This document shows, piece by piece, positions 1 to 64,000 of a DNA stretch of 64,000 bases. The stretch lies in the NCBI GenBank assembly GCA_029260515.1, contig JAJDDC010000070.1, forward strand, positions 62,001 through 126,000, given 5' to 3'. Numbering within the stretch: the stretch's first letter is position 1; every line of letters starts with the position of its first letter. This stretch comes from Phycisphaerales bacterium (GTDB lineage Bacteria > Planctomycetota > Phycisphaerae > Phycisphaerales > UBA1924). The notes beneath the pieces are model-generated. The model did no database searches, was not told the origin of the DNA, and worked only from the letters and a program-made list of their open reading frames with translations. The position numbers and the translations under genes are program-made.

Positions 1-101
1 GACGCGCGCAACCCCAGTCCCCGCAACCCACAAAAAAATCCCGGCATTCGCCGAGATCATCAGTCCTGCCCGTTCACATTGTGCGCGCCGACCGCGCCCC
101 G

Positions 102-368
102 TTACGCCGCCCCCGCGTCCTCGAGCACGTCAACGTGCGAGTACCGGTCCAGGTTCACGTACGCCAGCTCGCCGTCGTCCTTGCGCAGCTCGACCCGGTC
201 AATCCACAGCTTCTTGTCCTTGCTGTGCGCGTACCACGACCCGGTCTTCTGCTGGCCCACCCGCAGCACGACCCCCTCGACCGACGTCCCCATCGACCCG
301 CTCAGGCGGGGCACCTGCTGCGTCACCCGCACACGCGACCCCACCCGGATGTCTGGAAGTCTGTCCAT
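102..368 (-). CDS. Small conserved hypothetical protein (88 aa)
   Basis: This is a soluble, charged 88-residue protein without signal peptide or membrane segment. It begins MDRLPDIRVGSRVRVTQQV, and a basic, valine-rich start of this kind (GSRVRVTQQV, then GVVLRVGQQKTGSWYAH) resembles small beta-barrel or KOW/SH3-like folds, which is only a shape impression. The ATG start has no Shine-Dalgarno sequence, but TAAAGT lies exactly 6 nt before it, as in other apparently leaderless genes here. It reads away from the exported FG-GAP protein that follows. I do not recognise a function. Confidence 0.7.
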   Translation of the reverse strand: MDRLPDIRVGSRVRVTQQVPRLSGSMGTSVEGVVLRVGQQKTGSWYAHSKDKKLWIDRVELRKDDGELAYVNLDRYSHVDVLEDAGAA

Positions 369-374
369 CGGAAC

Positions 375-380
375 ACTTTA
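375..380 (-). promoter_or_regulatory. -10 box TAAAGT, leaderless start of the 88-aa gene
   Basis: On the minus strand TAAAGT is followed by 6 nt and then the ATG at 368. With usual spacing transcription would begin at the start codon itself. No purine-rich ribosome binding site is present. Confidence 0.45.
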
Positions 381-531
381 CCCCCCCGCCACGCGCCCGG
401 CCCGCCCCCGCCGCGGGACTTCGTGCAACACACGCGAATTTCGATACGGGGCCGCCCACGCCGCCAGATATGCTGGACCGGACGCCGCATGCGCCCGGGG
501 GGGCGCGGCGACGTGCTCGGAGACGCTCAAG

Positions 532-2160
532 ATGGCGCCACCCGCTCTCGCCGTGCCGTTCGTCCTCGTATTCGCCGTGCTCCAACCCACGCCGGGCCCC
601 GCCGCGCCGCCCGCCGCGCCGATCGCCCGCCCGGTCTTCACCGACGTCAGCGCCCAGGCCGGGCTGGACGTCTGGCACACGCTGCCCGCACCCCAGCCGA
701 TCGCATGGCCGTACCTGGGCGGCGGCGCCGTCGGCGATTTCGACAACGACGGCTGGCAGGACTTCCTCTTCCTCGCCGGGGGCGGCGCACCCGACCGCCT
801 GTTCATCAACAACGCCGACGGCACGTTCACCGACCAGGCCCCGGCGTGGAACATCGCCGACGAGCACCTCGGCGTCGGCGCCGTCGCCGCCGATTTCAAC
901 AACGACGGCTACCTCGACGTCTACGTCACCAGCCTCGGCGCCCCCGGCTCGCCGGGCCAGATCGGTTCTCATCGCCTCTACATCAACAACGGGCCGGACC
1001 CTACCGGCCAGCACTCGTTCACCGACGCCGCCGCCGCCGCCGGCGTCAACCTCACCGGCCGCACGATCCCCGATGGGTTCAGCGCCGCGGCCGGCGACTA
1101 CGACCTCGACGGCGATCTCGACCTCGCCGTCGCCGGCTGGTACCGCCCCGTCGCGGGCAACGCCCTGTTCCGAAACGACGGGACCGATCCGAGCGGCATC
1201 CCGTTGTTCACAAACGTCACCGCGATCCTCCCCGCCGACATGCTCAACACCCGCGGCTTCTCCCCCTCGTTCGTCGATACCGACGACGACTGGTACCCCG
1301 AGCTCCTCTGGGTCTCCGACTACTCAACCTCCAAATACTTCGTGAACAACACCGACGGCACGTTCTCCGAGCAGACCGCCGCCGCCGGTGTCGGGCTCGA
1401 CCAGTGGGGCATGGGCAACACCCAGGGCGACTTCGACAACGACGGGCGCCTCGACTGGTACGTGACGTCCATCTACGACATCGCCAACCTCACACTCTCG
1501 AGCGGCAACAAGCTCTACATGAACCTCGGCGCCCACACGTTCCTCGAGCGCGCCGCCGCGGCCGGCGCCGACGACGGCGGCTGGGGCTGGGGCGTCGTCG
1601 CCGTCGATCTCGACAACGACACCGACCTCGACATCGCCCAGACCAACGGCTGGCCCGATCCCGGGTTCGTCGCCGATCCCTCCAAAGTCTTCCTCAACGA
1701 CGGCGACGCAAACTTCACCGAGTCCGCCGCCGCCACCGGCTTCGTGCACACCGCCGAGGGCAGGGGGCTCGCCCGCATCGACTACGACAACGACGGCGAC
1801 CAGGACATCATCATCATCTCACGAAACTCCAGGATCACGCTCTTCCGCAACGACCAGCGGCGCGCCGCCGCCAACTGGCTCCGCGTCTTCATCGACACTT
1901 CGACCCGCCCGGACCTCGCGCCCCACGGCGTCGGCGCCCGCGTCCGCGCCGTCACTCCAACACTTACCCAGCACCGCTACGTCGATGTCGCCGGGCACTT
2001 CCTCTGCAGCTCCGAGCACTCGGTCCACTTCGGGCTCGCCCACGCGCAGACCGTCACACTCGAGGTCGAGTGGCACGACGGCACGCTTGCCCTCTACAAA
2101 GACATCCCCGCCAACCAGACGCTCACCGTCGTCGCCCCCGACCCGCCCGTGACCGAGTAA
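532..2160 (+). CDS. Exported FG-GAP/VCBS repeat protein with ASPIC/UnbV C-terminus
   Basis: The 542-residue product has a signal peptide (MAPPALAVPFVLVFAVL followed by an Ala/Pro stretch). Seven or so beta-propeller-type repeats follow, each with a calcium-loop-like motif such as DFDNDGWQDF, DFNNDGYLDVYV, DYDLDGDLDLAV and DYDNDGDQDI. The last ~90 residues (NWLRVFIDT, GVGARVRAV, HFGLAHA, VEVEWHDGT) match the ASPIC/UnbV domain that ends CRTAC1-family proteins. Such proteins are secreted and thought to bind ligands or surfaces; no substrate can be inferred. The frame is open upstream to 79, but the ATG at 532 is the only start that puts a signal peptide at the N-terminus. It has no GC-type dockerin tail, unlike the FG-GAP protein at 49323-50693. 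Confidence 0.85.
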   Translation: MAPPALAVPFVLVFAVLQPTPGPAAPPAAPIARPVFTDVSAQAGLDVWHTLPAPQPIAWPYLGGGAVGDFDNDGWQDFLFLAGGGAPDRLFINNADGTFTDQAPAWNIADEHLGVGAVAADFNNDGYLDVYVTSLGAPGSPGQIGSHRLYINNGPDPTGQHSFTDAAAAAGVNLTGRTIPDGFSAAAGDYDLDGDLDLAVAGWYRPVAGNALFRNDGTDPSGIPLFTNVTAILPADMLNTRGFSPSFVDTDDDWYPELLWVSDYSTSKYFVNNTDGTFSEQTAAAGVGLDQWGMGNTQGDFDNDGRLDWYVTSIYDIANLTLSSGNKLYMNLGAHTFLERAAAAGADDGGWGWGVVAVDLDNDTDLDIAQTNGWPDPGFVADPSKVFLNDGDANFTESAAATGFVHTAEGRGLARIDYDNDGDQDIIIISRNSRITLFRNDQRRAAANWLRVFIDTSTRPDLAPHGVGARVRAVTPTLTQHRYVDVAGHFLCSSEHSVHFGLAHAQTVTLEVEWHDGTLALYKDIPANQTLTVVAPDPPVTE

Positions 2161-2191
2161 CCCCGCGGCCAGCCGCCGGCGGGGCAACGCC

Positions 2192-3658
2192 TCAGCCCCG
2201 CGCGATCACGCCTTCGATCTGTGCCAGGATCGCCCCCGCCTCCTCGCTCGTCGGCGCCTCCGCGATCAGCCGCATGATCGGCTCGGTGTTGCTCGCCCGC
2301 ACGTGCACCCACGCGCGCCGCCCGGGCCAGTCCACCCGAACCCCGTCCTGCGTATCCACCGAGGCGCCCGCGGCGCCCGTGTACGCCGCCACGATCTTCT
2401 CGACCGCCGGTCTCGCCGCGTCCTTGCTCGCGATCTCCACCTTCCGCTTCACGATCGTGTACCCCCCGTCGCCCTCGCCGGCCATCGAATCGATCCACGC
2501 GACCAGCTCGGAAACCTTCTTGCCCGTCCGCGCCATCAGCGCCAGCGTCAACGCCATCGCCGACAACGAATCGCGCACGTACACGACCTCGGGCCAGATC
2601 ACCCCCCCGTTGCCCTCGCCCCCCAGAACAAGGTCCTCGCCCGCGGCCTTGATCGCCATCATCCGCTCGACAACGTTCGCCTCGCCGACCGCCGTCCGCT
2701 CGACCCGCGCACCGTACTTCTTCGCGACATCATCGATCATCCGCGACGTGGACAGGTTCGTCACGATGACGGGGGCGCCGCCGCCCGAGCTTTCTCGACG
2801 CGCCTCCAGCAGCGCCGCCGCCGCGAGCACGAGCGTGTACTCCTCGCCGATGTACAAGCCATTCTCATCCACGATCGCCAGCCGATCCGCGTCCGGGTCC
2901 TGCGCGAAGCCGATGTCCGCGTTCAATCCCGGCACGGCGTCGCAAAGCCCGCCCTTGCCGGACAGATTCTCACGCGTCGGCTCGGGTGTGTGCGGAAACA
3001 CGCCGCTCTGGTCGCCGAACAGCTGGGTGCAACGGACGCCCATGCCCAGGCACACCGTCGCCGCCCCCTCACTGCCCGACGCGTTTACCGAGTCGAGCAC
3101 AGCGTGCAGGTCGTGGGGCTTGCCGACGCGTCGTGCGTACGCCGCAACCCATGCCGCGTGCCCGTGGGCCGTCCCGCTTGTCTCGACTTGGACATCGCCA
3201 CCAGGGGCCGTTGTCACAGCATCACCCCGCCCGAATCGCTCGACGATCTCGGCCGCCTGCGCCCCCGTCGGCGCCGCCGTCACCCGCCCGTCCCCGCCGC
3301 GCACGAGCACCTTGATCCCGTTCCACTGCGCCGGGTTGTGGCTCGCCGTCACCACGAGCCCGCCCAAAAGGAGGTCTGTATCGACCTTCCATCCGATCGT
3401 GGGCGTCATCTCCACACCCAGCGGCACGACCGTGCATCCGCTCCCCGCCAGACCCGCGATCACCGCGTGGTAGATCTGCTCGTACCCGGCGCGCCCGTCG
3501 GCGCCCACCGCGACATAAACATCCTCGGGCTCGTCCTCTCGATCCCGAAGCCACGCGCCGACGACCCCCGCGTACCGCGCCGCAACCTCCGGCGTCAGCG
3601 ACTCCCCCACAATCCCCCGCAGCCCGCTCACACCAAGAATCAACGGCGCCTTGCCCAT
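2192..3658 (-). CDS. glmM: Phosphoglucosamine/phosphohexose mutase (GlmM-like)
   Basis: The 488-residue protein belongs to the alpha-D-phosphohexomutase superfamily, which moves phosphate between C6 and C1 of hexose or hexosamine phosphates. Visible motifs are the N-terminal SGLRGIVGE, the phosphoserine loop TASHNP with Ser106, the Mg2+ loop DPDADRL, and the sugar-specificity loop GEGNGGV. The phosphate-binding loop near the C-terminus is RASNTEPIMR. Length and motifs fit the GlmM/archaeal-type PMM-PGM branch. GlmM (UDP-GlcNAc supply for peptidoglycan or LPS) is the favoured role, but phosphomannomutase or phosphoglucomutase activity cannot be excluded from sequence alone. The ATG at 3658 has a good AGGAGG ribosome site. 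An interspersed GGGGAGAGG repeat lies directly upstream (3674-3708). Confidence 0.88.
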   Translation of the reverse strand: MGKAPLILGVSGLRGIVGESLTPEVAARYAGVVGAWLRDREDEPEDVYVAVGADGRAGYEQIYHAVIAGLAGSGCTVVPLGVEMTPTIGWKVDTDLLLGGLVVTASHNPAQWNGIKVLVRGGDGRVTAAPTGAQAAEIVERFGRGDAVTTAPGGDVQVETSGTAHGHAAWVAAYARRVGKPHDLHAVLDSVNASGSEGAATVCLGMGVRCTQLFGDQSGVFPHTPEPTRENLSGKGGLCDAVPGLNADIGFAQDPDADRLAIVDENGLYIGEEYTLVLAAAALLEARRESSGGGAPVIVTNLSTSRMIDDVAKKYGARVERTAVGEANVVERMMAIKAAGEDLVLGGEGNGGVIWPEVVYVRDSLSAMALTLALMARTGKKVSELVAWIDSMAGEGDGGYTIVKRKVEIASKDAARPAVEKIVAAYTGAAGASVDTQDGVRVDWPGRRAWVHVRASNTEPIMRLIAEAPTSEEAGAILAQIEGVIARG

Positions 3659-3673
3659 CCGGACCTCCTGCCA

Positions 3674-3708
3674 CCCTCTCCCCTCCGGGGAGAGGACCGG
3701 GGTAAGGG
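3674..3708. repeat. Interspersed inverted repeat, copy A
   Basis: A CCCTCTCCCC ... GGGGAGAGG hairpin followed by CCGGGGTAAGGG and then CTCCGTCC. A second copy with the same order of elements lies at 26636-26671. The short dyad plus G-rich tail resembles the widespread interspersed repeat that translates as PHPNPLP/SPRPSPPGGEG-like peptides in many bacterial genomes. Confidence 0.6.
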
Positions 3709-3790
3709 CTCCGTCCCCTCCCCGACTGCCTCTTCACAAACCTTTCATCGGCCAAACCCTACCCCGCCACGACCAATCCCGCCCGGCACC

Positions 3791-3796
3791 TACACT
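3791..3796 (+). promoter_or_regulatory. -10 box TACACT before the PTPS-family gene
   Basis: TACACT ends 8 nt before the ATG at 3805 and no Shine-Dalgarno sequence intervenes, suggesting a leaderless or near-leaderless transcript that would also carry the coupled ppk gene. Confidence 0.4.
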
Positions 3797-3804
3797 CACC
3801 TCCC

Positions 3805-4203
3805 ATGTACGAAATCCGCGTGGAGCACGAGTTCGCCGCCGCCCACGCCCTCTCCATCTCCGGCGCCCGCGAGCCCGTCCACGGGCACAACTGGCGCGTC
3901 ACCGCCGTCATCGCCGGCGCCGCCCTCGACGACGACGGCCTGCTCGCTGATTTTCATACCATCGAGCACGCCCTCCACGAGACCTGCGCCCCCTTCCACA
4001 ACGCCAACCTCAACGAGCGCGCCCCCTTCGACCGCGTGAACCCCACCGCCGAGCTCGTCGCAAAGCACATCGCCGACACGCTCGCCGACCAGCTCGACGA
4101 CGCCCTGGCGCCCCACGCCCGGGTCCACTCGGTCGCGATCACCGAGGCGCCCCGATGCCGGGCGATATACACCCGCCCCGCCCCGCCCGAGGCCCGCCCG
4201 TGA
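3805..4203 (+). CDS. 6-pyruvoyl-tetrahydropterin synthase/QueD family protein, PTPS-III-like
   Basis: This 132-residue protein has the T-fold signature of the family: His14 (FAAAHAL), His26 and His28 (VHGHNW) as zinc ligands, and the pterin-anchoring region TEAPRCRAIY near the C-terminus. In QueD and classical PTPS a catalytic cysteine sits in CxxxHGH; here that position is Arg22, and a glutamate gives ExxHGH (E23-P-V-H-G-H). By family knowledge, ExxHGH marks PTPS-III enzymes, which make 6-hydroxymethyl-dihydropterin from dihydroneopterin triphosphate and can replace FolB in folate synthesis. A folate role is therefore at least as likely as queuosine synthesis. The stop codon overlaps the GTG start of polyphosphate kinase (GTGA). 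Confidence 0.85.
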   Translation: MYEIRVEHEFAAAHALSISGAREPVHGHNWRVTAVIAGAALDDDGLLADFHTIEHALHETCAPFHNANLNERAPFDRVNPTAELVAKHIADTLADQLDDALAPHARVHSVAITEAPRCRAIYTRPAPPEARP

Positions 4204-6434
4204 GCCGCGACAAGGACCGCAAGAAACCCAAGCGGGGCAAGCAACGCGCGGACGCCCCGACGTCCGAGTCCATCCCCGGCGCCCCCGCCCCCGAGGCGCG
4301 CTACTTCAACCGCGACATCTCCTGGCTCGAGTTCAACCGGCGTGTCCTGGGCCAGACACTCGACGACCGCGTCCCGCTGCTCGAGCGTGTCAAGTTCCTC
4401 GCCATCTTCGCCTCCAACCTCGACGAGTTCTTCATGAAACGCGTCGGGCTGCTCAGGCACCGCATCGAATCGGGCCGCGGCGCCGTCGCCCCGGGCGAGC
4501 TGCCCCCCCGCCAGGTCCTCGCCGCCGTCCGGCGCGTCATCCTCGAGCACGTCAACACCCAGGCCGACGCATGGCGGCGCCTGCTCCGCCCCCAGCTCGC
4601 CGATGCCGGCATCCACATCCTCGACTACGACGAACTCGAGAAGCGCGAGCGGACCCGCGTCAACGACTGGTTCGCAGCATCCGTCTTCCCGATCCTCACG
4701 CCCCTCGCCGTCGATCCGGGGCACCGCTTCCCGTTCATCTCCAACCTCTCCGAGAACCTGGGCGTCCTGCTCGACACCCCGGGCGCCCGCGAACTCAAGT
4801 TCGCACGCGTCAAAATCCCCGACGTGCTCCCCCAGTTCGTCCGCGTCGATGACCCGGGATCCGCGATCGCCGCCGAACCACCCGTGCGCCTCATCGCCCT
4901 CGACGACCTCGTCCGGCACAACCTCGACGCGCTCTTCCCGGGCCTGCGCATCGTGGATGTGATGCCCTTCCGCCTGACCCGCAGCGCCTCGCTCGAGCTC
5001 GACGAGGACGAGGACGACGCCGAGGACCTGCTCGAGCAGGTCGAGTCCGAGCTGCGCTCGCGCCGGTTCGCCTCGGCGGTCCGCATCCAGGTCGGGCCCA
5101 ACCCCTCGCCCGAGATCCTCCGCTTCGTGCTCGAGGAGCTCGAGCTCGACGAGTCGGACGTGTACGAGCGTCCGGGCCCGCTCGCGTTCGCCGACCTCTT
5201 CGAGGTCGCCGCGCTCCCCCTCGAGCACCTCCAGGACCCGCCCTGGACGCCCGCCGTCCCCAGGTCTCTCGCCGCGCCCCCCGCCGAGCCGCTCCCGAAC
5301 ATCTTCGCCAAGATCCGCGAGGGCGACATCCTCCTGCACCACCCGTACGACTCGTTCCGACACTCGGTCGAGCGCTTCATCGACGAGGCCGCCCAGGACC
5401 CCAACGTCCTTGCGATCAAGCAGACCATCTACCGCACCACACGTGACTCGCCCTTCGTCGAGTCGCTCATCGAGGCCGCGGAGGACGGCAAGCAGGTCGC
5501 CTGCCTCGTCGAGCTCCGCGCACGTTTCGACGAAGAGAAGAACGTCCGCTTCGCCCGCGCCCTCGAAAAGGCGGGCGTCCACGTCGCCTACGGCGTCGTC
5601 GGGCTCAAGACACACTGCAAGTGCTCGCTCGTCGTCCGACGCGAGCAGACCGAATCCGGCTCGTGGGGTCTGCGCACCTACGCGCACATCGGCACGGGCA
5701 ACTACCACTCGCACACCGCCCAGCTCTACACCGACCTGGGCCTGTTCACCTGCGACCCGCAGATCACGTCCGACGTCCTCATCCTCTTCAACACACTCAC
5801 CGGGCACGCCGCCCACCAGGAATACAAACGCCTGCTCGTCGCCCCCGAGCACATGCGCGCGCGTTACGAGCGGCTCATCGACGCCGAGATCGACGCCGCC
5901 AACGCCGGGCGCCCGGCCCGCATCATCGCCAAAATGAACTCGCTCGAAGACCGCAAGCTCACCGACCGCCTCTACGCCGCCTCCCAGGCGGGCGTCCAGA
6001 TCGACCTCATCATCCGCGGCTTCTGCTCGCTCCGCCCGGGAGTCCCGGGACTGTCGGACAACATCCGCGTCCGCTCCATCATCGGCCGCTTCCTCGAGCA
6101 CTCCCGCGTCTTCTACTTCCAGGCCGGCGCCGACGACCCGCTCGAGGGCGAGTTCTACATCTCGTCGGGCGACTGGATGTACCGCAACCTCAACAACCGC
6201 GTCGAGGCTGCCTGCCCTATCGACGACCCCACCGCCCGCCGGGCGCTCTGGGACGCGCTGGACACCATGCTCCGCGACCACCGCAGCGCCTGGCGCCTCG
6301 AGCCCGACGGCTCGTACACCCAGCTCCACCCCGATGTAGACGACGCCCCCGAGTCCCCCGAGGCCTTGGGCACATTCGACGCGCTAATGCGCCACGCCGC
6401 CGGCGCCGACACGCCGCGTCCACCGGCGTCCTGA
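4200..6434 (+). CDS. ppk1: Polyphosphate kinase 1
   Basis: Polyphosphate kinase reversibly builds polyphosphate from ATP. The protein of 744 residues has a lysine-rich N-terminus, then the PPK1 N-domain start (RYFNRDISWLEFNRRVL), the ANLDEFFM-like SNLDEFFMKRVG motif, and the C-terminal phospholipase-D-like halves. The autophosphorylated histidine lies in GTGNYHSHTAQLYTDLGLFT and the second conserved histidine in LEHSRVFYF. A GTG start at 4200 overlaps the TGA of the upstream pterin gene and is preferred over the in-frame ATG at 4155, which would overlap that gene by 49 nt. Translation is probably coupled. The downstream gene is convergent with a 21-nt gap. Confidence 0.93.
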   Translation: MSRDKDRKKPKRGKQRADAPTSESIPGAPAPEARYFNRDISWLEFNRRVLGQTLDDRVPLLERVKFLAIFASNLDEFFMKRVGLLRHRIESGRGAVAPGELPPRQVLAAVRRVILEHVNTQADAWRRLLRPQLADAGIHILDYDELEKRERTRVNDWFAASVFPILTPLAVDPGHRFPFISNLSENLGVLLDTPGARELKFARVKIPDVLPQFVRVDDPGSAIAAEPPVRLIALDDLVRHNLDALFPGLRIVDVMPFRLTRSASLELDEDEDDAEDLLEQVESELRSRRFASAVRIQVGPNPSPEILRFVLEELELDESDVYERPGPLAFADLFEVAALPLEHLQDPPWTPAVPRSLAAPPAEPLPNIFAKIREGDILLHHPYDSFRHSVERFIDEAAQDPNVLAIKQTIYRTTRDSPFVESLIEAAEDGKQVACLVELRARFDEEKNVRFARALEKAGVHVAYGVVGLKTHCKCSLVVRREQTESGSWGLRTYAHIGTGNYHSHTAQLYTDLGLFTCDPQITSDVLILFNTLTGHAAHQEYKRLLVAPEHMRARYERLIDAEIDAANAGRPARIIAKMNSLEDRKLTDRLYAASQAGVQIDLIIRGFCSLRPGVPGLSDNIRVRSIIGRFLEHSRVFYFQAGADDPLEGEFYISSGDWMYRNLNNRVEAACPIDDPTARRALWDALDTMLRDHRSAWRLEPDGSYTQLHPDVDDAPESPEALGTFDALMRHAAGADTPRPPAS

Positions 6435-6455
6435 CACACGCCTGCTGCCGACGCC

Positions 6456-7691
6456 CTACGACTCCTCGAGCCCCATCGGCGCGGGCATCATCTCCACACG
6501 CCGCCCGGTCATCGCCCCGACGATCTTCTCGACGTGCACGTGGCTCGTCTCGATGAACACACGCGTGCGGCGCTGGCTCCCCCCGCACGCCGTCCCCGCG
6601 ACGTAGATCCCCGGCACGTTCGTCTCCATCGTCCCCGCGTCGTGCACCGGGCGCCGCTCCTCGCCCACCAGCTCGACCCCAGCCATCTCGAACAGCTCCG
6701 GGTCCTGCACATACCCCGTCATCAGCAGCACGAAGTCCGCGTCCACGTCAACCCGCTGGCCCGGCGTCAGCGACACCCCGCCGCCCGGCGCCAGCGCCGC
6801 GTCCCACTCGGCCTCGACACGCTCGAGCTGGCGGTCGTGCACGTCCGCCGGGTCGTGCCCGCCGCACGCCTCGTCCAGTTCGCCCCCGACGCGCTCGAGC
6901 GTCACCGACCGCTCGCCGATCTCGACGACCTCCGTGCAATGCGCGAACCCGATCTTCCCCTTGCGGATCAGCCACTCGATCTCGGGCAGCAACCAGTACT
7001 TCACCCGCTCGCTGTCCATCGCCGCACGCCGGTAGCTCATCGTCACGCGGGCGCCGACCCGGTACAGCCGGATCGCGGCCTCGACCGCCGAGTTCTTCCC
7101 CCCCACGATCACGACACGCTTGCCCGCGTACTCGTGCGGGTCGCGCATGTAATGGCTCACGTGCGCCAGACCTTCGCCCGGCGCCCGCACCAGCCGCGGC
7201 CGGTGCATGTTCCCGATCGCCAGCACCACCCGGCGCGCCGTCACCTCACGCCCGCCGGGCAGCAGCCCCTCGAGCGGGGTCCGGCGCGCGCCGTCCACGT
7301 GAGCCGTAGCTCGTGCAAACTCCTCTGGCCCCCCGACCCCGTGCAGGCTCCGCCGCAGCCGCACCCGGAACCCCTCCCCGGCACGCACGATCCCGACCAC
7401 CCGCGTGTGTGTCTCGACCTCCAGCCCCCGCGCGCCGACGACCTGGCGCAGGTACGCCAGGTACTCCTCGCGCGTCGCCTTGTCCTGCGTGGGTGTCACC
7501 AGGGGCACGCCCGCGATCTGGATCCGCTCGGGGCTCGAGAAGAACCGCGTCCCAGGCGCCCACCACCCCATCGTCGAACCGACGGCGCCAGCCTCGACCT
7601 GCAGCACCGACAGCCCGCTCCCCTTGAGCGCCGCCGCCAACTCCAGCCCGATCGGCCCCGCCCCCACGATAAGCACGTCGTGCGCGTCCAT
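6456..7691 (-). CDS. YpdA-like FAD/NAD(P)-binding oxidoreductase
   Basis: The product (411 residues) starts almost immediately with a dinucleotide-binding fold, VLIVGAGPIGLELAAALKGSG, and has a second one, RVVIVGGKNSAVEAAIRLYR, in the middle. Stretches such as WWAPGTRFFSSPERIQIAG and GIYVAGTACGG are typical of the YpdA branch, whose Gram-positive members reduce bacillithiol disulfide. No CxxC redox pair is visible, in keeping with that branch. It is longer than usual YpdA proteins (about 320 residues) because of an acidic, Cys-containing insertion near residues 270-310. Planctomycetes are not known to me as bacillithiol producers, so the substrate is open. The ATG at 7691 is preceded by TAGTGT with 5 nt spacing. 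Confidence 0.8.
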   Translation of the reverse strand: MDAHDVLIVGAGPIGLELAAALKGSGLSVLQVEAGAVGSTMGWWAPGTRFFSSPERIQIAGVPLVTPTQDKATREEYLAYLRQVVGARGLEVETHTRVVGIVRAGEGFRVRLRRSLHGVGGPEEFARATAHVDGARRTPLEGLLPGGREVTARRVVLAIGNMHRPRLVRAPGEGLAHVSHYMRDPHEYAGKRVVIVGGKNSAVEAAIRLYRVGARVTMSYRRAAMDSERVKYWLLPEIEWLIRKGKIGFAHCTEVVEIGERSVTLERVGGELDEACGGHDPADVHDRQLERVEAEWDAALAPGGGVSLTPGQRVDVDADFVLLMTGYVQDPELFEMAGVELVGEERRPVHDAGTMETNVPGIYVAGTACGGSQRRTRVFIETSHVHVEKIVGAMTGRRVEMMPAPMGLEES

Positions 7692-7696
7692 GCCGG

Positions 7697-7702
7697 ACAC
7701 TA
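7697..7702 (-). promoter_or_regulatory. -10 box TAGTGT, leaderless start of the YpdA-like gene
   Basis: TAGTGT on the minus strand ends 5 nt before the ATG at 7691; no Shine-Dalgarno sequence is present. Confidence 0.35.
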
Positions 7703-7755
7703 GCACACCAATGCCGCGTGGCGCCCGCGCACCCGCGCCCGCAATCCCCGCCGCC

Positions 7756-8211
7756 TCACCCGCCGGCTGGCAGGGCCACCGACGCCCGCTCGAACGCGGT
7801 CATCCGTGTCTTCAGGGCCGAGCGCAACCGGCGCGCATCATCGAGCACGTGCCTCGCCTCGTCCATCAGCGCCGCCTCGCCCGAGCCCGGGGGCGCCGAC
7901 ACGCCGCGCAGCTGGATCTGTGCGATCCTCGCCCCCGCGGGCGCCCCCACGTTTGCCCCGCCGCCCGCCTGGTCCGCGGGCCCGCCGCCCAGAACGAACC
8001 ACGCCGACAGCCCGATCCCGACGACCAGAGCAAGCCCCGCGACCGCCGGCGCGCCCCGCCTGGGCGGGTACACCCGCTCGTCCCCGGGCGCGGTCTGACC
8101 GACCCGCGCCATCACCCGATCCACCGCGCGCTCGTCGAGCGTCGGCGCCCCGGGCGCCTCCGCCCGCAGCCGCGCCCCGATCCCGTCGTCTCGCCCGCTA
8201 CGCCTGTTCAC
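7756..8211 (-). CDS. Single-pass membrane protein, probable partner of the ECF sigma factor
   Basis: The 151-residue product has a cytoplasmic N-terminal part of about 65 residues, one transmembrane helix (VAGLALVVGIGLSAWFVLGG) and a C-terminal region with a likely helical stretch (MDEARHVLDDARRLRSALKT). The GTG start at 8211 overlaps the end of the sigma-factor gene by 14 nt. Position and topology suggest an anti-sigma factor or membrane-bound regulator of that sigma factor. No zinc-binding HxxxCxxC (ZAS) motif is present, so assignment rests on context only. A longer open frame to 8493 is Arg/Ser/Cys-rich shadow of the sigma gene and was not used. Confidence 0.65.
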   Translation of the reverse strand: MNRRSGRDDGIGARLRAEAPGAPTLDERAVDRVMARVGQTAPGDERVYPPRRGAPAVAGLALVVGIGLSAWFVLGGGPADQAGGGANVGAPAGARIAQIQLRGVSAPPGSGEAALMDEARHVLDDARRLRSALKTRMTAFERASVALPAGG

Positions 8212-8854
8212 AGAGCACCTCCCGCGCCGCCACGCGGACATCACGAACACCATTCTCTCCCGAGCGGGCGCTACGCGCCTCCTCCAGCTCCAGCCGCTCG
8301 CGCAGCGTGTTGCGCGCCCTGTGCAGCAGCACGCGGACGCCCACGCGGCTGCGCCCGAGCACCCGCGCGATCTGCCCCGGTTCCATACCCTCAACGTACC
8401 GCAGCCACACCGCCTCGAACGCGTCGGCGCCGAGCGACTCGCGCGCCATCTCCCAGACCGTCCCGCCCACGATGCCATCGCCGCCGCCATCACCCGCCTC
8501 CGAAGCGTCGCGCCGCCGTGACGCGGGGTCCCGGTCGCGCGCCGACTTCTGGCGCCGCCGGATCACGTTGACGATCTCCCGCCGCGCAATCGCCATCACC
8601 CACGCGCCGAACACCTCGCCCTCGCGGTAGGTCCGGATCGACCGCCACGCCCGGAGCATCGTCTCCTGCGTGACCTCCTCGGCGTCGTGCCGGTCCCGAA
8701 GGCGCGCCAGCGCGAACCGCTGGACCCGCCCCGCGTGCCGCTCAACGAGCACGCCGAACGACGCCGCGTCCCCGGCGCGCGCGCGCGACGCGAGCGTCTC
8801 GTCGCTCGCGCCGCCCGCGCCGATCTCCCCGTGCTCGCGCTCAGTCGTCGTCAT
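8198..8854 (-). CDS. ECF-family RNA polymerase sigma factor
   Basis: The protein of about 218 residues shows sigma-70 region 2 (DAEEVTQETMLRAWRSIRTY, then FGAWVMAIARREIVNVIRRR) and region 4 (YVEGMEPGQIARVLGRSRVG, then HRARNTLRERLELEE). A 20-residue acidic/Gly linker lies between them. Such group 4 sigma factors direct core polymerase to stress or envelope regulons and are usually held by a membrane anti-sigma. The ATG at 8854 lies inside the Asp/His codons that end the upstream gene, giving a 14-nt overlap; the frame is open to 8899, but that extra stretch is only Ser/Thr repeats antisense in character to the D/H tail. The downstream membrane gene also overlaps by 14 nt, so the three genes form one translational unit. 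Confidence 0.88.
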   Translation of the reverse strand: MTTTEREHGEIGAGGASDETLASRARAGDAASFGVLVERHAGRVQRFALARLRDRHDAEEVTQETMLRAWRSIRTYREGEVFGAWVMAIARREIVNVIRRRQKSARDRDPASRRRDASEAGDGGGDGIVGGTVWEMARESLGADAFEAVWLRYVEGMEPGQIARVLGRSRVGVRVLLHRARNTLRERLELEEARSARSGENGVRDVRVAAREVLCEQA

Positions 8855-9848
8855 CGTGATCGTGGTCGTGGTCCTCGTACTCGTCGTCGTTGTTGACATG
8901 CTCCTCGAGGAACTCCCGCGCCGAACGGGCGTTGATGTCCACCGAGCCCCGGACCATCCGCCCCTCGGTGTCGAACCGCAGCCCGCGCGTCAGCTCCACC
9001 AGCTGCTTCAGGTCCGGGTCGTCCTTCGCGATCAGGCGACCCAGCGCAACAAGCCCGCGGGCGACGTCGGAGATCGACTCCGCGTCCTCCACGCTCGCCG
9101 CGCTGACCGCGACCGCGACCCGCGCCTTCCCGTCCCGTTCCGTGATCGAACCGAAGATCGTGTCCGCCTGGCGTGCGATCTCGCTTACCGGTTCGAACCC
9201 CGACAGGCGCTTCAGGTCCGTGGCGAGCGCCACGACCATCGCACCCTCCGCCGGCGACGACAGCTCCAGGATCGGCGCGTCGCCGCCCAATCCATCACGC
9301 CGTCCATCCAATACTCGCGCCGCGCGGCCCAGGAGCCCCATGTGTGGTGACGCGACCATCACCCGGTCGTCCCCCTTGCGCATCGCGATCACGTTCGCCT
9401 GCTCGTCTTCCTCGCCGAGCACCATCACCTTGTGCCCCGCGGCCTCGAACTCCTTGTCGTCGCCGTGCAGGAACGCGTGCCCGTGCCAGAGCCGATCCTC
9501 CAGCCTGTCCAGCGCGTCGGACCCGTACAGGACCGCGACGATCGACTCCTCGTCCTCACCCTCGTCGGCCCAGCCGTACAGCGTGATCCCGCGCAGATCC
9601 TTGCCCCACTCCAGATCGCCCCGCAGCGACGCCGCGATCTCGTCCTTCATGATCTCCTGGTCAACCATCTCCAGGAACCACCGACCGATCTCCGAATCGT
9701 TCGCCCGCTGCAGGTCGATGTGCAGCACCCACTGCGCCTCGCCGTCCACATGATCGAACCGCGGCGGCCCGCCCAGCGCCGCTCCCCCTGCGGCGGCCAC
9801 CACCGCCGCACCGCACACCAGACCCATCCGTCTCGTCATCGCGTTCAT
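8841..9848 (-). CDS. Secreted protein of unknown function with Asp/His-rich tail
   Basis: This 335-residue protein has a signal peptide (GLVCGAAVVAAAGGAALGGPP) and no later membrane segment. The mature part contains an alternating strand/helix pattern (AQWVLHIDLQRANDSEIGRW, GVMVVALATDLKRL-like regions) seen in large families of planctomycete exported proteins without known function. The last ~18 residues are almost only Asp, His, Glu and Asn (DHDHDHDDDD end), a likely metal-binding tail. A GGGAGGAC ribosome site precedes the ATG at 9848. It is the first gene of a set in which it overlaps the ECF sigma gene by 14 nt, so it may act in, or be controlled by, that sigma system. No enzymatic motif was recognised. 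Confidence 0.75.
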   Translation of the reverse strand: MNAMTRRMGLVCGAAVVAAAGGAALGGPPRFDHVDGEAQWVLHIDLQRANDSEIGRWFLEMVDQEIMKDEIAASLRGDLEWGKDLRGITLYGWADEGEDEESIVAVLYGSDALDRLEDRLWHGHAFLHGDDKEFEAAGHKVMVLGEEDEQANVIAMRKGDDRVMVASPHMGLLGRAARVLDGRRDGLGGDAPILELSSPAEGAMVVALATDLKRLSGFEPVSEIARQADTIFGSITERDGKARVAVAVSAASVEDAESISDVARGLVALGRLIAKDDPDLKQLVELTRGLRFDTEGRMVRGSVDINARSAREFLEEHVNNDDEYEDHDHDHDDDD

Positions 9849-9928
9849 GGATATGTCCTCCCGGCGGAACCCACCCGTGGGCCGCCCTCGTGGTTCATAC
9901 CCCTTCTTACGCCGACCGGGCGCCCGCG

Positions 9929-10909
9929 TTACGCCGCCAACGCCCCCGCGTCCCCGCGGAGCATCCGCCCACGTTTCCGGACCAGCAGGACGAGGCCCAC
10001 GACGTAGATCAGGACGCCCCCGCCAACGACCCCGATCAACGAGATCTCCCAGACGCTGATCCCGCCACCCCCGAGCGGCCCCGGGCCGTACGACCAGTTC
10101 GACGAGCCTCCCGACGCCTGGAGCGGCTGCCCGTACGACATGCCGGAGGTGCTCATCTGTGGGTCCGCGGCAAACTCGGCGACGGCCAACGGCAGGTAGG
10201 TCATCTCCTCGACCGTCGACTCGTGCTCGATATCGAGTCCCGACGCCGCGTACGCAGCGAGCGACGCGGCATTGTCGAACGAATCGCCCTCCCCGATCTT
10301 CTCACCGTCCGCATCGAGCATCACCCACGACTGATCCGCGAGCTGGATCTCGACCATGACATGCTCCGCCCCGCCGGCGAACGTGAGCGTCAGCACACCA
10401 GACTCGGCCTGGCCAATCGCACCCGTTGTCCCGTCCGCGCCGACCATGATGTGGTACCGCGCGACGTCCCGCTGCCGCCCCGAGTCGTACTCGAAACTCT
10501 GCGGCGACCACGTATCGCTCATGCTGAAACTCGCGCCCGCCCGCCCCCCGCCCGCAGTCATCCGGGACATCTGCGCCATCGTCGCCATCGATCCGATCAC
10601 ACCCAACACCGGCAGCACGCCCATGACGACCACCAGCGTCCACCCCGCCACAAGCAGGAACATGTTCCCGCGCAGGCGCAGCGCCATCCGCGGCGTCGTC
10701 ACGCCGACCTTGAGCAACCCCGCCCCGCATTCCGGGCACCGCGCCTCGCTCACCGATGTCAGCTCGTACCCGCACCCGCCGCACGCCGCCCCACGGCGCA
10801 TCCACCCCGGCGCCGACACACTCCTCACCACCAGAACCACGCCCAACGCCAGCAGCCCGACGACGACCGGGATCCACATCAGGTACGCGAACATCGCGAA
10901 CATCATCAT
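9929..10909 (-). CDS. Zinc-ribbon membrane protein of unknown function
   Basis: The 326-residue product starts with a membrane helix ([21 protein letters not shown]), followed by a four-cysteine zinc ribbon ([10 protein letters not shown] ... CPECGAGL), a second helix ([20 protein letters not shown]), a periplasmic domain of ~170 residues, and a C-terminal helix ([20 protein letters not shown]) with a basic tail. The Cys ribbon directly after a membrane helix is a frequent planctomycete arrangement. The ATG at 10909 has an AAGGGGG ribosome site 8 nt upstream; the GTG at 10927 is less likely. No known family was recognised. It is divergent from the aldolase gene. Confidence 0.75.
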
Positions 10910-10964
10910 GCCGGGCCCCCTTCGCACGGCTCCCGCCGCACGCAGCGCGGAAGCCCCCCCAGCC

Positions 10965-10970
10965 TATAGT
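10965..10970 (+). promoter_or_regulatory. Candidate -10 box TATAGT of the aldolase gene
   Basis: TATAGT lies 43 nt before the ATG at 11014, which leaves a short leader that includes the AGGAAG ribosome site at 11002-11007. No convincing -35 element is seen. Confidence 0.3.
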
Positions 10971-11013
10971 CCGGGACGCCGAACATCACCCCGCCTCCCC
11001 CAGGAAGCACCAG

Positions 11014-12114
11014 ATGCCCGCCACCACCACCAACGTCCGCGAGATCCTCGGCCCCGACGCCGACGCCCTCCTCAACCACGAATCCAAGACCGTCTCCAAG
11101 TCCGCCCTCCACCTCCCCGGGCCAGACTTCGTGGACCGCGTCCTCATGGACACCGACCGAAACCCCACGGTCCTGCGCAACTTCCAGCACATCCTCAACA
11201 CCGGGCGCCTCGGCGGCACCGGCTTCGTCTCCATCCTCCCCGTGGACCAGGGCATCGAGCACGCCGCCGGCGCCTCGTTCGCCCCCAACCCCGCCTACTT
11301 CGACCCCGAGAACATCGTCAAGCTCGCCATCGACGGCGGGTGCAACGCCGTCGCCTCCACCTTCGGCGTCCTCGGCTCCGTCGCACGCCGCTACGCCCAC
11401 AAGATCCCGTTCCTGGTCAAGTTCAACCACAACGAACTGATGACCTTCCCCAACACCTTCAACCAGATCCCCTTCGGCAACATCACCCAGTGCTACGAGA
11501 TGGGCGCCGTCGCCGTCGGCGCAACCATCTACTTCGGCAGCGAAGAGTCCGAGCAGCAGATCCAGTACGTCTCCGAGATGTTCCACCACGCCCACGAGCT
11601 GGGCATGGTCACCGTCCTCTGGTGCTACCTCCGCAACCCGCACTTCAAGGTCAACGGCGTCGACTACCACAGCGCCGCCGACCTCACCGCACAGGCCAAC
11701 CACCTCGGCGTCACTATCCAGGCCGACATCATCAAGCAGAAACTCCCCACCAACAACGGCGGCTACAAGGCCCTCAACACGGGCGACAGCTCCTACGGCA
11801 AGTTCGACACCAAGATCTACACCGACCTCGCCGGCTCCGACGAGAACGGCAAGGGCGGACACCCCATCGACCTGTGCCGCTACCAGATCATCAACCAGTA
11901 CATGGGCCGCGCCCCCCTGATCAACTCGGGCGGCGCCAGCTCCGGCTCGGGCGACCTCAAGGAAGCCGTCGAGACCGCCGTCATCAACAAACGCGCCGGC
12001 GGCATGGGCCTCATCTCGGGCCGCAAGGCCTTCCAACGCCCCATGAAGGAGGGCGCCGGACTCCTCAACGCGATCCAGGACGTCTACCTCGACGACTCAA
12101 TCACCGTCGCGTGA
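11014..12114 (+). CDS. fbaB: Class I fructose-bisphosphate aldolase, archaeal/DhnA type
   Basis: The enzyme (366 residues) splits fructose 1,6-bisphosphate into the two triose phosphates. The motif ADIIKQK with Lys241 matches the Schiff-base lysine region of E. coli FbaB, and the segments [21 protein letters not shown] and [10 protein letters not shown] are typical of the family. The C-terminal phosphate site ([16 protein letters not shown]) is intact, so the enzyme should be active. It starts at the ATG with AGGAAG six nucleotides upstream; the open frame to 10756 is not coding. The 3' end overlaps the convergent kinase gene by 18 nt. This is probably the glycolytic or gluconeogenic aldolase of the cell; no class II aldolase is in the window. 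Confidence 0.93.
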
Positions 12115-14778
12115 GGTGGCATCGTCGGCCCGAAGCTCCGCGAGCCGCGCCCGCCACGCGCCGGCTGAGCCCTCGTGCCCCGCGTCCGGATCCAGATCGT
12201 GGAGCTCATCGAACAGCCGGATAAGGTCTTGTATCCGCGCAGGCTTGACCTCGGCCGAGGCGCCTTCGAGCGCGCGCGCATACCGGGTCTCGATATCGCT
12301 CGTCAGCGCAAGACCCTCATCACCAGCCCCCGACATGATCAAGAGAAACGCGAGATTCGATCGGATCACCCGCGTGAGGTCGTTGTCATCCCCGAGCGCG
12401 CGTGCGCAAATCTCGTGTGATCGCCGTGTGTACGCCACCGCGGCGTCGGGATCACCTCGAGCGTGCGACAGAAGCCCGAGGTCGTTCAAGGCTTCGGCGT
12501 AGTGCTCGTGCTCTTCGCCGAATGCTGCCTTGGTGATACTCAGCGCGTCGTTGAAGTACACCTCCGCGGCGTCGTAACGGCCCGCATCCCGCAGCGCCCG
12601 GCCCACCCTTCTCGTCAACGCCAGCGTGACCGCGTGTTGCTCGCCGTAGGCCCTACGGCTGCTCTCGAGCGCCTCGAGGCTGTATCTCTCCGACTCCTCC
12701 GGCCGCCCCTGCTGTTCAGCGAAGTACGCCATGTTGATAATCGCGGTCAATGTGCTCGTGTGATCCGGCTCGAGATTCTCCCGCCCCCAGTCGATCGCGT
12801 AGAGCAGGACCGCCTCCGCAACGTTCGTGTACCCCGACTCCGCGAGCCCGGTCGCGTACCCCGCCAGACCAAGCGGCAGGCGCTCGCGGACGAAGTCGAA
12901 GCGGCTCGCTCGGACTGGCTCGCACACCTCGTGGATCAACGCCAGGGCGCCCTCGCGATCGCCGAGATGCCACAACGCATCGACGCGTGCGTTCACGTCC
13001 TGGATTACCGCGAGCACCTGCTCGGGCGTCTCGCCGCGACCGCGATACCCCGCGATCATCATCAGCGTCGGCGTATCGAGATCACTGAATGGACGTTGCG
13101 TCAGCTGCTTCTCGATCCATGTCACGTCCCCGAGATCCCGCAGCGTCCGTTCGTCGTCCCTCCCCAGCACCTCCTCGCTAATCGAAGCCGCCCCGCGCAT
13201 CAGTCGTGCGTGCTCCTCGGTCACGTCCCCCGCGGCCCAGAGCGCCGCCATCGCGCGCGCACGCATCGCCTCGGCCCGTTGCAGACTCCGCTCTCCGTAC
13301 AACTCGATCGCCAGATCCTCGGCGCGCACCAGCTGAGTCGTCGCGGCTTCGGGCAGCCCGATCCGCCCGTACGCCGTCCCAAGCATCTGCCTCACCGCGT
13401 GCTCAAGCTCCGGCTGCCCGGAGAACCGTTCCCCGATCCGGGCCGACGCGCGATCGACCATCTCCTTCACCGTCGTGCTCGCCCCGCCGCCGCTCAATGG
13501 ATCGAGCTGGCCGAACACCTCCTCGTTCAAGAACGCCAGCGTCCGCTCCGCGATCTCACGCTGCGCCTCCTCCTCCCCCTTCGCCCTCATCGCCTCGGCC
13601 GCCTGACTCTCGGCACGCCCCCGCTCCGCGACAGCCCACCTCGACAGCACCGCCAGACCCATGACACCCGCGACCAACAACACCCCGACCGAACACCCCG
13701 TCACAACCGCCAGACGATTGCGACGCACAAACTTGCCCACCCGGTACCGCACGCTCGGCGGACCCGCGAGCACCGCCTCGCCGTTCAGATACCGACGCAG
13801 TTCTTCGCCGATCGCCGTGGCCGTGTCGTACCGGCGCTCCCGGTCCTTCTCCAGGCACCGCATCACCACCCAGTCCAGGTCACGGCGCAGCAGGCTCGTC
13901 AGCTCCCTGACGTCCGTGTGCCGTGCGTCCACGACACGCGACGCCTCCTCGCTCTCGTCCAACCCGGAGCGCGCCATGCTTAGCCGCGTGCTCGGCCTCG
14001 CCGGCGCCACCTCGCGGATGATCCGCTGGATCTCCCCGAACGCCGCCGCCCGCAGCGTCTTGGGATCGAACGGCAGCACCCCGGTCAGCAGCTCGTACAA
14101 CACCACACCCAGCGAGTACACGTCCGTCCGCGTGTCGATGTCCACCCCCGACATCTCCGCCTGCTCTGGCGACATGTACTCGGGTGTCCCGATCAGCTGC
14201 CCCCGATCCGTGAAGATCGTCCGCTCCGTGAGCCGCTGGTTCAGCGCCTTCGCGACCCCGAAGTCGATCACCTTCGGCGTCGCGTGCCCCTCCGCGTCGT
14301 ACGCCACCAGGATGTTGCTCGGCTTCAGGTCCCGGTGGATCACCCCCTTGTTGTGCGCGTGCTGCACCGCCTCGCACACCCTTGCGAACAGCCCGACACG
14401 CTCGTTGATGCTCAGCCGGTTCTTGTCGCAGAACGCCGTGATCTCCTCGCCCCGCACCAGCTCCATCACGAAGTACGGGCGCGACCCCATCGCCGCCGGC
14501 GTCACACCACCATCAAACACCTTCGCGATGCACGGGTGGTCCATCACCGCCAGCGCCTGCCGCTCGGCCTCGAACCGCGCCACGACCGCCGCCGAGTCCA
14601 TCCCTGCCTTGATCACCTTCAGCGCGACCCGACGACGCACCGGCTCGGTCTGCTCGGCCTCGTAGACCTCGCCGAACCCGCCCTCGCCGATCCTCGAGAG
14701 CAGGCGGTAGGAGCCGATCACCCGCGGGCCGCCTCCCGCATCCCGCTCGCCCAGCGATGCCGTCGTTCCTTCCCCCAT
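12097..14778 (-). CDS. Serine/threonine protein kinase with membrane helix and TPR-like C-terminus
   Basis: The 893-residue protein has a complete Hanks-type kinase domain at residues ~20-340: Gly loop IGEGGFGEV, Lys54 in VALKVIKAG, catalytic HRDLKPSN, metal loop DFGVAK, and activation segment end [16 protein letters not shown] single transmembrane helix ([20 protein letters not shown]) near residue 370 places the kinase in the cytoplasm. The extracytoplasmic C-terminal ~500 residues consist of helical repeats resembling TPRs (for example [39 protein letters not shown]). This architecture is abundant in planctomycetes and suits sensing of proteins or peptides; no target is indicated. The ATG has TAGACT 6 nt upstream and no ribosome site. 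Confidence 0.92.
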
Positions 14779-14784
14779 GTCGCG

Positions 14785-14790
14785 AGTCTA
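14785..14790 (-). promoter_or_regulatory. -10 box TAGACT, leaderless start of the kinase gene
   Basis: TAGACT on the minus strand is followed by exactly 6 nt and the ATG at 14778; the same hexamer and spacing precede the genes at 42857 and 56397. Confidence 0.5.
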
Positions 14791-14834
14791 TCGCCTCCCG
14801 CACTCGGATCTCCCAGATCTTGGGGCGTTCTACC

Positions 14835-14840
14835 TATACT
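14835..14840 (+). promoter_or_regulatory. Candidate -10 box TATACT of the LuxR-type gene
   Basis: TATACT lies 33 nt upstream of the GTG at 14874, with a GAGGAG ribosome site in between at 14861-14866. It sits in the short divergent region shared with the kinase gene. No clear -35 element is present. Confidence 0.35.
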
Positions 14841-14873
14841 CCGCGTCGCCAGATCCTCACGAGGAGCCCCCCT

Positions 14874-15575
14874 GTGACCCGCGTCCCGCACGACTCACCC
14901 GAGATCGAGACCTACGACCCCTCGGGCATCGCCGCCGCCCTCGCCGACGACGCGGGCGTCGCCGTCGTCATCCTCGACTCCTCGATCACCGTCCGCCACG
15001 CGAACGCCAACGCCGCCGACCTGCTCGCCCGCGAGGGCGCGCTGGACCAGCTCCCGCTCGCCGGCCTGTGCCCCACGCCGCTGGCCTCGGAGATGGCCGA
15101 CGTCGCCAACGAGGCGTGCGCCTCGTCCGCCCCGGTCGATCTCGTGGGCATGATCGCCGGCGCCTGGCGCCGAATCTCGTTCCGACCCGTCCGCTTCGAA
15201 AACACCCGCTGCGTCATGATGGCCTGCTCGGTGGACGCCCCGCCCGTGGACGCCCCGCGCGACCACCGCCCCATCCGCCGCGCCGCACACGACGACCTGG
15301 GCGCCCTGGCCGAACTCACCGCCCGCGAGCTGGAGGTCATCCGCCTCATCGCCCTGGGCCTCTCGACGACCCAGGTCGCGCAGACCCTCTCACGCTCCAT
15401 CAAGACCATCGACGGGCACCTGCTCTCCGTCCGCGCCAAGCTCGGCCAGCTCACCCGCACCGAGCTCGCCCGCCTCGCCATCGACGCCGGCCTCACCCGC
15501 ATCGACGCCGACGAGGTCCGACGCGTCGCACGCCAATCCCGCGCCGCCAGGCGCGAGGCCGCCGCCGCGCGCTAG
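14874..15575 (+). CDS. LuxR-type transcription regulator with PAS-like N-terminus
   Basis: The 233-residue protein has an N-terminal ~120-residue domain with PAS-like features (VAVVILDSSITVRHANANAA, then RRISFRPVRFENTRCVMMAC) and a C-terminal LuxR/NarL helix-turn-helix (LTARELEVIRLIALGLSTTQ, followed by TLSRSIKTIDGHL). It therefore probably binds DNA in response to a small ligand or redox signal; the phosphoacceptor of a receiver domain is absent. The GTG at 14874 follows GAGGAG at 7-nt spacing and is preferred over the longer frame from 14757. It is divergent from the Ser/Thr kinase and lies just ahead of the GmhB/heptosyltransferase pair, but nothing shows that it controls either. Confidence 0.82.
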   Translation: MTRVPHDSPEIETYDPSGIAAALADDAGVAVVILDSSITVRHANANAADLLAREGALDQLPLAGLCPTPLASEMADVANEACASSAPVDLVGMIAGAWRRISFRPVRFENTRCVMMACSVDAPPVDAPRDHRPIRRAAHDDLGALAELTARELEVIRLIALGLSTTQVAQTLSRSIKTIDGHLLSVRAKLGQLTRTELARLAIDAGLTRIDADEVRRVARQSRAARREAAAAR

Positions 15576-15578
15576 CTC

Positions 15579-15584
15579 TATCCT
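15579..15584 (+). promoter_or_regulatory. -10 box TATCCT, leaderless start of the gmhB-like gene
   Basis: TATCCT overlaps the region just after the LuxR-type stop codon and is followed by exactly 6 nt before the ATG at 15591; there is no ribosome site. Confidence 0.4.
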
Positions 15585-15590
15585 CTTCCA

Positions 15591-16487
15591 ATGCCCCGCC
15601 AACTCCGTCCGGCCATCTTCCTCGACCGCGACGACACCATCAACCGCAACGCCGACCTCCCGGACGCCGCATGGGTCGGCCGCACCCCGGGCGATCTGCT
15701 CGATCCTGACCACGTCCACCTGCTCCCGGGCGCCCTCGACGCGTGCCGCCGCCTCGCGGACGCGGGCTACGCGATCGTCGTCATCACCAACCAGGGAGGC
15801 ATCGCCCGCGGAGGCGGCGCGATCGCGGACATCGACGCGTGCAACGACCGCCTCCGCGGGCTGCTCGCGCCCGACGACGGCGCGCCGCCCGACTCCGCGA
15901 TCCCCGCGCCGCTGCGCCCCACGCTCGTCGAGGCCTGCTACGCCGCCCCGCACCACCCGATGGGCGCTGTCGCGCCGTTCGACTCCGAGCACCCCTGGCG
16001 CAAGCCCGGCCCGGGCATGATCGAATCCGCGTGCGCCGAACTCGGCCTCGACCCCGCCCGCTCGTGGATGGTCGGCGACAAAAAGCGCGACCTCGACGCC
16101 GCCATCACCGCCGGCATCGCCCCGGACCGGTGCGTGATGGTCGGCCCGACCGCGGACGCGCCAGATCTCTCCGCCGCGGCAGCGCGCATCCTCGGTTCGG
16201 ATCCCACCCCAGGCGATTCTACGACCGTCACACTCCGCGCCCTCGACGGCAGACCTCTCGCCGACTCGCGCACACGCGAAACCGTCCTCGCCACCGCCCG
16301 CGCCATCGCCGAACGCACCGGCGTGGACCTGACCGACCTCTCCGCGACCGACTCGAGCGTGACCGCGACCCTCGCCGCCCCGCGTCTGGCCGCCCTGGGC
16401 TTCCTCGCCGAGCTCCGCCGCCTCACCAACGCCTGGTCGATCGCCAAGCACGCCCGGGACCTCTGGCCCGCCGCCGACCACGACTGA
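15591..16487 (+). CDS. gmhB: HAD phosphatase, GmhB-like (heptose bisphosphate phosphatase), with C-terminal extension
   Basis: Residues 1-205 form an HAD-IIIA hydrolase: nucleophile motif FLDRDDTINRN (Asp12, Asp14), motif II VVITNQGGIARG, KPGPGM with the conserved lysine, and VGDKKRDLDAA as motif IV. GmhB removes the C7 phosphate from D-glycero-D-manno-heptose 1,7-bisphosphate in ADP-heptose synthesis. That role fits the heptosyltransferase gene 9 nt downstream. The usual DxDGT is DxDDT here. The protein is 298 residues against about 180-190 for the family; the extra ~90 C-terminal residues have an alternating strand/helix pattern (TVTLRALDGRPLADSRTRE, then LATARAIAERTGVDLTDL) and are not recognised. 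Histidinol-phosphate phosphatase activity is the main alternative. Confidence 0.82.
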   Translation: MPRQLRPAIFLDRDDTINRNADLPDAAWVGRTPGDLLDPDHVHLLPGALDACRRLADAGYAIVVITNQGGIARGGGAIADIDACNDRLRGLLAPDDGAPPDSAIPAPLRPTLVEACYAAPHHPMGAVAPFDSEHPWRKPGPGMIESACAELGLDPARSWMVGDKKRDLDAAITAGIAPDRCVMVGPTADAPDLSAAAARILGSDPTPGDSTTVTLRALDGRPLADSRTRETVLATARAIAERTGVDLTDLSATDSSVTATLAAPRLAALGFLAELRRLTNAWSIAKHARDLWPAADHD

Positions 16488-16496
16488 GCCCGCGCC

Positions 16497-17681
16497 GTGT
16501 ACGCCACCGTACCCTTCCCCCGCGTGCCCCCTCCCCCCAACAAGCCGCTCCGCCTGCTCGTCGTCCTCCCCTCGTGGGTCGGCGACGCCGTCATGGCCAC
16601 GCCCGCGCTCCGCCGCCTGCGCACCGCACTCCCCGGCGCCTTCGTCGGCGCCCTCGCACGCCCAGGCATCGACCAACTCCTCGACGCCCTCGACCTGTTC
16701 GACGAGGTCCACGTCGAGGCCCGCGCGGGAGTCATGGGGCCCAAGCACGCCGCCGCCAAACTCCGCCCGCGCCGCTACGACACCGCGCTCCTGCTCACCA
16801 ACTCGTTCTCCACGGCACTCGCCGCCCGGGTCGCGGGCATCCCCCGACGCATCGGCTACGACCGTGACGCACGCCGCCTCCTGCTCACCGACCCCGTCAA
16901 GGCGCCCAAGACCAACGCCGGCGCATGGGCGATCACCCCCGCCGTCAACTACTACTGGGACCTCGTCGGCACGCTTGTTGGCGACCAACCCCCACCCCCG
17001 CCCGCCGACCAGGCGCTGACCAGCACGCACGCCCCGCTTGTCCTGCCCCCGGGCGTGTTCATGGAGCTGGGCGTCGCCGACAACACGCGGGCAGAGGCCG
17101 ACGCCGTCCTCGAGAGAGCCGGCGTGAACAAGGGCACGCACCACGCGATCCTCAACCCGGGCGGGAACAACCCCGCCAAACGCTGGCCCCCTGACCGCTA
17201 CGCACGCCTCGCCGACCACCTCGCGGGCGCACACAATCTCCGCGTCCTCGTCAACGGCTCACCCGACGAGCGTGACCTGTGCGCACAGATCGCCGACGCC
17301 GCACGATCACAGCCCGCGGTTCTCCCGGACCTCGGCGTCACCCTCGCCTCGCTCAAGGGCGTCATCGCGAACGCGAGCCTCATGGTCACCAACGACACCG
17401 GCCCGCGCCACATCGCCGCCGCCCTGGGCGTCCCCCTCGTCTCGCTCTTCGGCCCCACCGACCCGCGCTGGACGACCATCCCCGTCCGCCCCACCGACAC
17501 CGGTGATCCCGGCGAGACGATCCTCGTCGCCGACCCCGGACTGCCCGTGGGCGAGTCCGCCAACGACAACCCGGGCCGGTGCGCGATCGAGCGCATCGCT
17601 CTGGATGACGTGATCGCGGCCGCCGACCGCCTGCTCGCTCAGACCAGCTCGCGGTCCGCGAACCAGCGGACCCCCGGGTAG
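16497..17681 (+). CDS. waaF: Glycosyltransferase family 9, lipopolysaccharide heptosyltransferase II-like
   Basis: The 394-residue enzyme is a GT-B fold transferase that would add ADP-heptose to lipid-A-linked core sugar at the inner face of the cytoplasmic membrane. Family signatures are LRLLVVLPSWVGDAVMATPA near the start, GIPRRIGYDRDAR, LNPGGNNPAKRWPPDRY, VTNDTGPRHIAAALG and the LFGPTDPRWT loop. It follows the gmhB-like gene by 9 nt, so the pair looks like a small core-heptose unit. A GTG at 16497 opens the frame; a second GTG at 16524, with TACCCT ending 8 nt upstream, would remove 9 residues and is a good alternative. The 3' end overlaps the convergent hypothetical gene by 43 nt. Confidence 0.88.
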   Translation: MYATVPFPRVPPPPNKPLRLLVVLPSWVGDAVMATPALRRLRTALPGAFVGALARPGIDQLLDALDLFDEVHVEARAGVMGPKHAAAKLRPRRYDTALLLTNSFSTALAARVAGIPRRIGYDRDARRLLLTDPVKAPKTNAGAWAITPAVNYYWDLVGTLVGDQPPPPPADQALTSTHAPLVLPPGVFMELGVADNTRAEADAVLERAGVNKGTHHAILNPGGNNPAKRWPPDRYARLADHLAGAHNLRVLVNGSPDERDLCAQIADAARSQPAVLPDLGVTLASLKGVIANASLMVTNDTGPRHIAAALGVPLVSLFGPTDPRWTTIPVRPTDTGDPGETILVADPGLPVGESANDNPGRCAIERIALDDVIAAADRLLAQTSSRSANQRTPG

Positions 17682-18052
17682 TGCGACGCGAGCACGCCCA
17701 GCAGGTCTTCCGAGACGCTCGACTCCCGTGAATCAACCTCGACGATCCGCCCCACGCCGCCGGGCGTGTCAACCCAGCCGCGGGCAACGACGTCGCCCTT
17801 GCGAGTGCCCTCGAGCACCCGCCCCTCGCGGTCCATGACCCACGGGCGTTCCCGCCCCGTGTCCGCCCCTGCGGTCGTCAGCGTGTCTGTCATCACGGTC
17901 GTCCTCCGGGTGGCGCGGATCGCACCGTCGGCGAGGGTCGTATCGAGCGTCGGGGCGTCGCCCCCGACCCCCGGCCCCGAGAACCCGCCGCCGGCAAGGA
18001 TCTCGGACCAGCGCACGCGCCAGCCTTCCTCCACCCCTCGCGCCCGGAACAT
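17639..18052 (-). CDS. Hypothetical protein (137 aa or shorter)
   Basis: An open frame of 137 codons reads towards the heptosyltransferase and overlaps its 3' end by 43 nt. The second half looks protein-like (RPWVMDREGRVLEGT, GRIVEVDSRE, VLASHYPGVRWFADRELV) with a plausible hydrophobic rhythm, while the first half could be non-coding: an internal ATG at 17893 would give an 84-residue product starting MTDTLTTAGAD. Neither start has a strong ribosome site. No family was recognised. Treat as a possible gene. Confidence 0.4.
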   Translation of the reverse strand: MFRARGVEEGWRVRWSEILAGGGFSGPGVGGDAPTLDTTLADGAIRATRRTTVMTDTLTTAGADTGRERPWVMDREGRVLEGTRKGDVVARGWVDTPGGVGRIVEVDSRESSVSEDLLGVLASHYPGVRWFADRELV

Positions 18053-18210
18053 CCTGCCCTGTCGGCGCCTCCCCCCTATCCCGCACAGACCGTCTTGACG
18101 CCCCCCGCCTCAACCCTACCATTGCGGCGTCCGGGACCCCCCGGACGACAACTCCAGCCGCCGACACAGAAAATCCCCGCCCACGCGGGGGTCCAGCGTC
18201 GGCGCCCGTC

Positions 18211-18284
18211 GGGGGCGTAGCTCAGTCTGGTAGAGCGCTTCCATGGCATGGAAGAGGTCGTCGGTTCGAGCCCGTCCGCCTCCA
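18211..18284 (+). tRNA. tRNA-Ala (GGC)
   Basis: A 74-nt cloverleaf reads from GGGGGCG to CGCCTCC plus discriminator A. The D arm is GCTC/GAGC, the anticodon stem CTTCC/GGAAG encloses the loop ATGGCAT with anticodon GGC, and the T arm contains TTCGAGC. The T stem has one T-T mismatch (GTCGG/CCGTC). CCA is not encoded. A long terminator hairpin begins 7 nt after the 3' end. Confidence 0.9.
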
Positions 18285-18291
18285 CTCGACG

Positions 18292-18321
18292 AACAGCCCC
18301 GGGCACGAGCCCGGGGCTGTT
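18292..18321 (+). terminator. Terminator hairpin after tRNA-Ala
   Basis: AACAGCCCCGGGC and GCCCGGGGCTGTT form a perfect 13-bp stem with the 4-nt loop ACGA, ending in a short T run (TTTC). It would stop transcription leaving the tRNA gene. Confidence 0.75.
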
Positions 18322-18782
18322 TCATTGGCCGCGTCCGAGAACCCCCATCCGCCCCGCATCCCGGTCGAACGCAACGAACCCGCGCCGGACCGAGGGCCTC
18401 TGGTGATCATGTTCACGTTCGGTCCCGTGACAACGACGACGTCTCGTCGCGCACTCGCCGCGCAGGTCCATGATCATCAGTCGTGCACTCGTCCCGACTC
18501 GCCCCGGCGACCCGGCAGCGTCCGCCAGGAACCAGGGCCCGACGCGGGCCATCGTTGTAAGCGTGTTCGCCCCAGATGCCCCGCTTTGTACCGGCTCCGA
18601 TCGCAGTGCCGGCCCGCGGGAGGTGCGTTCGGTCGCACGCCCAGTTCGGAGACCTCGACCGCTCAGCCTTTCTCGCCTCCCGAACCAGCCCGGGCCCCGG
18701 GTACCCCGGAAGGGGATCGCCCCCTTCACCGACGCACCCCCGCGCCCCCGCGCGGGGCGTTTTCCTGCGCGCCCCGCGTGGC
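18322..18782. other. Gene-poor interval
   Basis: Between the tRNA terminator and the DUF5698 gene no convincing reading frame, RNA gene or repeat was found. The open frames here are short or Arg/Pro/Ser-rich with no recognisable domains. This is one of the longest apparently empty stretches of the window. Confidence 0.5.
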
Positions 18783-18788
18783 TACCGT
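18783..18788 (+). promoter_or_regulatory. -10 box TACCGT before the DUF5698/DUF2179 gene
   Basis: TACCGT ends 8 nt before the ATG at 18797; no ribosome site lies between. Confidence 0.3.
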
Positions 18789-18796
18789 TCGCCCTC

Positions 18797-19369
18797 ATGG
18801 ACATCGCCTGGTACATCCCCCCGCACATCTTCGCCGCCCGCGTCTGCGACGTCTCCCTGGGCACCTTCCGCATGGTGCTCGTCATCGCCAACCACCGCTA
18901 CCTGGCCGCGATCCTCGGCTTCTTCGAGGTCGTCATCTGGGCCCTGGCCGTCGGCGGCGTCATCAAGTTCCTCCACAACCCCGTCGCGCTCGTCTCGTAC
19001 GCGGGCGGCTTCGCCGCGGGCACACTCGTCGGCATGATCATCGAGGACCGCGTCGCCCTCGGCTACCGCGTCGTCCAGGTCATCAACCCCAACCCCGACA
19101 TCTCCGTCGCCGCCCGACTGCGTGAACGCGACTACCGCGTCACCCGCATCGACGCCAGCGGACGCGACGGCCCGGTCGAGATCGCCCACGCCGTCATCAG
19201 ACGACGCAAGCTCCGCGAGCTCATCGACCTGGTCAACAAGACTGTGCCCGAGGCGTTCGTCACCGTCGAACGCGCCGACCGCCCCTCGGGCGGCGCATTC
19301 GCCGCCACCGCCACCGCCAACAAATGGCGCCGACGGACCCCCATCGCCCCCGCCTCCATCCGCAAGTAA
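18797..19369 (+). CDS. DUF5698/DUF2179 membrane protein (UPF0316 family)
   Basis: The 190-residue protein starts with two to three membrane segments containing the family motif CDVSLGTFRMVLVIANHRYL and GFFEVVIWALAVGGVIKFL, followed by AGGFAAGTLVGMIIEDRVALG. The C-terminal cytoplasmic part (YRVTRIDASGRDGPVEIAHA, then RRRKLRELIDLVNKT) corresponds to DUF2179, a ferredoxin-like domain thought to bind small ligands. Length and order agree with the UPF0316 family, whose function is unknown. The ATG was chosen because it opens the first membrane helix; the frame is open upstream to 18470 without coding character. The next gene, nhaA, lies 185 nt downstream with its own ribosome site. Confidence 0.88.
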   Translation: MDIAWYIPPHIFAARVCDVSLGTFRMVLVIANHRYLAAILGFFEVVIWALAVGGVIKFLHNPVALVSYAGGFAAGTLVGMIIEDRVALGYRVVQVINPNPDISVAARLRERDYRVTRIDASGRDGPVEIAHAVIRRRKLRELIDLVNKTVPEAFVTVERADRPSGGAFAATATANKWRRRTPIAPASIRK

Positions 19370-19554
19370 CCCCCCCCCCGCCGAGGGGGTGCGCGCATAC
19401 TTGCACGCGCCCGTATCCCCCCTCGCGCCCCCGCACAACCGCGACAGGCCACCCACCCGGCGCAGCCGATACGCGCCGGCCAGCCCGGACTTCCCCCGCC
19501 ACCCCTTCCGGCCGATCCAGTCCTCCAGAGCCGACACCGAGCCGAGGACGACCG

Positions 19555-20937
19555 ATGACCACAGACGCGATCCCCCACGCCGCCGCCGACCTCCCCCCGG
19601 TCCCCGCCGAGAAGCTCGCCAGACCGTTCAAACGCTTCATGGCGCTCTCCAGCGCCGGCGGCCTGGTGCTGCTCGCGTGCACGCTCGTCGCGCTCGTGTG
19701 GGCCAACTCGGGGTTCGCCGAGTCCTACCACCACATCTTCCACGAGCTCCACCTCGACATCTCCTTCGCCGGTTTCACCATCTCGCACTCGCTCGCACAC
19801 TGGATCAACGACGCGCTCATGGCAGTCTTCTTCCTCGTCGTCGGTCTCGAGATCAAACGCGAGCTCGTCGTCGGCGAGCTGTCCAGCCCCCGCAAGGCCG
19901 CCCTCCCCATCGTCGCCGCCATCGGCGGCATGGTCGTCCCCGCGTTCATCTTCGCGATCATGAACTCGGGCCAACCCTCCATCCGGGGCTGGGGCGTCCC
20001 GATGGCGACCGACATCGCCTTCGCCCTCGGCGTCCTGTGCCTGCTCGGCAAGCGCGCCCCCTTGTCGCTCAAGGTCTTCCTGGTCTCGCTCGCGATCGTC
20101 GACGACCTGGGCGCACTCGTCGTCATCGCCGCCTTCTACACCGAGCAGCTCAACCTCTACTCCCTCACCGACGCCACACTCCTCGTATGCGCCCTCGCCC
20201 TGCTCAACGTCCTCAAAGTCCGAAACCTCATCCCCTACCTCGTCGGCGGCGTCTGCCTCTGGCTGCTGGTCATGGAATCGGGCATCCACGCCACCATCGC
20301 CGGCGTCCTGACCGCGTGCTGCATCCCCGCAACCGCGCGCGTCGATTCCATCCGCTTCCTCGAGTCCTCCAAGAACGCCCTGTCGATCTTCGAACGCGAC
20401 GCCGAGCCCGGACGCTGCGTGCGCACCAGCGACACCCAGCGATCCGCCGTCGTCACCCTCGAGCGCAACGCCGAGCACGTCCTCCCGCCACTGCACCGCC
20501 TCGAGCACGCCCTCCACCCCTGGGCCGCGTTCCTCATCATCCCCGTCTTTGCGCTGGCCAACGCCGGCCTGCACCTGGGTCACGGCGCCGCCGACCACCT
20601 CTCGTCGGACATCACGCTCGGCGTCCTCGCCGGCCTCATGTTCGGGAAGCCCATCGGCGTCTTCCTCGCCTGCTACCTCGCGTGCAAACTCCGCATCGCC
20701 GCCCTCCCCGCGGGCGTCACCTGGCGCCAGCTCCTGGGCGTCGGCTTCCTCGCCGGCATCGGCTTCACCATGGCCCTGTTCATCGCCAACCTCGCCTACC
20801 CGAACCCCGCCGACCTCGAAGCCGCCAAGATGGGCGTCATGCTCGCCTCGCTCGCCAGCGCCGTGCTCGGCTCGGCGCTGCTGCTCACGTCGCCGTCCCG
20901 CGCCCAGGCGACGAACACCGAGCCCGCCCCAGCCTGA
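19555..20937 (+). CDS. nhaA: Na+/H+ antiporter NhaA
   Basis: NhaA exchanges Na+ (or Li+) for protons across the cytoplasmic membrane to control sodium and pH. The 460-residue protein has the typical order of membrane helices, the family stretch FFLVVGLEIKRELVVGELSS, MATDIAFALGVLCLLGKRAP and the essential adjacent aspartates Asp183-Asp184 in VSLAIVDDLGALVVIAAF. A hydrophilic loop at residues ~261-317 is longer than in E. coli NhaA. The ATG at 19555 follows a GAGGA ribosome site; the frame to 19324 is not coding. A strong hairpin follows the stop codon and separates it from the convergent hydrolase gene. Confidence 0.93.
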   Translation: MTTDAIPHAAADLPPVPAEKLARPFKRFMALSSAGGLVLLACTLVALVWANSGFAESYHHIFHELHLDISFAGFTISHSLAHWINDALMAVFFLVVGLEIKRELVVGELSSPRKAALPIVAAIGGMVVPAFIFAIMNSGQPSIRGWGVPMATDIAFALGVLCLLGKRAPLSLKVFLVSLAIVDDLGALVVIAAFYTEQLNLYSLTDATLLVCALALLNVLKVRNLIPYLVGGVCLWLLVMESGIHATIAGVLTACCIPATARVDSIRFLESSKNALSIFERDAEPGRCVRTSDTQRSAVVTLERNAEHVLPPLHRLEHALHPWAAFLIIPVFALANAGLHLGHGAADHLSSDITLGVLAGLMFGKPIGVFLACYLACKLRIAALPAGVTWRQLLGVGFLAGIGFTMALFIANLAYPNPADLEAAKMGVMLASLASAVLGSALLLTSPSRAQATNTEPAPA

Positions 20938-20961
20938 CTTGCCCGCCCGGTTCAACAAAAC

Positions 20962-20995
20962 GACGACGGCCCGCGTCAGCACGCGGGCCGTCGTC
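20962..20995. terminator. Hairpin terminator between nhaA and the hydrolase gene
   Basis: ACGACGGCCCGCGT and its exact complement form a stem of 14-15 bp with the loop CAGC. It lies between two convergent genes. The plus strand lacks a long T run, while the minus strand continues into TTTTGTTGAA, so it could serve both directions. Confidence 0.7.
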
Positions 20996-21024
20996 TATCC
21001 CGTCTCCGCGCCGACACAACGAGC

Positions 21025-22008
21025 TCAGTTCCCACCAACCACACGCTCACGCATGAACTCGCGGATATGCCCCGCGACACGCGCCCCGTCCTCCTCGAGG
21101 ACGAAGTGCCCGGTGTCCAACAGGTGCAGCTCCGCGTCAGGCAAGTCCCTGAGGTACGGGAACGCGCCCTCGGCCGGGAAGATGTGATCGTTCTTGCCCC
21201 ACGCGATCAGGGTCGGCGGCTGATACTCCCGCAGGTACTCCTGCCACGCCGGGTACCTTCCCGGGTTCGTCCCGTAGTCCAGAAACATCGCCAGCTGGAT
21301 CTCCTGGTTCCCAGGGCGGTCCAGCAGCGGCTGATCGACCAGCCAGTTATCCGGGCTAATCGACTCGGCGTTCCGTGTCCCGTGCGTGTACTGCCACCTC
21401 GTCGCCTCGATTGTCAGCAGCGACCGGAGCGCGTCGCCGTGCTCCGCCGTCGGCTCCGCCCAGTACGCCCTAATCGGATCCCAGAACTCCAGCAGCCCCT
21501 CCGAGTACGCGTTCCCGTTCTGGATGATCAGCCCCTCAACACGCTCGGGGTGCTCGACCGCGATCCGGAAGCCAACCGGCGCCCCGTAATCCATCATGTA
21601 CAGCGTGTACGAATCCGTGCCAAGACGCTCGAGCAGCTCGCCCACCACCCCCGCGACACTGTCGAACGTGTACTCCCACGCTTCAACGCTCGGCGCCGAG
21701 CTCATTCCGTAGCCCGGGTAATCGGGCGCGATGACCCGGTATTTATCCGCCAGCAGTGGGATCAGGTCCCGGAACATGTGCGACGACGTCGGGAACCCGT
21801 GCAGCAGCACGATCGTCGGCGCGTCCGCATCGCCCGCCTCCCTGTAGAAGATCTCCAGCCCGTCGATCTCGATCGTGCGGTGCCGGACGACCGCGGCCGC
21901 GTCAGTTTCCGTCGCGATGCCCCCGCCGGCGCCGATCGCGGCCCCGCCCGTCATCCCCAGCCCGACCAACGCGCCGCCGATCATCACCTTCATCGTCTTG
22001 CGTGCCAT
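21025..22008 (-). CDS. Alpha/beta hydrolase with Asp nucleophile (epoxide hydrolase/haloalkane dehalogenase-like)
   Basis: The 327-residue protein has an N-terminal hydrophobic, glycine-rich export signal ([19 protein letters not shown]) and a complete alpha/beta hydrolase core: oxyanion region [17 protein letters not shown], nucleophile elbow MMDYGAPVG with an aspartate instead of serine, acid WGKNDHIFP, and catalytic histidine [12 protein letters not shown]. An Asp nucleophile is characteristic of epoxide hydrolases and haloalkane dehalogenases. The ATG at 22008 has AGGAG at 7-nt spacing; the upstream extension to 22101 overlaps the thioredoxin terminator and was rejected. It follows thioredoxin and an AhpD-like gene on the same strand near a TetR gene, suggesting detoxification of reactive electrophiles. 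Confidence 0.85.
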
Positions 22009-22050
22009 CTGCCTGCTCCTGTTCGTGTTGAAGACTGAACTATCACTCTC

Positions 22051-22082
22051 AAAATCGCCCGCCGACGCTCGTCGGCGGGCGA
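22051..22082 (-). terminator. Rho-independent terminator after thioredoxin
   Basis: On the minus strand a GC-rich perfect dyad (CGCCCGCCGACG and its complement) is followed by ATTTTGAG. It lies 16 nt after the thioredoxin stop codon and just before the hydrolase start, so the hydrolase may be read mainly from its own promoter or by read-through. Confidence 0.6.
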
Positions 22083-22097
22083 CGCCGGCCGCGTCTG

Positions 22098-22442
22098 TCA
22101 CGCGGCCGAGACACGCGCCGCATCGTCCAAAGACCGTGCGTACACGCGCCCCGCCTGCACACCCACGTGCCCGGCGACGACCTCGCCGCCCGAGAACACC
22201 AGCACCGTCGGGATATTCCGGATGCCGTACCGTCGCGACAGGCCCTCGGCCTGGTCCACGTCGACCTTCGCGACCGTCGCACGTCCCTCAAACTCGCCCG
22301 CCAACGCCTCGATCGTCGGCGCAAGTGCCAGGCACGGCTGGCACCAGCCCGCCCAGAAGTCCACGAGCACCGGGCCCTCGGCGTCCCGGATGACCGCGTC
22401 GAACGACGACTCGTCTAGATTGATCGGCTTGCTGCCCAACAT
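22098..22442 (-). CDS. trxA: Thioredoxin
   Basis: A 114-residue thioredoxin fold protein with the active site [13 protein letters not shown] (Cys34, Cys37) and the cis-proline loop [12 protein letters not shown]. It reduces protein disulfides in the cytoplasm using thioredoxin reductase. The active-site dipeptide is Gln-Pro in place of the usual Gly-Pro, which can shift redox potential. The ATG at 22442 has a strong AGGAGG site; the longer open frame upstream is not coding. The gene lies 130 nt after the AhpD-like gene and may share its TetR-controlled promoter. Confidence 0.92.
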
Positions 22443-22572
22443 GATCGCCTCCTGTCTGCGTCCTGATGGACGCGCTCCGCGTGCCCGGGACGACCGACAC
22501 CGGCCGTCCCCAAACCGCCCGACGCGCCACTGAGCGCGCCGGGCGAGTACGAGAAGAGTTTCTACTATCCGC

Positions 22573-23124
22573 TCACGCCGTCGCCATGGCGCCGACCTCG
22601 ACGCGCGGGAAGTCCACCTCGGTCTCCGCGACGTGGTTGAAGTAGTTCGTAAAGGTGTTGATCGCGACAACGCCGACGATCTCAACGATCTCGCCATCGC
22701 CGAACCCCGCCGAACGCACAACCGCGATATCTTCGTCGGACACGAAACCGCGCTTGACGACGATGGAACGCGCGAATGCCAGCGCCGCGGCCGTGCGAGC
22801 ATCTCCGGACTCACCCGAGAGGTTCGCGGCCAGCTCCGTCTCGCCCACGCCCTGACCCTTGCCCAGCGCCGTGTGCGCGCTGGCGCAATACTCGCAAGCG
22901 TTGGCGCCCGCGACCGCAACCGCGATCTGCTCGCGGAGCTTCCCGCCCAGCTCGCCCGAGCCCAGGGCCTGGCCGAAGCCCAGATACGCCTGCAGCGTCG
23001 CCGGCGAATGCGCGATCGACGCCATCAGGTTCGGGACCGTCCCCATCCCCTTGCGAACGCCCTCCAGCAGGCTCTTCGCCTTGCCCTCGGCGGTCGTCGG
23101 ATCGATCGGTGTTATGCGTGCCAT
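22573..23124 (-). CDS. Carboxymuconolactone decarboxylase/AhpD-like alkylhydroperoxidase family protein
   Basis: The 183-residue all-helical protein carries the AhpD-like redox motif ACEYCASAH (Cys77, Cys80, His84) with the preceding conserved glutamate in REQIAVAVAGAN. Members with CxxC-x3-H act as peroxidases or thiol-dependent oxidoreductases, some with thioredoxin as reductant, which fits the thioredoxin gene directly downstream. The promoter upstream (-35 TTGGTG, 17 nt, -10 TATATG) has a palindromic TetR-type operator in its spacer, so expression is probably repressed by the divergent TetR protein and induced by a reactive compound. Confidence 0.88.
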   Translation of the reverse strand: MARITPIDPTTAEGKAKSLLEGVRKGMGTVPNLMASIAHSPATLQAYLGFGQALGSGELGGKLREQIAVAVAGANACEYCASAHTALGKGQGVGETELAANLSGESGDARTAAALAFARSIVVKRGFVSDEDIAVVRSAGFGDGEIVEIVGVVAINTFTNYFNHVAETEVDFPRVEVGAMATA

Positions 23125-23205
23125 GGTGTGTCTCCTTTGTGTTCCGGGCCCCGCGTGGGCCCGACACGGTCTCGCCGGGGTTCATCCCCCGACCATCCGT
23201 ACATA

Positions 23206-23234
23206 CATATAGACCGATCAGTCTATTCCACCAA
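23206..23234 (-). promoter_or_regulatory. Promoter of the AhpD-like gene with TetR operator O1
   Basis: Reading on the minus strand, TTGGTG (23229-23234) and TATATG (23206-23211) are separated by exactly 17 nt. The spacer is filled by the near-perfect palindrome ATAGACCGATCAGTCTAT at 23209-23226 (16 of 18 positions symmetric). It is of the same type as boxes bound by NemR-like TetR repressors. Confidence 0.7.
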
Positions 23235-23310
23235 AGAAATAATGGCCCTATTTCACCCATAATCTTGATCACCTGATTTCAGCGCCGGTAAGCCCAGTTC
23301 TCACCGAGAC

Positions 23311-23340
23311 TTGAAATAGACCGGTCAGTATGTGTATTCT
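23311..23340 (+). promoter_or_regulatory. Promoter of the tetR gene with operator O2
   Basis: TTGAAA (23311-23316) and TATTCT (23335-23340) are separated by 18 nt. The spacer holds ATAGACCGGTCAGTAT at 23316-23331, which shares ATAGACCGRTCAGT with the operator at 23209. The arrangement indicates autoregulation. Confidence 0.65.
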
Positions 23341-23359
23341 AGGTGTGAAAGGACCACGT

Positions 23360-23965
23360 ATGCCCCCGAGCCGCCGAGACGAACTGGTCGAGACCGCGAT
23401 GCGGGTCTTCTACCGCCACGGCTTCAACGCGACTGGCATCGAGAAGGTGCTCCGCGAAGCCGGCATCAGCCGCATGACCCTCTACAACCACTTCAAGTCC
23501 AAGGACGAGCTCATCGCCGCCGCCCTCCGACGCCGCGACGAGACGTTCCGCAACAAGATGTACAAGTTCATCGGCGCCCGGGCGACCGGCCCGGCCGAGC
23601 GGATCCTCGCCGTGTTCGACTTCGGCGAGCAGTGGTTCTGCTCCGACGAGTTCTGCGGGTGCATGTTCATCAACGCGTCGGCGGAGTTCCCGGACCGCGA
23701 CTGCGCCATCCGCCGCGTCGCCTCCGAGCACAACCGCGCGATCGCGTCGTACCTGCTCGAACAATGCCGCGAGGCCGGGCTACGCGACCCTGAACTCGTC
23801 GCGCGCCAGCTGCACATACTCTTCGAGGGCGCCTGCGCCCGTGCGAACGTGATGGACGCGGTCGAGGGAGGCGAAGAGGCCTTCAGGGCGACCTCCTTCG
23901 CAGCGCGCGACGCCGCGGCGCTCGTCATCAACACCGCCAAAACAACACCGTCGACCGCGGCCTGA
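23360..23965 (+). CDS. TetR/AcrR family transcription repressor
   Basis: The 201-residue protein has a TetR N-terminal DNA-binding domain (RRDELVETAMRVFYRHGFNA, GIEKVLREAGISRMTLYNHF) and a C-terminal ligand domain. The latter contains a cysteine cluster, WFCSDEFCGCMFINAS, that could sense electrophiles or oxidants, although this motif region is also common in ligand-binding relatives. The ATG at 23360 has an AAAGGA site 6 nt away. Two matching palindromes in the 235-nt divergent region sit inside the promoters of this gene and of the AhpD-like gene, so the protein very likely represses both itself and the neighbouring AhpD-like gene, and with it possibly thioredoxin and the hydrolase. Confidence 0.9.
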   Translation: MPPSRRDELVETAMRVFYRHGFNATGIEKVLREAGISRMTLYNHFKSKDELIAAALRRRDETFRNKMYKFIGARATGPAERILAVFDFGEQWFCSDEFCGCMFINASAEFPDRDCAIRRVASEHNRAIASYLLEQCREAGLRDPELVARQLHILFEGACARANVMDAVEGGEEAFRATSFAARDAAALVINTAKTTPSTAA

Positions 23966-23991
23966 TCCTCAGCCCGAGATCCTGCCGCCGC

Positions 23992-25275
23992 TTACGTCCC
24001 CGTCGTCCCGCTCCCCGTCTCGACCTCCGCGCCCTCGATCACGTACAAACCAAGCAGCCACCCGCCCACGATGTACGGGTCCACGTCCAGCTTGCCCTTG
24101 ATCGTCCCGTAGTTCACGAAGCCCGCCCCGCCCACCGACTCGTCCACCGAGCGCGACAGACGCACCTCCGCCGCGTCGTACGGCGACGGCGGCACGCCGA
24201 TGCAGCACCCGTCCCACTGGTTGAGCATCACCAGCAGCTCCTTCGTGTCCGCCGCCATCACCGGCAACAGCAAGTACCCGCGCACGCGCACCCACTTGCC
24301 GTCCAGCTCCATCGCCCACGCCGGCAGCTGCGTCAACCCCTTCTCGGGCGCGTACGAGCGCCCCGCCGACGCCATCAGATCCCAGGGCAGCTCGTACGGC
24401 GACGCCTCGGTCCCCGCGCCCTTCACCACGATCTTCCCGTTGACCAGCAGGCTCCCGTCCTCGCGTCGCTCGACCGACCCCCCGGGCCCCGTCGGCGCCT
24501 TGGACGCGTCCTGCGCGAGCCTCTCGCCGATCCCGCCGAGAGGCCCCCCGCCCCCGACGTTATCCGCAAGATCGATTCCATCGTCGGCGCCTCCGTCCGC
24601 CGAGGCGCCCGCAGGTTCAATGCTGGGCTCTCCGTCTGCGTCCGAGGAGTTGCCCTCGCCCGAGGCATCACGCGCACCGCCCGCCGCGACCGCCGCGTCG
24701 TGATCCGCCTCCGGTTCTGACGCCTCACCCTCAACCACAGACGCGACATCGCCCTCGGACTCGACCGCATCGTCGGCAGCGTCCGCGGTGATCTCACCCT
24801 TGTGCGACGCCCCCCCCTCCGACTCGCCGACGAGCCAATCGCTCTCAACGTGCTCGGTCTCGACGCCAGCCCCATCTTCGCCGCCCGCCCCGGTCGTCTG
24901 CGCCACGATCGCGTCGAGCACCACCTGCTCGCCGTCCCGGTCGTCTGTCTTCACGGGCGCCGGGTCCTCCTCGGCCACGGGCGCCTCGACGACCTCGATC
25001 CCCATCTCCGCGAGCCCCGCCTCGACCGATTCTGTCTCTTTGATCTCCGGGTCCGCCGTCGAGACGACGACCTGATCGGACACGGGTGCATCAACGCCGA
25101 CGCGTTCGGGATCGCCCGTGACTTCCGAAACCCCAACCGGCTCGGCACGAGCCGGGATCTCGACCGCGTCGCCCGTTGCCGCCGACCCGCCTTCGCCCCC
25201 CGCCTCGCCAGACATCAGGAACAGCCCGCCCGTCACGAGCACCAGCACGCCGACAATCGCCCAGAACACACGCAT
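23992..25275 (-). CDS. Membrane-anchored DUF3299 protein with long acidic linker
   Basis: The 427-residue protein starts with one membrane helix (VFWAIVGVLVLVTGGLFLMS), then ~250 residues of low-complexity Asp/Glu/Ala/Gly/Ser sequence, and ends in a globular domain of ~150 residues. The domain (WVRVRGYLLLPVM, LVMLNQWDGCCIGVPPSPYD, GTIKGKLDV) matches DUF3299, in which a Cys and PPxPY motif are conserved. DUF3299 proteins are often encoded beside MacB-like ABC transporters, as here. The ATG at 25275 has a perfect AAGGAGG site. The gene follows the permease gene by 66 nt on the same strand. It is probably a periplasmic accessory of that transporter; the substrate is unknown, with metal handling one possibility. 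Confidence 0.78.
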   Translation of the reverse strand: MRVFWAIVGVLVLVTGGLFLMSGEAGGEGGSAATGDAVEIPARAEPVGVSEVTGDPERVGVDAPVSDQVVVSTADPEIKETESVEAGLAEMGIEVVEAPVAEEDPAPVKTDDRDGEQVVLDAIVAQTTGAGGEDGAGVETEHVESDWLVGESEGGASHKGEITADAADDAVESEGDVASVVEGEASEPEADHDAAVAAGGARDASGEGNSSDADGEPSIEPAGASADGGADDGIDLADNVGGGGPLGGIGERLAQDASKAPTGPGGSVERREDGSLLVNGKIVVKGAGTEASPYELPWDLMASAGRSYAPEKGLTQLPAWAMELDGKWVRVRGYLLLPVMAADTKELLVMLNQWDGCCIGVPPSPYDAAEVRLSRSVDESVGGAGFVNYGTIKGKLDVDPYIVGGWLLGLYVIEGAEVETGSGTTGT

Positions 25276-25341
25276 CGAGACCTCCTTCAGACAGTCTCTA
25301 CCGCCCGACCCCGCCAATTGTGCCCGCAATCTCGGCCCGGA

Positions 25342-26616
25342 TCACCCGATCGGCCGCAGATTCCGCGCCACGCTCGTCCTGTACCCCGCCACCGCCGGCG
25401 CCACCCCCGCCACCGCCGCCAGGCCGACCGCCCCAAGGCCCACGGCCAGCGCCATCCGCGGCTCGATCGCCGCCTCGATCACCAGCCCCAGCCGCGCCCA
25501 CATCACCGCCGACACGATCTCCCCCCCGACCCACGCCAGCCCGACCCCGACCACCCCGCCCAGCAGGCCCAGCAGCGCGCTCTCGGTCATCACCAGCCCG
25601 AAGATCCGTGCCCGGCTCGCGCCCAAGACCCGCAGCACGGCCACCTGCCTCCGCCGCTGCTCCATCGCGTTGTACAGCGTCAGCATGATCCCGACCGCGC
25701 TCGAGATCATCACCACCGCCGCCATGCCCAAGAGCACCTGGTCGATGTTCGACACGATCCCGAACAGCCGCTGGATCTCCTGCCGCGGCTGTGCCACCGT
25801 CAGCCCTTCCTGTGCGCGCAGCCGCGACATCACCTGGGGCAACGCCGCCGGCGCCCCCCCGTCCCGCGACGCCAAACGCGCATAGATCCCCGTGATCTTC
25901 CTGTCAGCCTCCGTCAGGTCCGCCTCGCCCGTCAGCCCGGCGGCATCGCCGAGCTCACGCACTCTGCGATCGTGCGCATGAAGAATCCACGCGCTCGTCA
26001 GATCCGTAAACAGCGCCCGGTCGTGCGGCCCCCCCGTCGCCGCCAGCACGCCGACGACCTCGTAGTCGTACTCCGCGTGCGCGTGCGCCCCCGGATCACG
26101 GGCGGCGCCGTGGAACACGTTGATCGTGTCGCCGACCCCGAGCCCCGTTTCGTTCGCGGCCTCCGCGCCGAGCACGACCTGGAACGGCCCGCCGAACAGG
26201 TCCCCATCCGCAATACGCCACGCCCGCCCCGCGTCGGGCTCGAACGCCGTGAAGAACCCACGAGTCGTCGCCATCACCGGGCGCCCGCGGAACGAATCAC
26301 CGAGCTGCGTCGGGACCGCGTACGCGAACGGGTACCGCGCCCCGAGCCGCTCGTAGTCCGCCCACGGGATGTAACTCGCCGGCGCATTGGCGTAGAAGAT
26401 CCCGTTTAACACCGACACCATCGGGCTCGAGTCGTTGCTGATCAACATGTGCATGTCGCCGCTGCCCCGCTCGAACGCACGCCTCCCCGCGTCGCGCATC
26501 GAGACCAGCGTCAGCATCAACCCCACCGAGACGCCCACCATCAACACAGTGGTCACGCTCGAGAACATCCGCCCCGTCACGCTCCGCCGCACGATCGTCC
26601 AGTCGCTGACCGCCAC
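25342..26616 (-). CDS. ABC transporter permease, MacB/FtsX type
   Basis: The 424-residue protein has the topology of MacB-type permeases: an N-terminal helix (MFSSVTTVLMVGVSVGLMLTL), a periplasmic MacB_PCD-like domain of ~220 residues, and three C-terminal helices with the FtsX signature EQRRRQVAVLRVLGASRARI. Such permeases use a cytoplasmic ATPase to drive mechanical work on lipids, lipoproteins or extracted substrates and do not form a classical channel. The GTG at 26616 is chosen because upstream codons run into an interspersed repeat. The ATPase gene ends 66 nt upstream and the DUF3299 gene follows, forming one unit. Confidence 0.86.
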   Translation of the reverse strand: MAVSDWTIVRRSVTGRMFSSVTTVLMVGVSVGLMLTLVSMRDAGRRAFERGSGDMHMLISNDSSPMVSVLNGIFYANAPASYIPWADYERLGARYPFAYAVPTQLGDSFRGRPVMATTRGFFTAFEPDAGRAWRIADGDLFGGPFQVVLGAEAANETGLGVGDTINVFHGAARDPGAHAHAEYDYEVVGVLAATGGPHDRALFTDLTSAWILHAHDRRVRELGDAAGLTGEADLTEADRKITGIYARLASRDGGAPAALPQVMSRLRAQEGLTVAQPRQEIQRLFGIVSNIDQVLLGMAAVVMISSAVGIMLTLYNAMEQRRRQVAVLRVLGASRARIFGLVMTESALLGLLGGVVGVGLAWVGGEIVSAVMWARLGLVIEAAIEPRMALAVGLGAVGLAAVAGVAPAVAGYRTSVARNLRPIG

Positions 26617-26635
26617 GCGTCCTCCGCTTCTTCCC

Positions 26636-26671
26636 CCCTCTCCCCCTGGGGGAGAGGGCCGGGGTGAGGGG
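26636..26671. repeat. Interspersed inverted repeat, copy B
   Basis: CCCTCTCCCC ... GGGGGAGAGGG hairpin followed by CCGGGGTGAGGGG and CTCCGTCC, matching copy A at 3674-3708. It lies between the ABC ATPase and permease genes, where its hairpin could adjust expression of the two genes relative to each other. Confidence 0.6.
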
Positions 26672-26681
26672 TCTCCGTCCT

Positions 26682-27377
26682 CTACCGCTTCTCCCCCACA
26701 CCCACTTCTTCCAGCACCACCCGCCGCTCGAACGCCCCCGCGACCACCGGATCGTGGCTCACGCACACCAGCGCCGCCCCCTGCTCGCGGCACGCGTCCC
26801 GGATCAGCCCGATCGCGACCGCGGAGTTTTCCGGGTCAAGACTCGCCGTCGGCTCGTCCGCCAGCACAAGCGCCGGCTTGCACGCCAACGCCCGCGCCAC
26901 CGCAACACGCTGCTGCTGGCCCACGCTCAGCTCCTCGGGCGCCGCGTCCATACGATCTATGCCCAGCGTCCCCAGTAGCCCGCGTGCGCGCGCCGCATGC
27001 TCCCCCCGCGGCATCAACGAAAACATCAACGCCACCTCGACGTTCTCGAGCGCCGTAAACCCGTGCAGCAGGTTGAAACTCTGGAAGATCATCCCGATCT
27101 CACGCCCGCGGAACGCGTCCCGCCTCGCGCCCTTGAGCGAGTGGATGTCCGTCCCCGCGACAAGCACCCTCCCCGCGTCCGGGTCCAGAACGCCCGAGAG
27201 CAGGTGCAGCAGCGTGCTCTTGCCCGAGCCAGACCGCCCGACCACGACCACCTGCTCGCCCGGCGCCACGTCCAACTCGTCGATCCGCACGACATCGCCG
27301 CCCGCCCCGGAATATCCGAACCGCAGACCGCGTACTGAAAGTGCCGGCGTGTCGCCGTCGCGTTGCTCGTCGCTCAT
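26682..27377 (-). CDS. ABC transporter ATP-binding protein, MacB/LolD type
   Basis: The 231-residue ATPase has Walker A (GRSGSGKST), Q-loop (MIFQSFNLLHGFTALENVEV), signature LSVGQQQRVAVARAL, Walker B (ALVLADEPTASLD) and the H-loop SHD. The LSVGQQQ signature and overall length place it in the MacB/LolD/FtsE branch that powers FtsX-like permeases, and the next gene encodes such a permease. The ATG at 27377 starts the folded domain; upstream in-frame codons to 27434 lie in the divergent promoter region. It is the first gene of the ATPase-permease-DUF3299 unit. Confidence 0.92.
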   Translation of the reverse strand: MSDEQRDGDTPALSVRGLRFGYSGAGGDVVRIDELDVAPGEQVVVVGRSGSGKSTLLHLLSGVLDPDAGRVLVAGTDIHSLKGARRDAFRGREIGMIFQSFNLLHGFTALENVEVALMFSLMPRGEHAARARGLLGTLGIDRMDAAPEELSVGQQQRVAVARALACKPALVLADEPTASLDPENSAVAIGLIRDACREQGAALVCVSHDPVVAGAFERRVVLEEVGVGEKR

Positions 27378-27382
27378 CGTGG

Positions 27383-27388
27383 TATTCT
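27383..27388 (+). promoter_or_regulatory. Candidate -10 box TATTCT of the membrane redox unit
   Basis: TATTCT lies 39 nt upstream of the TTG proposed as the start of the first small membrane protein, in the 50-nt divergent region shared with the ABC ATPase. No -35 element is convincing. Confidence 0.25.
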
Positions 27389-27427
27389 CGCGCCCAACCA
27401 CCGCCCGGACGACCCGGAACCAACGAC

Positions 27428-27649
27428 TTGTCACCGATCGCGCTCATTCTCCTCCTGCTGGCGGCCTATCTCGCCCTCGGCGTTCTCTTCGCCCTCCCCT
27501 TCCTCGCCCGGGGCGTCTCCGCCATCGACCCCGCCGCCAGCGGCTCGTCCCCTTTCTTCCGCGTGCTCATCCTCCCGGGCGTCGCCGCGCTCTGGCCCGT
27601 CCTCGCGTTCAAGTGGGCGCGGACCAGATCGCATGGGGGCACGCCGTGA
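27428..27649 (+). CDS. Small two-helix membrane protein (73 aa), first gene of the redox unit
   Basis: From the TTG at 27428 the product has two membrane segments, SPIALILLLLAAYLALGVLF and SPFFRVLILPGVAALWPVLA, and a basic end (FKWARTRSHGG). Its stop codon overlaps the GTG of the next small gene (GTGA). The start is uncertain: no ATG or GTG lies near the first helix in frame, and a weak GGAAC sequence precedes the TTG. Position and coupling suggest a small subunit or assembly factor of the ferric-reductase/Rieske protein downstream. I know no named family for it. Confidence 0.6.
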   Translation: MSPIALILLLLAAYLALGVLFALPFLARGVSAIDPAASGSSPFFRVLILPGVAALWPVLAFKWARTRSHGGTP

Positions 27650-27792
27650 CCCCGGCCCAGCGACGGACACACCTCGCCGCCTGGCTCGTCCTCGCCCCCG
27701 CCCTGCTCGCCGCGATCATCGCCCTCGTCCTGCTCGCCCCCGACCCCGTCGCCCCGCCAACCGGCGCGCCGGCCCAGGGGGCCACGCCGTGA
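27646..27792 (+). CDS. Very small single-helix membrane protein (48 aa)
   Basis: The GTG at 27646 overlaps the stop codon of the preceding gene (GTGA), and the stop codon of this frame overlaps the GTG of the following gene in the same way. The product has one membrane helix (AAWLVLAPALLAAIIALVLL) after a short basic N-terminus (TPAQRRTH) and an Ala/Pro/Gly tail. Double stop-start coupling is strong evidence that it is translated. It probably assembles with the larger membrane protein of the unit. Confidence 0.55.
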   Translation: MTPAQRRTHLAAWLVLAPALLAAIIALVLLAPDPVAPPTGAPAQGATP

Positions 27793-28883
27793 GCGCGGGC
27801 TACGTCACCGTCCAGTGGAACGCGCACAAGCGCCGCTACGACATGCTCCTCTGGTCGGCGATCGTGGCGTACCTCGCCGCCTTCCTCGCGATCTCGATGC
27901 TCACGCACCAACCGCCCGCCGAGATCTCCGTCCCGGTCCTGCTTATGCGCGCGCTCGGGACCGCGGCTTTCATCCTCCTCACCGTCACCATCAGCATCGG
28001 CCCTCTCGCGCGTCTCGACCGCCGCGCCGCCCCGCTCCTGTACAACCGCCGCCACCTGGGCGTGTCGCTCTTCTGCCTCGGGCTCGCGCACGCCGCCCTC
28101 GCCATCCTCTTCTACGGCGCCTTCGGCGCGTCCAACCCCATCCTCGCCCTCCTCGACCGACCCGAAGCCCTCACCTCCATCAGCGCCTTCCCCTTCGAGC
28201 TGCTCGGGCTGTGCGCCCTGCTCGTCCTCTTCCTCATGGCCGCCACCAGCCACGACTTCTGGCTCAAGAACCTCTCGCCCCGCTGGTGGAAGGCGCTGCA
28301 CATGCTCGTGTACGCCGCCTACGCCGCCCTCGTCGTGCACATCACCCTCGGCCCGCTCCAGTCCGAACGCTCGCTGCTCTACCCGATCCTCCTGTCCGCC
28401 AGCGTCGCGACCGTCGGCGCCCTGCACATCGCCGCGGGCCTCAAGTCGCTCGCCCAGGACCGCGCCATGGCGCGCGACACGCCCGCCGAGAGCGCCGCCT
28501 GGATCGACGTCTGCGCCGTGACCGACATCCCGATGGACCGCGCCCGCGCAGTCCGCCCCGAGGGCGCCGACCCCATCGCCGTCTACCGCTACTCCGACGA
28601 CGTCGGCGAGTGCGTCAGCGCCATCTCCGCCGTGTGCGCACACCAGGGCGGCCCCCTGCACGAGGGCAAGATCGTCAACGGCTGCGCCACCTGCCCCTGG
28701 CACGGCTACCAGTACCTCCCCGACAAAGGCCAGTCCCCCCCACCCTTCACCGAGAAACTCCCGACCTACCGCGTCCGCGTCCAGGGCGCCCGCGTCCAGG
28801 TCAACCCCGAACCCCTTGCCCCCGGCACACCCGTCGAGCCCGCGCGCATCAGCGCGACGACAGCGAAGGCCGCCGATGCCTGA
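27789..28883 (+). CDS. Ferric-reductase-like membrane domain fused to a Rieske [2Fe-2S] domain
   Basis: The 364-residue fusion has an N-terminal part with six membrane helices resembling the ferric reductase-like/MsrQ heme-binding domain. Histidines occur in two helix pairs (FCLGLAHAALAILF and ALHMLVYAAYAALVVH), as expected for heme ligation. A Rieske domain follows at residues ~240-345, with ligands Cys283, His285 (CAHQGG) and Cys302, His305 (CPWHGY). Electrons could pass between a heme in the membrane and a 2Fe-2S cluster. No FAD/NAD(P)-binding reductase domain is present, unlike NOX or ferric reductases. The GTG start overlaps the stop of the 48-aa gene, and the next gene overlaps its end by 8 nt. 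Confidence 0.85.
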   Translation: MSAGYVTVQWNAHKRRYDMLLWSAIVAYLAAFLAISMLTHQPPAEISVPVLLMRALGTAAFILLTVTISIGPLARLDRRAAPLLYNRRHLGVSLFCLGLAHAALAILFYGAFGASNPILALLDRPEALTSISAFPFELLGLCALLVLFLMAATSHDFWLKNLSPRWWKALHMLVYAAYAALVVHITLGPLQSERSLLYPILLSASVATVGALHIAAGLKSLAQDRAMARDTPAESAAWIDVCAVTDIPMDRARAVRPEGADPIAVYRYSDDVGECVSAISAVCAHQGGPLHEGKIVNGCATCPWHGYQYLPDKGQSPPPFTEKLPTYRVRVQGARVQVNPEPLAPGTPVEPARISATTAKAADA

Positions 28884-29643
28884 TCACGACGACTTCTACG
28901 TCGGCTACCTCGCGATGCCCAGGTCCCACCGGCGCTTCCTGCAAACCGCGCTGCCCCTGACACTATTGGCCGTGCTCCTCTCCGCCGCCGCCATCGCGCT
29001 CACGCAGCGCGACCCGGGCGCGGGCACATGGCAGACGGGCGAGGCCTCGACTTGGTCCGGCATGATTCTCATCGATCCCTATCCCACATTGCACATCAAG
29101 CACGGCGAAGACCGCAGCGACTACCTCCTCGTCCGCATGGGCAAGTTCGGCGCTCGCGAGATCGCCGAGCCATTCACGAACCAGGGTGTCGTCGTCCGCG
29201 GGCGCCTGCTCGAACGCGACGGGCGCCGCATGATCGAACTCGACGACGCGCCAGGCGCCGATGCGCCCATCCGTCCATGGCCCGTGGACGCGCCGATCCC
29301 AACGCCCCCACGCCCCGTCGCTCTCGGCATCATCAACACACGCGGCGAAATCCTCGACGCAAAGTGCTACCTCGGCGCCATGAAACCGGGTGACGGCAAA
29401 GCCCACAAGGCCTGCGCGATCCTCTGCCTCGAGGCCGGAGTTCCCCCCATGCTCGTCTCCCGCGCCGACGACGGCTCGCCCCGCTACCACATCCTCCTCG
29501 AGCGCAACGGCGACCCCATCTCCGCCAAAAGCATCGCCCTGGCAGGCGAGCCCGTCCGCGTCGAAGGTATCGCCGAGGCCCGCGGCAACCTGACCTACCT
29601 CCGGGTCATCTCGCTGAGCCGTGACGGTGACGCAGACGAGTAA
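28876..29643 (+). CDS. Membrane-anchored protein of unknown function, last gene of the redox unit
   Basis: The 255-residue protein has an N-terminal membrane helix (QTALPLTLLAVLLSAAAIAL) and a C-terminal domain facing outward. The domain contains two OB/beta-barrel-like halves (YLLVRMGKFGAREIA, VVVRGRLLERDGRRMIELD) and the conserved-looking block DAKCYLGAMKPGDGKAHKAC with a nearby AILCLEAGVPPMLV. The spaced cysteines could bind metal or heme, but no CxxCH is present. It overlaps the Rieske fusion gene by 8 nt (ATG inside the previous frame), so it almost certainly acts with it. No named family was recognised. Confidence 0.75.
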   Translation: MPDHDDFYVGYLAMPRSHRRFLQTALPLTLLAVLLSAAAIALTQRDPGAGTWQTGEASTWSGMILIDPYPTLHIKHGEDRSDYLLVRMGKFGAREIAEPFTNQGVVVRGRLLERDGRRMIELDDAPGADAPIRPWPVDAPIPTPPRPVALGIINTRGEILDAKCYLGAMKPGDGKAHKACAILCLEAGVPPMLVSRADDGSPRYHILLERNGDPISAKSIALAGEPVRVEGIAEARGNLTYLRVISLSRDGDADE

Positions 29644-29663
29644 ACGCACGCCCCCGCGCGTGG

Positions 29664-29669
29664 TACGCT
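29664..29669 (+). promoter_or_regulatory. -10 box TACGCT, leaderless start of the zinc-ribbon gene
   Basis: TACGCT is followed by exactly 6 nt before the GTG at 29676; no ribosome site. Confidence 0.4.
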
Positions 29670-29675
29670 CACCAC

Positions 29676-31181
29676 GTGCGCTGCCGCAAGTGCGATTACC
29701 AGCTCTGGAACCTCGCCTCCCGCACCTGCCCGGAGTGCGGCGACCCGTTCGCGCCCTCCGGGTACACCTTCAGAAATGGCGCCGTCGAGTTCCACTGCCC
29801 GCACTGCCGCCAGACCTACTTCGGCACCGGCGACCGGGGCCAGCTCGAACCGACCGCGTTCGCGTGTGTCGGGTGCGGGCGCGACGTGACGAATGACGAA
29901 ATGGTCCTCACCCCGGCCGATGGCGTCGTTCCCGACAGCGCGGTCGAGGACCAGCTCCCGTGGCTCCGGCGTCGCCAGGCCGGCTTCTGGAAGTCCTGGT
30001 GGCGCACGGCGCTGATGGGGGCGATCAACCCCATCAAGCTCGCACGCTCCACACCGCCCGACGCGGCCGTCGGCCCCGCCTGGCGGTTCGCATCGTTCAA
30101 CCACCTCCTCGTGTTCGTCACCGGCGGCTCCCTCTACATTCTCTTCTTCGCGCTCATGATGGGCTTCTCCCTGGCCGCGGGCGGAGGGGGTGGCGGCCTC
30201 AGCTTCGGCATGCTCCTTGCCATGATCGCAATGCTCATCGGCGTCTTCATCGCCTTCTACGTCATCGCGCTCGTCTTCCTCGCCGTCTGGATCGCGATCA
30301 CCCACCTGCTCCTCAGAATCACGGGCGGCGCGCCCCACCCCATGCGCGCCACCGCCGTCTCCATCCTCTACACCTCCGGCGCCTACCTCACGAACCTCAT
30401 CCCGTGCGTCAACAACATCAGCTGGCTCTGGTGGCCCGTCACCGCCGGCATCACCCTGAGTCGCATCCAGGGCGTCGCGATGTGGCGCGGCATCACCGCG
30501 GCGCTCGTCACGCCCGTCCTCACGATCGCGACCTTCATCGCCCTGTATGTCTGGTTCATGATGTGGGCCTTGACGATCCAGAGCACGGCCATGTCCGCCG
30601 TGGTCAGGACAGCCGACACGCGGGTCGCGCTCGGGCGTGTGCACGCCGCGCTCTCGGCCGAGGCCCTCGGCGTCGACGCCCCCCCCGTCCACGCCCTGAG
30701 CCTCCTCGCCTCGGACTGGATGGACGCCTCGGCCGTCGTCCATCCCGCCACCCTCACCTCGACGCACGACATCCCCGCCGGCGACTCCGACCTCGCCGAC
30801 TTCCTCGCGCTCTCTCAAAGCGAGCAGGCCGAGCTTGCCGCCGCCGCCGCCGGGGACCTCCCCGACGACGTCATCGCCCACCGGCTCGGCGACCTCGTCC
30901 TCACGTACCACGGCATCGACCTGCGGAGCGATCAGAAACTCTGGACCGCGATCATCTCGCCCGACCCGGACGCCAACCCGGGCTCCGAAGGCATCGATGG
31001 TGTCATCACCGTCCTCTCGGCCTCGGGCCAGACCGAGACCATCGACGTCGGGGACTTCCCCGAGCGTCTCGCCGAGCAGAACGAACGCCGCGCCAAGAGC
31101 GGGCTCGCCCCCCTCCCACACCCGTACGACGTCCGCCACGCCCTGCCCGCCGCCGCCCGGTCGATCGCGCCGCCCCCGTAA
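29676..31181 (+). CDS. Zinc-ribbon, multi-pass membrane protein
   Basis: The 501-residue protein begins with a double zinc ribbon (CRKCDYQLWNLASRTCPECG, then CPHC and CVGCG pairs), followed by four to five membrane helices between residues ~145 and 310 (for example LYILFFALMMGFSLAAG, MLLAMIAMLIGVFIAFYVIA). The helix pattern resembles Yip1/DUF-type channels or flippases, but I assign no function. The C-terminal ~190 residues are soluble and acidic. Multiple CxxC pairs at the extreme N-terminus are typical of planctomycete membrane proteins. The GTG at 29676 places the first CxxC at residue 3. Confidence 0.75.
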   Translation: MRCRKCDYQLWNLASRTCPECGDPFAPSGYTFRNGAVEFHCPHCRQTYFGTGDRGQLEPTAFACVGCGRDVTNDEMVLTPADGVVPDSAVEDQLPWLRRRQAGFWKSWWRTALMGAINPIKLARSTPPDAAVGPAWRFASFNHLLVFVTGGSLYILFFALMMGFSLAAGGGGGGLSFGMLLAMIAMLIGVFIAFYVIALVFLAVWIAITHLLLRITGGAPHPMRATAVSILYTSGAYLTNLIPCVNNISWLWWPVTAGITLSRIQGVAMWRGITAALVTPVLTIATFIALYVWFMMWALTIQSTAMSAVVRTADTRVALGRVHAALSAEALGVDAPPVHALSLLASDWMDASAVVHPATLTSTHDIPAGDSDLADFLALSQSEQAELAAAAAGDLPDDVIAHRLGDLVLTYHGIDLRSDQKLWTAIISPDPDANPGSEGIDGVITVLSASGQTETIDVGDFPERLAEQNERRAKSGLAPLPHPYDVRHALPAAARSIAPPP

Positions 31182-31195
31182 CCAACCGCGACGGC

Positions 31196-31201
31196 TACGC
31201 T
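31196..31201 (+). promoter_or_regulatory. -10 box TACGCT before the FHA-PP2C gene
   Basis: TACGCT ends 9 nt before the ATG at 31211 with no ribosome site between; near-leaderless. Confidence 0.3.
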
Positions 31202-31210
31202 CCAACGCGC

Positions 31211-32857
31211 ATGAGCGAGCCCCAACCTATCCCGCCTCTCGGGCTCCGCCTCGACCCGCTCTCGGGCCCGCCGGCCGAACCCGTCGCACTCGACGAGCAG
31301 CGCAGCGTCACCATCGGACGATCCGCCCGCGCCGACGTCGTGCTCGACGACCCGAGCGTCTCGCGGATGCACGCGCGCCTGGCACGTGTCGCAGGCTCGT
31401 GGGTGCTCGTTGACCTCGCCTCGCGCCACGGCACATACGTCAACGCCGCCCGACTCGAGCCCGACGCGCCCACGCCACTCGACGACGGCGACCTCGTCCG
31501 CGTCGGGCCCTGGACCTTCCGCGTGCGCACAGGCGACGCCACACCCGCGAGCGTCACTACCATCGACGACGACCGCGCCCTGACCGCGTCGCGCATCCGG
31601 GCCGTCCCCGACGCCGAGCTGGGCGGGATCGCCCAGCAGCGCCTGGACCTGCTCATCGACTGCGCCGCCTCGATCAGCGCCGCCTCGAGCATCGAGGGCC
31701 TGGCCGAAGTCGTGCTCGACGCCTGCCGCGCCGGCGCCGGCTACGCCAGGGCCGCGCTCGTCCGCCCGCTCAGTTCTGGCGGCGACGTCGAGGTCCTCGC
31801 CTCGCGCGCGCCGGCGGCCTCGTCCGGCGAGCCCCTCAAGCTCAGCCGCTCGCTCATCGAGGGCGCCTCGCAAGGGCGCGTCGTCCGCCTCGAGGGCGAC
31901 GTCGGGACCGCCAGCGACTCGCACTCCATCCTCGCCCTGGGCATCCACTCGGCCACGTGCCTGCCCGTCACCCTCGGCTCGTCGGTCGAGGCCTGCCTCT
32001 ACCTCGACGCCCGAGACGCCGAACGCCGCGTCTCGTCGGACGCCACCGCGTTCTGCCTCGCCCTGGCCCGCCTGGCGGGGCTCGCCATCGCCAACATCAA
32101 ACGCGTCGAGACCGAACGCAAGCGCGCGATCATGGAGAGCGACCTCCGCGCCGCCCGCGAGGCCCAGCGACTCATGCTCCCGCCCGCGTCCGCGACCATC
32201 GGCTCGGTCCGATACGCGATGAACACCAGCCCCGGGCGCATCGTCGCGGGCGACCTCTTCGGCGTCACACCCACCACCGACGGACGCGTCGCCGTCTTCC
32301 TGGGCGATGTCTCGGGCAAGGGCGCCGGCGCCGCCATGCTCATGGCGATGGTCCAGACACACCTGGACCTCGTCCTCCAACGCGCGGGCGACCCCGCCGC
32401 CGCCATCACCGACGTCAACAGAGCGCTCGCCCCCAGGCTCTCGGGCGGCCAGTTCGTCTCGCTCTGGCTTGGCGTTTTCGACCCGAGCGCCCGCGCAGTC
32501 GCGTTTGTGGACGCCGGGCACGGGCACTGCCTCCGCCGACCGGCCAACGCACCGCCCGAGCGGATCGAATCACCCGGCGGCTTGCCGCTGGGCGTCCTCG
32601 AAGAGGCCGAGTACACCGCCGCCCGCCTCGAACTCGCGCCCGGCGACCGCGTCATCCTTTTCTCCGACGGCGCCGTCGAGCAGCCCAACCCCGCCGGCGA
32701 GTTCTTCGCCCTTTCCCGCGTGCTCGAGACCATCGCCGACTCGTCCTCGACGCAGGAAGATGTCTCCCGCCTCGTCGAGGCTGTCAGGGCCCACGCCGGG
32801 TCCGCCGCCCTGGCCGACGATCTGACCGTCGCCTCCATCGGCCTTGATCCCGGCTGA
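31211..32857 (+). CDS. FHA-GAF-PP2C (SpoIIE/RsbU-type) protein phosphatase
   Basis: The 548-residue cytoplasmic protein has an N-terminal FHA domain (VTIGRSARADVVLDDPSVSR, then SRHGTYVNAARL), which binds phosphothreonine peptides. A GAF-like domain follows at residues ~150-300, then a short coiled linker (RKRAIMESDLRAAREAQRLM). The C-terminal PP2C domain has metal sites in IVAGDLFGV, LGDVSGKGAGAAMLM and SDGAVEQPNP. Such RsbU-like enzymes dephosphorylate anti-anti-sigma factors or other Ser/Thr phosphoproteins in partner-switching pathways; the FHA domain links it to Hanks kinases such as the one at 12097-14778. No anti-anti-sigma gene lies nearby. Confidence 0.9.
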   Translation: MSEPQPIPPLGLRLDPLSGPPAEPVALDEQRSVTIGRSARADVVLDDPSVSRMHARLARVAGSWVLVDLASRHGTYVNAARLEPDAPTPLDDGDLVRVGPWTFRVRTGDATPASVTTIDDDRALTASRIRAVPDAELGGIAQQRLDLLIDCAASISAASSIEGLAEVVLDACRAGAGYARAALVRPLSSGGDVEVLASRAPAASSGEPLKLSRSLIEGASQGRVVRLEGDVGTASDSHSILALGIHSATCLPVTLGSSVEACLYLDARDAERRVSSDATAFCLALARLAGLAIANIKRVETERKRAIMESDLRAAREAQRLMLPPASATIGSVRYAMNTSPGRIVAGDLFGVTPTTDGRVAVFLGDVSGKGAGAAMLMAMVQTHLDLVLQRAGDPAAAITDVNRALAPRLSGGQFVSLWLGVFDPSARAVAFVDAGHGHCLRRPANAPPERIESPGGLPLGVLEEAEYTAARLELAPGDRVILFSDGAVEQPNPAGEFFALSRVLETIADSSSTQEDVSRLVEAVRAHAGSAALADDLTVASIGLDPG

Positions 32858-33040
32858 GCCTGCCCGATCATATGCCTAACTTATCCGTGCCAGGCGGGTG
32901 ATTAGGGCGTGATTCGGCGAACCGCGGGCCCGGGGCGTCCGAATCGGCCCTGTCGCCGCGGCACGGGGGGTTCCCCTCTCATTCGCCCGCGCAGGGTCGT
33001 CCTTGGTCTCGAAACCCCGAACTGTGGAGCACGCGCGCCC

Positions 33041-35251
33041 ATGGCACGTCACCGGTCACGCACCCTCGTCGCAACGCTCGGCGTCGCGGTTCTGTCCGCC
33101 TCCCCCGCCCCCGCCCAGGTCCATGGGCCAACGCCCACCGCCCGCGCGGGCGACCGCCTCGACCACGCCGCACTCCGCGAGATCGGCGTCGGACAGGCGC
33201 ACACCATCGCCGGCATCACGCTCCCGTCGGGCGAGCCCGTCGAACTCGAACTCCTGCGGACGCGTGTCCTCGCGCCGGACGCCCGGGTCGTCGTCGCCGA
33301 CGCCCAGGGCGATACGCCCCTCGACCTGTCCGACGTCGTGATCCTCTCGGGTCACGTCTCGGGCGACGACGACAGCCTCGCGTACGTCGCGCTCTCGCCA
33401 TACGCGACCAACGGCTTCATCCAGCACGACGGCGGGATGTACATCATCTCCTCCGGGCCCTACGCGCCCGGCAAGGACGTCGCCGCCGCGACCACGATCG
33501 GCGACGCCGCCGACCTCATCGACCCCAACGCCGACGCGTTCTGCGCCTTCACCCCAGCCGACGCACAGCTCAGCCCGTTCGGCCCGATGGTCGAGCCAGC
33601 GCCCCAACACCGCGGCGCCCCGACCGAGTGCCGCATCGCGGGCATCGCGGTCGAGACCGACTGGGAGTACACCAGCCGCATGTTCGGCGGCAACACCAAC
33701 GCCGCCGCCGCCTACGCCGTCTCACTGCTCGGCGCGATCTCCGAGATCTACCAGCGCGACTTCGGCGTCCGGCTCTCCGTCTCGTTCCTCCGTGTCTGGG
33801 GCGCCAACGCCGACCCCTACGACGCGAGCACGGGCGACCCGCTCATCCAAGTCCGCGACCACTGGCGCTCCTCGATGGGGGGCGTGGACAGACAGATCGT
33901 CCACTTCCTCACCGGACGCACAAACACAAGCTACGGCGGTGTCGCGTACCTCTCGGTCGTCTGCTCCGACCAGTGGGGCTACGGCGTCTCGGCCCACCTC
34001 AACGGCTCGTTCCCCTACCCGCTCACCGACAACCACGGGGGCAACTGGGACCTTACCGTCGCCGCCCACGAGATGGGGCACAACTTCGGCACCGGGCACA
34101 CACACGACTCGTACAACCCCGTCATCGACGGGTGCGGCAACAACGACTGCTCGGCCGCCTTCGGCGGCACCATCATGTCCTACTGCCACACCTGCGCCGG
34201 GGGCATGAGCAACATCGTCCTCCAGTTCCACCCACGCGTCCAGGACGTCGTCGTCGCCTACCTCGACTCCATCGAGAACGACGGGTGCGACCTGACCACC
34301 TCGGGCACGGCCGCCGTCGCCGACTCCGCGGTCACCTTCGAGGGCGCGAGCGTGGACATCGACGTGCTCGCCAACGATATCACACAGTCGTGCGACCCAG
34401 TCTCGCTCGCATCCTTCGATGCCTCCACCGGCTCGGGCGGGTCCATCTCGCTGCTCGCCGGCGCCGGCCCGGGCGGACGCGACATGCTCCGCTACACCGC
34501 ACCCGCGGGCGGCTTCTCCGGCTTCGACTCGTTCTCCTACCAGCTCGACTCGGGCCAGTCCGCGCCCGTCGGCATCGACGTTGAGCCCCTCCGCAACCCC
34601 GACATCCGCATAAACCCGGCCGCCGGCCTCGCCATCGACTACTACGCCCTCTCCTCGCCCAGCGCACTGCCCGACTTCGACGCCCTCTCGCCCTACGCGT
34701 CCGACACCGTCACCCACGTGGATCACCCATCGACCAGCGGAGACTTCATCTCGTCCGGGCGCGCAGACGAGGTCGGCGCCGTCCTCACCGGCTACGTCCA
34801 GGCATTCTCAGACGGGCTCTATACTTTCTACACCGACTCCGACGACGGCTCCCGCCTGCTCATCGGAGAGACTTCCGTCGTCAACAACGACGGACTCCAC
34901 GGCATGGTCGAGCGCTCGGGCCAGATCGCCCTCCACGCCGGATGGCACAAACTCCGCATCGAGTTCTTCGAGAACGGCGGCGGCGCCGGACTCATCGCCT
35001 CGTTCGCCGGGCCCGGGCAGTCCAAGGCGCCCCTCGCGAGCATCTTCCTCTCGCACGAGCAGGGCGTGCCCCCGTGCTCCCCCGCCGACCTCGCCGAGCC
35101 CTTCGGCGCCCTCGACTTCTCCGACGTCACCGCCTTCCTCACCGCCTTCGCCTCCCAGCAGCCGCCCGCGGACCTGGCGCCGCCCACGGGCGTGTTCGAC
35201 TTCTCCGACGTGCTCGCGTATCTCGCCGCATTCGGCGCCGGGTGCCCGTGA
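33041..35251 (+). CDS. Secreted reprolysin-like zinc metalloprotease with PA14-like region and GC-type dockerin tail
   Basis: The 736-residue precursor has a signal peptide (LVATLGVAVLSASPAPAQ), a propeptide-like N-region and an M12-like metalloprotease domain. The zinc motif HEMGHNFGTGH has His343, Glu344, His347 and His353, and the Met-turn is IMSYCH. A cadherin-like region (SVDIDVLANDI) and a PA14-like stretch (FSDGLYTFYTDSDDGSRLLI) follow. The last 58 residues are two repeats around DFSDVTAFLTAF and DFSDVLAYLAAF, ending GAGCP: the GC-type dockerin tail. The protein probably acts outside the cell on proteins, attached through the tail. It opens a run of four dockerin-tailed genes. The ATG at 33041 gives the signal peptide; the frame upstream to 32909 does not. 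Confidence 0.9.
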   Translation: MARHRSRTLVATLGVAVLSASPAPAQVHGPTPTARAGDRLDHAALREIGVGQAHTIAGITLPSGEPVELELLRTRVLAPDARVVVADAQGDTPLDLSDVVILSGHVSGDDDSLAYVALSPYATNGFIQHDGGMYIISSGPYAPGKDVAAATTIGDAADLIDPNADAFCAFTPADAQLSPFGPMVEPAPQHRGAPTECRIAGIAVETDWEYTSRMFGGNTNAAAAYAVSLLGAISEIYQRDFGVRLSVSFLRVWGANADPYDASTGDPLIQVRDHWRSSMGGVDRQIVHFLTGRTNTSYGGVAYLSVVCSDQWGYGVSAHLNGSFPYPLTDNHGGNWDLTVAAHEMGHNFGTGHTHDSYNPVIDGCGNNDCSAAFGGTIMSYCHTCAGGMSNIVLQFHPRVQDVVVAYLDSIENDGCDLTTSGTAAVADSAVTFEGASVDIDVLANDITQSCDPVSLASFDASTGSGGSISLLAGAGPGGRDMLRYTAPAGGFSGFDSFSYQLDSGQSAPVGIDVEPLRNPDIRINPAAGLAIDYYALSSPSALPDFDALSPYASDTVTHVDHPSTSGDFISSGRADEVGAVLTGYVQAFSDGLYTFYTDSDDGSRLLIGETSVVNNDGLHGMVERSGQIALHAGWHKLRIEFFENGGGAGLIASFAGPGQSKAPLASIFLSHEQGVPPCSPADLAEPFGALDFSDVTAFLTAFASQQPPADLAPPTGVFDFSDVLAYLAAFGAGCP

Positions 35252-35335
35252 CCCGCTGAGCACGACACGCGGCGCGACGCCCCACACGGCGCCGCGCTGC
35301 TTCCATCCACGCCCCGAAAGGGGAGGGAGATATCC

Positions 35336-36553
35336 GTGAAGACACTCGCCGCCGCGATCACACTGCTCGCCGCCACACCCGCAGCACTCGCCGCCCCGCC
35401 GGCCCAGCGCCCTGCGCTCGAGATCATCGACGACAACACGATCGTCGTCGCCGACACCACCTACCACTCCTGGACCGACCTGGCCGCCTCCGGCTACTTC
35501 CACTCCCGCCAGACACGCTGCGCGACCGTCGCCTCGCTCGTCAACGACGACCACCCCGTCGGCGCCCGCGGCAACCCCAACGACTGCTCCTACGACCGCA
35601 CCGACCCCGACCCCGCGTACGCGCCCGGCGTCGCCAAGTACCGCATCCCCGTCGTCGTGCACGTCATCCAGCGAACCAACGGCACGGGCTTCCTCTCCGA
35701 GGCCCAGATCCAGTCCCAGATCGACATCCTCAACGAGGACTTCCTCGCCATCCCGGGCACCAACGGAGCCCCCGGGACCGACTCCCAGATCGAGTTCTTC
35801 CTCGCCACCGAAGACCCGGGCGGGAACCCCACCAACGGCATCACCTACTCCACCAACAACAGCTGGTTCAACGACGACGGCTCCTACTGGAACTCGCTCG
35901 CCTGGGATACCAACCGCTACCTCAACATCTACACCAACTCCGCCGCCGGCTACCTCGGTTACGTCCCCGACCTGCCCCAGGGCGGCATCGCCGGCTCCAA
36001 CGCAGACCGCGTCGTATGCCTGTACTCCTCGTTCGGACGCGACGCCCCGCTCGACCCCTACGACCAGGGACGCACCGCGACGCACGAGGTCGGGCACTAC
36101 CTGGGCCTCTACCACACGTTCGACTTCGGGTGCGGATCCACCTCCTCGTGCTACACCACGGGCGACCGCATCTGCGACACCAACCGCGAGTCCGATCCCG
36201 TTTTCGGGTGTCCGGGCGGTTCCAGCACGTGCGGCTCGCCCGATCCGTTCCACAACTACATGGACTATTCCGACGACCTGTGCATGAACAACTTCACCCC
36301 CGAGCAGGCCCGTCGGATGCGCTGCTCGCTGCTCAACTTCCGGCCGAACCTCTACGTGATCAACGCCGGCGGGCCCTGCTCGCCCGCCGATCTCGCCGCC
36401 CCCGAGGGAACACTCGATTTCTCCGACATCATCGCGTTCCTCGCCGCATTCGCCGCACAGGAGCCCGAGGCTGACCTCGCGCTGCCCGTCGGGGTTCACG
36501 ACTTCTCAGACGTGATCGCATACCTTGGCCTCTTCGCCGCCGGGTGCCCGTGA
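35336..36553 (+). CDS. Secreted pappalysin-type (M43) zinc metalloprotease with GC-type dockerin tail
   Basis: The 405-residue precursor starts with a signal peptide (TLAAAITLLAATPAALA). The catalytic zinc site is HEVGHYLGLYH with His250, Glu251, His254 and His260, and the Met-turn is FHNYMDYSDD. Paired cysteines (CGSTSSC, CDTNRESDPVFGC) fit the M43 cytophagalysin/pappalysin group of secreted proteases. The last 58 residues are the double DFSDI/DFSDV repeat ending AAGCP. The GTG at 35336 follows GGGAGGGAG. It lies 84 nt after the first metalloprotease, so both may be transcribed together. Confidence 0.9.
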   Translation: MKTLAAAITLLAATPAALAAPPAQRPALEIIDDNTIVVADTTYHSWTDLAASGYFHSRQTRCATVASLVNDDHPVGARGNPNDCSYDRTDPDPAYAPGVAKYRIPVVVHVIQRTNGTGFLSEAQIQSQIDILNEDFLAIPGTNGAPGTDSQIEFFLATEDPGGNPTNGITYSTNNSWFNDDGSYWNSLAWDTNRYLNIYTNSAAGYLGYVPDLPQGGIAGSNADRVVCLYSSFGRDAPLDPYDQGRTATHEVGHYLGLYHTFDFGCGSTSSCYTTGDRICDTNRESDPVFGCPGGSSTCGSPDPFHNYMDYSDDLCMNNFTPEQARRMRCSLLNFRPNLYVINAGGPCSPADLAAPEGTLDFSDIIAFLAAFAAQEPEADLALPVGVHDFSDVIAYLGLFAAGCP

Positions 36554-36694
36554 GCACCCGTCAGCCCCGCCCATCCCCCGGAGATCACCCCAGTTGACAC
36601 AAGCTTCGGTCCCCGGTGCTTCTCGCGAGGGCCGTCTTCCCGTACATTGGGCGTTCGATCCTGAGCGCCGATCACATACCGAAAGGAGCGTTCC

Positions 36695-39600
36695 GTGGGG
36701 AACACGTCCATACCGCGTGCGATGTCTGTCTGTGCCCTCCTCGCCCTCGTCGGCGCCGCCGACGCCCGCGAGCCCGTGCCCTGGCGCAACGCCGAACCCG
36801 CCGCCCAGAGGCCGGTCGATCGCCAGATCGCCCTCGACCAACTCCAGACACTCGCCGCCCGCCCGGCGTCGAGCCACGTCGTGGTCCGCTTCGAGCGTGC
36901 CCTCTCGGCCGCCGAGCGCGCCAACCTCGCAGACGCCGGCGTCCACGTGCTCCGCCCGCTGGGCACGAGCGCGTACTTCGCCAGCATCGACGCCGGCTTC
37001 AACCGCGACGCGGTCGCCGGCTCGCTCTTCGTTGACGCCGCACCCATCACCCGCGCCAACAAGCTCCACCCCCTGCTGCTCAACAGCACGCCCCCGGCGT
37101 GGTCCATCGTCGCGATCGAGCCGGGCCAGCGCCTCGAGGACGGCCAGGTCGCCGGCGACACGGTCAGCGCCACCAACCCGATCGTCGGCGCGTACATGGT
37201 CTTCCACGCCGACGTCGACGCCCTCGGCGTCGAGGCCCAAGGCCTGATCACAGAACTCGGCGGGACCGTCCGCGACGTGCTCACCAGCGTCAACGGCCTC
37301 GTGATCGAACTCCCGCTCTCGGCCGTCGGGCGCCTCGCCGACGACGACCGCGTCCAGTGGATCGAGCCGCCGCTCCCGCCCATGGGAACGTTCAACGACT
37401 CCAACCGCGCCCGCGTCCAGGCCGACACCGCCCAGGGCGCCCCCTACAACCTCGACGGCTCGGGCGTCACCGTGCTCGTCTACGACGGCGGCACCGCCCG
37501 CGCCAGCCACAACGACTTCTCCGGTCGCCTCACCGTCATCGACGGCTCGGGCCAGAGCTCCCACCCCACCCACGTCGCGGGCACCGTCGGCGGCGATGGA
37601 TCGACCATCTTCAACAACCGCGGCATGGCCCCGGGCGTTAGCCTCATCTCCGCCGGCTTCGAGTACGACGGCTCGGGCACCTTCCTCTACACAAACCCGG
37701 GCGACATCGAGGCCGACTACGCGTCGGGCATGGCCCTCGGCGCCGTCATCTCCAACAACTCCATCGGATCCAACATTGGGCCCAACGGGTTCCCCTGCGC
37801 CTTCGAGGGCGACTACGGCCTGTGCGCCGCCACCATCGACAACATCATCCGCGGCTCGCTTGGCGACGAGATCGTCATCTTCTGGTCCGCCGGCAACGAA
37901 CGCGGCTGGGCCTGCGGCTCCACCTACAACACCTCCCCGCCGCCCACCAACAACAAAAACGCCATCACCGTCGGCGCGCTCAACTCCAACGACGACTCCA
38001 TGACTTCTTTCTCCTCCTGGGGCCCCTCCGATGACGGGCGCCTCCGCCCCGTCATCGCCGGACCCGGCTGCCAATCGGGCGGCGACGGCGGCGTCACCTC
38101 CGCGAGTGCCGCCTCCAATACCTCATACACCGTCTTCTGCGGCACCTCCATGTCCGGGCCCACGCTCGCCGGCATGGGCGCGCTCATCTTCGAAGACTTC
38201 CGCTTCTCGTTCTCCACCTACGGCGACCCCTCCAACCAGCTCATGAAGATCTTCATGTGCCACACCGCCGTGGACCTCGGCAACACCGGGCCCGACTACC
38301 AGTACGGCTACGGCTCGGCACGCGTCGTCGATGCCATCGACTTCATCCGCACCGGTCGCTGGACCGAGGACGTGGTGGACCAGGGCGGTGTCACCGCCTT
38401 CACCGCCGACATCCCCGCCGCCACGCCCGAGCTCAAGATCACCATGGCCTGGGACGACCCGGCCGGCACGCCCAACGTCAACCCGAACCTCGTCAACAAC
38501 CTCGACCTCGTGGTCATCTCCCCCACCGGTGTCCGCCACTACCCGTGGACGCTCAACCCCGCCAGCCCCGCGTCCCCCGCCGTCCGCACACAGGTCGACA
38601 CCCTCAACAACATCGAGCAGGTCGTCGTGGACAACCCCGAGGCCGGGCTCTGGCGCATCGAGGCCCACGGCACGAGCGTCTCCGACGGGCCCCAGGGCTT
38701 CGCCCTGTGCGCTTCGCCCGCACTCAGCGCCGGCCTGCTCTCGGTCGGTCTGCTCACCCCCGTGCCAGACCTGCACCCGCCGGCCACGCCCCTGGACGTC
38801 GAGGCCCAGGTCTTCGAGGGCGCCGACGCCCTCGTCCCGGGCTCGGTCACGCTCAACTACCGCTACCAGCCCGGCGCCTACACCAGCGTCGCGATGAACG
38901 ACCTGGGCTCAACCTTCGGCTCCACGATCCCCGGCGCCAACTGCGACGACACCATCGAGTTCTACATCTCCGCCACCGGCGACGAGGCGGGCACGATCAC
39001 GATCCCGCCCGCCGGCGCCTCCGGCCCCTACTCGGCGCCCATCGGCGTCATCAATGTCCTGCTCGACGACGACCTCGAGACCGACAACGGCTGGTCCGTC
39101 TCCGGCCCGGTCAGCGGCGCCGGCGCGGGCGAGTGGGAACGCGCCGTCCCCGGAGGCGACGGGTCCCGCGGCGACGCCCCCAGCGACTTCGACGGCTCGG
39201 GGCAGTGCTTCGTCACCGGCAACGGCGGACCCGGATCCAACACCGACGTCGACGGCGGCGAGACCATCCTGACCTCCCCCGTCTACGACGTCTCGGCCAG
39301 CCCGGAGGCCAGAATCTCCTACGCCCGCTGGTACAACAACGTCGCGGGCGCCGCCCCCAACGAGGACATCTTCGTCGTCGAGATCTCGAACAACGCGGGC
39401 GTGAGCTGGACCAACCTCGAGACCGTCGGCCCCGCCGGCCCCGGCACCGCGGGCGGCTGGTTCAACGTCTCCCACCGCGTCGCAGACTTTGTCACGCCCA
39501 CCGCCCTGGTCCAGCTCCGCTTCACCGCCTCCGACCTTGGCTCGGGCTCCGTCGTCGAGGCCGGCGTTGACGCAATCCACATCGAGGAGTTCGCCTGCGT

Positions 39601-39790
39601 GGACGCGGGCGGGTGCAACGGCGCCGACATCGCCGAACCGTTCGGCCAGCTCGACTTCTCCGACGTGACCGCCTTCCTCGTCGCCTTCGCCGCGATGGAC
39701 CCCGAGGCCGACCTCGCCCTCCCGCTGGGCCAGTGGGACTTCTCGGACGTCACCGCGTTCCTCGGCCTTTTCGGCGCCGGCTGCCCGTAA
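36695..39790 (+). CDS. Secreted subtilisin-family (S8) serine protease with GC-type dockerin tail
   Basis: The 1031-residue precursor has a signal peptide (AMSVCALLALVGAADA), a long propeptide region, and an S8 domain with catalytic Asp264 (VLVYDGGTARASH), His290 (SHPTHVAGTVGG) and Ser485 (CGTSMSGPTLAG). In the histidine motif the usual Gly is Pro (HPTH). A P-domain-like segment and a discoidin/jelly-roll-like region (ETILTSPVYDVSASPEARI) follow the protease. The C-terminal 58 residues are the GC-type dockerin double repeat ending GAGCP. The GTG at 36695 has AAAGGAG at 6-nt spacing. A clear terminator follows. Confidence 0.9.
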   Translation: MGNTSIPRAMSVCALLALVGAADAREPVPWRNAEPAAQRPVDRQIALDQLQTLAARPASSHVVVRFERALSAAERANLADAGVHVLRPLGTSAYFASIDAGFNRDAVAGSLFVDAAPITRANKLHPLLLNSTPPAWSIVAIEPGQRLEDGQVAGDTVSATNPIVGAYMVFHADVDALGVEAQGLITELGGTVRDVLTSVNGLVIELPLSAVGRLADDDRVQWIEPPLPPMGTFNDSNRARVQADTAQGAPYNLDGSGVTVLVYDGGTARASHNDFSGRLTVIDGSGQSSHPTHVAGTVGGDGSTIFNNRGMAPGVSLISAGFEYDGSGTFLYTNPGDIEADYASGMALGAVISNNSIGSNIGPNGFPCAFEGDYGLCAATIDNIIRGSLGDEIVIFWSAGNERGWACGSTYNTSPPPTNNKNAITVGALNSNDDSMTSFSSWGPSDDGRLRPVIAGPGCQSGGDGGVTSASAASNTSYTVFCGTSMSGPTLAGMGALIFEDFRFSFSTYGDPSNQLMKIFMCHTAVDLGNTGPDYQYGYGSARVVDAIDFIRTGRWTEDVVDQGGVTAFTADIPAATPELKITMAWDDPAGTPNVNPNLVNNLDLVVISPTGVRHYPWTLNPASPASPAVRTQVDTLNNIEQVVVDNPEAGLWRIEAHGTSVSDGPQGFALCASPALSAGLLSVGLLTPVPDLHPPATPLDVEAQVFEGADALVPGSVTLNYRYQPGAYTSVAMNDLGSTFGSTIPGANCDDTIEFYISATGDEAGTITIPPAGASGPYSAPIGVINVLLDDDLETDNGWSVSGPVSGAGAGEWERAVPGGDGSRGDAPSDFDGSGQCFVTGNGGPGSNTDVDGGETILTSPVYDVSASPEARISYARWYNNVAGAAPNEDIFVVEISNNAGVSWTNLETVGPAGPGTAGGWFNVSHRVADFVTPTALVQLRFTASDLGSGSVVEAGVDAIHIEEFACVDAGGCNGADIAEPFGQLDFSDVTAFLVAFAAMDPEADLALPLGQWDFSDVTAFLGLFGAGCP

Positions 39791-39831
39791 ACGCCACGCC
39801 GACGCAACATCACGCCACTCCGTAACTCCCC

Positions 39832-39862
39832 AGCCGCCCGGTCTTGTACCGGGCGGCTTTTT
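39832..39862 (+). terminator. Rho-independent terminator after the subtilase
   Basis: AGCCGCCCGGT and its exact complement form an 11-bp stem with loop CTTGT, followed by TTTTTC. This separates the subtilase from the next dockerin-tailed gene. Confidence 0.85.
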
Positions 39863-39949
39863 CTTCACAATGCCTGAGAGACACGCGCCCCGGCCACAGA
39901 GTTATTTCTGGAACCCCGTGCGCTCGTGGGTTTCGAGAAAGGACCGGCT

Positions 39950-42118
39950 ATGCCACGCCACCGCTCCATCACCGCACTCCTCGCGCTCGCGATCGCCGCG
40001 ATGCCCGCCGTCGCCCAGTTCGGCTGGGACCCTAACTGCTCAACCACCAACGGCAGTGTTGACACCAACATCAACGGCAACACGAACCACCTCGAGTGGA
40101 ACAACTGGGACGAGGGCGCCAACCAACCCCCCGCGAGCCCCGAGAACACCGGCAGCGGCGAGGGCTTCTCTGACCCGCCGGGCGCCACGACACCATGCCG
40201 AGACTTCGCCTCCGTCGGCTCCGAGGTCCAGATCTTCGGGCTGGGCACCAACCAGATCGAGATCCGCTTCCGCGGCAGCGTCGGGACCAGCCACAACTGC
40301 GACGACCCCTGCAGCCCCTGGGGCATCACCGCCGACGTCGTCTTCAACGCGCTCGCCTGCTTCATCATCAACAACGGCGCAGGCCCCGCCACCACCGTCA
40401 ACTTCGAGTACGAAGCCACCTCCATCACCTGGACCCGTCACGACGCGGGCGGCGAAGACCCAGTGAGCGTCGCCATGAGCGTGCTCGACATCAACTCGGG
40501 CGCCGCGGGCCTCAACCCGGGCGATCTCAACGCGGGCGTCGCCGTCCCGGGTGGTCAACCCGTCATCCACCTCGACGACGCCGGCTCGTTCACAATCGAC
40601 CCCTCCGCCGGACCGCTCACCGTCCGGCTCGGCGCCGTCCTCAACGCCACCATCTTCAGCCCCGGCGACGGTCAACGCCCCGGCTGCGCCGTCGGTGTGC
40701 GCGACTCATCGAACGGCTACGTCGGCGGTCGCATCGCCCTGGGTATCAACGGCGCCCCCCCGCCACCCTCCACCGGCTACACCTTCTCATTCCCCACACC
40801 CCCGCCCCCGAACTACACCCCCAACGCACTCGCCATCGAGTTCGGCCTCGACCTCGGCTCCGACTCGGAACTCGCCGACAACGCCACCGGCGGCTGCTTC
40901 GCGACCAACCCGCTCAACAACTTCTTCGACCCCGGCGACATGTACGCGATGAACGGCCCCGTGCTCTTCGCGCCCACCAACGGCATCCGCGACGACTTCC
41001 CCGTCTTCGCCCCCGCCCCCTTCGTCCCCGAACCGGGCGACCCCAACCTCGCCCCCGTCGGCGCATTCACACCCATCCCCGACCTGCCCGCGCTCGGCGC
41101 AGGCTACCTCGACACCGACGCCTCCGACGCGCTCGACTTCAACCTCGCCTCCATCATCGATCCACTCGCGCCCCTCGCCTCCCCCATCCACCGCTTCTCC
41201 ATCAACACCTCCGCCATCCACGGCGCCAACCGCCTCCTCATCTCCTTCGACGACGACGACCCCGTCCACTACGCCTGGTGCTCGACCGCCCCCGGCTCGC
41301 CCTCCCCCGTCGGCTTCGGTCCCTACGGCGACGCAACCTCCAAGTCCGAGCTCTTCACCGCCGAGCTGATCTACTTCCCCACCACCGTCCCCGCGTCGCC
41401 CATCGTCGGACACATCGGCGTGCAAGTCCCCGTCGCCTCCGAGAGCGATGTCCACCCCTCGCTCGCGCCCGATGTTGACCTCCTCACCGAGGAGTTCGAC
41501 GACGACATCGACGCCCTCGACGCCCAGTGGGGCGCGGGCCTCGCGAGCAACTGGTACATCTCCGTTGATTCCGAGGCGCACAGCTTCGACCCGTTCAGCG
41601 GCATCTCCCTCGACCCGGCCGACATCTACCTCGCCGCCGCCCCCGCCCCGATCCTCGCCGTGCACCACACCACCCACCTGGGCCTGCAAGACGGGACCGA
41701 CATCGACGCCTTCGAGTTCGTCTGGCTCCCCAACCCCAACGTCGGCGCCGAGACCCTCGCCCTGATCTTCTCCATCGACGACGACGACCCCATCACGCCC
41801 ATCGACGAGTCGGGCTCCCTCGACCCGACCATGCTCTACGCCTCCTTCCTCGACGGCACGAGCTTCCCCCTTCTCGCCCACCCGTTCTTCGACGACGTGG
41901 ACGCCCTCACCACATGGTCCCGCTCGCTCGTCAACCTCCCCGGGCCCTGCCCGGTGGACCTCGCCCCGCCCTTCGGCCAGCTCGACTTCTCCGACGTCAT
42001 CGCCTTCCTCGTCGCCTTCGCCAACGGCGACCCCGCCGCCGACCTCGTCCCCGACGGCTCCTTCGATTTCTCCGACGTCATCGCCTTCCTCGTCGCCTTC
42101 GGCGCCGGCTGCCCGTAA
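39950..42118 (+). CDS. Secreted protein of unknown function with GC-type dockerin tail
   Basis: The 722-residue precursor has a signal peptide (ITALLALAIAAMPAVAQFGW) and no catalytic motif I can identify. The sequence is rich in Asp, Gly, Pro and beta-strand-like stretches; it contains several short DDDDP-type acidic loops that could bind calcium (ISFDDDDPVHYAW, SIDDDDPITPID). The C-terminal 56 residues form the GC-type dockerin repeat (LDFSDVIAFLVAF twice), ending GAGCP, one residue shorter in each half than its neighbours. The ATG at 39950 follows GAAAGGA at 6-nt spacing and is preferred to the ATG eight codons upstream. It may be a structural or carbohydrate/protein-binding component. Confidence 0.82.
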   Translation: MPRHRSITALLALAIAAMPAVAQFGWDPNCSTTNGSVDTNINGNTNHLEWNNWDEGANQPPASPENTGSGEGFSDPPGATTPCRDFASVGSEVQIFGLGTNQIEIRFRGSVGTSHNCDDPCSPWGITADVVFNALACFIINNGAGPATTVNFEYEATSITWTRHDAGGEDPVSVAMSVLDINSGAAGLNPGDLNAGVAVPGGQPVIHLDDAGSFTIDPSAGPLTVRLGAVLNATIFSPGDGQRPGCAVGVRDSSNGYVGGRIALGINGAPPPPSTGYTFSFPTPPPPNYTPNALAIEFGLDLGSDSELADNATGGCFATNPLNNFFDPGDMYAMNGPVLFAPTNGIRDDFPVFAPAPFVPEPGDPNLAPVGAFTPIPDLPALGAGYLDTDASDALDFNLASIIDPLAPLASPIHRFSINTSAIHGANRLLISFDDDDPVHYAWCSTAPGSPSPVGFGPYGDATSKSELFTAELIYFPTTVPASPIVGHIGVQVPVASESDVHPSLAPDVDLLTEEFDDDIDALDAQWGAGLASNWYISVDSEAHSFDPFSGISLDPADIYLAAAPAPILAVHHTTHLGLQDGTDIDAFEFVWLPNPNVGAETLALIFSIDDDDPITPIDESGSLDPTMLYASFLDGTSFPLLAHPFFDDVDALTTWSRSLVNLPGPCPVDLAPPFGQLDFSDVIAFLVAFANGDPAADLVPDGSFDFSDVIAFLVAFGAGCP

Positions 42119-42137
42119 CACCCCCGAGCGCACACAC

Positions 42138-42172
42138 ACGGGCCCTCTCCGACTCCGGAGGGGGCCCGTTTC
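42138..42172 (+). terminator. Terminator after the last gene of the dockerin run
   Basis: ACGGGCCCTCTCCG pairs with CGGAGGGGGCCCGT (one G-T pair) around a 4-nt loop and ends in TTTCG. It also lies downstream of the convergent upp gene. Confidence 0.75.
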
Positions 42173-42209
42173 GCTGCGCCGTACACAAATACCGATCGTG
42201 ACCGAAGGA

Positions 42210-42857
42210 CTACTCGGTCCCGAACAGCCGATCCCCCGCGTCGCCGAGCCCGGGCATGATGTACCCGCGCTCGTCGAGCCGCTCGTCGAGCGCCGCCGCA
42301 TAGATCGTCACGTCCGGGTGATCCTCGCGCATCCGCGTCACACCCTCGGGCGACGCGACCAGGCAGATCATCCGCAAGTCCCGCGCCCCCGCGCCCCGCA
42401 GCATCGCGACCGCCGCCGACGCGCTGCCCCCCGTCGCCAGCATCGGGTCCACCAGGATCACCGGGCCCGAGTCGAGATCACGCGGCAGCTTGTTCAGGTA
42501 CGCCTTGGGCGCCAGCGTCCGCTCATCCCGCGCCAGGCCCAGATGCCCGATCCGTGCCTCGGGCATCACCTCCAGGATCCCCCCCGTCATCCCCAGCCCC
42601 GCCCGCAGCACCGGGACCACCGTGATCGGCGTCTCGATCCGCCACCCCCGCATCCGCTGCATCGGCGTCTCGACCTCGATCTCGACCGCCTCGAACGAAC
42701 GCGTCACCTCGTACACCATCAGCCCCGCGATCTGTGCCAGCAATGCGCGGAACGCCCGGTGCCCGGTCGCCCGGTCACGCGCCGAGGTCAGCTTGTCCCG
42801 GATCAGGGGGTGATCGAAGACGACGAGGTTCGGGTGTTTGTGCTCTGATCCGTCCAC
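42210..42857 (-). CDS. upp: Uracil phosphoribosyltransferase
   Basis: The enzyme (215 residues) makes UMP from uracil and PRPP. It shows the N-terminal DHPLIRDKLTSARD, the family segment VPVLRAGLGMTGGILEVMPE, the PRPP loop ILVDPMLATGGSASAAV, and the uracil-binding end LDERGYIMPGLGDAGDRLFG. The GTG at 42857 has TAGACT 6 nt upstream and no ribosome site. It is divergent from a cytosine deaminase gene only 39 nt away, giving a pyrimidine salvage pair: cytosine to uracil to UMP. Confidence 0.95.
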   Translation of the reverse strand: MDGSEHKHPNLVVFDHPLIRDKLTSARDRATGHRAFRALLAQIAGLMVYEVTRSFEAVEIEVETPMQRMRGWRIETPITVVPVLRAGLGMTGGILEVMPEARIGHLGLARDERTLAPKAYLNKLPRDLDSGPVILVDPMLATGGSASAAVAMLRGAGARDLRMICLVASPEGVTRMREDHPDVTIYAAALDERLDERGYIMPGLGDAGDRLFGTE

Positions 42858-42863
42858 GACGCC

Positions 42864-42869
42864 AGTCTA
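42864..42869 (-). promoter_or_regulatory. -10 box TAGACT, leaderless start of upp
   Basis: TAGACT on the minus strand ends exactly 6 nt before the GTG at 42857, in the 39-nt region shared with the divergent deaminase gene. Confidence 0.5.
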
Positions 42870-42896
42870 GCGGCGACCGCCCCCCAACAATCCCGT

Positions 42897-43367
42897 ATGC
42901 CCGATGCCCTCTCCGACACCGACCGCCTCGCCCTCGACGCCGCCTACGACGAGGCCCGCGCCGGCCTCGACGAGGGCGGCATCCCCATCGGCAGCGCCCT
43001 CGTCACCCCCGAAGGCACGATCGTCGCCCGGGGCCACAACCTCCGCGTCCAGACCGGCGACCCCACCGCCCACGCCGAGACCGCCTGCATCCGCGCCGCC
43101 GGGCGACGCCGCGACTGGCACACGCTCACCCTCGCCTCGACCCTCTCGCCGTGCGCGATGTGCACGGGCACGGCCATCCTCCACCGCATCCCCCGCGTCG
43201 TCATCGCCGAGCACGACAACTTCATGGGCCGCGAGGACTGGCTGAGGGCCGAGGGCGTCCAGGTCGTCCTCGCCGACGACCAGCGCTGCGTCGAGCTGAT
43301 GCGCGAGTTCATCGCCGCCCGCCCCGACCTCTGGGACGAGGATATCGGCGTCCCACCGACCGGCTGA
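42897..43367 (+). CDS. Cytosine deaminase, yeast FCY1-like
   Basis: The 156-residue protein is a zinc-dependent nucleobase deaminase with HAE (His59, Glu61) and PCAMC (Cys86, Cys89). The segments GGIPIGSALV, RGHNLRVQ, LSPCAMCTGTAILHRIPRVV and the C-terminal WDEDIG closely resemble yeast cytosine deaminase (FCY1), rather than the CodA amidohydrolase type of E. coli. Deamination of cytosine to uracil feeds the adjacent, divergent uracil phosphoribosyltransferase. tRNA or guanine deaminase relatives are alternatives but lack this C-terminal match. The start ATG lacks a ribosome site; AACAAT ends 5 nt before it. Confidence 0.9.
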   Translation: MPDALSDTDRLALDAAYDEARAGLDEGGIPIGSALVTPEGTIVARGHNLRVQTGDPTAHAETACIRAAGRRRDWHTLTLASTLSPCAMCTGTAILHRIPRVVIAEHDNFMGREDWLRAEGVQVVLADDQRCVELMREFIAARPDLWDEDIGVPPTG

Positions 43368-43582
43368 CGCTCGCGGCCCGCGATCACACGCGCTCTCCCC
43401 CACGACCTGTAACCGCGTCCGCACGACCCCCCCCACCGGCACAGACCGATCCGCGCCCACGCCGCCCGCGCCCCGGATCACACGCCCCACCATCCCATGG
43501 GCCGCCCGACCCGATGACACACGGGACACCCCACAGGGGGGGGTCTGTCAGTGCCCCGCCACGCCAGACGCACGAGCAACGC

Positions 43583-44497
43583 ATGAGCCTCGAACGCGAG
43601 AAACAGCTCCTGGCACGCAACGACGACGAGCTCGTCCAGCTCGTCGAACGCCTGGACCGCGAGTCGAAGGCGCCGAAAAATGATTCCCGGCGCTCGGGCG
43701 AACGCTTCACCTACCGCGCCGGCGTCATCCCCTGCATGACATTCGACACCAACGGCACACGCCGCCAGTCGGTCATATACCCCCGCAACATCTCCTCGGG
43801 CGGCATCTCGCTCGTCCACCGCGGGTACCTCCACAGCGGCACCGAGATCCACCTGGTGCTCCGCACGCGGGACGGCGAGCCCATGATCATCAAGGGGCTC
43901 GTCCGCACCTGCCGCCACCTCTCCAAGATGCTCCACGAGATCGGCGTCCAGTTCGAGGAGAAGCTCGACCCCGCAGACTTCTGCGAGCCCGACGTCATCG
44001 AGGCCGCCCTCGCCGCGGCACGCAAACACAACCCCCTGCCAAAGCTCACCGGGCGGATCCTCTTCGTCGCAGACAGCGCCGACGAACAGCGACAGTTCCA
44101 GGCCTCCCTCGCAAGCACCGGTGTCTCGATCGAGATCGCCGGCTGCATCGGCGCCGCTATCGACGCGCTCAAGACCAAAAACTACGACGTCGTCATCACC
44201 GACGACAGCCTCGAGGCAATCACCGCCGACAAGCTGTTCGCAACGCTGCGCGCCCAGTCGCACACCGGACCGATCATCTGCCTCACCTGGACGCTCACCG
44301 ACGAGCACACCGCGGCCTACGACCCCGACGAGACCACGGCCTTCGTCCAGCGCCCCGTCGATGCGCGACGTCTCGCAGCGCAGCTCGCCGAGATTTTCCC
44401 AGATCCCAAGAGCGCGGCCAATGGGCAAGAGAGCGACGAAACGCCGCCCCCGGCCTCCGAGACAGATCCACAAAACGCGGGCTCGCGGGCCGCCTGA
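43583..44497 (+). CDS. PilZ domain protein with degenerate receiver domain
   Basis: The 304-residue protein has a short helical N-terminus, a PilZ domain at residues ~35-140 (RRSGERFTYRAGVIPC, then YPRNISSGGISLVHRGYLHS), and a receiver-like domain at ~155-280. The PilZ residues RxxxR and NxSxxG needed for c-di-GMP binding are present in form (RRSGERFTYR, NISSGG). In the receiver, an aspartate is at the usual site (DVVITDDSLE) but the lysine of the signalling loop is changed (FVQRPVD), so phosphorylation is doubtful. It may couple c-di-GMP to another output. The ATG at 43583 is one of several possible starts (also 43514). Confidence 0.8.
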   Translation: MSLEREKQLLARNDDELVQLVERLDRESKAPKNDSRRSGERFTYRAGVIPCMTFDTNGTRRQSVIYPRNISSGGISLVHRGYLHSGTEIHLVLRTRDGEPMIIKGLVRTCRHLSKMLHEIGVQFEEKLDPADFCEPDVIEAALAAARKHNPLPKLTGRILFVADSADEQRQFQASLASTGVSIEIAGCIGAAIDALKTKNYDVVITDDSLEAITADKLFATLRAQSHTGPIICLTWTLTDEHTAAYDPDETTAFVQRPVDARRLAAQLAEIFPDPKSAANGQESDETPPPASETDPQNAGSRAA

Positions 44498-44518
44498 AGC
44501 GCCAGATGCCGATCCGAC

Positions 44519-44601
44519 TGCGGGCGACAGGACTCGAACCTGCACGGGCAATGCCCACGGGGACCTAAACCCCGCGCGTCTGCCAGTTCCGCCACGCCCG
44601 C
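44519..44601 (-). tRNA. tRNA-Leu (TAG)
   Basis: Read on the minus strand, the 83-nt gene begins GCGGGCG and ends CGCCCGC plus discriminator A. The anticodon stem GGGG/CCCC encloses TTTAGGT with anticodon TAG. The long variable arm (TGGGCATTGCCCG) and the T arm with TTCGAGT are typical of a class II leucine tRNA. CCA is not encoded. Confidence 0.93.
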
Positions 44602-44709
44602 GACAACGAGAAATCCTACGCCCGCGTTGGCGTCTTCCCCCCGCGAAACCCGAAATTCAGGGGATGATCGCCGGTATGATGCCCCGGGGGATTGTGCAAG
44701 GAGTGCGCC

Positions 44710-45699
44710 ATGCGACGCCGTGACCGAGCCGCGCTGACACTGGGCCCACTGCTCATCCGCCTCCCCCTCGCCCTGGTCTTCCTCTGGGCGGGCCTGGGCA
44801 AGCTCATCGCCGACACAGAGGTCACGCCCGAGCAGGCCGTCGTCCTCGTCGCCGCCGGCGTCCGACTCCCCGCCGACGCCGTGCCGCCCAAAGACCGGGC
44901 CGATGACTCGGCCCCCACGCTCGCCCAGCCGCTGGCCGACCCCGACGCCTCAGACGACGCGCCCGACGACACCCCCGCCGAACCACCCACCCAGTCGTCG
45001 GGCGACCCCCAGAGCACGCCGGACGCCGACGACGAACCCGCGCCCGCGACGCCCGGCGACGCGCAGGCGCGCCGCACGCGCGACGCGTCGCCGCGCATCA
45101 TCCTCGCGAGCACGCAAGACGCGCCCGCGAGCGCCGACGATGATGGTGCGGCCGACACCGGCGACACAACCAACGCCGAGGCCCCGATCGTCGTCCGCCG
45201 CGTCAACATGCTGATCCTCATGATGCACGCGAGCAGCGAGCCGGGCGTGTCGGACTCCGACGCCTCGCCCACCCCCGCCGTCTGGCCGTCCTTCCTCGCC
45301 AAGGGCCCCTGGCCCAAGGTCCTCGCCTGGGCCGCCTGCTTCACCGAGATCTTCGCCGGCTTCTTCCTGCTCATCGGGCTGCTCACGCGCTTCAGCGCCC
45401 TCTCGCTCGCCGGCGTCATGGGCGTCGCGATGTGGCTGGCGACCTTCGGCCCCGCGATCCAGACCGACACAGCAATACTCGGCTTCATCCCGGGCCACCC
45501 CGCATGGTCGCACGAGTGGATGACCCCGTTCTTCCAGTTCACGCTGCTCATGGCCGCCCTCTCGCTCGTCTTCACCGGCTCGGGCGCCATCGCCCTCGAC
45601 CGCGCGATCTTCTCGCCAGCCAGCGACGACGACGACTGGGACGACGACGCCACACCACAGAGCCTCCGCGAGCGCCACTCCTTTGACCGCTCGCCGTAA
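44710..45699 (+). CDS. DoxX-like membrane protein with long hydrophilic insertion
   Basis: The 329-residue protein begins with a membrane helix ending in WAGLGKLI, the hallmark start of DoxX/SURF4-type proteins. The other three helices (AWAACFTEIFAGFFLLIGLL, LAGVMGVAMWLATF, FTLLMAALSLVFTGSG) follow residue ~200. Between helix 1 and helix 2 an insertion of roughly 150 residues, rich in Asp, Ala, Pro and Thr, replaces the usual short loop. DoxX-like proteins are associated with quinol or sulfur metabolism and oxidative stress; here the role is unknown. The ATG at 44710 follows AAGGAG. The next gene starts 9 nt downstream. Confidence 0.8.
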   Translation: MRRRDRAALTLGPLLIRLPLALVFLWAGLGKLIADTEVTPEQAVVLVAAGVRLPADAVPPKDRADDSAPTLAQPLADPDASDDAPDDTPAEPPTQSSGDPQSTPDADDEPAPATPGDAQARRTRDASPRIILASTQDAPASADDDGAADTGDTTNAEAPIVVRRVNMLILMMHASSEPGVSDSDASPTPAVWPSFLAKGPWPKVLAWAACFTEIFAGFFLLIGLLTRFSALSLAGVMGVAMWLATFGPAIQTDTAILGFIPGHPAWSHEWMTPFFQFTLLMAALSLVFTGSGAIALDRAIFSPASDDDDWDDDATPQSLRERHSFDRSP

Positions 45700-45708
45700 G
45701 CACACGCG

Positions 45709-48630
45709 ATGACGAGCCAGAGCCCGACAACACCAAGCGCCACGTCGGCGCTCCGCCCCGCGGTCCCGGCGCCACCGCCGATCCACGCCGGCGACCAGCG
45801 CCGCTCGCGCCTGTACCGCGACCTGCTGCCGACCGCGATCTCCCTGCTCATCCACGCCTCGCTCCTCGGCGCAATCTTCTACATCAGCGCCACCACCCCC
45901 CGCGATACCGGGCGTCGCCTCTCGCTGGCCGAGGTCGGCGTCAACCCGATCATCGAAACCTACCGCCCTGTCACCCCGCCGCTCGAATCACCTCCCATAA
46001 ACCCGGCGTCCGCGCAAACGCCGACCAACGCGACGCCGACGCCGCGCATCGTCTCGCCCCAGGTCCGCCCGACCGAGCTCGTCGGCCTCACCTCTGAATT
46101 CGACGCGTCGGCGCCAGATCTCATGAGCTCGATCGCGACCTCCGCCGGCCCGGGCGCGACCGGCGCGATCGCCGCCGCAGACCCGGGCGCGCAGACCTTC
46201 GCCTCCTTCGCCGGCCTCCGCTCCAAGGCCGCCTCGCGCATCGTCTACGTCGTTGACGCCTCGGGCGCGATGGCGTCGTCGTTCTCGTTCGTCCAGGACA
46301 AGCTCAAACGCTCCGTCGACCGCCTGGGCCCGACCCAGCACTTCCAGATCGTCCTCTTCGGCGACCGCCGCGACCGACCCGCCGGCTCTCCCCCATACCA
46401 GCTCTTCACGCCCACAGGTCGCGAGCCCGGCCTCGTCCGCGCCACGCCCACGTCGCAGAAATTCGCCGCCGAGTGGATCGACTCGGTCATCCCGGGCGGG
46501 CGATCCAACCCCGCCGACGGCCTCCGCGCCGCCTACGCCCTCAAGCCCGACCTCATCTTCCTCCTCTCGCGTTCCATCCAGCGCTCCGGGCCCAACGCAT
46601 CCTGGGGACGCGGCAAGGACGCCATCCTCGCCGAACTCGAACGCCTCAACCCCGCCTCGAAGCACACCGGACGGCGCAAGGTCGTCGTCAAGACCATCCA
46701 GTTCCTCGACGAGGATCCGACAGGCATCATGAAGGCCATCGCCGCGCTCCACGGCGACGGCGAGGGCTCCTACCGACTCCTCGCCTGGGACGACCTGCGA
46801 CACGAACCCGACGAGGCCGAACAGATGGCCCTCGCCGACGCACTCACCGAGGACGACTCGGCACGCCTCGAGCGCGCAGCCCAGCGCCTCGCCTCGGTCG
46901 AAGAGGACGGCAGCGCGCTCTCCGTCCTCTTCGGCGTCCCCCTCGCCGAGCAGGCCGACAGCGTGCGGCGCGCTTCCGAGTTCACGCTCTCGCTGCTCGC
47001 GACGATCGACGCCCAGGGCGCCGACGACCCACGCTCCCCCACCGACGCCCGTATCCCCCTGCTCCGCGCCCGCGCCGCGATCCTGCTGGCGTCGCTCACC
47101 GACGAGCCCACGTACCGCCACTCGCTGGCACAGACCGCGATCGCCAACGTCGAGCACCTGTCCGTGGGCGACCCCGACGCGGACGCCGCACGCCGTGTCG
47201 CCCACGCCGTCGCCCTCGTCCAGGCGGGCGACCCCGTGGACGCCCGGCGCGCCCTGCTCACGCTGATCCGCGAGGCGCCCGTTCTCCGCGCCAGCCCCAC
47301 GATCATCGGCGAGGCCCGCCTCGCGATCCTGCTCACAGCGCGCAACGCCGCAGAACGCGCCGCCGCGACCGACGCGCTCCACAAATCGCTCGACGCAGAG
47401 CCGTTCACCGTCGACCGCCTGCCCGACCCCCTGTGGCGCCTGGCCGCCGCCGAGGCCGTCGCCCGCACGCGCCTGCCCGAGCCCTCGCTCGCGCCGACGG
47501 CGCTCAACGACCTGCTCGTGCTCGCCTCGGACCCCGAGCTGATGCGCGACCCCGCGCGACGCAGGGCGTTGATCTACGCCAAGGTCGCCCGCGCGACCGA
47601 CCCGTACGCGTCGCAGATCGACTGGCCCGCGATGCCCGCCGAGGCCGCCTTCGCCCGCGCCGCGATCCTCGCGCGGGCCGCCTCCACCTGGAACGAGGCC
47701 CTCGACCTCTTCGAGCTCGTCACCCGCCGCCAGGACGCGGGCGCCCTGCGTGCCGAGGCCCTCTGGGAGTCGGCCATCATCCTCCGCGTCCACAACACCG
47801 ACGAGTCTCGCGCCAGAGCGACCGTCCTCCTCGAGCAGCTCGCCCGGGACTACCCCGACTCTCCCCGCGCCCCCGACGCGATCGCCGCCGCCGTCGCCGA
47901 CGCCGCGGCCAGCAACTCCGACATGCCCGAGGCCTTCGAACTCGACGTGCTCCGACTCGCCATCGAGTACTACGGCTCGCACCCGCAGGCCGACCTCTGG
48001 CGCGTGAAGTACGCCGAGCGCATCCAGGGCATCGACCGCCTCGACGTCCTCGAGCCCGTCACCCCGGGCACGACCGAGGGGACCGCCGCCGCCGCCCTCT
48101 ACCTCCAGACAGTCCGCGAGCTGCTCGCCCAAGACGCGCAGCCCCGCGAGCGTGTCGCCCTTCTCCGCCTCGCCGTCGCGATGGCCGAACGCCACGACGC
48201 CCGCCCGCGCGCCGCCCTGCTCGTGGACCTGGGCGAGGCCGAGCTCGACGCGGGCGACCCCGGGCGTGCCATGCCCCTGCTCGTCCGCGCCGCGTCCCGC
48301 AAGGAGCCCGTCGATGGCGCCAGCGAGCGCATCGACATCGCCCGCGCCCGCGCGCACCTGGCCGTCGCCCAGAGCCCCGAGGCCTTCACGATCCTCCGCG
48401 ACGTCGCCTCGCGTCTCGACGCCGCGGCCCAGCGCGACGACCGCTTCTGGCACGCCTGGACCCTCATGCTCGAGATCCTCGCCGACCGCGCCGACGCGGG
48501 CCAGGGCGCGGGCGTGCAGGACGCCCGCGCACACCTCGGGCGCCTCCGCCTCATCGACTCAGGACTCGGCGGCGAGCCGTGGAGCACGCGCCTCCGCGCC
48601 GTGCGCCAGCGGCTAGACTCGATGCCGTGA
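45709..48630 (+). CDS. Membrane-anchored VWA-domain protein with TonB-like N-terminus
   Basis: The 973-residue protein has an N-terminal single helix (LLPTAISLLIHASLLGAIFY) containing the SxxxH spacing of TonB transmembrane helices, followed by a Pro/Thr-rich stretch. A von Willebrand A-like domain follows at residues ~175-330, with the MIDAS-like DASGA in VYVVDASGAMASS. The remaining ~640 residues are helical, resembling degenerate TPR or solenoid repeats with Ala/Arg/Asp-rich composition. The VWA portion suggests metal-dependent protein binding. It lies 9 nt after the DoxX-like gene and its stop codon overlaps the GTG of tmk, so the three genes are one unit. Confidence 0.75.
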   Translation: MTSQSPTTPSATSALRPAVPAPPPIHAGDQRRSRLYRDLLPTAISLLIHASLLGAIFYISATTPRDTGRRLSLAEVGVNPIIETYRPVTPPLESPPINPASAQTPTNATPTPRIVSPQVRPTELVGLTSEFDASAPDLMSSIATSAGPGATGAIAAADPGAQTFASFAGLRSKAASRIVYVVDASGAMASSFSFVQDKLKRSVDRLGPTQHFQIVLFGDRRDRPAGSPPYQLFTPTGREPGLVRATPTSQKFAAEWIDSVIPGGRSNPADGLRAAYALKPDLIFLLSRSIQRSGPNASWGRGKDAILAELERLNPASKHTGRRKVVVKTIQFLDEDPTGIMKAIAALHGDGEGSYRLLAWDDLRHEPDEAEQMALADALTEDDSARLERAAQRLASVEEDGSALSVLFGVPLAEQADSVRRASEFTLSLLATIDAQGADDPRSPTDARIPLLRARAAILLASLTDEPTYRHSLAQTAIANVEHLSVGDPDADAARRVAHAVALVQAGDPVDARRALLTLIREAPVLRASPTIIGEARLAILLTARNAAERAAATDALHKSLDAEPFTVDRLPDPLWRLAAAEAVARTRLPEPSLAPTALNDLLVLASDPELMRDPARRRALIYAKVARATDPYASQIDWPAMPAEAAFARAAILARAASTWNEALDLFELVTRRQDAGALRAEALWESAIILRVHNTDESRARATVLLEQLARDYPDSPRAPDAIAAAVADAAASNSDMPEAFELDVLRLAIEYYGSHPQADLWRVKYAERIQGIDRLDVLEPVTPGTTEGTAAAALYLQTVRELLAQDAQPRERVALLRLAVAMAERHDARPRAALLVDLGEAELDAGDPGRAMPLLVRAASRKEPVDGASERIDIARARAHLAVAQSPEAFTILRDVASRLDAAAQRDDRFWHAWTLMLEILADRADAGQGAGVQDARAHLGRLRLIDSGLGGEPWSTRLRAVRQRLDSMP

Positions 48631-49322
48631 CCAACGCCGCGCACAAACAAACGCACAAGCCCGCGCCCACCCCGCCCGCCCACGCGATCAACCCCGCCCT
48701 CGCCGCGGCGCTGCGGGGCAAGTTCCTCGTCTTCGACGGGCCCGACGGCTCGGGCAAATCCACCCAACTCCGACGCTTCCTCGACGCCGCCCGCGACGCA
48801 CGCCTCGACCCGTGCGAGGTCCGCGAGCCCGGCGGCACAGAGATCGGCGAGAAGATCCGCCGGGCGCTCCTCGACCACCTCGAGCAGGACATGACACTCC
48901 GCTGCGAGATGCTCCTGTACATGGCCAGCCGCGCCCAGCTCGTCGAGCAGACCATAAGACCCGCCCTCGACGCCGGGCGCCTCGTCGTCGCCGACCGATT
49001 CGTCAGCTCCACCCTCGCCTACCAGGGCGCCGCCGGCGGACTCCCGGAAGACGACATCCGGACCGCCGCCCGCATCGCCTGCGGCGACGTCACGCCCGAC
49101 CTCGTCGTCGTCTTCGACGTGGACGAGGACACCGCCGCCGCCCGCCTCAACCCCCTGCTCGACCGCATGGAGTCCAAGGGCCGCGACTACCACCGCCGCG
49201 TCCGCGAGGGCTACCTCGCCCAGATCGACCGCGACCCGCGGCGACACCTCCGCGTAGACGCGGGCAGGGGCGAAGACGACGTATACGAGCAACTGCTCGC
49301 GGGGCTGGCCAAGTGCCTCTGA
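48627..49322 (+). CDS. tmk: Thymidylate kinase
   Basis: The enzyme (231 residues) phosphorylates dTMP to dTDP. It has the P-loop DGPDGSGKSTQLRR, the dTMP-binding DR motif VVADRFVSSTLAYQG, and the LID-region RMESKGRDYHRRVREGYL. Positions of the REPGGT and PDLVVVFDV segments fit the family. The GTG at 48627 overlaps the stop codon of the VWA gene (GTGA). The stop codon directly abuts the stop codon of the convergent dockerin-tailed gene, with no spacer. Confidence 0.95.
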   Translation: MTNAAHKQTHKPAPTPPAHAINPALAAALRGKFLVFDGPDGSGKSTQLRRFLDAARDARLDPCEVREPGGTEIGEKIRRALLDHLEQDMTLRCEMLLYMASRAQLVEQTIRPALDAGRLVVADRFVSSTLAYQGAAGGLPEDDIRTAARIACGDVTPDLVVVFDVDEDTAAARLNPLLDRMESKGRDYHRRVREGYLAQIDRDPRRHLRVDAGRGEDDVYEQLLAGLAKCL

Positions 49323-50693
49323 CTACGCGCACCCCGCCGCAAACGCGGTAAGGAACGCGACCACATCCGAAAAATCCCACTGCCCCATCGGCTCGGCCAG
49401 GTCCGCCGCGGCTTGGTTCGCCCCGAACGCGGTGAGGAACGCGACCACATCCGAAAAGTCGAGCTGGCAGAACGGCGACGCCAGGTCCGCGGGCGAACAC
49501 GCCGACGCCGGCGTGTCGTTCTCGAACCACGTCACCTCCCCGCCCGTGAACACCCCCGCCGCCACGTCCAGGTCGCAGTCACCGTCGAAGTTCCCGACGA
49601 CCACCGCCTGCACGCTCGGCGCCCCGTCCTGCGAGATAACGTGCGTCGCGAACGCGGGCGACGCCGCCCCGTCGTTCTCGTGCCACGAGACGTTCGAGAT
49701 CGAGCCCTCGCCGGAAACCAGGTCGAGGTCGCCGTCCCCGTCGAAGTCCGCCATCACCACCGAGCGCCCCACGGTCGCCGAGGTGTAGATGGCGGTCTTC
49801 GTGAACGCCGGCGGGTCGCCCCCGTCGCTGGCCCACCAGTCCAGCTCGGTCTCGCGGATCACCGCGACGTCGAGGTCGCCGTCGCCGTCGAGGTCACCGG
49901 CGACGATGTCGTTGCCCCCCGCCAGCGGATCCACCTCGTGCGTGACCCACGCCAACCCGTCGCCGCCGTCGTTCTCAGCCCAGGCGAACGACGGGCCGCC
50001 CACGTCGGTGTACAGCAAATCGACGTCCCCGTCGTCGTCCAGGTCGCACGCGAATATCGCGCGGATGTTGCTGTTGCCAAGCCCGATGTCCGCGACAAGG
50101 CCGCTGAACACGCCGCCGTCGTTGCGGAACCACCCCGCGCTGCCCGCGAGCGACCTCCACGCGACAACGATGTCGAGGTCGAGATCGCCGTCGATATCCG
50201 CGGTCACGATATCGGACGCCTCGGCGAGCGAGCTGCTCAGAACCTGCTCGGGCCCGAAGCCGCCCGATCCGTCGTTCTCCCACCACCTGAACGTGTTGTC
50301 CAGGCGCGAGCCCGCCATCGCGTCGAGATCGCCGTCTCCGTCGATATCGTCGGCGTGAACCGTGTCGGGCGCGTCGACCCCCAAACCGATCGTGATCCTC
50401 GCCCCGAACGTCCCGTCGCCGTTGTTCGGGAACCAGCCGATCGTGTCGTCCGTCTCCGAGCCTACGAGGATGTCGATATCCCCATCGCCATCAAAATCGC
50501 CCGCGAAGATGTCACGCACACCCGGAGCATTCCCGGCAGGGTGCTCGTCGAGATCCTGACCGAATGCGACACCGCCGCCAATGCCAACCAGAACAATCAT
50601 GGCGCCCACGGCCACAGGCGATCGCCCATCCCGCCAGACGAGCCCACGGACCCGGTAAGCAATACCACAACAATGGTCAACGAGACGCGCCAT
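49323..50693 (-). CDS. Secreted FG-GAP/VCBS repeat protein with GC-type dockerin tail
   Basis: The 456-residue precursor has an N-terminal export signal with a hydrophobic core (GAMIVLVGIGGGVAF, cleavage likely near FGQ) and then at least seven FG-GAP repeats with calcium-type loops (DFDGDGDIDI, DIDGDGDLDAMAG, DLDGDGDLDVAV, DFDGDGDLDLV). These form a beta-propeller for extracellular binding. The 58-residue tail has the double DFSDVVAFLTAF repeat but ends in AAGCA, not GCP. The ATG at 50693 follows GGGGAG; a second ATG at 50600 would also keep a signal peptide. It is the only dockerin-tailed gene of the window outside the 33-42 kb run. Confidence 0.85.
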   Translation of the reverse strand: MARLVDHCCGIAYRVRGLVWRDGRSPVAVGAMIVLVGIGGGVAFGQDLDEHPAGNAPGVRDIFAGDFDGDGDIDILVGSETDDTIGWFPNNGDGTFGARITIGLGVDAPDTVHADDIDGDGDLDAMAGSRLDNTFRWWENDGSGGFGPEQVLSSSLAEASDIVTADIDGDLDLDIVVAWRSLAGSAGWFRNDGGVFSGLVADIGLGNSNIRAIFACDLDDDGDVDLLYTDVGGPSFAWAENDGGDGLAWVTHEVDPLAGGNDIVAGDLDGDGDLDVAVIRETELDWWASDGGDPPAFTKTAIYTSATVGRSVVMADFDGDGDLDLVSGEGSISNVSWHENDGAASPAFATHVISQDGAPSVQAVVVGNFDGDCDLDVAAGVFTGGEVTWFENDTPASACSPADLASPFCQLDFSDVVAFLTAFGANQAAADLAEPMGQWDFSDVVAFLTAFAAGCA

Positions 50694-50786
50694 AAGACAT
50701 CTCCCCGCAAGGGTGCTCTTGCCTGGCAGCGTCCGTGCTCAGTTCACCCGTCGGATCCCCCCTCCGGGCCTGCTTGAATCGCAAGC

Positions 50787-50792
50787 TACCCT
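50787..50792 (+). promoter_or_regulatory. -10 box TACCCT, leaderless start of plsY
   Basis: TACCCT is followed by exactly 6 nt before the ATG at 50799; there is no ribosome site. Confidence 0.45.
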
Positions 50793-50798
50793 ACCACA

Positions 50799-51458
50799 AT
50801 GCTCCCCTGGCTCATCGCAATCCTCCTCGCCTACCTCGTCGGCGCCGTCCCCTTCGGCGTCCTCATCGCCCGAGCCAAGGGAATCGACATCCGCACCCAG
50901 GGCTCCAAGAACACCGGCGCGACCAACGTCGGCCGCGTCCTGGGCTTCCGCTACTTCATCCTCTGCTTCGTGCTCGACTTGACCAAGGGCCTCGCCCCCA
51001 CGCTCGGCGCCGGTCTGTACGCCGGGGTCGCCGGGAACTGGACCATCGACCCAACCCAGGCCTGGCTCTGGCTCGCCGTCGCTGCCGCCGCCGTCCTCGG
51101 GCACATGTTCAGCCCCTTCCTCGCCTTCAAAGGGGGCAAGGGCGTGGCGACCGGGCTGGGCGCGCTGCTGGGCGTCTTCCCGGTCCTCACCATCGCCGCC
51201 CTCGCCGCGGCACTCGTCTGGGGCGCCGTCTTCGCCATCCGCCGCATCGTCAGCCTCGCCTCCATCGCCGCCGCCCTCGCCCTGCCCATCGCCGCCGGCA
51301 TCGTGCTCGCCACCCGCGAAGGCATGACCCCCGCGGCCGCCGCCCCGTTCGTCACCGTCTCCGCGGCCCTGGGCATCCTGGTCGTCGTGCGCCACAAGGC
51401 CAACATCCGCCGCCTGCTGGCGGGCCAGGAACGCCGGGTCGGGCGCCCCAGCCCCTGA
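50799..51458 (+). CDS. plsY: Glycerol-3-phosphate acyltransferase PlsY
   Basis: This multi-pass membrane enzyme (219 residues) transfers acyl groups from acyl-phosphate to glycerol-3-phosphate in phospholipid synthesis. The three conserved cytoplasmic loops are visible: GSKNTGATNVGR near residue 35-46, GHMFSPFLAFKGGKGVATGL, and the C-terminal RHKANIRRLL. Helix number and length fit the family. PlsX, which makes acyl-phosphate, is not in the window. TACCCT lies 6 nt before the start codon. Confidence 0.95.
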   Translation: MLPWLIAILLAYLVGAVPFGVLIARAKGIDIRTQGSKNTGATNVGRVLGFRYFILCFVLDLTKGLAPTLGAGLYAGVAGNWTIDPTQAWLWLAVAAAAVLGHMFSPFLAFKGGKGVATGLGALLGVFPVLTIAALAAALVWGAVFAIRRIVSLASIAAALALPIAAGIVLATREGMTPAAAAPFVTVSAALGILVVVRHKANIRRLLAGQERRVGRPSP

Positions 51459-51659
51459 CCATCCCGCAGCGCCCGCCCGCCCAACGGGTCAAGACGCGAC
51501 CACCCGATGACCGATAACACTCGCCGAGGGTCCGAGAACACGTCGGCGCTCGCCCAGGGCACGCAGACCGCCCCCGCGCTCGGCGCCTTGTGCGCCCGGT
51601 GAACTCCACAGGGCCGCAAGCCGATCTTGGACCCGGGCCGTCGCGGCAGGAGATGAGCC

Positions 51660-51926
51660 ATGCGCCTCCGACTCAACATCGACGACGAACCGGACGACGC
51701 ACCCGCGCCGATCCCGTTCCCGCGTGACCGCGCCGCCCCCGGGCGCCGTGAGGACGGGCGCCACGCCCGCCCGAACGCCGGCCAGGACGCGAGCCGCGAC
51801 CCGTCCTCGGAGCGCGTCGAGGACGCCCTCGAGGACATCCAGCGCAACCTCGACGAGCTGGGCGAGCTCCTCGACTCGCTCCCGTTCCCCACCTTCAAGG
51901 ACGACGACGGCCCCCACGCCGCCTGA
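51660..51926 (+). CDS. Small acidic hypothetical protein (88 aa)
   Basis: The product begins MRLRLNIDDEPDDAPAP, has a low-complexity Pro/Arg/Asp middle, and ends in a predicted helix (ERVEDALEDIQRNLDELGEL) with heptad-like leucines, then PFPTFKDDDGPHAA. It has no signal or membrane segment. The ATG at 51660 has AGGAG at 8-nt spacing, which supports translation. The 200 nt upstream (51459-51659) contain no clear gene. No family recognised; possibly a small coiled-coil adaptor. Confidence 0.65.
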   Translation: MRLRLNIDDEPDDAPAPIPFPRDRAAPGRREDGRHARPNAGQDASRDPSSERVEDALEDIQRNLDELGELLDSLPFPTFKDDDGPHAA

Positions 51927-51952
51927 ACCCGCCCACCACGCAACGCGACAAT

Positions 51953-51979
51953 GAAAAAACCCCCGCCGGGGCGGGGGTT
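51953..51979 (-). terminator. Rho-independent terminator of the secreted repeat gene
   Basis: On the minus strand AACCCCCGCC pairs with GGCGGGGGTT around a 2-nt centre and is followed by a run of T residues. It lies 27 nt after the stop codon of the gene at 52006-53805. It may also act on the small acidic gene on the plus strand. Confidence 0.8.
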
Positions 51980-52005
51980 GGTGTGCCCGTGAACGCGTCC
52001 GCGCC

Positions 52006-53805
52006 TCAGGGCGCCGGCTCGTCCCCGACGATCCAGACGCGCCGCAGCAGCTCGAGCAATCGCCGATCGACGTCGTGCGTTTTCTCGTCGGCGTGCATCG
52101 CCGTCACCGCATCGAACGCGCCGAGCCCTTCGTCGATCGCCGCGGCGTCGTCGAGCTGGAAGCCGAAGTAGGCGAGCAGCAGCCCGCTCTCCCGTCGCAG
52201 CTGCGGGTCCAGCGCCTGGACGACCTTGTCGTCGGCCCCCACGCCCGCCTTCTCGCGCAGTTTTGCGAAGATCGCCTTCTGCCTGGCCTTGCCCGGCAGC
52301 AGCCGCTCGTCGTACCGCACGCCCACGACCTCGGGGTTCTGGAACAGCAGCACACGCATGTTGAGCGCCGACGACAGGTACATCCCCGCGCCGATCTGCG
52401 CATGAATCCGCCCGACCTGCGCCATCACGTCACCGGGCCGCACGCCGATCGCGCGGGTGAACCGCTCCTCGGCGTCGAAGAACCGCTCCTGGGCCAGCAG
52501 CCGCTGCCCCACCTCCATGTGCTCCACGTACGGGTTCCGCTGCGCCGCCTCGTCCGGGTCCACCAGCCGCCTGACCGGCTCGCGGGCGCTGCGCAGCAAC
52601 TCCACCGTCGCCTCGTCGTACACACCCAGCTCCTGGAGCTTGTCCAGGTCGTCGCCGCCCTCGGGCGCCTCCGTGTCCTCGTCGGGCGCCCCGGGATCCT
52701 CGCCCTGGGGCTGCGGCTGCGGGTCCTTCGCGACCTGCTCGCGCAGCTCGTGGATCCGCTCCATCCAGGTCTTCTCGGTCTGCGCCTCGCTCGCCGCGGC
52801 ATCGCGTGCGTCAACCTCGGCCAGCCGCGCCTCCTCGGCCTCCGCGAACTGGCGGAGCACCGCGTCGTACCCCGTCTCGATCCGCCCCGCCCCCTCCACG
52901 CTCTGGTCGTCGCGGGCCGAGTCGTCGATCCGCTGCTGGCCCGCGGGCGACTGCGCCTCCTCGGGCAACGCCGAGAGCCGGATACCGCGGAGCGTCGAGG
53001 CCGTCACGCCCACGTCGGGCACGTTGTCGTTGGCGCCGTACCGCGTGAGCAGCACCGGCTGCAGGCTCATGCTCGTTGTGTACGCCGACGTCGAGCGGAG
53101 CATCGAGAGCATCGACCCGTCGTCGGCGTCGGTCGCCGGGCGCCGCCCGATCGCGGGCGCCTCGCCCGCCCCCGCCGCCGAACGCCCGGGCCCGGCCGCC
53201 GGCGTCGGGAGCCGCGTCGTGAACGACTCCTCCACCACCAGATCGCCCACCAGGTTCGGCGGCAGCTGCGAGCCCGTCGTCATCGACATCTGGTACTGCA
53301 GCGCATCGGTCCCGCGGATCCCCGCGCCAACCAGCCCCGAGTACAGCGAATCACGCCGGTATGCGAACAGGTCATTGGACCCCAGGTCACCCCGGAACGC
53401 CCGTGCCGAGCCGTACCCCGGGTCGCCCCGGAACGAGAGCCCGCCCGGCGCGTTGCCCGTCACCACCGCGCTGCGGAACCGCATCTCCTGCAACGGGTCC
53501 GAACGGTTGGCGCCGTTGTACCGCGTCGTCATGCTCAGGTTCCGGTCGAGCGCCCGCCCGTCGCCCATCGGGTTCACGCTCATAAACTGATTGGAGTACC
53601 CCGTGTACACCGAACGCCCGACGGCGCCCGACGGGCGGCTCCCGCCCGCGTACGTGTTCATCCGACCCGATGTCGGCTGCGCGCGGAGGGACAAGTCCTG
53701 GTCCAGGGCGTTGCCCCGTCCCAGCGCGTCCTGCGCGACCGCCCCCTGGGCGACCCACAGGGCCACCGCCGTCGCGAGATGCATGGCGCCGCTGCGTCCG
53801 ATCAT
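52006..53805 (-). CDS. Secreted protein of unknown function with C-terminal TPR-like region
   Basis: The 599-residue precursor has a signal peptide (AMHLATAVALWVAQGAVAQ). Residues ~30-280 are Gly/Ser/Arg-rich with short repeats around LDQDLSLRAQP, LDRNLSMTTRYNG and QYQMSMTTGSQL, an adhesive or disordered look. A basic/acidic helical region follows, then a C-terminal part with TPR-like helices (QRLLAQERFFDAEERFTRAI, AMYLSSALNMRVLLFQ-like). No enzymatic motif was seen. The ATG at 53805 follows AAGGAG at 7-nt spacing, and TATCAT lies 20 nt upstream as a likely -10. It is separated by 165 nt from the sigma/anti-sigma pair on the same strand. Confidence 0.7.
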   Translation of the reverse strand: MIGRSGAMHLATAVALWVAQGAVAQDALGRGNALDQDLSLRAQPTSGRMNTYAGGSRPSGAVGRSVYTGYSNQFMSVNPMGDGRALDRNLSMTTRYNGANRSDPLQEMRFRSAVVTGNAPGGLSFRGDPGYGSARAFRGDLGSNDLFAYRRDSLYSGLVGAGIRGTDALQYQMSMTTGSQLPPNLVGDLVVEESFTTRLPTPAAGPGRSAAGAGEAPAIGRRPATDADDGSMLSMLRSTSAYTTSMSLQPVLLTRYGANDNVPDVGVTASTLRGIRLSALPEEAQSPAGQQRIDDSARDDQSVEGAGRIETGYDAVLRQFAEAEEARLAEVDARDAAASEAQTEKTWMERIHELREQVAKDPQPQPQGEDPGAPDEDTEAPEGGDDLDKLQELGVYDEATVELLRSAREPVRRLVDPDEAAQRNPYVEHMEVGQRLLAQERFFDAEERFTRAIGVRPGDVMAQVGRIHAQIGAGMYLSSALNMRVLLFQNPEVVGVRYDERLLPGKARQKAIFAKLREKAGVGADDKVVQALDPQLRRESGLLLAYFGFQLDDAAAIDEGLGAFDAVTAMHADEKTHDVDRRLLELLRRVWIVGDEPAP

Positions 53806-53825
53806 GACTGGCTCCTTGTCCGCCG

Positions 53826-53831
53826 ATGATA
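53826..53831 (-). promoter_or_regulatory. Candidate -10 box TATCAT of the secreted repeat gene
   Basis: TATCAT on the minus strand lies 20 nt before the ATG at 53805, with the AAGGAG site in between; no -35 element is clear. Confidence 0.3.
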
Positions 53832-53970
53832 TTCGGCCTCTCGCGGGGGCAGATCGCACAAACCCCGCCGCTCTCCCGAGATAACACGAGCGGACGCGAC
53901 CCCGCAGGGGTGGTACGCCGGGCCAGGGTCGCAGGATCGTCGCGATATGCCCGGACGCGGGCCGTGGGCC

Positions 53971-54954
53971 CTAGAGCCGCCCGCCGGGCGACTTCCGCCC
54001 CAGCCTCGTGAGCACCGATGGGCACGCCTTCGCCGTCGCCTTCGAGACGACCACGTACAGCAGCTTCCCGTCCGACCAGGCCAGTACCCTCGACGTGCCC
54101 ATGCCGCACGCGTCCGTGTCGATCACGTACGTCTCGCCGACCTTCATCGGCAACTGCCCGGGGTCGGGGCAGACGAAGACGCTCACCGGCGCCGTCCGCT
54201 CACCGAGCTTGACGCGCAGCATCACGTGCGCCGCCGCCCCGTCCACACCGGGGATGTGGCAGTTCCCGGCGCCGCTGAACACGCACTCGGCCGTGCTCTC
54301 GATCAGACGCTTCACCGCGCCGCTCGGCGCCTCGATCACCTCGCTGAAGAACGCCTCGACCTCCGCCGGCTCGTGCATCCCCAGCTTGCGGGACGCGGCC
54401 TCCGGGTCCTCCATCCGCTGATGTTCTTTGGCGACGTGCTGGACAAGTTCCGTCCGGTACGCCTCCTGCTGGGCGTTCAGGGGCACGCTCGTGATCCCCG
54501 CCATCCGCACGACGAACACGCTCGCCAGCGCCAGCACCGCCGCCGCCGCCAACCCGCCCACGAACTCACGCCTCGTCCAGAACGATGTCCGCCGCGTCAG
54601 CGGCGCCATCCGCTCGGGCGCCGGCGCCTCGTCACGCGAATCCTGCGGCGCGGCCTCCTGAAACAACGCCGGCGCCGAATCGGCGTCGCGCGACGCCTCC
54701 GCGATCTGCGACACCCGGGCGCGCAGTGCATCGGGCGCGTTCGCCCCGACCATCACCCGCCCGACCGCCTCGCGCAGCTCTCGCTCGAACTGGATCCGCG
54801 CCCGGTCCTCCAGGCTCCGCTCCAGGTGAGTCTCGAGCGACTCGAGCAGGGCGCCGTCCAGCTCGCCGTCGGCCGCCATCCGCAGGCGAACCGCCAGCGA
54901 ACCCTCCTGGCCCGCGTCCTGCCCAGCGTCCTGTTTGGCCCCGTGCTCGCTCAC
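53971..54954 (-). CDS. Transmembrane anti-sigma factor-like protein
   Basis: The 327-residue product has a cytoplasmic N-terminal region of ~175 residues beginning SEHGAKQDAGQ and containing helical stretches (GELDGALLESLETHLERSLE), one membrane helix (VGGLAAAAVLALASVFVVRM), and a periplasmic domain ending AKACPSVLTRLGRKS. Its GTG start overlaps the stop of the ECF sigma gene (GTGA), the standard position of an anti-sigma factor. The N-terminal part lacks the zinc-coordinating HxxxCxxC of classic ZAS proteins but keeps the ADGELD-like segment typical of such domains. The periplasmic part has several cysteines that could sense redox state. Confidence 0.8.
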   Translation of the reverse strand: MSEHGAKQDAGQDAGQEGSLAVRLRMAADGELDGALLESLETHLERSLEDRARIQFERELREAVGRVMVGANAPDALRARVSQIAEASRDADSAPALFQEAAPQDSRDEAPAPERMAPLTRRTSFWTRREFVGGLAAAAVLALASVFVVRMAGITSVPLNAQQEAYRTELVQHVAKEHQRMEDPEAASRKLGMHEPAEVEAFFSEVIEAPSGAVKRLIESTAECVFSGAGNCHIPGVDGAAAHVMLRVKLGERTAPVSVFVCPDPGQLPMKVGETYVIDTDACGMGTSRVLAWSDGKLLYVVVSKATAKACPSVLTRLGRKSPGGRL

Positions 54955-55562
54955 GCCGTCCGTTCCTTCTCTTCCATCCGACGGGTGATCCCCGTCACGC
55001 CCAGCTCGCCCGCCGCGTCGGGATCCCCGAGCAGCTTGTCGGCCAGTATTTTCCTCGCCCGGTGCAGCCGGCTCATCACCGTCCCGATCGGGACATCCAT
55101 GATCGCCGCGATCTCGCGGTACTTCAGCCCGTCCACACCCCACATCATGAGCACCTCGCGGTACTCCTCACGAAGATCATCGATCGCGTCCTTGAGACGC
55201 GAGTCCACCTGCTCCCAGTCCAGCCCCGACCGGTCGAACACCGGCGGCGGCTCGTCGGGCGCCCGCTCCCGCCCCTCCTCGCCGAAGAACTCGTCCACCG
55301 GCGTCGGGCGACGCTTCGCCTTCTTGATCCGCGTATAGAAAACATTGTGCGTGATCGCGAAGAGCCACGACCGCATCCCCCCGACCTCGCCACCGTCCGC
55401 ACGGTCCTCGAACCGCTCGATCGTCCCGGGACGGAACGCCCTGGCGTACACCTCCTGCACCAGGTCGTCGGCCTCGCCAGGATCGCGCGTCAGACTCACC
55501 GCCATCCGATAGACGGCGTCCAAGTGCTCGAGCGCGAGCTTCTCGAACCGGTCGCGATCCAA
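54951..55562 (-). CDS. ECF-family RNA polymerase sigma factor (RpoE-like)
   Basis: The 203-residue sigma factor shows region 2 (FEKLALEHLDAVYRMAVSLT, DDLVQEVYARAF, MRSWLFAITHNVFYTRIKKA) and region 4 (LREEYREVLMMWGVDGLKYR, then IMDVPIGTVMSRLHRARKIL). An acidic, Pro-rich linker separates them. The motif set is close to SigH/RpoE-type stress sigma factors. The start codon is a TTG at 55562 with GGAAGGG upstream; no ATG or GTG in frame gives a complete region 2. The stop codon overlaps the start of the anti-sigma-like gene. Confidence 0.9.
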   Translation of the reverse strand: MDRDRFEKLALEHLDAVYRMAVSLTRDPGEADDLVQEVYARAFRPGTIERFEDRADGGEVGGMRSWLFAITHNVFYTRIKKAKRRPTPVDEFFGEEGRERAPDEPPPVFDRSGLDWEQVDSRLKDAIDDLREEYREVLMMWGVDGLKYREIAAIMDVPIGTVMSRLHRARKILADKLLGDPDAAGELGVTGITRRMEEKERTA

Positions 55563-55741
55563 ACACGTGCCCTTCCATCAAGGGGGCCAACCCACCCCGC
55601 CCGGGCGCCTATTCCACCCGCGGGGCCAGCATAAGCCCATGGGCCCCCGCCGACCGAGTTCTCGGCCGCAGAACGCCCCGCGAGCCCAGACAAGCCCGGC
55701 CCGCCACGCCCTCGTACCGCCCCGGGGGCGCCCCGGTTCGC

Positions 55742-56344
55742 TTATCCGCCCGGGCCCCCGCCAGCCGCCCCACCAACACCCTCGCCCAGGTGCTCCCGCT
55801 GGTACACCTCCTCGCGACGCACAGGCAGGGCCTCGATCACCTCCAACAACTCCTCCATCTCAACCACCCGCGGGCGACGCAGCTTCACCCCCCCGTCCTT
55901 GCCCACCAACACCACCTCGAAGGGCCACCGACCCGCCCGGTACCGGTCGTGCCAGCTCTTGGCCGACGACGGCGCCATCGGCTGGCCCCGGTACCGCGAC
56001 ACCCCGCTCCCGTACACCTGCACGATGATCACCTCGCGCTCCGCCAACGCCCCCAGGTCCGAGCCAAGGATCGCCAGCTGCTCCAACGCGTCCGGATGCC
56101 CGGGCGACTCGGCGTAGATCATGATCGGCCGAGTCTGCAACCGCTCGCCCCCGTACGGCGCCTCGACGAACGCGTACAGCGACGGGTCCGCGTCGTCGGG
56201 CAGCATCGGCACCGGCTCGGGCGGACGCTTGCGACGCCGACGCTTGGCCACCTCGTTGCACCCCGACCCCACAGTCATCAACACCACCAGGCCCGCGGCC
56301 ACCGCCACACCAGGCCCACGCGACTTCAGAGGTCTCTTGCCCAT
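55742..56344 (-). CDS. Lipoprotein with DUF4174 domain
   Basis: The 200-residue product has a lipoprotein signal (VAVAAGLVVLMTVGSGC with lipobox cysteine at ~29), a lysine/arginine cluster (KRRRRKRPPEP) and a C-terminal domain of ~110 residues. The latter (LYAFVEAPYGGERLQTRPIM, EREVIIVQVYGSGVS, FEVVLVGKDGGVKLRRP) matches DUF4174, a thioredoxin-like fold with the VLVGKDGGVKL motif but without a CxxC. It would sit on the outer side of the inner or outer membrane. The ATG has TAGGAT 6 nt upstream and no ribosome site, and is divergent from metG. Confidence 0.75.
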   Translation of the reverse strand: MGKRPLKSRGPGVAVAAGLVVLMTVGSGCNEVAKRRRRKRPPEPVPMLPDDADPSLYAFVEAPYGGERLQTRPIMIYAESPGHPDALEQLAILGSDLGALAEREVIIVQVYGSGVSRYRGQPMAPSSAKSWHDRYRAGRWPFEVVLVGKDGGVKLRRPRVVEMEELLEVIEALPVRREEVYQREHLGEGVGGAAGGGPGG

Positions 56345-56350
56345 CGCCCC

Positions 56351-56356
56351 ATCCTA
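56351..56356 (-). promoter_or_regulatory. -10 box TAGGAT, leaderless start of the DUF4174 lipoprotein gene
   Basis: TAGGAT on the minus strand ends exactly 6 nt before the ATG at 56344, in the 52-nt region shared with metG. Confidence 0.45.
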
Positions 56357-56384
56357 ACCCCCGATCGCCCCGCCGCCGACCCCA

Positions 56385-56390
56385 TAGACT
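56385..56390 (+). promoter_or_regulatory. -10 box TAGACT, leaderless start of metG
   Basis: TAGACT is followed by exactly 6 nt before the ATG at 56397; no ribosome site. Confidence 0.5.
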
Positions 56391-56396
56391 CGTTTC

Positions 56397-58178
56397 ATGC
56401 CCCCCAGCGAACACCCCCCCTACTACGTCACCACCCCGATCTACTACGTCAACGACCGCCCCCACATCGGGCACTGCTACACCACCCTCATCGCCGACGT
56501 CGCCGCCCGGGCCCAGCGCCTGATCCGGGGCCAGCCCCTCCCCCACACCTCCCCCGACGACGCGTCCAAGGACGTGTTCATGCTCACCGGCACCGACGAG
56601 CACGCCGAGAAGGTCGTCGCATCCGCCCGCGCCCACGAGATGAGCCCCATGCAGTGGGCGACCCTCAACGCCGACCGGTTCAAGGAGGCCTTCGCCTTCA
56701 TGAACTTCACCAACGACGACTTTGTGCGCACGACCGAGGACCGGCACAAGCTCAAGGCCAGCGCCTACATCCAGCGCCTCATCGACTCGGGCGACATCGA
56801 ACTGGGCGACTACGTCGGCTGGTTCGACCCCTCCCAGGAGGAGTACGTCACCGAGACCGTCGCCAAGGAACACGACTTCAAGAGCCCGGTCACGGGCAAG
56901 CCACTCGAGAAACGCACCGAGCAGAACTACTTTTTTCGGCTCGACAAGTACGAGCCGTGGCTGCGCGAGCAGATCGAGACCGGCGCCATCCGAGTCCTCC
57001 CCGAGCAGCGCAAGAACGAGGTCATGGGACGGATCAAGCAGGGCCTCCAGAAGGTCCCGGTCTCGCGCAAGATCAAAGAAGGCGACGAGGACTGGGGCAT
57101 CTCTATGCCCGGCGACCCCGAGCATCGGATCTACGTCTGGATCGAGGCCCTGTGCAACTACCTGACGACGATGGACACCGACGAGCGCCGCAGGTTCTGG
57201 CCGCAGCTCGCGCAAAAGTCTGACGCCCAGATCGTGCACCTGATGGCCAAGGACATCCTCTGGTTCCACGCCGTCATCTGGCCCGCGATGCTGCACGCCC
57301 TCGGCGAGCGCCCGCCCAGCGTGGTGTACGCCCACGCGTACTGGATCGCCGAGGGCACGAAGATGTCCAAGTCCCTGGGCAACTTCATCGAGATCGACAC
57401 GCTGCGCGCGTACGCCGACCGCTACTCGCTGGACGCCGTCCGCTGGTACCTGACCACGCAGGGGCCGCTGGGCGCGACCGACGCCGACTTCGCCTACCAG
57501 CGCTTCGTCGAGGTCTACAACGCGGACCTGGCCAACAGCTTCGGCAACTCCGCCTCACGCGTCTCGAACATGATCGAGAAGTATCTCGAAGGCCAACTCC
57601 GAGGCACATGCAACGGCGAGTACGGGCTGCCCGGGGGCAAGGCGCTGGGCATCGCGCTCGCCGCCAGAGAGGCCGCCGGCAAGCCCGTGGACGACCCGGG
57701 CCGTAACTTCAACTTCGATGCCCGTAGCGCCGAGCTGACGCAAGAGTTCGTCGCGTGCGCCGACTCCGTTGATCTCGCGACGATGCTCGCCGCAGGACTC
57801 ACCCTCGCGCGTGATGTCGATAACTTCATCTCCTACACCGCGCCCTTCACCCTCGCCAAGCGTCTCGACGACCACGACGGAGCCTCGGGCGCACTGGCCG
57901 ACATCCTCTACACCTGCGCCGAAGCCCTCCGCATCGCCTCCCTCCTCCTCTCCCCCGCGATGCCCGAGAAGATGGCCGAGCTCTGGGGCGCCTGGAACTG
58001 CAACCACCTCAACGACCCGAACGACCCCAACTCCGGCCTCGTCGCGCCGTTGCGCGAAATGGCAGAGTGGGGCGGCGCCTACTCCCTCAAGCCCGGACAG
58101 AAGATCAGCAAGGGCGAGGCCCTGTTCATGCGGGCCGACGCCAAGGACCCCGCGCCCGGCGCCCCCGCGGATGACTAA
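56397..58178 (+). CDS. metG: Methionyl-tRNA synthetase
   Basis: The 593-residue class I synthetase charges tRNA-Met. Signature motifs are PHIGH in YYVNDRPHIGHCYTTLIADV, and KMSKS in AEGTKMSKSLGNFI. The catalytic region also shows TGTDEHAEKV and HLMAKDILWFHAVIWPAML. At the connective-peptide position where many enzymes bind zinc through CxxC, this protein reads GWFDPSQEEYVTE without cysteines, so it belongs to the zinc-free group. There is no C-terminal tRNA-binding (EMAP-like) domain; the end is an acidic tail. The next gene overlaps its stop codon by 8 nt. Confidence 0.95.
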   Translation: MPPSEHPPYYVTTPIYYVNDRPHIGHCYTTLIADVAARAQRLIRGQPLPHTSPDDASKDVFMLTGTDEHAEKVVASARAHEMSPMQWATLNADRFKEAFAFMNFTNDDFVRTTEDRHKLKASAYIQRLIDSGDIELGDYVGWFDPSQEEYVTETVAKEHDFKSPVTGKPLEKRTEQNYFFRLDKYEPWLREQIETGAIRVLPEQRKNEVMGRIKQGLQKVPVSRKIKEGDEDWGISMPGDPEHRIYVWIEALCNYLTTMDTDERRRFWPQLAQKSDAQIVHLMAKDILWFHAVIWPAMLHALGERPPSVVYAHAYWIAEGTKMSKSLGNFIEIDTLRAYADRYSLDAVRWYLTTQGPLGATDADFAYQRFVEVYNADLANSFGNSASRVSNMIEKYLEGQLRGTCNGEYGLPGGKALGIALAAREAAGKPVDDPGRNFNFDARSAELTQEFVACADSVDLATMLAAGLTLARDVDNFISYTAPFTLAKRLDDHDGASGALADILYTCAEALRIASLLLSPAMPEKMAELWGAWNCNHLNDPNDPNSGLVAPLREMAEWGGAYSLKPGQKISKGEALFMRADAKDPAPGAPADD

Positions 58179-59367
58179 ACCCGACGCACACCCGCCGCCG
58201 CACCCACGCTACCACGCGCTCGACGCGCTCCGCGCCGGCGCGATGCTGCTGGGCCTCGTCCTGCACGCGTCCATCCCCTACATCCCCGACCTCGACATGT
58301 GGGCCGTCCACGAGGACACCGACAGCGTCCCCCTCCTGCTCGGACTCATGCTCGTGCACTCGTTCCGGATGCAGGTTTTCTTCGTAATGGCCGGTTTCTT
58401 CGCCCACCTGCTCGTCGCCCGCCGCGGCGTCAAGAGCTTCGTCCGTAACCGATCGATCCGCGTCCTTTCCCCGTTCGCGATCGCGATGGTCACGATCGCG
58501 CCCGCCTGCCTGGTCCTCTGGATCGTCGGCTGGACGCTCTGGCCCCCCGCCGATCCGCCCGAGCCGCAGGGCATCGCCATCCCCACCTTCCACCTCTGGT
58601 TCCTCGAGTACCTGCTCCTCATGTACGCGGGCACGCTGCTCATCGACCCCATCGCCCGCGCACTGGGCGCGGCCCGACTCGCGCCCATCGCGGACCGGAT
58701 CATCGCCTCGCCCCTGCTCCCCTACGCGCTCGCCGTCCCCGCGGGTCTGCTCCTGCTCACAATCCCGGGCTGGGACTCTGGCCCGCTCCGGGGCGAGATC
58801 ATCCCCGAGCCCGGCCCCCTCGCGTACTACTCGCTCTTTTTCTTGTTCGGGTGGGTCCTCTTCGCCCACCGCGATCGGCTCGACTCGATCGCGCGCTGGT
58901 GGATCCCGGCCGCGGTCGTGGGGCTCGCCGCCGCGTACCCCGCCCTCCTCTTCGCCCACGGCGCCGCAGAGCAGATCGGTGATGACCCGATGCCCACCTG
59001 GCTCGACTCGCTCGGGCACGCCTCGGCCGCCCTCCTCTCCTGCCTGCTCGTCCTCGCGATCACCGGGGTCTTCCTCCGCTTCTGCAACCGCCCGAGCCCC
59101 GCCGCCCGCTACATCTCCGATTCGTCGTACTGGCTCTACCTCCTTCACCTCCCCCTCCAGATCCTCGCGAGCATGCTCCTGTACCCCCTCCCGATCGATG
59201 GGCACGTCAAGTTCTTGCTCGTGCTGCTCATCACCACGCCCGTCATGCTCCTGACCTATCACTTCGGCGTCCGCTACACCCCCATCGGGTGGATGCTCAA
59301 CGGGCGCCGCCACCGACCCGAACCCCGCACAGCACCATCGATACCAGCGACCCATGACCGATCATGA
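58171..59367 (+). CDS. Acyltransferase 3 family membrane protein (OpgC-like)
   Basis: This 398-residue multi-pass protein starts with a short cytoplasmic stretch and YHALDALRAGAMLLGLVLH, the conserved arginine-containing first helix of acyltransferase-3 proteins. About ten helices follow, with family-like segments SFRMQVFFVMAGFFAHLL, RNRSIRVLSPFAIAMV and SSYWLYLLHLPLQIL. Members O-acylate sugars, glucans or peptidoglycan-related molecules in the envelope; OpgC (succinylation of osmoregulated glucans) is the closest named type by shape. The ATG overlaps the metG stop by 8 nt; the 3' end overlaps the HAD gene by 14 nt. Confidence 0.85.
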   Translation: MTKPDAHPPPHPRYHALDALRAGAMLLGLVLHASIPYIPDLDMWAVHEDTDSVPLLLGLMLVHSFRMQVFFVMAGFFAHLLVARRGVKSFVRNRSIRVLSPFAIAMVTIAPACLVLWIVGWTLWPPADPPEPQGIAIPTFHLWFLEYLLLMYAGTLLIDPIARALGAARLAPIADRIIASPLLPYALAVPAGLLLLTIPGWDSGPLRGEIIPEPGPLAYYSLFFLFGWVLFAHRDRLDSIARWWIPAAVVGLAAAYPALLFAHGAAEQIGDDPMPTWLDSLGHASAALLSCLLVLAITGVFLRFCNRPSPAARYISDSSYWLYLLHLPLQILASMLLYPLPIDGHVKFLLVLLITTPVMLLTYHFGVRYTPIGWMLNGRRHRPEPRTAPSIPATHDRS

Positions 59368-60043
59368 ACTCATCATTTTCGACTGCGACGGCGTGCTCGT
59401 GGACACCGAGCCCACCACCAACGCCCTGCTCGCCGCCTGCGTCACCGAGGCCGGCTGGCCCATGGACGTGGACGAGTCCATCCGCACGTTCAAGGGGCGC
59501 GACCTGCACGAGATCCGCGCCGAGGTCGAGAAACACCTCGGCGTCGAGCTGCCCGATCTTATCGAGACCTTCCGCGCGCGCATGTTCGAGGCCTTCGAGC
59601 GCACGCCCCCGCCCCCCGTCGAGGGCGCCGTAGCGCTGCTCGACATGCTCGACGCCCTGGGCGAGGCCGCCCCGAGGCGCTGCGTCGCCTCCAACGGCCC
59701 GGTCAAGAAGATGCTCGCCTCGCTCACCGGCGCCGGGCTCCTTGACCGTTTCGTATGTGCGCACACCCCCGGGCACCTCGACGGGCACGCGATCTTCAGC
59801 GCCTACGACGTCGGCGTCTGGAAGCCCGCGCCCGACCTGTTCCTCCACGCGGCCAGGGCCATGAACGCCGACCCTTCCGCGTGCCTCGTGATCGAGGACA
59901 GCCCGTCGGGCGTCGTCGCCGCCCTGCGCGCCGGGATGAGCGTCATCGCCCTCGCGGGCCTCACCCCCGCCCCCGCGCTCCGCGACGCGGGCGCCCCGCG
60001 CGTCATCGCGTCGCTGGACGAGCTGCAGGCGCCCCGCGTCTGA
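59354..60043 (+). CDS. HAD-family phosphatase, YieH/PGMB-like
   Basis: The 229-residue enzyme has HAD motif I IIFDCDGVLVDTE (Asp10, Asp12), the cap entry KGRDLHEIRAEVEK, motif II VASNGPVKKM, motif III KPAPDLFLHAARAMNADPSA and motif IV VIEDSPSGVVAALRAGM. The run SNGPxxKM, FSAYDVGVWKP and HAARAMN closely resembles E. coli YieH, a 6-phosphogluconate phosphatase. Other sugar-phosphate phosphatase or beta-phosphoglucomutase-like roles remain possible. The ATG lies inside the end of the acyltransferase gene (14-nt overlap), so translation is probably coupled. Confidence 0.88.
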   Translation: MTDHELIIFDCDGVLVDTEPTTNALLAACVTEAGWPMDVDESIRTFKGRDLHEIRAEVEKHLGVELPDLIETFRARMFEAFERTPPPPVEGAVALLDMLDALGEAAPRRCVASNGPVKKMLASLTGAGLLDRFVCAHTPGHLDGHAIFSAYDVGVWKPAPDLFLHAARAMNADPSACLVIEDSPSGVVAALRAGMSVIALAGLTPAPALRDAGAPRVIASLDELQAPRV

Positions 60044-60207
60044 TCGTTTTTGCGCGGCGCATCCGGCGCCACCCGCACAGACGGACCCCGCGACGACCAA
60101 CGCCGCCCGCTTGGTCATCGCGTCCAGTCGCGCACGGATACTGCCGATCTGCTGGTGAACCAGCCCGGCGCGGCGTAGTGGGAGTCTTCCCCGGACGCGT
60201 GCCGGGC

Positions 60208-62013
60208 GTGGACTCGGCGGGGGCCGCGTTGAACATCCTCCTCATCGATCCAAGCCCGATCGTCCGCGAATGCCTCGCGCTGCTGCTGCGCGCCCGCAAA
60301 GACCGCGTGCACGTCGCGGCCTCGACCGACGAGGGACGCGCCTACCTCGCCAGCTACCCCGTCGATCTCATCGTCATCGACCCCGAGATCGACGAGGGCG
60401 AGGGCCTGAAGCTCATCCGCGCCGTCCGCCACGACCCGAAGCTCGGCGTCACCCCCCTGCTCGTCCTGACGCACGCCAGGGACAAGAGCATCATCCTCAT
60501 GCTCGTCGAGCTGGGTGTCTCGCACTGCCTCCTCAAATCGAACTTCACCATCGACGCGTTCTTCAAGCGCCTCGCCATCGCGGCCAAGAGCCACCCGCAC
60601 CCGATCGAGCGGGCCCCTGATCCGGCCGACCCCGCCGAGCCCGCGCCCGCCGGGACGCACGCGGGCGCGTGCCCCTCGGGCGTAAATACAGCCGCGATAC
60701 CCACAACCGAGGACGCGATCAAGAGCCTGAAAGAGCTCAAGCCGGTCTTGGGTCGCGCGGATCTGCTCGAACGCCTCCAGAAGGTCAGCGAGCTGCGCGC
60801 CATCTCGCCCGCGGTCGCCAACGTGATGCGCATGGCCAGGCGCAAGGACGCATCGACCGACGCGCTGGTCAAGGCCGTCCGTGTCGATCACGCCATCGCC
60901 CTCAAGGTCATCAAGCTCGCCAACTCGAGCGCCTACACACGCGGCGACCCGGTCACCAGCGTCAAGGACGCGGTCGTCCGCATCGGCACAGAGTCGATCT
61001 GCCAGGCCGTCACGAACATCGGCATCATCGACCAGCTCTCGGCCTCGACGGTGCTGCCCGGGTTCTCCCCCGGGCTCTTCTGGGAGCACGCGATCGCGGT
61101 CGCCATCACCGCGGCCGAGCTCGCACGCCAGACGAAGCAGATCGAGCCCGACCAGGCCTTCACCATCGGCCTCCTGCACGACATCGGGCGGATCCTGCTC
61201 GCCGAGGCGATCCCCGACGAGTACGCGGGTGTCGCCCGGCAGGCCAAGGCCCTCTCGCTGCCGCTCGAACAGCTCGAGAAGCGCATGCTGCTCATGACCC
61301 ACGCCGAGGTCGCCCAGGAGGTCCTGCGGACCTGGGCGATGCCCCGCGACCTCGTGGACCCCATCGTGTACCACCACCTCTCGATGAGCAACATCCGGTC
61401 GGCCAGCCCGAAGAACGCGAACGCGATCGCCGTCGTCGCCCTCGCTGATCGCCTCGTGCACGCGATGGAGATCGGCGCCAGCGGCAACGACGCGATCTAC
61501 CCCACCGAAGACTTCTTCGAAGCGCTCCGCCTGGCGCCCGATACCCTCGAGAACCTCGCCGAGCGTATCCCCGAGATGACCGACGACCTCAAGATCGCGA
61601 TGCTCTCGGGCTCCGACCCGGTCCCCGCGCCAACGAGGTTCAGCGCAACACTCCCGCCCCTGCTCTACGTCACCGCCTCCCACGCCGACGCGATCCGCAC
61701 CATCATTGCGCCCGAGCAACGCAACCCCGAGGACCCGCCCACGATCGCCGTCGTCCGTGTCCGCGCCCCCGACGAGCGCGCACCGCTGACACGCAAGCTC
61801 CTGGACCTCGAGCAAGAGGCCGGCGTCGGGCCGCTGCCCGTGCTCGTCCTCTCGCCCGCCGGCAACCTCCTGATCCAGGAGAACCACCTCCAGGGCCGCG
61901 CGCACGCCAAGCTCGCGCTCCCCACGACGCGCGACCGCGTGCGGGCCGCGATCGGCGCGATCTGTACGCCCGGGCACGCCGCGGACCAGGACACGTTGCC
62001 GGCCGCGGCCTGA
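60208..62013 (+). CDS. Receiver-HDOD signalling protein
   Basis: The protein of ~601 residues has an N-terminal receiver-like domain (LNILLIDPSPIVRECLALLL, phosphoacceptor region DLIVIDPEIDEGEGLKLI, LTHARDKS, CLLKSNF) and a central HDOD domain at residues ~190-400 (LLERLQKVSELRAISPAVAN, ALKVIKLANSSAYTRG, TIGLLHDIGRILLAEAIP). The HDOD domain, related to HD phosphohydrolases, often takes part in signalling and motility control without clear enzyme activity. The C-terminal ~200 residues form a further alpha/beta domain (PPTIAVVRVRAPDERAPLTR) that I do not recognise. The start is unsure: GTG at 60178 or 60208 and TTG at 60229 are all in frame; none has a strong ribosome site. Confidence 0.85.
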   Translation: MDSAGAALNILLIDPSPIVRECLALLLRARKDRVHVAASTDEGRAYLASYPVDLIVIDPEIDEGEGLKLIRAVRHDPKLGVTPLLVLTHARDKSIILMLVELGVSHCLLKSNFTIDAFFKRLAIAAKSHPHPIERAPDPADPAEPAPAGTHAGACPSGVNTAAIPTTEDAIKSLKELKPVLGRADLLERLQKVSELRAISPAVANVMRMARRKDASTDALVKAVRVDHAIALKVIKLANSSAYTRGDPVTSVKDAVVRIGTESICQAVTNIGIIDQLSASTVLPGFSPGLFWEHAIAVAITAAELARQTKQIEPDQAFTIGLLHDIGRILLAEAIPDEYAGVARQAKALSLPLEQLEKRMLLMTHAEVAQEVLRTWAMPRDLVDPIVYHHLSMSNIRSASPKNANAIAVVALADRLVHAMEIGASGNDAIYPTEDFFEALRLAPDTLENLAERIPEMTDDLKIAMLSGSDPVPAPTRFSATLPPLLYVTASHADAIRTIIAPEQRNPEDPPTIAVVRVRAPDERAPLTRKLLDLEQEAGVGPLPVLVLSPAGNLLIQENHLQGRAHAKLALPTTRDRVRAAIGAICTPGHAADQDTLPAAA

Positions 62014-62159
62014 GCCCCGCGCCCGCCCCGCAACCCATGTCCGCCTTGCCCCGCCCGGCCGCCCGAGCTATAGCTTGGGCGAGGACTTAGGACGATTCCT
62101 ACCACGCCCGCCGCCCGCGCGAGCAGCGCTGCCCCGCGGGCCGGATCCGAGAACGCGAC

Positions 62160-62423
62160 ATGCCCCACATCATCGCCGAGCCATGCATCGCGACCAAGGA
62201 CACCTCCTGCGTGGACGCGTGCCCGGTCGATTGCATCCACCCGACCAAGGACGAGCCCGATTACGAGTCCGCCGAGCAGCTGTTCATCGACCCGGACACC
62301 TGCATCGACTGCGGCCTGTGCGTGGACGAGTGCCCCGTCCAGGCCATCTACCAGGACGAGGACCTGCCCAAGGAATGGGACAACTACGTTCAGATCAACA
62401 TCGACTACTACAAGGACAAGTAG
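62160..62423 (+). CDS. Ferredoxin, 7Fe (3Fe-4S/4Fe-4S) type
   Basis: The 87-residue electron carrier has eight cysteines. The first group (C9, C17, C21, C25) and the second group (C48, C51, C54, C58) follow the spacing of 7Fe ferredoxins such as Azotobacter FdI. Position 12, a cysteine not used as ligand in FdI, is threonine. By analogy C9, C17 and C58 hold a 3Fe-4S cluster, and C21, C48, C51 and C54 a 4Fe-4S cluster. An acidic surface (DEPDYESAE, DEDLPKEWDN) fits partner docking. TATAGC at 62079-62084 may belong to its promoter; the leader is ~75 nt. The partner reductase is not identified here. Confidence 0.93.
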   Translation: MPHIIAEPCIATKDTSCVDACPVDCIHPTKDEPDYESAEQLFIDPDTCIDCGLCVDECPVQAIYQDEDLPKEWDNYVQINIDYYKDK

Positions 62424-62451
62424 CCCCCGCAGGGCGCAACCAGCCCCGTCT

Positions 62452-64000
62452 TTACCCGCCCGCCTCGAACGCCGCCTCCGCACGCCCGTCCGCCCCCACC
62501 CGGAACGGCGCCCACGCGAGCACCGGCTCGCCCGGGCTCATGTCCCCCTTGCGGGGCGCGACGCGGATCGTCTCGAACTCCAGCGACCCCGCGTCCATGT
62601 CGCGCTCCACGCCGCGCACCGCGTCCTCGAACTCCAGCTCCAGATCACGGTACCTGTCGCGCAGTGCGCCGAGGTTGTCCTTGGCCCGGGCGATGTCCGA
62701 GCGCTCCTTGCCCGTCCGCGCCGCGCGGCTCGCCGCGCTCCCGGCGCGACGCGCGTTGGTCACGCTCACCTTCTTCCGCCCCAGCAACGCCCCGAGCAGC
62801 CCGCTCCCGACCGAGACCGCGGTCTGAAGTCCAGACTGCTTGTACTGGTCCTTCTCGACCTCGACACGCTGCCGTGCCCGCCGGACGCGCTCCTCCATCG
62901 CCGCCAGCTTCGGCGTGTACCGGTCGCGGAGCGTGTCGAGCGCCTCGTCGCGCTGCTCGCGGAGCTTGTCGCCCAGGCGCACCCGGAAATGCTCGGCCGT
63001 CTCCCCCAGCGCTGAGTACGCCCTGAGGCTCTTGCAGTGCAGCACGTCACGAGCCTCGGCCCGGTACGCGTGCGCCGCGAGCGCTTTCTTCCATGCGGTG
63101 AAGTCCTTGGCCTGATCGAGCACGCCGCCGATCGGCGCGAACACGCCGCGCGAGTCCGGCGCGTCCTCCAGGCGGTCACGCAACCCGTCCACACGGACCG
63201 CGTCCCCCCAGCCCGGCGACGTCTGCCCCTCGTCCACCAGCGCGAGCAGCTCCAGGTCCTCCCACAGGTCGATCTTCGCCGCCACCCGGACGTGATGCAG
63301 GCGGCACGATCCGAGCACCGCCGGGCGGTAGACCAGCCGGTCGTCGGCGCTGATCGAGCGGGCGATCGGGACGAACCCGCACGCGACACCCGCCGGCGCG
63401 ATCGGCGCCGAGGCCGTCTCATCGCCCGCGCTCGCCGCGATCGCGGGCGCGGCGGGCGCCGTCGCCCCCCCCGATGTCTCCGAAACCGGCGCGTCGGCGG
63501 GCATGTCGGGCGTCAGCCGCTTGATCTCCTCGCGCGTCATCGGCCCGCGCAGATAACTCATCGCCCACCGCGTCCGGAACACCACCGCCCCGTCCTCGTG
63601 CACGTTCTGCATCAGGAACTCACGCGGCCGCAGCGAACTCAGGATCCGGTCCGCCTCCCGACGATCGATCCCCGGGCCGCCCTCGGCGCCCTCCAGCCCG
63701 TCGAGCACGCGCATCTTGTCCCGCTCGGTGCTCAGCCGACCCAGCAGCCACGTCCCGGCGTTGCTCAGGCCCTTGTAATCAAGATCCACCGGGTTCTGCG
63801 TCGCCAGCACGCACCCGAGCCCGTACGCACGCGCCTGCTTCATCAGGGTCATCAACAACGGCTTGGTCGGCGGGTTGGCCGTCGGCGGGAAATAGCCGTA
63901 CACCTCGTCCATATACAGGATCGCCCGCAGCGACCCCGTCCCCGGCTGGCGACGCATCCACGCGATCACCTCGCCCAACAGCAGCGTGACGAAGAACTGC
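62452..64000 (-). CDS. HerA-like/DUF87 ATPase, 5' part beyond the window
   Basis: The frame is open to the right edge, so the N-terminal region, with the expected Walker A, is missing. The visible part starts QFFVTLLLGEVIAW. It contains Walker B (AILYMDEVYGYFPP), a motor-type segment KQARAYGLGCVLATQNPVDL, and STERDKMRVLDGL, as in HerA/VirB4-like DNA-translocating ATPases and DUF87 proteins. The last ~300 residues are unusual: a region with RLHHVRVAAKIDLWEDLELL, then a long Arg/Glu/Ala helical stretch likely to be coiled coil, and a C-terminal beta segment (EPVLAWAPFRVGADGRAEA). It could be a DNA-processing or secretion-related ATPase; the missing 5' end is needed to decide. It is convergent with the ferredoxin gene. 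Confidence 0.75.
   Translation of the reverse strand, partial: QFFVTLLLGEVIAWMRRQPGTGSLRAILYMDEVYGYFPPTANPPTKPLLMTLMKQARAYGLGCVLATQNPVDLDYKGLSNAGTWLLGRLSTERDKMRVLDGLEGAEGGPGIDRREADRILSSLRPREFLMQNVHEDGAVVFRTRWAMSYLRGPMTREEIKRLTPDMPADAPVSETSGGATAPAAPAIAASAGDETASAPIAPAGVACGFVPIARSISADDRLVYRPAVLGSCRLHHVRVAAKIDLWEDLELLALVDEGQTSPGWGDAVRVDGLRDRLEDAPDSRGVFAPIGGVLDQAKDFTAWKKALAAHAYRAEARDVLHCKSLRAYSALGETAEHFRVRLGDKLREQRDEALDTLRDRYTPKLAAMEERVRRARQRVEVEKDQYKQSGLQTAVSVGSGLLGALLGRKKVSVTNARRAGSAASRAARTGKERSDIARAKDNLGALRDRYRDLELEFEDAVRGVERDMDAGSLEFETIRVAPRKGDMSPGEPVLAWAPFRVGADGRAEAAFEAGG

Follow-up and report, generated by a model that had tools for sequence, protein, structure and literature searches.

A candidate membrane electron-transfer module built on a ferric reductase-Rieske fusion, conserved in gene order across bacterial phyla

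The window (the whole 64,000-nucleotide stretch of Phycisphaerales DNA analysed here) carries four tightly packed open reading frames at 27428-29643. Their placement, lengths and overlaps, as given in the initial annotation of this DNA, were all reproduced exactly:

27428-27649, + strand: P1, TTG start, 73 aa, membrane protein with two predicted transmembrane (TM) helices
27646-27792, + strand: P2, GTG start, 48 aa, membrane protein with one predicted TM helix
27789-28883, + strand: P3, GTG start, 364 aa, heme domain of the ferric reductase (FRD)/STEAP type plus a ferredoxin-type Rieske domain
28876-29643, + strand: P4, ATG start, 255 aa, TM anchor and two OB folds, predicted periplasmic

The P1/P2 and P2/P3 junctions are 4-nt GTGA overlaps, and P3 and P4 overlap by 8 nt. 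A zinc-ribbon-like/membrane gene lies 32 nt 3' of P4. Upstream of P1, the minus strand at 23992-27434 encodes a divergent MacB-like ABC permease and ATPase together with a 445-aa acidic, exported-looking protein that has no Pfam match. Neither the zinc-ribbon-like gene nor the MacB-like pair is kept beside the unit in relatives.

Four genes kept in order across phyla

Of 40 related genomes searched, 16 gave a P4 homologue, and P3 adjoins P4 in every one of these. Scanning 84,980 species genomes with the peptide pattern KC[YF][LF]GAMK as seed yielded 80 loci, the majority in Phycisphaerales and others in Gemmata, Isosphaera, Acidobacteriota and Saprospiraceae. Gene order was counted on the 68 contigs with at least 1.7 kb of upstream sequence. 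P3 lies directly 5' of P4 in 66 of these, and P1 is present as well, directly upstream of P2/P3, in 63. All four genes were recovered by HMM in 47 of the 68, a figure that under-detects P2, which is short and scores weakly; P1 and P3 usually stand 85-190 nt apart, which leaves space for a P2. The P3 and P4 reading frames share 4 or 8 nt in the majority of loci. The four-gene order occurs in Planctomycetota, Acidobacteriota and Rhizobium plasmids, and in Bacteroidota with P1 undetected, the preceding gene in the Saprospiraceae locus (L095) encoding a different small membrane protein. On the Rhizobium plasmids the same four genes stand in order, annotated as hypothetical, hypothetical, Rieske 2Fe-2S protein and hypothetical; in Rhizobium leguminosarum they are RLEG3_RS31985, RS35040, RS31990 and RS31995. 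A fifth gene, for a membrane protein of ~70 aa, overlaps the end of P4 there (L118 16865-17074; L119 13859-14071).

Purifying selection acts on all four open reading frames (pooled dN/dS 0.45 for P1, 0.41 for P2, 0.22 for P3 and 0.32 for P4; 5-7 independent pairs). Together with the order kept across phyla, this places the four-gene unit well beyond chance. P1, P2 and P4 matched no Pfam or NCBIfam family over cut-off, and a PHROGs search gave none over cut-off for P1. Five P1 residues (Y14, G18, P50, W56 and P57) are nevertheless identical in 64/64 homologues; in P2 a motif RRxHxxxW precedes the predicted TM helix, with H9 and W13 invariant in the 47 aligned homologues (47/47). Judged by their sequences, P1 and P2 are real, constrained genes. 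In other planctomycete families P2 can be longer, with an extra predicted periplasmic domain (~150-190 aa in all; L117 4808-5275, L115 5160-5738, L125 2304-2813); a resemblance of this domain to DM13, suspected by eye, found no support in Pfam.

In two unrelated genomes, G031 (L016) and G214 (L112/L135), P3 and P4 form one polypeptide in a single frame, so the C terminus of P3 and the N terminus of P4 should share one side of the membrane. P1-P4 are thus a genuine conserved module, met with in four bacterial phyla or more, its order conserved among planctomycetes and beyond. The initial annotation had argued from tight coupling that the four products form one complex. This proposal is well supported by the order in several phyla, the kept overlaps and the two P3-P4 fusions, from which we infer a physical assembly.

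A ferric-reductase-type membrane domain joined to a Rieske domain

Two Pfam families matched P3 over cut-off, Ferric_reduct (PF01794; 2.2e-13, 50.8 bits against a cut-off of 28) and Rieske (PF00355; 6.6e-12), whereas no flavin, FAD or NAD(P)H domain did. They correspond to a six-TM heme part of the FRD/STEAP type (residues ~12-220) and a ferredoxin-type Rieske domain (~236-345). The AlphaFold model of this protein, the sole FRD protein found in the home genome (G000), has a pLDDT of 90 and shows six long helices. Its membrane part is structurally nearest to STEAP2, STEAP1 and STEAP4 (Z 15.5-16.1, STEAP2 16.1), with NOX5 also among the matches (range 15.4-16.1), and its Rieske part matches dioxygenase ferredoxins, with CarAc at Z 15.9 and also the best match in sequence (31% identity). 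Two stretches of P3 bear on its cofactors:

28053..28055, + strand: H89, an extra His after R87 R88 at the predicted cytoplasmic end of TM3, found in Rhizobium too
28635..28706, + strand: cluster-binding Rieske motifs C283-A-H285-QGG...G-C299-x-x-C302-P-W-H305-G-Y

Histidines 89, 101, 155, 171, 184 and 213 are invariant in 62/62 sequences of our P3 alignment (A3); the Rhizobium copy at L119 has Asn at position 213. Among them are H89, H101, H171 and H184, so the putative heme-ligand histidines that the initial annotation asked for in an alignment are all kept. The canonical FRD heme-ligand His of TM3 and TM5 are H101, H171 and H184. R87, also invariant in A3, lies 14 residues before H101, where Arg replaces the first canonical FRD His. 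This Arg at -14 and the H171-H184 spacing of 13 match the YedZ/STEAP branch signature described by Zhang et al. (2013; PMC3591440). With H89 as an additional His, a flavin or another heme may occupy the inner site of P3.

The Rieske ligands C283, H285, C302 and H305 are likewise invariant (62/62). An FRD-Rieske fusion with intact CxH and CxxH ligands and no flavin domain, as first annotated, is therefore confirmed by both the Pfam matches and the residues. C299 is kept in 62/62 sequences of A3 but is absent from both Rhizobium copies and from G207. Averaged over the alignment, charge is clearly positive on the inside loops of P3 and neutral or negative on the outside ones. This pattern predicts a cytoplasmic position for the N terminus, for the loops TM2-3 and TM4-5 and for the C-terminal Rieske tail. 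Dual Sec-Tat targeting (PMC5449189), by which the Rieske domain would be exported, was considered and rejected, as TM6 is not immediately preceded by a twin Arg and the charge places the C terminus inside.

These features bear directly on the initial guess of quinol:acceptor oxidoreduction, that is, a miniature bc-like enzyme in which the Rieske takes electrons from quinol. A cytochrome b-like membrane domain and a Rieske domain are indeed joined in a single protein, and a search of the genome for a bc-type cytochrome b to fill that role gave none. Rieske potential differs by type, being low in the ferredoxin type and raised in the bc type by disulfide cysteines and a Ser. The P3 Rieske has neither the two bc-type disulfide cysteines (288 is G and 304 is W) nor the bc-type Ser; it is of the low-potential type and predicted to be cytoplasmic. 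Moreover, the P3 membrane domain is FRD and not PF00033, which was found neither in P3 nor anywhere in G000, so that membership of the bc1/b6f family was rejected, and the genome encodes a protein of the NrfD type known from alternative complex III. The guess is not supported by this comparison, and we regard a bc-like quinol oxidation by the Rieske of the module as very improbable.

MsrPQ (YedYZ) offers another parallel, with a six-TM FRD heme protein encoded beside a periplasmic-side partner and the same three canonical His. In contrast to MsrQ, however, P3 adds a predicted cytoplasmic Rieske domain, and P4 is unrelated to MsrP. The NCBIfam MsrQ model does match P3 at 2.4e-12, but the score of 46.8 is far under the cut-off of 130 (NF003831). 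The MsrP-type molybdopterin domain PF00174 is absent from G000 (~94% complete), the control search being positive in 9/14 genomes. P3 was therefore not accepted as a member of MsrQ, and there is scarcely any chance that the module is a diverged MsrPQ serving methionine sulfoxide reductase.

STEAP proteins are like P3 in their membrane domain, the best structural match, and in the Arg that takes the place of the first canonical His. P3 differs from STEAP2-4 in having no NADPH-binding oxidoreductase domain, a Rieske cluster being the likely electron input instead, and the module differs from STEAP in its partner P4 and its two tiny subunits. Unlike NOX and the long-form ferric reductases, P3 gave no match to an FAD- and NAD-binding dehydrogenase domain. 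The CarAc-type dioxygenase Rieske ferredoxins and NirD come nearest to the P3 Rieske in fold and sequence, but in P3 this domain is joined to a heme membrane domain.

Zhang et al. (2013; PMC3591440) name an FRD+Rieske architecture, "M4", in which Rieske is taken as an electron-transfer domain; according to their Figure 3 legend, M4 also includes an FMN domain. Both M4 and P3 have FRD fused to Rieske, and P3 may or may not be identical with M4. In that paper M4 is a domain architecture only, with no operon, P1, P2, P4, topology or mechanism. The FRD-Rieske fusion was thus listed in 2013, while the operon appears undescribed: in the open-licence literature we found no description of it, PMC3591440 alone listing the architecture. 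Within that literature, the initial statement that no complex with this set of proteins had been described holds.

An anchored OB-fold protein with invariant Cys and His residues

P4 is, as first annotated, a membrane-anchored protein with a KCYLGAMKPG block (residues 163-172) whose gene overlaps the preceding one by 8 nt. An N-terminal TM anchor (16-43) is followed by two OB folds (~50-145 and 148-250), predicted to be periplasmic; a charge of +2 lies just N-terminal to this single TM. The AlphaFold model, built on a 77-sequence alignment, has a pLDDT of 92. Its best OB-fold matches (Z 8.2 for 146-251 and 6.7 for 54-140) are middling and indicate fold only. Foldseek likewise returned only weak OB-fold matches, and a sequence search of the PDB gave no match. 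The second OB fold contains an invariant motif:

29356..29427, + strand: P4 motif D161-x-K163-C164-x2-GAMKPG-x4-H177-x2-C180-A-x2-C184

D161, K163, C164, GAMKPG, H177, C180 and C184 are invariant in 77/77 sequences (alignment A2). The DNA search pattern biases this count for K163, C164 and GAMK, whereas H177, C180 and C184 lie outside the pattern; the Rhizobium P4 copies, found by a separate search, keep all motif residues. The Cys-His-Cys-Cys set looks built for a metal or a redox-active thiol, but it could instead be structural, as a zinc site or a disulfide.

Other planctomycetes have exported-looking proteins in which the second OB fold stands alone, and the neighbourhoods of these proteins give a lead toward metal binding, though not proof. 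Such lone OB-Cys proteins adjoin CusA-type RND genes in L103 and L108 (RND genes named by eye), and one with His-rich ends lies in the copper-resistance island of the Phycisphaera mikurensis plasmid pPSMK1 (L128 6893-8587), where genes for a DUF2231 membrane protein and then a Tat-type Rieske protein follow. In L104 and L106 lone OB-Cys-type proteins occur as tandem pairs, with one copy lacking the Cys/His ligands. P4 might on this basis be a metallochaperone, or deliver copper or heme, with P3 reducing its metal in the service of resistance or oxidase maturation. YHS-domain neighbours at some loci point the same way, as do the STEAP relatives that reduce Fe and Cu according to PMC3591440. However, only 2 of ~10 lone OB-Cys proteins adjoin metal-efflux genes, most having no metal-resistance neighbour, and no metal-transport gene is kept beside the four-gene module. 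Metal or cofactor handling therefore seems to us improbable as the role of the module.

Electron path and candidate partners

Our own reading, to which we give an even chance, is that P1-P4 form one membrane electron-transfer complex leading from a cytosolic donor through Rieske and heme to P4. The donor would reduce the [2Fe-2S] cluster of the Rieske domain at the P3 C terminus, which would pass electrons to an inner-leaflet cofactor near H89, H155 and H171. This cofactor would be a flavin or another heme b, and P2 is predicted to place its invariant His on that face of the membrane. From there electrons would reach an outer-leaflet heme held by H101 and H184, and finally P4 on the periplasmic side, or an acceptor held by P4. 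The direction of flow and the final acceptor are our guess. Such a path would make the module work like a reductase of the STEAP/MsrQ type, Rieske replacing the flavin/NADPH input. In MsrQ-like flavinylated systems, too, a PF01794 membrane protein hands electrons to an extracytosolic protein (PMC8238504). Unlike those systems, the module has no ApbE or FMN-binding protein, and Rieske goes unmentioned in PMC8238504.

Candidate donors come from gene neighbourhoods, called with a heuristic gene caller in this GC-rich DNA. In planctomycetes of other families the module adjoins two fusion genes, one for Rieske-GltS (glutamate synthase-like) and one for Rieske-TPP; in G207 and G192 it lies directly 3' of them. 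Both fusions are encoded on the same 16-kb contig as the module in G296, and a profile match places the same Rieske frames upstream of it in G084. A divergent Rieske-GltS gene adjoins the module in G141 and G172, and G055 has a lone C-terminal piece of P4 beside Rieske-GltS. The home genome encodes Rieske-GltS, a DUF1622 membrane protein and Rieske-TPP in a row outside the window (G000:C96; L121 5263-9306), its Rieske-TPP being nearest to pyruvate oxidase models. Haloarchaeal plasmids (L127, L126) carry a Rieske-GltS ~64% identical to the planctomycete protein, with a TPP-binding protein gene two genes upstream of it in L126.

Among 294 Planctomycetota genomes, 22 have the module (counted by P4 match, two of them partial), 21 have Rieske-GltS and 11 have both (Fisher p = 6e-9, uncorrected for phylogeny). 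Rieske-GltS was found in only 4/40 close relatives searched, and most module-bearing Phycisphaerales genomes lack it, so the module does not require it as a donor; ten sampled genomes have Rieske-GltS and no module, and each can thus work alone. A Pyr_redox flavoprotein and a membrane polyferredoxin, further candidate donors, are encoded directly upstream of the module in Saprospiraceae (L095), and an SDR gene precedes it in Rhizobium. Given these differing upstream genes, the cytosolic donor seems exchangeable. No functional neighbour is common to most Phycisphaerales loci, and neighbours differ even among close relatives; ECF sigma/anti-sigma, PP2C phosphatase, YHS, DinB, NRDE and DoxX genes (some named by eye) recur in a minority.

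The same association could be read in reverse, with a quinol or periplasmic donor feeding heme, then the cytoplasmic Rieske, then soluble enzymes such as Rieske-GltS. The GltS part belongs to an FMN/Fe-S family that usually consumes electrons, its gene is often adjacent to the module, and MsrQ is described as quinone-binding. Yet the majority of carriers among close relatives have no Rieske-GltS to be fed, the module bears no sign of a quinone site, and P4 as a fixed end station suits outward flow at least equally. We thus consider inward flow unlikely. To return to the outward path, a bolder version of it would have Rieske-GltS and the pyruvate-oxidase-like Rieske-TPP exchange electrons Rieske-to-Rieske with P3, which would feed P4 as a new periplasmic OB-fold Cys-His-Cys-Cys protein, in an undescribed complex that crosses phyla; this we put forward only tentatively, as doubtful.

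An intact membrane redox module common to distant phyla has been carried in annotations only as "hypothetical" or "Rieske protein". If it works as proposed, it would add a Rieske-fed trans-membrane route beside the NADPH/flavin-fed routes of STEAP and NOX and that of MsrQ, would establish a pair of tiny, conserved subunits together with a new family of periplasmic redox or metal proteins, and would tie P1-P4 to Rieske-tagged metabolic enzymes. As the module is present in Rhizobium, ordinary genetics can put it to the test.
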